The notes beneath the pieces were generated by a model. That model was not told the DNA's origin, did no database searches, and saw only the letters and a program-made list of their open reading frames with translations. A DNA stretch of 23,219 nucleotides from the IMG/VR virus record IMGVR_UViG_3300020470_002238, positions 1-23,219 of that record. One strand, 5' to 3'. The translations under genes were made by a program, and so were the position numbers. Below are positions 1-23,219 of the stretch, one piece after another (within the stretch, counting starts at the first letter, position 1; every line of letters begins with the position of its first letter). Source of the stretch: a virus.

Positions 1-1155
1 GATTATGAAATCCGACTTTCAGAAGACAGAATCGAAACCTACAAAAAACACATCAAGTCTCTTGGTGATAATCGTAGGAAGAAAATAGAAGACTTTAATG
101 AAAGTGTTGAAAAAGCTCAAACAAACATTGATAATGTACAAATGGAAGTTAACCATATATTAGGTGAGGTTGAGGTACTACAGAATGCATCTTCGGATAG
201 TGAATCAGTAAAACAGAAACTAACCAAGACTCTTGAATTGCAGAAACAATTAGACCAAGCAAAAACAAGAGGTACTAAGGAGATAAAATTCTATGAGGAT
301 AATGACGAATGTCCCACCTGTCACAGAGATATGGAAGACGACTTTAAACAAGAGAAGATATCAACAACATCACAAAAGGTATCAGAAATCGACAAAGGCA
401 TCGAGGAAATCACCAAAAACATCGTATCAATTAATGAACGACTCAAAGAAATCGAAGACATACAAGGCCAGGTCGACACTCTCAACAGACAAGTGGCACA
501 AAAACAGAATGAGATTTCTGCGTCTAATCAATACATCACAAAAATAAATCAAGAAATTGAGAAACTAAGAACAGATAACATCACAGATGATAGTAGTAAA
601 CTTAATAAAGAACTAAAGACTTTAAAAGGTCATCAAGGAACAAAAGAAGGTCTTTTAGATAAAAGGTCTTATTATGATATCGCTGGACTTCTATTACAAG
701 ACACTGGTATCAAAACTAAAATCATAAGACAGTATTTACCTATTATGAATAAGTTAATTAATAAGTACCTTGCATCTATGGACTTCTTTGTTCAGTTTAA
801 TCTTGACGAAGGATTTAACGAATCTATCAAATCAAGATATCGTGATGCATTCTCATATGCAAACTTTAGTGAAGGTGAGAAAATGAGGATTGACCTTGCA
901 CTTCTTTTCACTTGGAGAGCAGTTGCAAAGTTAAAAAACAGTGTTAACACTAATCTATTAGTATTGGATGAAGTATTTGATAGTTCACTGGATGAAGGTG
1001 GAACAGAGGAGTTTTTAAAGATACTACATACTTTAGATGGAGATACAAATACCTTTATTATATCTCATAAAGGTGATGTCTTAACAGAGAAGTTTAGACA
1101 TACTATGACATTTGAAAAGGTGAAAAACTTTAGTAGAATAGTTGATAGTAAGTAG
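1..1155 (+). CDS. 46: Recombination endonuclease subunit gp46 (SbcC/Rad50-like), 5'-truncated
   Basis: T4 gp46 is the SMC/Rad50-type ATPase of the gp46-gp47 complex, which resects DNA ends for recombination-dependent replication. The frame is open from base 1, so only the C-terminal 384 residues are present; T4 gp46 is about 560 residues. Counting from the first codon, a charged coiled coil surrounds a zinc hook CPTC (residues 104-107). Then come an ABC signature SEGE (290-293), a Walker B run ending in LDE (322-324) and an H-loop His at 356. The N-terminal Walker A domain and probably gene 47 lie upstream, outside the window. The next gene follows after 8 bases with its own ribosome site. 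Identity is secure from the combination of zinc hook, signature, Walker B and phage context. Confidence 0.92.
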   Translation, partial: DYEIRLSEDRIETYKKHIKSLGDNRRKKIEDFNESVEKAQTNIDNVQMEVNHILGEVEVLQNASSDSESVKQKLTKTLELQKQLDQAKTRGTKEIKFYEDNDECPTCHRDMEDDFKQEKISTTSQKVSEIDKGIEEITKNIVSINERLKEIEDIQGQVDTLNRQVAQKQNEISASNQYITKINQEIEKLRTDNITDDSSKLNKELKTLKGHQGTKEGLLDKRSYYDIAGLLLQDTGIKTKIIRQYLPIMNKLINKYLASMDFFVQFNLDEGFNESIKSRYRDAFSYANFSEGEKMRIDLALLFTWRAVAKLKNSVNTNLLVLDEVFDSSLDEGGTEEFLKILHTLDGDTNTFIISHKGDVLTEKFRHTMTFEKVKNFSRIVDSK

Positions 1156-1163
1156 GAGTTATT

Positions 1164-1844
1164 ATGAAATTAAAATTTGATGAGCATAATCTTAATAAAC
1201 CATTAAAAGATGATGAAAGAGTGGTAGAGTATGCACAGTTTATTGCTCTTTATAGAAATTGGTTCAGAGACGAACACCTTGAACACTTCATGGAATATTG
1301 GGCTTGGTGTCATAACAATGGAATTCATGCAAAAGACAGACATGCAAGTGAGTCGGCCCATCCATTAGAAAAGAAAGATTACGCTTTAGGAATGGATAAG
1401 GGTCATTATGGTGATGAAAAAATTCATTCAGAGTTGCAATTGACTCATGAATTTAATGATTTTTTTAAATATATGAACAATCAGATAATTAGACAATATT
1501 CATTTGAGTATCCAGATGTCGGACATCCAGTTGCATGGGAAGGAAAAATACAACAGACCCAACCAAGTGAAGGTTATCATGTATGGCATAGTGAGTGGAA
1601 TTACGAAGTTCCTAAAAGACAGTTGGCATGGGCATTATTTTTAAACGATGTAGAAGAGGGTGGAGAATTAGAATTTCTTCATCAAAGTATAAGAATAAAA
1701 CCAAGAAAGGGTGATATGGTAGTATGGCCTGCATTCTGGTCACATTTACACAGAGGTAATCCACCAATTAGTGGTGAGAAGTGGATTGTAACAGGTTGGT
1801 TTGAACAGTTAGGAGTACATAATGACATTACTTTCGAAGAATAA
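1164..1844 (+). CDS. 2OG-Fe(II) oxygenase, 226 aa
   Basis: A non-haem iron dioxygenase of the prolyl-4-hydroxylase-like superfamily. The double-stranded beta-helix core carries the proximal metal pair as H142-x-E144 (Glu in place of the usual Asp). The distal His is H196 in an SHLHRG segment, and the 2-oxoglutarate-binding basic residue is K206, exactly ten residues after H196. There is no signal peptide, so it is cytoplasmic. The ATG follows a good TAGGAG site. Its 3' end overlaps the peptide deformylase start by 23 bases, implying translational coupling. Such oxygenases are common in marine T4-like phages but their substrates (protein, nucleotide or small molecule) are mostly unknown, and nothing here identifies this one. 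Confidence 0.85.
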   Translation: MKLKFDEHNLNKPLKDDERVVEYAQFIALYRNWFRDEHLEHFMEYWAWCHNNGIHAKDRHASESAHPLEKKDYALGMDKGHYGDEKIHSELQLTHEFNDFFKYMNNQIIRQYSFEYPDVGHPVAWEGKIQQTQPSEGYHVWHSEWNYEVPKRQLAWALFLNDVEEGGELEFLHQSIRIKPRKGDMVVWPAFWSHLHRGNPPISGEKWIVTGWFEQLGVHNDITFEE

Positions 1845-2433
1845 TGACATATTAAGGAAGGTTATGCCTTTCTTTGATTTTGATAATCCACCAACAGACC
1901 CAATCGAACTTAAAAAAGAAATGGTTGATAGGATGTTTGAAGAGGGTGGTGTTGGATTAGCTGCAAATCAAATTGGTTATGAATATCGTGTATTTGTAAT
2001 GAAAGGACAAAATGAAGAACAATCAATGTTCTTTGCAAATCCAGAAATACTAGAATTTTCAGAAGAGACTGAAAACATTGAAGAAGGATGTCTTACTGGT
2101 GGGTGTGAAGGATTATTTGCAATCATCAAAAGACCATCATGGGTTCGTGCAAGATGGCAAGATGAAAATGGAGATATTAAAGAAATGGAATTTAGTGGAA
2201 TGACTGCAAGATGTTTCCAACACGAGTTAGACCACCTAAATGGTATTCTGTTTACAGACCACATGTCTAGAATAAAATATGAAAGAGCAGTGAAGAAAAA
2301 ACAGAAAAGAGAAAAAGAATATGCAAGACTCAGAAAACAATTCTTACAAGTTGCCAGAGAACATCGTAGCAACAATAGAGAATTGCCTAACGAAGGAACA
2401 GTGTCAGAAGCTGATAAAGTATCATCAGACTAA
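1822..2433 (+). CDS. def: Peptide deformylase with C-terminal extension
   Basis: Removes the formyl group from the N-terminal methionine of new proteins. All three family motifs are intact: GGVGLAANQ (residues 42-50), EGCLT with metal ligand Cys90 (88-92) and HELDH with the two His ligands (134-138). Marine phages often carry a short deformylase, thought to favour translation of their own or host photosynthetic proteins. Here about 53 extra residues follow the HELDH helix; they are strongly basic at first, then polar. The last 113 bases of this gene are also read in another frame as the start of the next oxygenase. The start is supported by a TAGGAG ribosome site inside the upstream gene. Confidence 0.95.
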   Translation: MTLLSKNNDILRKVMPFFDFDNPPTDPIELKKEMVDRMFEEGGVGLAANQIGYEYRVFVMKGQNEEQSMFFANPEILEFSEETENIEEGCLTGGCEGLFAIIKRPSWVRARWQDENGDIKEMEFSGMTARCFQHELDHLNGILFTDHMSRIKYERAVKKKQKREKEYARLRKQFLQVAREHRSNNRELPNEGTVSEADKVSSD

Positions 2434-3109
2434 TTTCAATTTAGTTACCCACGATGATGCAGCTGAACAATACAATGGCCGTAGGATACCTATGGTCAGT
2501 ATTCGTAATATTCATATCAAAAGAATTCTAGCAGAATATCAATACAAAGCAATATCTGAAATCTGGAGAGTCTATGGTGAAATGGCATATCCAGAGCAAA
2601 CTGAAATTATGTGGTGGCCAGAAGGTAAAGGTCAAGAAATGCATATTGATGTTATGGCAAAACCACTTTATGAAGTTTCACTTGAAGATAGAAAAGGAAC
2701 TGAATTGGAACACATGACTAATGAAGAAGATGTCATCAATGTAGTTCCTTTTACAGATTATGCATCTATCTTATATCTTAATGACAACTTTGAGGGTGGA
2801 GAAACATTCTTTGAAGATGGTACACTCTTAAAACCAAAACAAGGAACATGTGTAATTTTTGAAAGTATGAAACATTTCCATGGTGTACATCCAGCACATG
2901 GAGAAGAAGATAGATATACTGCACCAATATGGTATACTTCACAACCAGAGCAAATGGAATTACAAACTCATGGTACTCATGGAACAACTGGACAGTGGAG
3001 AGGTTTAATTGGGAATCCAGACCCATCAAAAGTTAATGTAGGTATCAATTCTCATCCAGTTCGTAAGTGGTGGGCAAAAACCTATAATATCGAAAAAGTT
3101 GACTCATAG
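2321..3109 (+). CDS. 2OG-Fe(II) oxygenase, 262 aa
   Basis: A second P4H-like dioxygenase. Metal and cosubstrate residues are visible: H108-x-D110 (MHID), distal H187 in a HFHGVHP segment and R198 before the last strand. The GGETFFED turn (159-166) is typical of the fold. The first 38 codons lie inside the deformylase gene. I keep this start because residues 13-35 read as the usual N-terminal helix of these enzymes, with a Cys-Leu-(Thr/Ser)-xx-Glu-Cys-type pattern, so the overlap looks genuine. The stop codon region also forms the -35 element of the tRNA promoter. Substrate unknown; it differs clearly from the oxygenase at 1164 and is not a recent duplicate. Confidence 0.85.
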   Translation: MQDSENNSYKLPENIVATIENCLTKEQCQKLIKYHQTNFNLVTHDDAAEQYNGRRIPMVSIRNIHIKRILAEYQYKAISEIWRVYGEMAYPEQTEIMWWPEGKGQEMHIDVMAKPLYEVSLEDRKGTELEHMTNEEDVINVVPFTDYASILYLNDNFEGGETFFEDGTLLKPKQGTCVIFESMKHFHGVHPAHGEEDRYTAPIWYTSQPEQMELQTHGTHGTTGQWRGLIGNPDPSKVNVGINSHPVRKWWAKTYNIEKVDS

Positions 3110-3128
3110 GTACACATTCCTATATAAT
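3099..3128 (+). promoter_or_regulatory. Sigma70-like promoter before tRNA-Asp
   Basis: TTGACT (3099-3104), an 18-base spacer and TATAAT (3123-3128). The spacer contains CATAGGTACACA, shared with the promoters at 3221 and 5569. The -35 box overlaps the last codons and stop of the upstream oxygenase. The predicted start of transcription falls only a few bases before the tRNA. Confidence 0.8.
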
Positions 3129-3137
3129 ATATAACTC

Positions 3138-3212
3138 GGTCTGTTAGTTCATCGGTGAGAACACTGCCCTGTCACGGCGGAGAGAAGGGTTCGATTCCCT
3201 TACAGACCGCCA
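3138..3212 (+). tRNA. tRNA-Asp (anticodon GUC), CCA encoded
   Basis: The cloverleaf can be drawn by hand. A 7-bp acceptor stem pairs GGTCTGT (3138-3144) with ACAGACC (3202-3208). The D stem is GTTC/GAAC. The anticodon stem CTGCC/GGCGG encloses loop CTGTCAC with anticodon GTC. The variable loop has four bases, and the T arm is AAGGG/CCCTT with loop TTCGATT. The discriminator G and CCA are encoded (3209-3212). It reads GAC and GAU codons. Its own promoter ends just upstream. Confidence 0.95.
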
Positions 3213-3220
3213 AATAATGG

Positions 3221-3250
3221 TTGCACCATAGGTACATAATTTTGTATAAT
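3221..3250 (+). promoter_or_regulatory. Sigma70-like promoter before the CobT-like gene
   Basis: TTGCAC (3221-3226), an 18-base spacer beginning CATAGGTACATA, and TATAAT (3245-3250). The spacer motif and length match the promoters at 3099 and 5569. It starts nine bases after the encoded CCA of the tRNA. The -10 ends only six bases before the ATG at 3257. Confidence 0.8.
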
Positions 3251-3256
3251 AGCTAC

Positions 3257-5572
3257 ATGAGGTCAAATAACGAAATACTTAAAACACGAAAAGACTCACT
3301 TGCAAGACTACTTGCAACTGAGGATTTAGTTATAGAACACAAAAAAGTACCTACTGCATATTTCGAAGTAGATAACAGAAAATTAGTATGTCCTATTCTT
3401 AAAGAGGATATGTCTGCACAACTTTATGACTTGTTTATGGGTCATGAGGTTGGTCATGCACTTATTACTCCAGCAGAAGGATGGCACGATGCAGTTTCAG
3501 AAAAAGGTGCAAAATACAAAGGATATCTAAATGTCCTTGAAGATGTAAGAATAGAAAAACACATCAAATCAAAATATGCTGGTTTGAGAAAAATCTTTTA
3601 CGATGCATATTCAGAATTACACAATGACCTTGATTTCTTTGGAGTCAAAGGTTACGATGTAAACAAACTTGCATTTATCGATAGAATCAATCTTTACTTT
3701 AAGATTGGTCATTCTCTTATGGTTGACTTCTCTCCAGAAGAACAAAAAATCATAAATCAAATAGACACTAAAATGGATACTTGGGAAAAAGTAGTCAAAG
3801 TTGCAGACTATCTTTATGAGTTATCTAAACTAGAAGAATTACAACAACAAACTGATACTAATGCAATGTCTGTTGAGACAGCAGAAGGTGATGGTGATGC
3901 AATTCCTCAAGACTTTGATGAAAGAGAAAATGATGAAGGTGAATCAGAACAATCACTAGGTGGTAATCAAGAATCAGATAATGAAGCTGAAGAAGAAACT
4001 GATGGTGAAAAAGGTACTGAGTCTGGAAATGAGTCTGATGAAGATGGTGATGAAGAATCAGATAATGAATCTACTGGTGAAGGTGATATCGAAACTGAAA
4101 AAAGTCAAAACCTAAAAGGTGGTGAAGGTGAAGGTGGTGAGTCTGGAAATGCAAAAGTTGATGATAATGCAAACGAATCTATCACTGATAAAAATTTCAG
4201 AAACAATGAAGACAAACTTCACAAAGAATTAGATAGATGGGATAATGAACCATCTTACATGGATTTGAATACTAAAGATTTTCAAACAAAAGATATTACT
4301 ATTGGTTACAAACAAGTTATTTCAGATATAACAACTGCTTTTTCTAATCACATGAAAGAGTATGATGCTTCTACTGATACTATTGCAAACTCTAGAGAGT
4401 ATACTCAGAAGTTCTTTGATTTTAACAAGAACATTATCAACTACATGGCAAAAGAATTTGATATGAGAAAAGCTGCAGATGCTTATAAAAAGTCAATGTC
4501 TGCAAAAACTGGTGAAATTGATATGTCAAAAATCCACCAGTACTTACTCAAAGATGATATTTTCAAAAGAGCAACTGTAGTTCCAGATGGTAAAAACCAT
4601 GGTCTAATTATGTTGGTCGACTGGTCTGGGTCTATGTACGATGCAATCAGAGAGACTTACGAGCAATCATTGGTTCTTACAATGTTTGCAAGAAGAGTTG
4701 GTATTCCTCATAGAGTCTATGCATTTACTGATGCATGGAGAAGTAATGAAGATTATGATTCAGAAGATTACAGAAAAGAAGGATTTAATCCTAATAAAAG
4801 TTTAAGATTAATTGAGTTGTTCACTGATAAAATGAACAAAAGAGATTTCTTTGAAGCTGCAGTTTGTATGAATGCAAGTCTTGAATCAATGTGCGATGGT
4901 GGTTATTACAGAATGTCTAAAGGTTCAAGATTTGAAGCAAGTTGGGGTTCACCAAACAATTATCAATTAGGTGGTACACCACTTGATGAGTCTTTAGTTT
5001 TCATAAGAGATTACATTGCAGATTTCAAACACAATTACAGTATTGATAAATTACAATTTGTAACTCTTACTGATGGTGAAAGTTTCAGAATGAATGGATT
5101 TAAAGGTTATAGTAATGACCAATTCATTCACGATAGAAGAACAAAAACTACTTACAAATATAGAGGAGCTGATGACAGAAACAGAAATGGAACTGACAAT
5201 CTTCTAAAATGGATTGAGCAAACTACTGGTGTTGATACTGTTGGATTCTTCATCTGTCCTAACAAACACAGAGAGTTTGATTATGCAGTTGATAAATTCA
5301 GTGGTGACTATCAGTCTTGGGAAACAAAAGCAGAAGGATACAAGTTATTCAGAAAAGAAGGTGGGTTCTCAGTTCCAACTACTGAAAACAGTGGATACAA
5401 AGAATTCTATCTTTTAAATAAAAAGAAAATGGGTATCGTTGCAGAAGATGACACTTTAGATGTTAAAGTGGGTGCTAGTAAACAAGCTCTTAAAGGTGCA
5501 ATGAAAAGAATGGGTAACAACAAAATGTCCCAAAGAAAAATTCTTCAACACTTTGTTAAAAAAGTTGCTTGA
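3257..5572 (+). CDS. cobT: CobT-like protein: HExxH domain, acidic linker, C-terminal vWA domain
   Basis: 771 residues. The N-terminal domain has a zincin-type HEVGH (63-67) followed by a LEDVRIE segment (94-100) that could supply the third metal ligand. Residues about 208-308 are a low-complexity linker of Asp, Glu, Gly, Ser and Asn. The C-terminal half is a von Willebrand A domain with a complete MIDAS motif DWSGS (455-459). Acidic linker plus vWA is the layout of CobT, the partner of the AAA+ protein CobS in aerobic cobaltochelatase. The next gene is CobS-like, supporting a MoxR/vWA-type remodelling pair. Whether it inserts cobalt is unproven, because no CobN is present. I start at ATG 3257; an earlier TTG at 3221 lies within the -35 box. 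Confidence 0.75.
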   Translation: MRSNNEILKTRKDSLARLLATEDLVIEHKKVPTAYFEVDNRKLVCPILKEDMSAQLYDLFMGHEVGHALITPAEGWHDAVSEKGAKYKGYLNVLEDVRIEKHIKSKYAGLRKIFYDAYSELHNDLDFFGVKGYDVNKLAFIDRINLYFKIGHSLMVDFSPEEQKIINQIDTKMDTWEKVVKVADYLYELSKLEELQQQTDTNAMSVETAEGDGDAIPQDFDERENDEGESEQSLGGNQESDNEAEEETDGEKGTESGNESDEDGDEESDNESTGEGDIETEKSQNLKGGEGEGGESGNAKVDDNANESITDKNFRNNEDKLHKELDRWDNEPSYMDLNTKDFQTKDITIGYKQVISDITTAFSNHMKEYDASTDTIANSREYTQKFFDFNKNIINYMAKEFDMRKAADAYKKSMSAKTGEIDMSKIHQYLLKDDIFKRATVVPDGKNHGLIMLVDWSGSMYDAIRETYEQSLVLTMFARRVGIPHRVYAFTDAWRSNEDYDSEDYRKEGFNPNKSLRLIELFTDKMNKRDFFEAAVCMNASLESMCDGGYYRMSKGSRFEASWGSPNNYQLGGTPLDESLVFIRDYIADFKHNYSIDKLQFVTLTDGESFRMNGFKGYSNDQFIHDRRTKTTYKYRGADDRNRNGTDNLLKWIEQTTGVDTVGFFICPNKHREFDYAVDKFSGDYQSWETKAEGYKLFRKEGGFSVPTTENSGYKEFYLLNKKKMGIVAEDDTLDVKVGASKQALKGAMKRMGNNKMSQRKILQHFVKKVA

Positions 5573-5598
5573 CACATGGGTACACATTTTAGTATAAT
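5569..5598 (+). promoter_or_regulatory. Sigma70-like promoter before the CobS-like gene
   Basis: TTGACA (5569-5574) overlaps the TGA stop of the CobT-like gene. It is followed by an 18-base spacer starting CATGGGTACACA and TATAAT (5593-5598). This is the best-matching member of the three-promoter family. Confidence 0.85.
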
Positions 5599-5637
5599 AC
5601 ACATATGGTAAAAAATAATTCAAAAAGTGAGGTAAAT

Positions 5638-6801
5638 ATGAATTTGAATGCAAATCATTATAGGTTTCTCGATGCAGCTGCAGAACAGTTTCCTAATCAA
5701 GTGGAGTTTTCTAAATCCACTGTAAAGAAAATCTGTGCTACAGCAGGTATTCCTAAACCATCGTGGTTGTTTAGAAATCCACAATTTAAAGCAGGTTATG
5801 GAACTTATTCCATTGAATCTGTAGTTCCAGAGAACTATTCGAATCCCGCTCCAGCGGTTCAAGCAGTTCAAACTGTTGAAATACCAACATCTACTGTTGG
5901 TGTGAATGTTCTCGATGAAAATATTTCAGTTATTCCATCGGTTATGGATAACTATGTTCCTTTTGGTCACTTCAAAGACCTTAAATCAATTCTTAAATCT
6001 GGAATTTTCTTTCCAGTGTTTATTACTGGTCTCAGTGGTAATGGTAAGACTTTGATGGTCGAACAGATTTGTGCAAAACTTAAGAAGGAACTTTTTAGGG
6101 TTAACATTACTATTGAAACTGATGAAGATGATTTGATTGGTTCAAATACTCTTATCAATGGTAACATAGTTTTTAAAGAAGGCCCTGTCCTTAAAGCAAT
6201 GAGGAAAGGTGCTGTTTTACTTCTTGATGAGGTTGACCTTGCATCAAACAAGATTATGTGTTTACAATCCATCCTAGAAGGTGGTGGTTACTTAATTAAA
6301 AAGACTGGTGAGTTCGTAAAACCAGAGCCTGGATTTACAGTGGTTGCAACTGCAAACACAAAAGGTAAAGGTTCTGAGGATGGAAGGTTCATAGGAACTA
6401 ACATCTTGAACGAAGCATTCCTTGAAAGGTTTGCAATCTGTCTTGAACAAGAATATCCACCAGTGACTACTGAGAAGAAAATTGTTAAAGGTGACTTTGC
6501 AATTCTTGGAGTCAATGATGATGAGTTTGCAAACAAACTTGTCGACTGGGCTGATGTAATCAGAAAGTCTTTTTACGAGGGTGCTGTTGATGAAGTGATT
6601 TCAACTAGAAGGTTGGTTCACATTGCAAAAGCATTCTCAATGTTCAATGACAAATTGAAATCAATTGAAGTGTGTCTTGCAAGGTTCGATGAAGACACTA
6701 AAGCATCCTTCCTTGACCTTTACACTAAGGTTGATGAAGGTGTAAACCCTTTGGGTGATGAAGTTAACGAGGAGAATGCAAATGACGAACTCAACATATA
6801 G
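5638..6801 (+). CDS. cobS: CobS-like AAA+ ATPase (MoxR type)
   Basis: 387 residues from the chosen start. Walker A is GLSGNGKT (131-138), Walker B LLLDEVD (194-200), sensor-1 Asn at about 240 and an arginine-finger candidate R264 in FLERF. The N-terminal 60 residues hold a small domain seen in phage CobS proteins, followed by a Pro/Val-rich linker. The family drives remodelling or metal insertion with a vWA partner, here the CobT-like protein just upstream. Phage cobS is well known from T4-like cyanophages. ATG 5638 has a GTGAGGT ribosome site six bases upstream. An in-frame ATG at 5605 begins only six bases after the -10 box, so it could be read only from a leaderless transcript, giving 398 residues. 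Confidence 0.88.
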   Translation: MNLNANHYRFLDAAAEQFPNQVEFSKSTVKKICATAGIPKPSWLFRNPQFKAGYGTYSIESVVPENYSNPAPAVQAVQTVEIPTSTVGVNVLDENISVIPSVMDNYVPFGHFKDLKSILKSGIFFPVFITGLSGNGKTLMVEQICAKLKKELFRVNITIETDEDDLIGSNTLINGNIVFKEGPVLKAMRKGAVLLLDEVDLASNKIMCLQSILEGGGYLIKKTGEFVKPEPGFTVVATANTKGKGSEDGRFIGTNILNEAFLERFAICLEQEYPPVTTEKKIVKGDFAILGVNDDEFANKLVDWADVIRKSFYEGAVDEVISTRRLVHIAKAFSMFNDKLKSIEVCLARFDEDTKASFLDLYTKVDEGVNPLGDEVNEENANDELNI

Positions 6802-6973
6802 TAAGACCTCACTAGAGTCGTCTAGTTCTCCTCAACCCTGTGCTTTATGCACAGGGACTTATGAGGGATATGGAAATAACCCACAACCTGTTCTTGAAGA
6901 TAGTAAAGACAGAGTTTGTGATGATTGTAATTGGAATATAGTTATCCCAGCAAGGATAAGGAGTTACGAGTGA
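6782..6973 (+). CDS. Small zinc-ribbon protein, 63 aa
   Basis: Two CxxC pairs, C20/C23 and C46/C49, frame a GYGNNPQP segment and precede a VIPARI tail. This pattern is typical of small phage zinc-ribbon proteins of unknown role. The ATG at 6782 follows GAGGAG by seven bases inside the end of cobS, giving a 20-base overlap. An in-frame ATG at 6755 has no such site. Translation is probably coupled to cobS. A binding or adaptor function is plausible, but nothing shows the partner. Confidence 0.75.
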   Translation: MTNSTYSKTSLESSSSPQPCALCTGTYEGYGNNPQPVLEDSKDRVCDDCNWNIVIPARIRSYE

Positions 6974-7248
6974 TGACACAATTCGATGAAGTAGTAGAAA
7001 ACCAAAGACTTCTTTTAGAAGCAGAGAAATGGGCAGAGACACCTAAAACTGTTCATATTCATAGATTAAGTTCTATGTGGTATGAGACAGAGGAGTCTAA
7101 AGAAGACTTTGAAAATGGAAATGTCACAGATACACAATACAACAGTGGTCTAATTGTTAGACAACAAAATGGTAAAGTAATTAGAACTTTTGGTACTAGA
7201 GCAACTGGTGAAAAACTGATTGACCTTTATACTAGAGGTGGAGAATAA
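6973..7248 (+). CDS. Hypothetical protein, 91 aa
   Basis: Soluble, acidic protein with no signal peptide or membrane segment. The start ATG at 6973 overlaps the preceding TGA stop (TGATG) and has an AAGGAG site 11 bases upstream. An in-frame ATG at 6931 lacks one. A Trp-Tyr pair lies near residue 36, and the end is predicted mixed alpha/beta. I do not recognise the family. It is the last gene before the structured non-coding segment at 7254. Confidence 0.65.
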   Translation: MTQFDEVVENQRLLLEAEKWAETPKTVHIHRLSSMWYETEESKEDFENGNVTDTQYNSGLIVRQQNGKVIRTFGTRATGEKLIDLYTRGGE

Positions 7249-7253
7249 TAATA

Positions 7254-7357
7254 GGGGCTGTATGCTCGGGCAGGGACAGGGAAACGAAAACAACAAAGTG
7301 AACACTATTATAACACGCATTTGTGTTGAAACTGTTTTCCCATCCCGCCAGATTTTT
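7254..7357 (+). ncRNA. Structured RNA element or terminator-like region, unknown class
   Basis: This segment is unusually G-rich for the window and folds well on paper. A small hairpin pairs GGGC (7255-7258) with GCTC (7264-7267). A long interrupted stem then pairs 7269-7285 with 7334-7349 in three blocks: GGC with GCC, GGGA with TCCC, and GGGAAA with TTTCCC. Inside it AACAC (7312-7316) pairs with GTGTT (7323-7327). The 3' side ends in ATTTTTTA (7352-7359), so it may be an intrinsic terminator. The size and nesting also fit a small RNA or leader for the tiny gene at 7370. I cannot assign it to a known RNA family. Confidence 0.5.
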
Positions 7358-7369
7358 TAGGAGTAGATT

Positions 7370-7459
7370 ATGAAATTATTATTAATGAAAATTTTTATAG
7401 GAATAATGTTAATTGATGAAATAGTTGTTATTGCATTAGTTACATTAGGTTTAATATGA
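7370..7459 (+). CDS. 29-residue membrane peptide
   Basis: A very short ORF with a strong TTAGGAG ribosome site seven bases before its ATG. The product is almost entirely hydrophobic (Leu, Ile, Val, Met) with single Asp and Glu residues in the middle (16-17), so it would form one transmembrane helix. Its TGA overlaps the ATG of the next gene (ATGA), the coupling seen throughout this genome. That favours a real gene over chance. Function unknown. Confidence 0.6.
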   Translation: MKLLLMKIFIGIMLIDEIVVIALVTLGLI

Positions 7460-7659
7460 GTAAATGTATAGACCATCCTAAGATGGTATTTAAGGGTACT
7501 CTTCACTATGAAGGTCATTCAGTATCATTTAAAATTAATGATGATGATGTGACTGTAATGGATACTAATGGTAGAAAATGTATGACAACACATATTAGTA
7601 TTGATAGTGCAATTGAGAAACAACAAGATTTATTAAAATGGGGATACGAATGGATATAG
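7456..7659 (+). CDS. Hypothetical protein, 67 aa
   Basis: Small soluble protein with an alternating polar/hydrophobic N-terminal half suggesting a beta-sheet, two His near the start and a Cys at 42. No membrane segment. It is coupled to the 29-residue peptide upstream by ATGA and overlaps the upstream part of the cell-wall hydrolase frame. Not recognised. Confidence 0.6.
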   Translation: MSKCIDHPKMVFKGTLHYEGHSVSFKINDDDVTVMDTNGRKCMTTHISIDSAIEKQQDLLKWGYEWI

Positions 7660-7682
7660 AATATTTTTTATGGAGAATTAGA

Positions 7683-8189
7683 ATGAACTCAATGCAGTTT
7701 ATGAAATACTTGTGTATTGGTGTTATTGGTTTTTGTTTTGGTATGTATGCTGGAAAAGCACATGCATCTGACCCAAACAATGAAGCATATTGCCTTGCAC
7801 AGAACATGTACTTTGAAGCTGGTAATCAACCACTTGCTGGTAAGATAGCAGTTTCTCAAGTAGTTATTAATAGAACTCAACACATGAATTATCCATCTGA
7901 TATTTGTGGTGTTGTCTACCAAGCAAAGTGGAAAGAAAACTGGAAAGGTAATATGATGCCTGTTAGACATCAATGTCAATTCAGTTGGTTTTGTGATGGT
8001 AAGTCAGACGACCCAGAGGATTCAAAAACTTGGGTACAATGTTTGACCCTTGCAAGAAATATCTTACAAGGTGCATATGGAGACATTACAGAAGGTGCAA
8101 CACATTATCATTCTGTATATGTAAATCCTTATTGGGCAGATTCATTAAACGAAACTGTAACCATTAATCAACATATATTTTACAAATAA
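7683..8189 (+). CDS. Exported SleB/CwlJ-type cell-wall hydrolase
   Basis: 168 residues. A signal peptide (Lys8, hydrophobic 9-22, cleavage likely after AHA at 28) is followed by a Hydrolase_2/SleB domain. Catalytic-type Glu45 sits in MYFEAGNQ, then VINR (61-64), CQFSWFCDG (98-106) and ATHYH (139-143). These enzymes cleave peptidoglycan glycan strands. In marine T4-like phages they are candidate endolysins. The Sec-type signal means export need not depend on a holin. ATG 7683 follows TGGAG by eight bases. In-frame ATGs at 7638 and 7650 would add a charged stretch in front of the signal and lack a good ribosome site. Confidence 0.85.
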   Translation: MNSMQFMKYLCIGVIGFCFGMYAGKAHASDPNNEAYCLAQNMYFEAGNQPLAGKIAVSQVVINRTQHMNYPSDICGVVYQAKWKENWKGNMMPVRHQCQFSWFCDGKSDDPEDSKTWVQCLTLARNILQGAYGDITEGATHYHSVYVNPYWADSLNETVTINQHIFYK

Positions 8190-8443
8190 TGGCAACAATA
8201 TCAGAATTACTTTATATGAAAATGGACAATGGTGAATACATCTATGGTACTAATTTAGAAATTGGTAAGTATAGTGTGGAACATGAATGTGAATGTGAAC
8301 ATGAATTTGAACATGTTAATCCATCAACATTATATTCAAAGTTTACATGGGTAGGTGAAGGAAATAACCCTACTAACTTTGAAACTCAAAGTAGATACAT
8401 GGACTACGAAAAAGGAAAAATCGTAGGTATGGATAAATGGTAA
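8189..8443 (+). CDS. Hypothetical protein, 84 aa
   Basis: Starts with TAATG coupling to the hydrolase stop. Small soluble protein. Its one notable feature is a run of alternating His, Glu and Cys at residues 32-42 (HECECEHEFEH) that could bind metal. The underlying DNA there is a short GAA/TGT-type repeat, so this could also be a slippage product. Not recognised. Confidence 0.6.
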   Translation: MATISELLYMKMDNGEYIYGTNLEIGKYSVEHECECEHEFEHVNPSTLYSKFTWVGEGNNPTNFETQSRYMDYEKGKIVGMDKW

Positions 8444-8444
8444 C

Positions 8445-8472
8445 TTGACAAATATGGATTCAGTGGTAAAAT
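8445..8472 (+). promoter_or_regulatory. Possible sigma70-like promoter
   Basis: TTGACA (8445-8450), a 16-base spacer and TAAAAT (8467-8472), six bases before the ATG at 8479. It lacks the CAT(A/G)GGTACA spacer element of the three stronger promoters, so it is less certain. Confidence 0.45.
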
Positions 8473-8478
8473 AATTAT

Positions 8479-8766
8479 ATGTCTGGAAAAATAAACTACA
8501 AATACAATGAAGATGAACTGATTACTCAGTTTAAGGAGTATGTAGATAATACATATAAACAACATTACTCACAAAACAAATATCAAGCAACAGAATTTAT
8601 TATAGATGGTGGTCATGGAGAAGGTTTCTGCATGGGTAACATCTTGAAGTATGCACAAAGGTATGGAAAAAAGAATGGATACAATCGTGCAGACTTAATG
8701 AAAGTTTTACACTATGCACTAATGGCTCTCTATGTGCATGATACAGTGGACAAGAATGAGAGTTAA
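8479..8766 (+). CDS. DUF3310-like small protein, 95 aa
   Basis: The C-terminal half has the pattern of phage DUF3310-type proteins: a GFCMGNILKYAQRYGKKNG segment (49-67) followed by a DLMKVLHY helix. These are common in phages, sometimes loosely called nucleotide kinases but with no P-loop, and their function is unknown. There is no evident ribosome site; the ATG lies six bases after a possible -10 box. It immediately precedes the clamp gene, 15 bases away. Confidence 0.65.
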   Translation: MSGKINYKYNEDELITQFKEYVDNTYKQHYSQNKYQATEFIIDGGHGEGFCMGNILKYAQRYGKKNGYNRADLMKVLHYALMALYVHDTVDKNES

Positions 8767-8781
8767 TCAAGAGGATATATT

Positions 8782-9453
8782 ATGAAAATAAGTGACAGTA
8801 CATTAGAAGTTCTAACGAACTTTAGTAGTATCAATAATGGTATTACAGTACAAGTAGGTAATGAAATCAAAACGATTTCACCTATGAAAAATATCTTTGG
8901 TAAAGCAACTATAGAAGACAATTTTACAAGTGAGTTTTCTGTATATGACCTTCCAGAGTTCCTTGCAACGATTTCGTTGTTGGGTAATGATGCAGAATTT
9001 GAGTTTGGTGAAAACTCAGTGAACATCAGTGGTAATGGTGCAAGTGCAACATATAACTATGCAGAATCATCAATGATTATTGCACCGCCTGAGAAAGATA
9101 TCACTATGCCAAATCCAGAAATTGTATTTGACTTAAATGATGATTTACTTTCTAAATTAAAGAAAGCAAGTTCGGTACTATCATTGCCCGATTTGGTACT
9201 TGAAAGTGATGGTAATGTTGTATCTTTATCAGTTAGAGATAAGAAGAATCCAACTAGTAATCAATTTACAGAAGTGATTGCAGATGGTGATGGACAATCT
9301 TATTCCATGAATTTTAAAATGGAAAACATTAAGATTGTTGATGATGAATATACAGTGTATGTTTCATCTAAAGGTCTTGCACAGTTTGTTGCAAAAAATA
9401 AAGGACTTGAGTATTTTATAGCATTAGAACCAGATTCAGTCTTTGGTTCGTGA
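8782..9453 (+). CDS. 45: DNA polymerase sliding clamp gp45
   Basis: Trimeric processivity clamp of the T4-type replisome, also the mobile co-activator of late transcription in T4. At 223 residues it is close to T4 gp45 (228). The start resembles gp45 (a KISDSTLEVL helix then NFSSIN), the middle has the VYDLPEFLATISLL segment matching gp45's YDL-x-x-FL-x-x-(I/L)SLV, and the end reads FIALEPDS like T4's VALEADS. A GAGG site precedes the ATG. It is followed by gp44, the standard order. T4-like late promoters in this window fit its co-activator role. Confidence 0.93.
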   Translation: MKISDSTLEVLTNFSSINNGITVQVGNEIKTISPMKNIFGKATIEDNFTSEFSVYDLPEFLATISLLGNDAEFEFGENSVNISGNGASATYNYAESSMIIAPPEKDITMPNPEIVFDLNDDLLSKLKKASSVLSLPDLVLESDGNVVSLSVRDKKNPTSNQFTEVIADGDGQSYSMNFKMENIKIVDDEYTVYVSSKGLAQFVAKNKGLEYFIALEPDSVFGS

Positions 9454-9459
9454 TAAATA
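9452..9459 (+). promoter_or_regulatory. T4-type late promoter (GATAAATA)
   Basis: GATAAATA overlaps the TGA stop of gene 45 and lies upstream of the structured leader of gene 44. It matches the NATAAATA late consensus of T4-like marine phages. An AT-rich octamer can occur by chance, so this is moderate. Confidence 0.5.
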
Positions 9460-9484
9460 CTTTTGTAGGTACTAGACATTGGTA

Positions 9485-9552
9485 TCCAAGGGTGTCAATC
9501 TGTTCTCTCTCTTGGGGATTGACTCGATTCATAATGGTGGGACTATGAGTCA
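9485..9552 (+). promoter_or_regulatory. Structured leader of gene 44 with competing hairpins
   Basis: Three pairings compete in the 123-base gap: TCCAAG (9485-9490) with CTTGGG (9511-9516, one G-U); GTCAATC (9494-9500) with GATTGAC (9517-9523), perfect; and TGACTC (9520-9525) with GAGTCA (9547-9552), perfect. The second excludes the other two. It may control translation of the clamp loader or be a processed leader; no T-run marks it as a terminator. Confidence 0.45.
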
Positions 9553-9576
9553 TCTTTATAATGAAATGGTGAAAAT

Positions 9577-10509
9577 ATGAGTGAAGAATTTTTATGGGTT
9601 GAGAAATATCGACCAAAAACAATAGAGGATTGTGTTCTTCCAGCTGATATCAAACAAACATTCTTTGATATCAAAGGTGAAATACCAAACATGATTCTCA
9701 CTGGTACTGCTGGTACTGGTAAAACAACAGTTGCAAAAGCACTATGTGAAATGCATGGTTGTGATTATATTCTAATTAATGGTTCAGAAGAATCTGGAAT
9801 TGATGTCCTTAGAACCAAAATCAAAAACTTTGCATCTACAGTTTCCCTACAAGGTGGAAACAAAGTAGTTATTCTCGATGAGGCTGACTATCTAAATGCA
9901 CAATCAACTCAACCAGCACTTCGTGGATTCATAGAAGAGTTCCATAAGAACTGTAGATTTATCTTTACATGTAATTATAAAAACAGATTAATTCCACCTT
10001 TGCATTCAAGATGTACTGTTATTGATTTCAAAATACCACCATCTGAAAGACCAAGACTTGCATCTGTATTCATGGCAAGACTTATGATGATACTTGATGA
10101 TGAAGGTGTAAAATACAATTCAGAAGTTTTACAAGAATTAGTATTGAAATACTTTCCAGACTTTCGTAGAACTATTAATGAACTACAAAGATATGGAGTA
10201 AGTGGTAGTATCGATGTAGGTATACTATCTAATATTGCAGATGAAAGTGTTGCAGAATTATTAGACCACATCAAAACAAAAAGATTTACTGATATGAGAA
10301 AATGGGTTGCACAAAATGTTGACAATGACCCAGTTAGATTGTTCAGAAAAATATACGATAGATTATATGATGTACTTGAACCACAAAGTATTCCACAGGC
10401 TGTAATTATTATTGCAGACTACAGTTATAAATCTGCATTCGTGGTTGACCAAGAAGTAAATATCGTTGCATGTTTAACAGAATTAATGATGGAATGTAGA
10501 TGGAAGTAG
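9577..10509 (+). CDS. 44: Clamp loader large subunit gp44
   Basis: AAA+ ATPase that, with gp62, opens and loads the gp45 clamp. 310 residues against about 319 in T4. Walker A is GTAGTGKT (43-50), Walker B VVILDEAD (97-104), sensor-1 region TCNY (131-134) and the SRC motif (144-146) used for the trans arginine finger. The N-terminal KYRPKTIEDCVLP and the C-terminal ECRWK closely follow T4 gp44. A weak site precedes ATG 9577. Unlike T4 and most relatives, gp62 does not follow; it lies about 5 kb downstream. Confidence 0.95.
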   Translation: MSEEFLWVEKYRPKTIEDCVLPADIKQTFFDIKGEIPNMILTGTAGTGKTTVAKALCEMHGCDYILINGSEESGIDVLRTKIKNFASTVSLQGGNKVVILDEADYLNAQSTQPALRGFIEEFHKNCRFIFTCNYKNRLIPPLHSRCTVIDFKIPPSERPRLASVFMARLMMILDDEGVKYNSEVLQELVLKYFPDFRRTINELQRYGVSGSIDVGILSNIADESVAELLDHIKTKRFTDMRKWVAQNVDNDPVRLFRKIYDRLYDVLEPQSIPQAVIIIADYSYKSAFVVDQEVNIVACLTELMMECRWK

Positions 10510-10562
10510 AACAATGGTTAGTACTAGCAGTTGTAGTAGTTACAATATGGGCATTATGGTAA
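10500..10562 (+). CDS. 20-residue membrane peptide
   Basis: A tiny ORF starting within the last codons of gene 44 (10-base overlap). It reads Met-Glu-Val-Glu-Gln-Trp and then an unbroken hydrophobic helix of Leu, Val, Ala, Ile and Trp. Its stop is one base before the next ATG. It fills the gap exactly and resembles other tiny membrane ORFs here, but lacks a clear ribosome site, so it is tentative. Confidence 0.35.
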   Translation: MEVEQWLVLAVVVVTIWALW

Positions 10563-10563
10563 T

Positions 10564-10761
10564 ATGTTAGGTGTAGATATAGTTGTACTAATAGTACTGG
10601 GAATCTGTATAATAGGTTCGTATTGGCATGGTGAGAAAGCTGGTATCAAAAAAGGTGCAGATGCAATGTATCAACATTTGTATAGTACTGGAGTTAGAAA
10701 AGACGATAAAGTAATTGTCTGTTTAGAATATGAGGATAGAAGTGGAATTAAAGAGTTCTGA
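10564..10761 (+). CDS. Small single-span membrane protein, 65 aa
   Basis: Residues 4-20 form a hydrophobic helix (VDIVVLIVLGICIIGSY), followed by a Gly/Lys-rich amphipathic segment and a polar C-terminus. No recognised domain. It starts one base after the 20-residue peptide and overlaps the next gene by 32 bases, marking the left edge of the island between genes 44 and 62. Function unknown. Confidence 0.55.
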   Translation: MLGVDIVVLIVLGICIIGSYWHGEKAGIKKGADAMYQHLYSTGVRKDDKVIVCLEYEDRSGIKEF

Positions 10762-11494
10762 TTTTTTTATCCAAAAGGATTGTGGAATAGACCATGAGTT
10801 TATTACTGATTGGTGTATAGAACACGAAAACCATCCATTCTTTGCACATGATGAAGATGGAATTGCAACACCAAATCAATTCAGTGATAATCTTCGTGCA
10901 TATGTTCGTGCATCTAAAGAAGGTGAAGATATGTCTAAGATGGAACATGAACATCAATTCGATTTAGATACAAAAAATTGTAAAGATTATCATACTTACA
11001 ATCCATTTACATTTGGACTAAGACCATTTGCAGATATCTATTGGACTCTGAATAAATTTTTCTATTCTAATCCTCAAGTAAGAGAAGCAGAACAATCATA
11101 CTATATACATGGATGGTTTAATGTTTATAGGAAGAGTGAATATGACCACATACCTTTTCATAAACATATAGAAGTAATGCATCCACACATTTATCATGGA
11201 TTCTATTGTGCAAATGTAGAACCTTCTACAACCACCTATAGAATAGGCCCAGAACAACCAGAGAGTGATTGGGTTGTACATCAAGACTATGATGATATGT
11301 TGATATACTCTGCAAGTGGATTCGAACACGCATCGTCTCCTTGGACAGAAGACAAACCAAGAGTGACAGTTGCATTTGATATTTTTCCAGAGTCAATTTA
11401 TTTTAACGAAGAAAAAACAGATTACAATTGGAGTTTAGATGGTAAGATGTATCAAGCATTACCATTTCCAGATATATGGGCAGACAGTAAATGA
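10730..11494 (+). CDS. 2OG-Fe(II) oxygenase-like protein with HxH motif, 254 aa
   Basis: The C-terminal half is a dioxygenase core of the type seen in the 2OG-FeII_Oxy_5 family. The proximal motif is H144-x-H146, the following HIYHGFYCANVEP strand is characteristic, the distal His is H200 and the basic residue R211, eleven residues later. HxH instead of HxD is usual for that family as I recall it, so this need not be inactive. The N-terminal 90 residues are not recognised. Its stop overlaps the methyltransferase start (ATGA), so it is likely co-translated with the DNA-modification genes. A role in modifying DNA bases is inference from position. Confidence 0.7.
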   Translation: MRIEVELKSSDFFIQKDCGIDHEFITDWCIEHENHPFFAHDEDGIATPNQFSDNLRAYVRASKEGEDMSKMEHEHQFDLDTKNCKDYHTYNPFTFGLRPFADIYWTLNKFFYSNPQVREAEQSYYIHGWFNVYRKSEYDHIPFHKHIEVMHPHIYHGFYCANVEPSTTTYRIGPEQPESDWVVHQDYDDMLIYSASGFEHASSPWTEDKPRVTVAFDIFPESIYFNEEKTDYNWSLDGKMYQALPFPDIWADSK

Positions 11495-12756
11495 GTTATT
11501 TTCAATATACATTAGAAGATTTAAAATACGAATCAGCAAAAAAGAAATTTGATTACATCACATTCTTTGCAGGCGGTGGTGGTTCATCGTGTGCATACAA
11601 ACTTGCTGGTGGTGATGTAAAGTATATGAATGAGTTTCAACAAATTCATGTTGATACTTATCTTGCAAACTTCCCTAACACAGTTCATGAATGTAAAGAT
11701 ATCAAAGAAGTTACTGGTAAGAACATTATGGAAATGACTGGTATTCAAAAATATGAATTAGATATCTTAGATGGTTCACCACCATGTCCACCTTTCTCTA
11801 TGGCTGGTTCTAAAAGAGAAGGGTGGAATCAAGAGAAGATGGCATATGGAATGAAACAACAAAACATCGAAGACCTTACTTGGGAACAAATAAGAATTGC
11901 AGAAGAAATGATGCCTAAAGTTATTGTATGTGAAAATGTAAAAGGTCTATCAATGGATTATGCAAGAGACCATCTTAACAAGATGATTGTAGACTTTGAA
12001 AAGATAGGATACTCAGTTACTTGGAAGATTATGAAAGGACATGAACATGGAGTACCTCAGAAGAGGGAAAGAGTGTTTATAATTGCAGTTAGGGATGATG
12101 TATTAGATACAATTGGTTTACCTTTTATGTGTTTAAGTGGATTGTTTCCAGAACCAACAAGTCAAAGAGTATCAATAGGTGAAGCTATAGATGACTTGAT
12201 AGATGATGAAGAAAATATTAAAGATGCAGAATATCTTGTAGATGCAATGAACGAATCATCAAAATCACATTGGGTAAATGGATTTGAAAAACATCCAGAC
12301 CCAGATTTAGAACATTGTGGGCCATGTAAAGGATTAGATGGTGTTAGAGACCAAATGGGTAATAGACCTTATATATCAATAGGTGATGATATTGTTAAAC
12401 CTTGGTTTCAAGAACAAATTAAAAATGGTCACTTAAAACCAGAAGATGAAAAACATTCTTACTATATGTCAAGGATTGTTCCAAAACATCTTCCAGCACA
12501 TTCCTTAACAGAACAAGGATGTCAACCAAAATTTATGGGTGGTAATCATTTTCATTACAGTGGTAAGAGAATATACACACCAAAAGAAATGGTCAGACTT
12601 ATGACATTACCAAATGATTATAAGATGACAGGGGACTACAACGATAAAGGTGCAAGAATAGGATTAATGGTTGCACCATTACAGTTGTACTACATAGTAG
12701 AGGAAATAAAGAAACAAATCTTAGAACCATGGAACTCACTGCAAAAACAGACTTAG
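11491..12756 (+). CDS. DNA (cytosine-5-)methyltransferase
   Basis: Transfers methyl from S-adenosylmethionine to C5 of cytosine in DNA. 421 residues with the family motifs in order: motif I FFAGGGGSS (25-33), motif IV GSPPCPPFS with catalytic Cys99 (95-103), motif VI CENV with Glu148 (147-150), motif VIII QKRERVFII (190-198), a variable target-recognition region, and a C-terminal RIGLMVAPLQLYYIV helix as motif X. The usual PCQPFS is PCPPFS here. No restriction endonuclease is adjacent. The next gene is a TET/JBP-type 5-methylpyrimidine oxidase, so the methyl group is probably a handle for further modification and not only a restriction shield. Target sequence cannot be read from the protein. 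Confidence 0.93.
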   Translation: MSYFQYTLEDLKYESAKKKFDYITFFAGGGGSSCAYKLAGGDVKYMNEFQQIHVDTYLANFPNTVHECKDIKEVTGKNIMEMTGIQKYELDILDGSPPCPPFSMAGSKREGWNQEKMAYGMKQQNIEDLTWEQIRIAEEMMPKVIVCENVKGLSMDYARDHLNKMIVDFEKIGYSVTWKIMKGHEHGVPQKRERVFIIAVRDDVLDTIGLPFMCLSGLFPEPTSQRVSIGEAIDDLIDDEENIKDAEYLVDAMNESSKSHWVNGFEKHPDPDLEHCGPCKGLDGVRDQMGNRPYISIGDDIVKPWFQEQIKNGHLKPEDEKHSYYMSRIVPKHLPAHSLTEQGCQPKFMGGNHFHYSGKRIYTPKEMVRLMTLPNDYKMTGDYNDKGARIGLMVAPLQLYYIVEEIKKQILEPWNSLQKQT

Positions 12757-13733
12757 GATTTAAAGAAACATTCGATAAATGGAATGGTAAGTGGTTGGAT
12801 GAAACCTCTTACGATACTGTTGTATCTTCTATTGGAGTAGAAGATGATATCATAAAAGTATATAAACCAAGTGGTTCATTGTTTGATAAACCTATTCTTG
12901 CATGTATTGTAAAGAATGCTTACAAAGGTGACACTTACCAACAAGTAAAAGACACTTTATACTCTATAGATGATGTATCTACAATGAGAGCAAATGCAGC
13001 TGGGCCTATCGACCATGAAGAAATGAAAAAACAAGGATTGGTAGAAGGTAAAGATTATGTACTAAGAACACCAAACTCATATTATCCACTTAAAAAGAAT
13101 GGTGAGTTTAATAGGATTGCATCTGCAAATGCAATACATTCTGTATTGATAGGATATAAGAGAGGTAGGTTCACTGGAATGATTGGTGCAAGTGGTTGGA
13201 TGGAAAAGAAATCAAACCAACCTAAGTACGAAATATTAAAAAACATTGCAGTACAAAATGAGAAAGCATTAAAGAAAGGTGTTCCAGAAGTATGGAAACT
13301 ACAAAGAAACTTTGCAGATGAATGTATTGAAGAGAAATATCATATAGGTGGAGCTCCAATTACAGCTTTATCTGCAAACAAATACTCAAGTGAGGGGACA
13401 GCAAAGATGTCTGCTCATGTTGATGGTAAAGATTTAGAATTCGGATTAACCACAATGTGCGTTTTTCGAATCGGAAATTTTGGGGGTGCATATCTATGTT
13501 TCCCAAGATATGGGATTGCAATTGAAGCTGACGATGGTGATGTTTTAATTGCAGACTCAAATGAATTGCATGGGGTAACTCCAATAACAGGTGATGGTAT
13601 TAGATTGTCATGTGTTGCATATTGTGATGAACATGTTGCAACTAAAGGACAAGCTGGTAAATCAGAAAAACCTATTGGGCCACATGCAAGTAAGTATGAG
13701 GAAAAGGGGAGTTTAGAATCTTTTCTTTCCTAA
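12729..13733 (+). CDS. TET/JBP-type 5-methylpyrimidine dioxygenase
   Basis: 334 residues. The C-terminal core matches the TET/JBP branch of 2OG-Fe(II) enzymes: a TALSANKYSS strand (212-221), metal motif H230-V-D232 in AHVDGKDLEFGL, the GNFGGAYLCFPRYGIAI segment (249-265) typical of TET/JBP, GDVLIAD (270-276), distal H281 in ELHGVTP and R292 for 2-oxoglutarate. The family hydroxylates the methyl of 5-methylcytosine or thymine in DNA. Phage members that act on 5mC made by a phage methyltransferase are known. Here it overlaps the methyltransferase gene by 28 bases, strongly implying a C to 5mC to 5hmC route. The N-terminal 130 residues are less conserved. Exact oxidation products cannot be predicted. 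Confidence 0.85.
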   Translation: MELTAKTDLGFKETFDKWNGKWLDETSYDTVVSSIGVEDDIIKVYKPSGSLFDKPILACIVKNAYKGDTYQQVKDTLYSIDDVSTMRANAAGPIDHEEMKKQGLVEGKDYVLRTPNSYYPLKKNGEFNRIASANAIHSVLIGYKRGRFTGMIGASGWMEKKSNQPKYEILKNIAVQNEKALKKGVPEVWKLQRNFADECIEEKYHIGGAPITALSANKYSSEGTAKMSAHVDGKDLEFGLTTMCVFRIGNFGGAYLCFPRYGIAIEADDGDVLIADSNELHGVTPITGDGIRLSCVAYCDEHVATKGQAGKSEKPIGPHASKYEEKGSLESFLS

Positions 13734-13736
13734 ATA
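13730..13736 (+). promoter_or_regulatory. T4-type late promoter-like CTAAATA
   Basis: CTAAATA overlaps the TAA stop of the TET-like gene. Transcription would start about seven bases downstream, at the base of the hairpin at 13744. Sequence alone supports it only moderately. Confidence 0.45.
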
Positions 13737-13743
13737 CTATGGT

Positions 13744-13799
13744 AAGACAACTCGTGGTTGTCTTGTTAATTACAATAATCATTGGGATTGTGTCCCAAT
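13744..13799 (+). promoter_or_regulatory. Two perfect hairpins in the leader of the ParB-like gene
   Basis: Hairpin 1: AAGACAAC (13744-13751) with GTTGTCTT (13757-13764), five-base loop. Hairpin 2: ATTGGGA (13781-13787) with TCCCAAT (13793-13799), five-base loop, directly followed by the AGGAG ribosome site (13800-13804) of the gene at 13811. Hairpin 1 could be a terminator (weak T-run) or a 5' stabiliser; hairpin 2 could set ribosome access. Confidence 0.6.
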
Positions 13800-13810
13800 A
13801 GGAGTAAAAT

Positions 13811-14989
13811 ATGAGCAATTTAGCTATAAAACAATCTGCATTCGCAGGTTTAAAAAGAGACTTCGACATAGCTCTTTCAAAAAAATTATGTCCACCTGTC
13901 CTTAATAATCAAGGACAAACCTTTGTAAAGAGAATCGTCACCTCAGTCGATAATATTATTGAGATTAAAGAAGGAACTGACGATGAATCTTATCAACCTA
14001 GAGAGCAAATTAATGTCATTTCAAATGTAAATGATTTAACGCCTTCTTTTAGATACAATGGTTGGTTACATGACCAAAGACCATTATCAGTTGAACCTTC
14101 AAAAAGTGTCAAAGGAAAGTATGTACTTCGTAGAGGATTTAACAGACTTACAACTGTAAGAGATAGATTAGGTTGGAGATATATCATTGTTGATGTATAT
14201 GAACCATCTTCTAATGTAACTGAAAATATACTTTACAAGTATCAAGATAACAATAATCATTTGCCTGGCGCAAAGAACAAAGATGTTGATTATATCAAAG
14301 GTGCTGTTGAGTGGTTTGATACAACAGATGTTGCACCAGAAGATGATAAAGCAATCATAAAGTTTTTAACTGAAATAGTTAAAAATGAAGATGGTGTAAT
14401 GCAAAAAACTAAAGAAGAAGTTGCAGACTATGTTCCAGTTTTAGACGACAATGGTTTCCAAATTGGTAAAAAGGTTAAGAAAGGCTGTCTTCTTTATAAG
14501 TTTAGATTACAAAGAGGAAAAACTAAATCTTTAGTTTCATTAGATGGAACAAGTGCAAATAAGTTATTACATAGTCTAGGTAGACCATGGGCTGGTGATA
14601 AAGGATTACAATCAGATGATAATCCAACTATGGATATAGGATATGCATTTGAATCTACAAATAGTCTTCATAGGATTATGTGGGATGGTGCAAAGTATTT
14701 CCGACAATACAGAAAACCAATATGGTTGTTTGGTTATGTTCAAAATCCAACTTCTGAAACTCTTATGTCAGATAGACTAGCTTGTAAAGAGCATTATGAG
14801 TTCTTTCTCAAAGAATGTGAAACAAGATTGGGAGATATGGCCATGTCCATGGCAAATCCAAAGAAGGCCTATGGTGATTGGGATGTAGACTGGAAGTATG
14901 ATGATGTATTTGTTTGGGGTGGATTTCTTCCTCAAGACAAATCAATTGATGAAAATGGTAATCAAAGAGAAAAAGATATTATAATATGA
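13811..14989 (+). CDS. ParB-like domain protein, 392 aa
   Basis: Residues about 70-131 have the ParB/sulfiredoxin-like nuclease fold pattern: a start resembling the 'x-x-x-L-x-P-S-x-R' strand, then KYVLRRGFNR (103-112) with the GxNR signature, then a WRYIIVDVYE strand. The remaining two thirds (Trp/Tyr-rich, ending in an acidic tail) are unrecognised. There is no ParA partner or centromere-like repeat, so plasmid-type partitioning is unlikely. ParB-like domains have been noted in phage gene sets for complex DNA base modification, often near P-loop kinases, and the next gene is a P-loop kinase. A role in modification is therefore plausible but inferred. AGGAG precedes the ATG. Confidence 0.55.
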   Translation: MSNLAIKQSAFAGLKRDFDIALSKKLCPPVLNNQGQTFVKRIVTSVDNIIEIKEGTDDESYQPREQINVISNVNDLTPSFRYNGWLHDQRPLSVEPSKSVKGKYVLRRGFNRLTTVRDRLGWRYIIVDVYEPSSNVTENILYKYQDNNNHLPGAKNKDVDYIKGAVEWFDTTDVAPEDDKAIIKFLTEIVKNEDGVMQKTKEEVADYVPVLDDNGFQIGKKVKKGCLLYKFRLQRGKTKSLVSLDGTSANKLLHSLGRPWAGDKGLQSDDNPTMDIGYAFESTNSLHRIMWDGAKYFRQYRKPIWLFGYVQNPTSETLMSDRLACKEHYEFFLKECETRLGDMAMSMANPKKAYGDWDVDWKYDDVFVWGGFLPQDKSIDENGNQREKDIII

Positions 14990-15516
14990 TAACTTTAATT
15001 GGTGGAATACCATGTAGTGGAAAGTCAACCCTCATGAGAGGGTTGCTTTCTCATTTACCTAAACCAAAACTAATAGAACCTATGCCATTGTTCAAGTGTC
15101 AAGAACATGATGACATATTAGTTCTTGGACAGTATCCAGAAGGAGAAACTTTTGGTGGTACTGATAAACTATCCCATGGTTCTATACCACAGTTTAGAGA
15201 GTTTATAACTATGGTTCAACCCAAATATAAACACATTCTAATTGAAGGGGATAGATATTTTAGAGGACAAGACATTGAATGGTTAGTTGATAACTATGAT
15301 GCAACTGTTTATGTTCTCACTTGTGATTCTGATATAGAACACCAAAGACACAAACAAAGAGGAGATACCCAATCAGAAGTCTGGTTGAAAGGAAGACGAA
15401 GCCAGATAAATAATATATTGACGAATATGAATCTTCTTGGTAAAATAGAAGTAATAAAAAATAATACTCAAGAAGATAGTAAAACTTTGGAGAATAAAAT
15501 ATATGAATCCCTTTGA
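14986..15516 (+). CDS. P-loop kinase, 176 aa
   Basis: Small nucleoside-kinase-like fold. Walker A is GIPCSGKST (7-15), a Walker B-type strand HILIEGD (84-90), and a basic lid with Arg122, Arg126, Arg138 and Arg139. Coupled by ATGA to the ParB-like gene. Substrate candidates are a hydroxymethylated pyrimidine in DNA, as in phage hypermodification pathways where a DNA kinase activates the hydroxymethyl base, or a free nucleotide. The size and the gene context with methyltransferase and TET-like enzyme favour the first, but sequence alone cannot decide. It is the last gene of the island; gene 62 starts inside its 3' end. Confidence 0.65.
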   Translation: MITLIGGIPCSGKSTLMRGLLSHLPKPKLIEPMPLFKCQEHDDILVLGQYPEGETFGGTDKLSHGSIPQFREFITMVQPKYKHILIEGDRYFRGQDIEWLVDNYDATVYVLTCDSDIEHQRHKQRGDTQSEVWLKGRRSQINNILTNMNLLGKIEVIKNNTQEDSKTLENKIYESL

Positions 15517-15880
15517 TTTCGTAAATGCAGTAACCTTTACCAAGAAAGATATCATGGTAGATGATGTTGCAAATAAATCATATTCTCCATATCTCACGAA
15601 CAAATCATTATCATATCATCAAGATTGTATAATGTATGTAAACGAAATGAACTCCAAATCTCATCTAGATTCGGCTCTTCAATTTCATTATTTCCTAAAT
15701 ACTTTAAGAAAAAGAAAAAGGTTTGCTAAATGGAGTAAACCTAGAGTATTGGAAGACATGAAAGTCATTGCAAAATATTATGATTGTTCAATGACCAAAG
15801 CAGAGGAATACTACAATATTCTAACTGCAAAGGAAATAAAGAAAATGAAAGAGAGAATGAAAACAGGTGGGAGACAGTAA
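15503..15880 (+). CDS. 62: Clamp loader small subunit gp62
   Basis: 125 residues, shorter than T4 gp62 (187) but the usual size for marine T4-like phages. The recognisable features are an N-terminal NPFDFVNAVTFTKKD, a central LSYHQDCIMYVNEMN and the LQFHYFLNTLRKRKRFAKW helix (60-78), the most conserved part of gp62. It partners gp44 to load the gp45 clamp. Immediately followed by regA with TAATG coupling, as in the canonical 44-62-regA order. Here, however, gene 44 is about 5 kb away. Start ATG has a GGAG site ten bases upstream. Confidence 0.85.
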   Translation: MNPFDFVNAVTFTKKDIMVDDVANKSYSPYLTNKSLSYHQDCIMYVNEMNSKSHLDSALQFHYFLNTLRKRKRFAKWSKPRVLEDMKVIAKYYDCSMTKAEEYYNILTAKEIKKMKERMKTGGRQ

Positions 15881-16278
15881 TGGACTATGACCTCTCCAAC
15901 ATGGTAGAGGTAGAGTTAAAACAACAGGATGATTTTCTAAAAATCAAAGAAACATTAACACGAATCGGTGTTGCATCCAGAAAGGAAAAAATACTTTACC
16001 AATCTTGCCATATACTTCACAAACGAGGTAAATACTACCTTGTTCACTTTAAAGAGCTATTCTTACTAGATGGTAAAGATAGTTCTCTTATCGACTCAGA
16101 TATTGGAAGAAGAAATGCTATTGCAAATCTATTAGAAGAATGGGGATTGCTTAAAGTGATATCTAATAATCATAAAGACCCAATTGCACCAATGTCTCAA
16201 ATTAAAGTTCTACCTTACAGAGAAAAAGCTGAGTGGGAACTTATACCAAAGTACAACATTGGAGTAGTTAACAAGTAA
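15880..16278 (+). CDS. regA: Translational repressor RegA
   Basis: 132 residues (T4: 122). It lines up closely with T4 RegA: DDFLKIKETLTRIG near the start, KILYQSCHILHKRGKYYLVHFKE in the middle, then LLEEWGLLKVI, and an ending EWELIPKYNIG. RegA binds start regions of early mRNAs, including 44, 45 and 62 in T4, and blocks ribosomes. The ATG overlaps the gene 62 stop and follows a GGGAG site. An upstream in-frame ATG at 15784 lies in gene 62 and is rejected. About eight extra N-terminal residues compared with T4. Confidence 0.95.
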   Translation: MDYDLSNMVEVELKQQDDFLKIKETLTRIGVASRKEKILYQSCHILHKRGKYYLVHFKELFLLDGKDSSLIDSDIGRRNAIANLLEEWGLLKVISNNHKDPIAPMSQIKVLPYREKAEWELIPKYNIGVVNK

Positions 16279-16505
16279 TGTTTAGAATATTAATGACAAT
16301 ATTCAGAATCCTTCTGAAAATTCCATATGTTAAGAATCATCCTAAGATATTAAAGCTTGATAAGTATCTAGAAGATAAAATTGGTGTTGATATCATCAAA
16401 CAAGAAAAGAAATGGTTTGAGAAACATCCACTTTTAGAACAGCGTATTAAGTCCCTCGAAGAAGACCTAGACGATTTATATAAGAAAGTAAATTCTAAGA
16501 AATAG
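16278..16505 (+). CDS. Small membrane-anchored coiled-coil protein, 75 aa
   Basis: TAATG coupling to regA. The first 15 residues are hydrophobic with basic residues interspersed (MFRILMTIFRILLKIP), more like an amphipathic membrane-binding helix than a clean transmembrane span. The last 35 residues are a predicted coiled coil rich in Glu, Lys and Leu. No recognised family. The 3' end overlaps the probable minus-strand gene by 11 bases. Confidence 0.6.
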   Translation: MFRILMTIFRILLKIPYVKNHPKILKLDKYLEDKIGVDIIKQEKKWFEKHPLLEQRIKSLEEDLDDLYKKVNSKK

Positions 16506-16656
16506 ATTTTCGGATAACTTTATTGAGTCTACCAGATTTCATGAAAGAATGAATCTTTTTCCACACTGACCTTTTAGATGTATCATGTAATAGAATATAC
16601 CATCCTACGATACCAAAAGGTAACATCAATAATATTAGTATACTTATTATATTCAT
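16495..16656 (-). CDS. Probable minus-strand small membrane protein, 53 aa
   Basis: The only likely minus-strand gene in the window, filling an otherwise empty gap between + strand genes. On the reverse complement an ATG at 16656 begins a hydrophobic helix of Ile, Leu, Met, Phe, Gly and Trp (residues 2-23). A strongly basic tail with many Lys, Arg and Ser follows, ending in TAG at 16495: a typical inner-membrane small protein with a positive-inside tail. A CTAAATA late-type motif lies five bases before the ATG, but no ribosome site is evident. The gap-filling position and the protein character favour a gene; chance in AT-rich DNA remains possible. Confidence 0.45.
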   Translation of the reverse strand: MNIISILILLMLPFGIVGWYILLHDTSKRSVWKKIHSFMKSGRLNKVIRKSIS

Positions 16657-16661
16657 ATGTA

Positions 16662-16668
16662 TATTTAG
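16662..16668 (-). promoter_or_regulatory. Late-type CTAAATA motif on the minus strand
   Basis: CTAAATA read on the minus strand, five bases before the minus-strand ATG at 16656. It is back to back with the + strand TATAAATA at 16730. Confidence 0.35.
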
Positions 16669-16729
16669 TCACATAATTGTCACAATTCTGTCACATTCTA
16701 GACAAATATGTTATTAAAAACTATATTGT

Positions 16730-16737
16730 TATAAATA
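16730..16737 (+). promoter_or_regulatory. T4-type late promoter TATAAATA
   Basis: A perfect T4 late octamer in the intergenic region, eight bases before the ATG at 16746, so any leader would be a few bases at most. Confidence 0.65.
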
Positions 16738-16745
16738 CACATACT

Positions 16746-16985
16746 ATGCCAGTGAAATATAAAGATAGTCATGTACAGTTTACTAGAGGTTCTCAAACCA
16801 AAAAAGTAATCCATCACTATATGAAAACTCAATCAATTAAAGAGTTGTTAGAATGTTATAATAATGATAACACGAAACCAAAGCTCAGACAAAAAGTAAA
16901 GAACGAGTTGATTAGACGAAAAAATTTGGGACTAGTTAATATCATAACTAGGGACGAAGCTGGTAATGTATCTGAGTTTAAATAG
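16746..16985 (+). CDS. Hypothetical basic protein, 79 aa
   Basis: Soluble, Lys/Arg-rich protein, mostly helical, with an internal LRQKVKNELIRRK segment and a GLVNIITRDEAGN tail. Such basic small proteins often bind nucleic acid, but no motif proves it. I chose ATG 16746 just after the late promoter. An in-frame start at 16677 would place the promoter inside the coding region. Followed after 15 bases, with a GAGGAG site, by the membrane protein at 17001. Confidence 0.6.
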   Translation: MPVKYKDSHVQFTRGSQTKKVIHHYMKTQSIKELLECYNNDNTKPKLRQKVKNELIRRKNLGLVNIITRDEAGNVSEFK

Positions 16986-17000
16986 AGGAGTATTAACTTT

Positions 17001-17180
17001 ATGAAAATTCAATTGATTAAAGAATACATGAAAGGAAGACTAGGGGAGTTATCATCTTTAGATGGTACTGTTATAGTTGGAATTTCTCTCGGAGTACTTA
17101 TACTTGGCCCAGTGGTCAAATGGTTGGCATGGGCAGGACTTGTCTATGGAGCCTATCGTATACTCAAAGCCGACAGTTAA
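17001..17180 (+). CDS. Small membrane protein, 59 aa
   Basis: GAGGAG precedes the ATG by eight bases. After a basic helix (KEYMKGRLGEL) come a Ser/Leu/Asp-Gly-Thr turn and a long hydrophobic stretch (residues about 24-53) broken by a Gly-Pro-Val-Val-Lys, so one kinked or two short membrane helices. The C-terminus is AYRILKADS. I recall similar short proteins next to HesB-like genes in marine T4-like phages but cannot confirm this. It overlaps the next gene by 35 bases. Function unknown. Confidence 0.65.
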   Translation: MKIQLIKEYMKGRLGELSSLDGTVIVGISLGVLILGPVVKWLAWAGLVYGAYRILKADS

Positions 17181-17496
17181 TATCGAACTGACTGATTCTG
17201 CAATTTTACAATTGTTGAAAAGGACAGAGGATAAAGGTGTCTCTGAGATTAGACTAGGAATCACTGGTGGTGGTTGTGGTGGATATGAATACATATTTGA
17301 CTACAACTCCACCAATGAACCCTCAGACCAAATACTAGACTTTGGTAAATTTACTATTCACATAGATAGTATGTCTAGACCATATCTTAATAATCTAGTT
17401 CTAGATTATGTACAAAATGGAATTAACGAAGAATTTACATTTAATAATCCAAATGTTGAAGCAACATGTGGTTGTGGTGTATCTATGACCTTTTAA
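17146..17496 (+). CDS. HesB/IscA-like iron-sulfur carrier
   Basis: A-type carrier that binds iron or Fe-S clusters and passes them to apoproteins. 116 residues with all three conserved cysteines in the expected arrangement: Cys44 in GGGCGGYEY and the C-terminal Cys108-Gly-Cys110 (CGCG). Preceded by the usual helix LTDSAILQLLKR. HesB-like genes are a regular part of marine T4-like phage genomes, usually close to regA and the DNA polymerase gene. Gene 43 does not follow within this window. I start at ATG 17146 inside the preceding gene; an in-frame ATG at 17077 would add residues unlike the family. The enzyme-rich content of this phage (iron dioxygenases) offers possible but unproven clients. 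Confidence 0.88.
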   Translation: MEPIVYSKPTVNIELTDSAILQLLKRTEDKGVSEIRLGITGGGCGGYEYIFDYNSTNEPSDQILDFGKFTIHIDSMSRPYLNNLVLDYVQNGINEEFTFNNPNVEATCGCGVSMTF

Positions 17497-17498
17497 TT

Positions 17499-17516
17499 TG
17501 GTAATATTACCATTTT
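17499..17516 (+). terminator. Weak intrinsic terminator-like hairpin
   Basis: TGGTA (17499-17503), loop ATAT, TACCA (17508-17512), then TTTT. It separates the HesB gene from the late block. The stem is only 5 bp and AT-rich, so efficiency is doubtful. Confidence 0.4.
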
Positions 17517-17530
17517 AAGACCTTTCCTAT

Positions 17531-17538
17531 TATAAATA
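17531..17538 (+). promoter_or_regulatory. T4-type late promoter TATAAATA heading the curli-like block
   Basis: A perfect late octamer in the intergenic gap. The expected start is near 17545, followed by an AGGAGA ribosome site and the ATG at 17558. No other promoter is evident before the window ends, so the whole block is probably one late transcript. Confidence 0.7.
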
Positions 17539-17557
17539 CTTACGAACAGGAGAGATT

Positions 17558-17851
17558 ATGTCTATATTAACATTTTTGAGTGAAGTGGGTGTACCTATAT
17601 TTGGTGCAGTTGTTATGGGCTTTTTCATATTTTTAAGTATGAAATATATTTTCGATTCTGTTATTGGACAGATAAAAAGTACTGAAAATATTATTAACAT
17701 GTTGGAAACTCGTGCTTCGGTCATGAATAACGACATACTAAAAATCGATTTATTGGTCAGTAGTGCATTGGAGTTAACTCCACCTATTGATAGGGTTGCA
17801 AGAGCTGAAAACTTTGTAGAGGATGGAAAAATCGATGCAAGACGAGATTGA
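17558..17851 (+). CDS. Small membrane/coiled-coil protein, holin-like, 97 aa
   Basis: An N-terminal EVGVPIFGAVVMGFFIFLSMKYIF segment (residues 9-32) forms one transmembrane helix. A polar helical domain with coiled-coil character follows, then a charged tail. The pattern, short periplasmic start then one helix then cytoplasmic coiled coil, recalls BhlA/UviB-type holin-like proteins. The next gene is a clear paralogue. A strong AGGAGA site precedes the ATG. Possible roles are holin, or inner-membrane partner of the CsgG-type secretion genes downstream. Neither can be decided from sequence. Confidence 0.65.
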   Translation: MSILTFLSEVGVPIFGAVVMGFFIFLSMKYIFDSVIGQIKSTENIINMLETRASVMNNDILKIDLLVSSALELTPPIDRVARAENFVEDGKIDARRD

Positions 17852-18162
17852 TGGAAGGAATTGCCAAGATAATAGCAGAGTTCGGATTTCCAGTTGCAAT
17901 GGCACTGGGAATGGGTTACTTTATCTATTATACTTGGAAGTTTATAACAGTTGAAGTAAAACCAGCATTAGGTCGGATGTTTGCAAGTTCAATCAAACTA
18001 ACTGACCAGCTAAGAATGTTAGACCAAGATATGATAAGATTACAGCAAAAAATTAATGTAGTTTTAGAGTATCGTGAGCGTCAACAATACTTGGAAGATA
18101 TAGAAGAGAAAGAGGCTTTAGAGAAGGTAAAGGATGAAGGAAGAAAGAAGAATAAAAAGTAG
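17851..18162 (+). CDS. Paralogue of the preceding holin-like membrane protein, 103 aa
   Basis: Starts with TGATG coupling. Residues 9-31 (EFGFPVAMALGMGYFIYYTWKFI region) match the helix of the previous protein position by position: Glu, aromatic/aliphatic, Gly, aliphatic, Pro, then Met-Gly-aromatic-Phe-Ile. The cytoplasmic part (DQLRMLDQDMIRLQQKI) is a coiled coil ending in a very basic tail. The tandem pair suggests a hetero-oligomer in the inner membrane. A TTG at 17848 is a possible but less likely start. Overlaps csgF by 29 bases. Confidence 0.65.
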   Translation: MEGIAKIIAEFGFPVAMALGMGYFIYYTWKFITVEVKPALGRMFASSIKLTDQLRMLDQDMIRLQQKINVVLEYRERQQYLEDIEEKEALEKVKDEGRKKNKK

Positions 18163-18679
18163 TTTAGAACTACTTGCATTAGTGTTTGTTTTCCTTGTTG
18201 GAATAATTGGATTAACACCAAATGCAAATGCTGATGAAATTAAACATCAGTTTAAGAATCCAAGCTTTAGTGGAATTGGAACGGGCGCACATTATCTTAC
18301 CATTGAGAACCAAGAATTCTCGCGTAAGAAAGCAATAGAAGATGCAATGGAAGCTGCAAGAAAGGCTGCAGAAAGAGAAGAAGATAACACAACGCTTGCA
18401 AAATTTATTAGAAACCTTGAGAGCAGAATTTATGCTCAAATGGCAAAACAGCTAGTAGAATCTATGTTTTCAAATGATAACCCAGTAAGATTTGGGTCAT
18501 TTGTTTTAGAAGGTTCAACAGTCACATACGAGGTCATCACAAATGAAGATGGCACTGAGTTTATCAGAATGACTATTGTCGACCAAGAAGGTTCAACCAC
18601 AGTTATTGAAATACCAATAGGTACAGGTTATTTCGGTGATGATGGTACAGGTGATGGTTCTGGTGATGGGGGCGGTTAA
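18134..18679 (+). CDS. csgF: CsgF-like curli assembly protein
   Basis: 181 residues. A signal peptide (basic start, hydrophobic 11-27, likely cleavage after ANA at 33) is followed by DEIKHQFKNPSFSGIGTGAHYL. This matches the N-terminal part of CsgF (phenylalanine, Asn-Pro-x-Phe-x-Gly), which inserts into the CsgG pore as a second constriction. A long helix with a LESRIYAQM segment and a beta-rich domain (SFVLEGSTVTYEV then TTVIEIPIG) also follow CsgF order. The extra C-terminal tail is Gly/Asp-rich. In curli systems CsgF links the outer-membrane pore to the fibre nucleator at the cell surface. The adjacent CsgG supports the call. Confidence 0.85.
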   Translation: MKEERRIKSSLELLALVFVFLVGIIGLTPNANADEIKHQFKNPSFSGIGTGAHYLTIENQEFSRKKAIEDAMEAARKAAEREEDNTTLAKFIRNLESRIYAQMAKQLVESMFSNDNPVRFGSFVLEGSTVTYEVITNEDGTEFIRMTIVDQEGSTTVIEIPIGTGYFGDDGTGDGSGDGGG

Positions 18680-19692
18680 TGAAATGGTTTCTTATATTAA
18701 CCTTATCGTTTCTCACAGGTTGTGCATCATTTCCTAAGTGGTCAGAAAGTCCAGCGGATTGTGCATACGAAACTGGGAAGTATGGTGATGGTTACAAAAA
18801 AGATTTAGTCACAGGTGTCGCAAAGGCATGGACTAGAAAGTACATATGTGTAGAAAGTCCTACAGCAGTAAGACTGCCTGCATATATTGATTTATTAAAT
18901 TTACCACCAGCAAAAGAAAAACCAATAGTTGCAGTATATTCATTTTCAGATTTAACTGGTCAAAGAAAACAATTAGATTCATATGCATCCTTCTCTACAG
19001 CAGTGACTCAAGGGTCAAGTGCAATGTTAATAGATGCATTAAAGAGTGCTGGTGGTGGTACATGGTTTAGAGTTGTTGAAAGAAGTGGTTTAGACCACTT
19101 AGTAAGAGAAAGACAAATTATTCGTTCTGCAAGACAAGAGTGGGCAGATGCAAAGAACGAAGAAGCAAAAGGTATTGCACCACTTCTATTCGCTGGAATG
19201 ATTATAGAAGGTGGTATTATTGGCTATGATACTAATCTTAAAACAGGTGGGCGAGGCGCACGAACACTTGGTATTGGATATAGTAAACAGTATCGTCAAG
19301 ATGCTGTTACAGTTTCTATTAGGGCTGTTTCAGTTCTAACAGGTGAAGTATTATTAAATGTCCAATCACGAAAGACTATCCTTTCGTATGGTTCTGGGGG
19401 CGATGTATTTAGATTCATCGAAGAAGGAACTCAACTCGTAGAGATTGAGGACGGCGTGGGAAATAATGAGTCGGTGACATACGCAACACGAAGTGCTATT
19501 GAGGCAGGAGTGTTGGAATTAATTTACCAAGGACATGATAGGGGTTTTTGGGTAATCGAGGAAGGACATAGGCATCCACACCAAGTGGGAGATGTAAACG
19601 AAAAACACGAATTAGATGAGTGGTATGATGAAGTTTCAGAAATCACTGGTAATGATGATAAACCTTTCGAGGAGCTTAACGAAAATGAATAA
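18679..19692 (+). CDS. csgG: CsgG-like outer-membrane secretion lipoprotein
   Basis: 337 residues. A short signal peptide ends in a lipobox LTGC with lipidated Cys15. The core follows E. coli CsgG closely: VAVYSFSDLTGQRKQ, SYASFSTAVTQG, a MLIDALK helix, WFRVVERSGLDHLVRERQII, then IIEGGIIGYDTNLKTGGRGARTLGIG, and VSVLTGEVLLNVQSRKTILSYG. CsgG forms the nonameric outer-membrane pore that exports curli subunits unfolded. About 40 extra residues at the C-terminus are acidic and His-containing. TAATG coupling to csgF. CsgE, the usual periplasmic gate, is absent from the window. The phage would use host Sec and Lol pathways for its placement. Confidence 0.93.
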   Translation: MKWFLILTLSFLTGCASFPKWSESPADCAYETGKYGDGYKKDLVTGVAKAWTRKYICVESPTAVRLPAYIDLLNLPPAKEKPIVAVYSFSDLTGQRKQLDSYASFSTAVTQGSSAMLIDALKSAGGGTWFRVVERSGLDHLVRERQIIRSARQEWADAKNEEAKGIAPLLFAGMIIEGGIIGYDTNLKTGGRGARTLGIGYSKQYRQDAVTVSIRAVSVLTGEVLLNVQSRKTILSYGSGGDVFRFIEEGTQLVEIEDGVGNNESVTYATRSAIEAGVLELIYQGHDRGFWVIEEGHRHPHQVGDVNEKHELDEWYDEVSEITGNDDKPFEELNENE

Positions 19693-20422
19693 AAAACTTT
19701 TAAGTTTAATCTTTTTAGGATTTTTGTCGACTAATATTCTTTTTGCACAAGCGACTGATGATAATGAAATAAGAATAGACCAAGAAGGTGATACACTTAC
19801 ATTGCTTATTGACCAAGTAGGTTTTGGTAACAAAGTTGCCAACAACTCAGCTGCAGATGAGAAAATGGTTATCACAGGTACTACGCTTACTATTGATATT
19901 GACCAAATTGGAAACCAAAACAAAATATTCGGGCCTTTGATTGCCGACACATCAGATTTTGATTTGTCATTTACAGGTGATTCAAATATCCTAGATTGGA
20001 ATATTGGTTATCAAGGGTCTGCTGACGATTCGGTTTATGATATTACAGTCACAGGTGACAGTAATACATGGGATTTAGACCAAGGTTATCAGTTTAGTGC
20101 AGAGCGACTAGACTTAGATATGACGATTTTAGGTAATTCAAATGTCTTTGATTTAGACTTTGAATCAGATGATTTAACATTTAATTGGGAAATTACTGGT
20201 GACAGTAACAACCTAAATGTTTTGCAGAAAGATGGTTCACATACTCAGACTGTAGATTATACAGGTGATGGTGGGGACATTGATATTAACCAAATATCTG
20301 GAACATGTGTTTCTGGTGCTGGTAATTCATGTGCATCACCAGATGGTAAAATCATCATGGATATAGATTCTGATAATGCGACAATTACAATCAATCAGAA
20401 AGATTCTTCTAACGACAGTTAG
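19685..20422 (+). CDS. Curlin-like repeat protein 1, secreted, 245 aa
   Basis: Signal peptide (residues 1-21, cleavage near LFA) followed by DDNEIRIDQ and a series of irregular repeats about 20-30 residues long. They alternate short strands with polar turns: IDQVGFGN, IDQIGNQN, FTGDSN, VTGDSN, ILGNSN, ITGDSN, INQ. This Ile/Val-x-Gln/Asn-x-Gly-x-Asn pattern resembles curlin (CsgA/CsgB) repeats, which stack into a beta-solenoid amyloid. The protein is highly acidic, with one Cys pair late on. As the product of the gene right after CsgG, it is the natural secretion substrate. Its last codons overlap the next gene by 47 bases. A tail-fibre or other virion role cannot be excluded. Confidence 0.75.
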   Translation: MNKKLLSLIFLGFLSTNILFAQATDDNEIRIDQEGDTLTLLIDQVGFGNKVANNSAADEKMVITGTTLTIDIDQIGNQNKIFGPLIADTSDFDLSFTGDSNILDWNIGYQGSADDSVYDITVTGDSNTWDLDQGYQFSAERLDLDMTILGNSNVFDLDFESDDLTFNWEITGDSNNLNVLQKDGSHTQTVDYTGDGGDIDINQISGTCVSGAGNSCASPDGKIIMDIDSDNATITINQKDSSNDS

Positions 20423-21518
20423 TCTATTTACTCTTATGGGGTCGGTTTATGCTGACTCCATAGGAGATATAGTTGAATCTACAGGTGTAGGTGGAATTGT
20501 AAGAAACAATGAAACTTTACCTCATGATGTCGGTTCAGACATCGTTTTATATGATGAAGCACGAACAGTAAATGGTCGTATGTTGATAGAGTTCTTAGAT
20601 AAAGAAGAACTTGCATTGACTGAACATACTAGAGTGTATATTGATGAAGTTTATTATGACCCTAATCCATCGTTATCCAAGATGTCAATTAGAATGGCAA
20701 GAGGGACAGCAAGGTTTGCAAGTGGAAGCGGGAAGAAAATTAAGAAGGCAAACATACAGGTATCCACACCTACAGCACAGATTGCTATAAATGGAACAGA
20801 TTTTACAACTACAATTGATGAGCTTGGTAGGTCACTTGTAGTACTTCTGCCAGATGATGATGGTTCTGCATCTGGAGAAATAGTGGTGAGTAATGAAGGT
20901 GGTGAAACATTATTGAATCAACCTTACCAAGCAACTATGGTATCGTCTTTAGAGACTCCACCAACAGTTGCAGTAACGATTAATAATATAACACCTAATA
21001 TGATTAATAATATGTTTATTGTTAATCCACCACAAGAGGTCAAGGTTGCAATACAAGAACAAGTTGCAGATGACCTAGATAAAGACCAAGGAATTTTAGA
21101 TGTAGATTTTCTAGAGTTTAATGAGTTAGAACAAGATGAACTCAAAGAAACAGAAGAAGATTTAGATTATTCTGCATTAGATATAGATGCATTAAATGTA
21201 GACTTACTTGTAGATGTACTTGATGTCATAGAGGCATTAGATAAGAAAATAAGAGGTGCATCAGCAGAAGGTGCTAGTGGTAATATTGGAACTTTTAGAG
21301 TTGAAGGTGCAGTATTAGGATTAAACCAAGACTCACAATACAATGTCTTTATTGAAGATGAAAAGTTAATCTTCTTTAGAGATGTAAATGGAGTTATTGA
21401 AATTGCATTTGATAGTGCTTCAAATGTATATTTAGAAACAATAGTAGAAGGATATGAAGGAGTAATCCTCATAGGAGATGGAGATGATTCGACAATTATT
21501 ATTAATCAGTCTAATTAG
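20376..21518 (+). CDS. FecR-domain protein with signal peptide and curlin-like tail, 380 aa
   Basis: A signal peptide (1-26, ending VYA) is followed by a FecR-type beta domain (about 30-185). It has the recognisable order VGSDIVLYDEARTVNGRMLIEFLDKEELALTEHTRVYIDE and later VSTPTAQIAINGTDF. An acidic helical region (225-300) and a C-terminal beta region ending DDSTIIINQSN follow, the last resembling a curlin repeat. FecR domains occur in periplasmic or surface sensor proteins; the classical FecR is an iron-dicitrate regulator. With no sigma factor or TonB receptor nearby, a structural or sensing role in the curli-like assembly is more likely. It overlaps both neighbours (47 and 35 bases). Confidence 0.75.
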   Translation: MRQLQSIRKILLTTVSLFTLMGSVYADSIGDIVESTGVGGIVRNNETLPHDVGSDIVLYDEARTVNGRMLIEFLDKEELALTEHTRVYIDEVYYDPNPSLSKMSIRMARGTARFASGSGKKIKKANIQVSTPTAQIAINGTDFTTTIDELGRSLVVLLPDDDGSASGEIVVSNEGGETLLNQPYQATMVSSLETPPTVAVTINNITPNMINNMFIVNPPQEVKVAIQEQVADDLDKDQGILDVDFLEFNELEQDELKETEEDLDYSALDIDALNVDLLVDVLDVIEALDKKIRGASAEGASGNIGTFRVEGAVLGLNQDSQYNVFIEDEKLIFFRDVNGVIEIAFDSASNVYLETIVEGYEGVILIGDGDDSTIIINQSN

Positions 21519-22287
21519 TATTGGGTTACCAGTATTTGCTGGGCCTAGTGATGACAACCATATTCACATAGACCAAGTAAATGGTGGTGATGATTTTACT
21601 CTTTCAATTGACCAGATTGGTTGGGCAAACATGATTAGATTTTCTGCTGACCATGATGACAACACATTAGACCTTTTACAGTCTGGAAACAACATGTATA
21701 TTGGATATACAGATGCATGGGGTTCTGGTTATAATTGGGGTGGAGATTTAGATGGACTCAGAAACGAAGTTGATATAAGACAAAAATGTTCTTATGCAAC
21801 TTGTAATGATACTGATTTTCAATTTCATATCTGGGGTGACGATAATCAAGTTGTATTTGGTCAAGGTTATTCTCTTAATAATAGTTTAACACCAACTTGG
21901 AATTACGATAACAATGAGCCTGGCGGAAACTTTGTAAGATTAGATATACATGGTGATGATAACAAATTCAAAGGAAGTCAAAAACAAGATTCAAGTTCAA
22001 TTAATCATTCTATTACTGCAAACATATATGCAGACAATACAGATGTATATGCTAGACAAGCACAGAATGGAAACAAAACTCTTAACTTAACAATCTATAG
22101 TGATTGGAGTGAGGTTGATATTAATCAAAGAGATAATGGAGCTCACACTGCAACAATTATATTACAAGGTACACAACCAACAGACTTGTTCTTAACCCAA
22201 AAGGGTGGTACAACTCAAACCTATAATTTAACACAAAATTGTGTTACTTCTGGTGGTTGTAATGTTTCTGTAACCCAAGGTAATTAA
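21484..22287 (+). CDS. Curlin-like repeat protein 2, secreted, 267 aa
   Basis: Starts at ATG 21484 with AGGAG six bases upstream; the in-frame ATG at 21478 has no room for a ribosome site. The signal peptide (1-19) is followed by DDNHIHIDQ and FTLSIDQIGWAN, matching the mature start of curlin-like protein 1. Further repeats include LDLLQSGNN, WGDDNQVVFGQG, IHGDDNKF, a NADVY-type strand and VSVTQGN at the end. It has several Trp and Tyr and a Cys pair (in QKCSYATC) plus a second near the end (NCVTSGGC). A likely second export substrate, perhaps nucleator versus main subunit as in CsgB/CsgA, though which is which cannot be told. Confidence 0.72.
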   Translation: MIRQLLLISLISIGLPVFAGPSDDNHIHIDQVNGGDDFTLSIDQIGWANMIRFSADHDDNTLDLLQSGNNMYIGYTDAWGSGYNWGGDLDGLRNEVDIRQKCSYATCNDTDFQFHIWGDDNQVVFGQGYSLNNSLTPTWNYDNNEPGGNFVRLDIHGDDNKFKGSQKQDSSSINHSITANIYADNTDVYARQAQNGNKTLNLTIYSDWSEVDINQRDNGAHTATIILQGTQPTDLFLTQKGGTTQTYNLTQNCVTSGGCNVSVTQGN

Positions 22288-22301
22288 AGGAGTTATTTTG
22301 A

Positions 22302-22529
22302 GTGACAGATTCCAAACCCAAAAGAGAATTTTCAACTTTTGTAAGGATGCCTTACCAAGATGCAATCGCATTATTACTCAAAACTATGGATTACCATTCA
22401 ATAATGGCAATTCAATCAACAGATAAAAACTACAAACAGTTTCACGAAAAACAACATCGAAGACTTAAGGATTGGATGCTTGATATGAAAGACTATATAA
22501 TAGAACTGGAAGAGGAATTGAATGTATAA
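22302..22529 (+). CDS. Hypothetical coiled-coil protein, 75 aa
   Basis: Starts with GTG at 22302, nine bases after a strong AAAGGAG site (22286-22292). It is a soluble helical protein with a His/Lys-rich middle and a C-terminal IIELEEEL coiled-coil segment. No signal peptide, unlike its neighbours, so it stays in the cytoplasm. Not recognised. Its last codons overlap the CHASE2 gene. Confidence 0.65.
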   Translation: MTDSKPKREFSTFVRMPYQDAIALLLKTMDYHSIMAIQSTDKNYKQFHEKQHRRLKDWMLDMKDYIIELEEELNV

Positions 22530-23219
22530 CTGGAAAACAGTTCTAATCACATTGGGTGTATTAGTAGGTTTAAAAATATGGTCACCATACCTTGTAGATA
22601 ATATCAAGTGGTCTTACTTTGATGTTCTACATCAACAGAAAGGTGAAAAACTAATAGAAGACATTGTACTTGTTGATATTGATGAGAAGTCATTAGACAA
22701 GTATGGACAGTATCCATGGCCTCGTAATATCTATGCAGATATTATGTTAGACTCACACTACACCAATACTCATGTATTTACTCAAGTATTCAATCAACCA
22801 GATAGATTTGGTGGAGATGAACAATTTGCAGAAGGTCTTGTAAATAGATTAAGTATCTTATCTGCAGCTCCAACAAGTCAAAAGGATACTGGTTCTGCAC
22901 CATATGTAAAGACTTCGGTCTTCGGTGGTGGAGATATTAAAGATTCTATCTGGAACTTTTCTGGTATATCTGCACCTATCAAAGTGCTACAAGATAACAC
23001 TTATGGTGTAGGAGTGACAGTAACCACACCACCTTTACCAGATACACCAAACTTTGATGGAACTGTTCGGTCTGCACCACTTATCGTATCTGCAAATGAC
23101 CAGATATATCCATCGGTTGCATTAGAAACCCTTCGTGCATATTACGACCAACCAAATTATCAAACCAGAGTCACACCAGAAGTAGGTATAGAATGGATAC
23201 GAATGGGAAGACAACCACC
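22522..23219 (+). CDS. CHASE2-domain membrane protein, 3'-truncated
   Basis: The frame is open to the window end (232 codons). An N-terminal transmembrane helix (about 6-22) is followed by a typical CHASE2 sensor domain: VLVDIDEKSLDKYGQYPWPRNIYADIM, a GGDEQFAEGL segment, then the repeated small/polar stretch before FDGTVRSAPLIV and YPSVALETLRAYY. CHASE2 is an extracellular sensor domain of bacterial adenylate cyclases and kinases; in bacteria it often occurs with FecR domains, and a FecR protein lies two genes upstream here. What output domain follows is not visible. ATG 22522 overlaps the preceding stop and has a GAGGAA site. Confidence 0.82.
   Translation, partial: MYNWKTVLITLGVLVGLKIWSPYLVDNIKWSYFDVLHQQKGEKLIEDIVLVDIDEKSLDKYGQYPWPRNIYADIMLDSHYTNTHVFTQVFNQPDRFGGDEQFAEGLVNRLSILSAAPTSQKDTGSAPYVKTSVFGGGDIKDSIWNFSGISAPIKVLQDNTYGVGVTVTTPPLPDTPNFDGTVRSAPLIVSANDQIYPSVALETLRAYYDQPNYQTRVTPEVGIEWIRMGRQP

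Follow-up and report, generated by a model that had tools for sequence, protein, structure and literature searches.

The window analysed here is a virus contig of 23,219 bases (IMG/VR record IMGVR_UViG_3300020470_002238), taken at its full length and compared with about 465 fetched phage loci. It carries replication genes of the T4-like type, namely the end of gp46, a sliding clamp and a clamp loader, the last of which is nearest to those of pelagiphage Mosig and methylophage Melnitz (60-62%). The region between positions 17558 and 23219 shows the gene order TM1-TM2-CsgF-CsgG-curlin1-FecR-curlin2-(75-aa ORF)-CHASE2, and seven of the eight gene junctions overlap (Table 1). An earlier note made from this DNA had listed two membrane paralogues, CsgF, CsgG, two curlin-like proteins, a FecR protein and a CHASE2 protein, nearly all with overlapping ends; every one of these genes was found where the note had placed it, with an additional 75-aa ORF between curlin2 and CHASE2. 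The products that exceed the Pfam cut-offs in the window are CsgF, CsgG, FecR and CHASE2. Signal peptides and membrane topology were assigned by eye. The dN/dS values of 0.07-0.49 across the block indicate purifying selection on all of its genes, the highest values (up to 0.49) being those of curlin2.

Table 1. Features of the curli-like block in the window.
Feature	Position	Strand	Evidence or remark
Late promoter element TATAAATA	17531..17538	+	Exact match, T4-type; TM1 start codon 27 nt downstream of first base
TM1, 97 aa, single TM, predicted cytoplasmic coiled coil	17558..17851	+	phrog_18771, 1.7e-22
TM2, 104 aa, TM1 paralogue	17848..18162	+	phrog_18771, 3.7e-25
CsgF, signal peptide	18134..18679	+	Pfam CsgF, 8.2e-15
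CsgG, outer-membrane lipoprotein pore, lipobox LTGC, Cys15	18679..19692	+	Pfam CsgG, 4.7e-54
Curlin-like subunit 1 (curlin1), signal peptide	19685..20422	+	Curlin_rpt, 0.0028 (below cut-off)
Exported FecR-domain protein, C-terminal curlin half-repeat STIIINQSN	20376..21518	+	Pfam FecR, 6.5e-9
Curlin-like subunit 2 (curlin2), signal peptide	21484..22287 (ORF start possibly 21478)	+	Profile matches to solved curlins
75-aa ORF, mainly in close relatives	22302..22529	+	dN/dS 0.17-0.40
CHASE2 part of transmembrane adenylate/guanylate cyclase, cut by window end	22522..23219	+	CHASE2, 2e-16

The CsgG and CsgF assignments of the earlier note hold. A profile of the phage CsgG proteins matches solved CsgG with an E value of 1.7e-65 and aligns over the whole pore domain, and the lipobox Cys15 is invariant in 20 relatives. 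The CsgF product exceeds the Pfam cut-off, and the phage CsgF profile aligns weakly with the N-terminal 52 residues of the CsgF chains in solved CsgG-CsgF entries (E 0.008). The elements by which a type VIII system is recognized, that is, a CsgG pore lipoprotein, CsgF and a curlin-repeat substrate with a Sec signal (read by eye), were all found, and the family matches agree with the earlier description of a nearly complete curli-like system with two curlin-type substrates. In E. coli, CsgE gates CsgG, and this gate is not essential in every type VIII lineage. CsgE, which had been suggested as a possible downstream gene, was not found in seven phage records of 114-151 kb, in a search in which the E. 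coli control was positive. The corresponding search for CsgH in nine records gave no match over the cut-off, with the controls also falling below it. In the CsgG tree, the phage sequences and that of Hyphomonas sp. TMED17 (locus L090) form one group (100/98) apart from other bacterial CsgG, the TMED17 sequence lying on a long branch of unsure exact placement.

The two curlin-like proteins were identified with the help of their relatives. A Pfam search with curlin2 of the window alone gave no match, Curlin_rpt was detected in 13 of 20 members of its family (best 5e-8), and the family profile matched the solved curlins 8c50 (1.2e-6) and 8enq (5.6e-4). Moreover, the curlin1 and curlin2 profiles were aligned to each other by hhalign with 99.7% probability, and the curlin2 alignment shows indels of repeat length. 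Curlin1 is without much of the Gln ladder; its AlphaFold model is all-beta at moderate confidence (pLDDT 75, pTM 0.71), and a structure search with this model returned no significant match, the weak ones including beta-helix folds. Each protein is thus a weak candidate singly, and the family signal seen together with the relatives is clearly that of predicted curlins, as the earlier note had supposed. In cultured phage HTVC008M, curlin2 additionally bears a PA14 adhesion domain.

The FecR protein is only in part what its name implies. The FecR domain is present, and the structure model matches the C-terminal signalling domain of PupR in Foldseek (7e-4); the protein is, however, not a membrane anti-sigma regulator, as the signal peptide is followed directly by the FecR domain, and both an anti-sigma domain and a transmembrane helix are absent from the window FecR on inspection of its N terminus. 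At the C terminus there is a short strand (for example NEITIEQ or STIIINQSN) that is built like a curlin half-repeat. When strictly defined, this pattern fits 233 of 245 phage FecRs, with 117 different tails, against 2 of 2531 other ORFs, and it also fits 193 of 273 curlin1 and 95 of 172 curlin2 sequences. The possibility that the tail is an artefact of the overlapping curlin2 frame was rejected, because 51 of the 53 loci in which no ORF spans the end of FecR retain it. The tail suggests that the protein docks on the curli fibre or on the pore and is not a classical FecR regulator; since the C-terminal region is poorly predicted in the structure model, this proposal is drawn from the sequence only.

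The CHASE2 protein named in the earlier note is present; the window stops within its CHASE2 domain, and the cyclase domain is known from relatives only. In the near-identical relative L002, CHASE2 is joined to Guanylate_cyc (2.2e-18), and by this comparison the CHASE2 gene of the window is the predicted sensor half of a cyclase. The active-site residues of class III nucleotide cyclases (metal Asp, Lys and Arg; patterns D, KD and R) were all pattern-matched in 153 of 159 relatives; Ser replaces the usual Asn in about 43% of the cyclases, and one metal Asp is lost in that of L038.

TM1 and TM2 are paralogues, as had been proposed, because both match the same PHROG. The members of this pair are no longer than 135 aa, each with a single predicted membrane helix and a charged tail of coiled-coil type, and about half of them are without any His. 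Small genes of the cassette are labelled histidine kinases in PMC9599517. We rejected this label for TM1/TM2 in view of their size, the absence of HisKA/HATPase and the lack of a match to any Pfam kinase family in 20 members. A holin identity was likewise set aside, the matches being sub-threshold (E 0.17-0.77). The pair is found in 74-76 of 85 wide-flank phage loci, 23 of which encode it on the other strand, so that the linkage outlasts rearrangement; in some loci the TM genes are inverted or placed behind the cyclase, still inside the cassette. A reverse search starting from TM1 and TM2 retrieved type VIII secretion (T8SS) parts and both TM genes in 55 of 55 wide loci, CsgG itself being present in 47. 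Among 50,697 phage records TM1 occurs in only six, all of them HTVC008M or Melnitz; the same six hold FecR and, except for one record of 1.5 kb, CsgG. On the basis of the reverse search and this restriction, the TM pair is close to specific to the T8SS cassette.

The element TATAAATA occurs twice in the window against 2.9 expected, a chance-level count, and the promoter was therefore tested in relatives. It lies within -150..+60 of TM1 in 59 of 79 relatives, compared with 2.5 expected in random stretches, and its positions near the TM1 start are mostly -12 to -34. In a 140-kb relative (G002), nine of the 15 copies lie 8-60 nt upstream of an ORF start (0.5 expected), and among the genes headed by them are those for scaffold, portal, tail sheath, head-tail adaptor and baseplate proteins. 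As the element precedes virion structural genes in this relative, late expression of the cassette is likely, in agreement with the earlier note. The perfect late promoter claimed there stands as an exact match at a position conserved in relatives; its count in the window is no rarer than chance. In PMC7029224, late promoters had been sought in pelagimyophages without success.

The cassette is not peculiar to this contig. Among the 80 IMG/VR loci fetched first, none departs from this order within the stretch it covers, and further scans added more distant phage contigs. Each of the 85 wide-flank phage loci has CsgF, CsgG, FecR, the cyclase and one or more curlins, and 68 have two curlins; these loci were mostly chosen by CsgG and are interrelated, so that the counts are not independent events. 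In several large cassette contigs (92-237 kb, some of which may be fragments) T4 gp23 was not detected, and for this reason we consider the cassette not confined to gp23-bearing contigs; two further contigs of 300-337 kb carry a distant T4 major capsid gene. An RNA polymerase search of the contigs without gp23 gave no match, its control being likewise silent. Five loci filed under other organisms (L084, L086-L089) resemble phage contigs that were sorted into metagenome bins.

It is also necessary to state what was known before. The earlier note mentioned curli-related genes in T4-like pelagiphages, correctly, and its implied novelty does not stand: CsgF and CsgG were described in pelagimyophages by Zaragoza-Solas et al. 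in 2020 (PMC7029224), and a 2022 paper reported the order small gene(s), CsgF, CsgG, CsgA/B, FecR, CsgA/B, cyclase in both podo- and myo-pelagiphages (PMC9599517). The complete set is also present in the cultured phages HTVC008M (NC_020484) and Melnitz, and the window cassette is therefore a known module. New here are the FecR tail, the near-confinement of the TM pair to the cassette, the conserved promoter position, the TMED17 operon and the cassette contigs without detected gp23. In the open-access literature searched, we found no earlier report of the tail on FecR, of the linkage of the TM pair or of the conserved promoter.

We consider it probable that the block is a late-expressed phage type VIII (curli) cassette that builds surface fibres and has its own sensor arm. 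The T4-type late promoter would turn the cassette on late in infection, CsgG and CsgF would assemble in the host outer membrane, and both curlin proteins would be exported through the pore to form fibres on the infected cell. The most likely use of these fibres would be to stick infected cells or debris to neighbouring cells, or to form a coat around the cell. FecR may dock on the growing fibre or pore via its C-terminal curlin half-repeat, and its FecR domain may signal the state of the fibre or pore to the CHASE2 sensor, which would set cAMP production; the TM1/TM2 pair may be part of this inner-membrane sensor arm. The family matches, the co-occurrence in 85 loci, the TM-pair linkage, the FecR tail, the cyclase residues, purifying selection, the promoter, a Burkholderia precedent (PMC5192318) and the TMED17 operon speak for this explanation. 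Against it stand the failure to find CsgE in seven phage records, the Gln ladder and model of curlin1, the poor prediction of the FecR C terminus and the Ser and Asp changes in the cyclases, as well as the fact that clumping of Melnitz-infected cells was not seen by the authors of PMC9004378. The more specific proposal of secretion-coupled signalling, in which FecR would be a fibre client or cap reporting to the CHASE2-cyclase and TM1/TM2, is tentative. If it is true, the phage cassette is a self-monitoring amyloid machine, beyond a borrowed curli operon.

The same molecular evidence would serve a coat that shields the cell from superinfecting phages or grazers, with the machinery unchanged and only the purpose different from aggregation. 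That curlin2 is the fastest-changing gene would fit a protein exposed at the surface, but a coat made only late would give little protection, and we regard this purpose as doubtful. That the curlin proteins are instead tail fibres or adhesins on the particle is highly improbable: the promoter is common to structural genes and the PA14 domain of HTVC008M curlin2 would suit an adhesin, whereas proteins with Sec signal peptides and a pore of their own in the outer membrane are sent out of the cytoplasm, where virions are assembled, and no match to tail families was found. The possibility raised in the earlier note that these are ordinary tail components has no sequence support.

Two further explanations retain the pore and give it another use. 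PMC9004378 proposes for Melnitz that CsgG/CsgF have diverged into a pinholin- or secretin-like channel that depolarizes the cell and times lysis. The failure to find CsgE in the seven phage records, the late promoter and the two small, holin-sized membrane proteins with their weak holin matches are compatible with this; on the other hand, CsgG aligns to solved CsgG over its whole pore domain, at least one curlin is kept in every wide locus, and neither curlins nor a curlin-tailed FecR would be needed. Moreover, the proposal assumed that curlin substrates were lacking (csgA/csgB are given as missing), yet the GenBank record of Melnitz annotates two curlin-repeat genes. We therefore judge a lysis role unlikely. 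It has also been suggested that the pore takes up large nutrients or siderophores and that FecR senses iron (PMC7029224, PMC9599517). This would be in keeping with a wide CsgG pore whose gate was not found in the same records and with the FecR domain itself. However, it leaves two curlins and the curlin-like FecR tail unexplained, the FecR is without anti-sigma and membrane parts, no partner receptor was seen, and a pore expressed late would come at an unfavourable time for nutrient uptake, which makes this use very unlikely.

Many marine phages carry curli-like modules, whereas their SAR11 and OM43 hosts are reported to be without curli genes (PMC9599517, PMC9004378). Where there had been a vague annotation, the present analysis offers components that can each be tested: the FecR with its tag, the dedicated membrane pair miscalled kinases, the late promoter and the bacterial operon that shares the gene order. 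Should phages indeed cover infected cells with amyloid, ideas on how viruses drive aggregation and gene exchange in the ocean would change.

When compared with known systems, the window cassette has the same order as the pelagiphage T8SS module (HTVC008M; PMC9599517), and the curli operon of methylophage Melnitz (PMC9004378) contains, according to its GenBank record, the whole cassette as in the window. With the E. coli curli genes (csgBAC-csgDEFG) it has CsgG, CsgF and curlin subunits in common; it differs in the addition of FecR, the CHASE2-cyclase and the TM pair and in that CsgE was not found. The statement in PMC9599517 that FecR and the cyclase do not occur in bacterial curli operons is contradicted by Hyphomonas sp. 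TMED17, because a 705-kb contig of this bacterium holds both, in a CsgF-CsgG-curlin-FecR-CHASE2-cyclase operon amid ordinary chromosomal genes. Such a locus is rare: a search of 385 genomes from the class and 105 from the family gave no full-length match to the FecR gene beyond TMED17. The order is the same as in the phage cassette, although the bacterial operon has one curlin, a FecR without the curlin tail and, in the stretch fetched, no TM pair. Finally, in the Burkholderia BiofilmReg operon (PMC5192318) a histidine kinase takes the place of the cyclase and curli genes are absent, while an exported FecR-domain protein adjoins a CHASE2 sensor, as it does here.

In the related loci L038, L080, L028 and similar ones, the ATG of TM1, the small membrane protein gene that opens the curli cassette, is located 13 nt downstream of the T4-type late promoter element TATAAATA. 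Because of this short distance, a T4-type start would yield a leaderless mRNA with the TM1 start codon at its 5' end, whereas TM1 of the window has a short leader and a ribosome site. Besides the TM1 copy, the window contains only one exact TATAAATA (see table), and the small ORF behind it is perhaps another late gene.

Additional features of the window and of HTVC008M
Feature	Coordinates	Remarks
Other exact TATAAATA	window 16730-16737	ATG of small ORF (16746) 16 nt further on
75-aa ORF	window 22302-22529	flanked by curlin2 and CHASE2; mainly in the window's close relatives
tRNA-Asp(gtc) gene	window 3138-3212	
HTVC008M second curlin	L082:10558-11880	PA14 domain (2.7e-6), then curlin repeats (5e-8)

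Since its PA14 domain precedes the curlin repeats, the HTVC008M sequence suggests an adhesive head on a fibre subunit. Among the cyclases, that of L038 (L038:13299-15134) has a Tyr in place of the first metal Asp, and the usual Asn is replaced by Ser in Melnitz-type cyclases (68-70 of the 159 relatives compared).

Phage curli contigs L084 and L086-L089 are placed inside genome assemblies labelled Synechococcus, Bacteroidota and others, apparently through binning contamination. Two genes of the Melnitz GenBank record (L083) are annotated as curlin-repeat, whereas the Melnitz paper (PMC9004378) reports csgA/csgB as missing.
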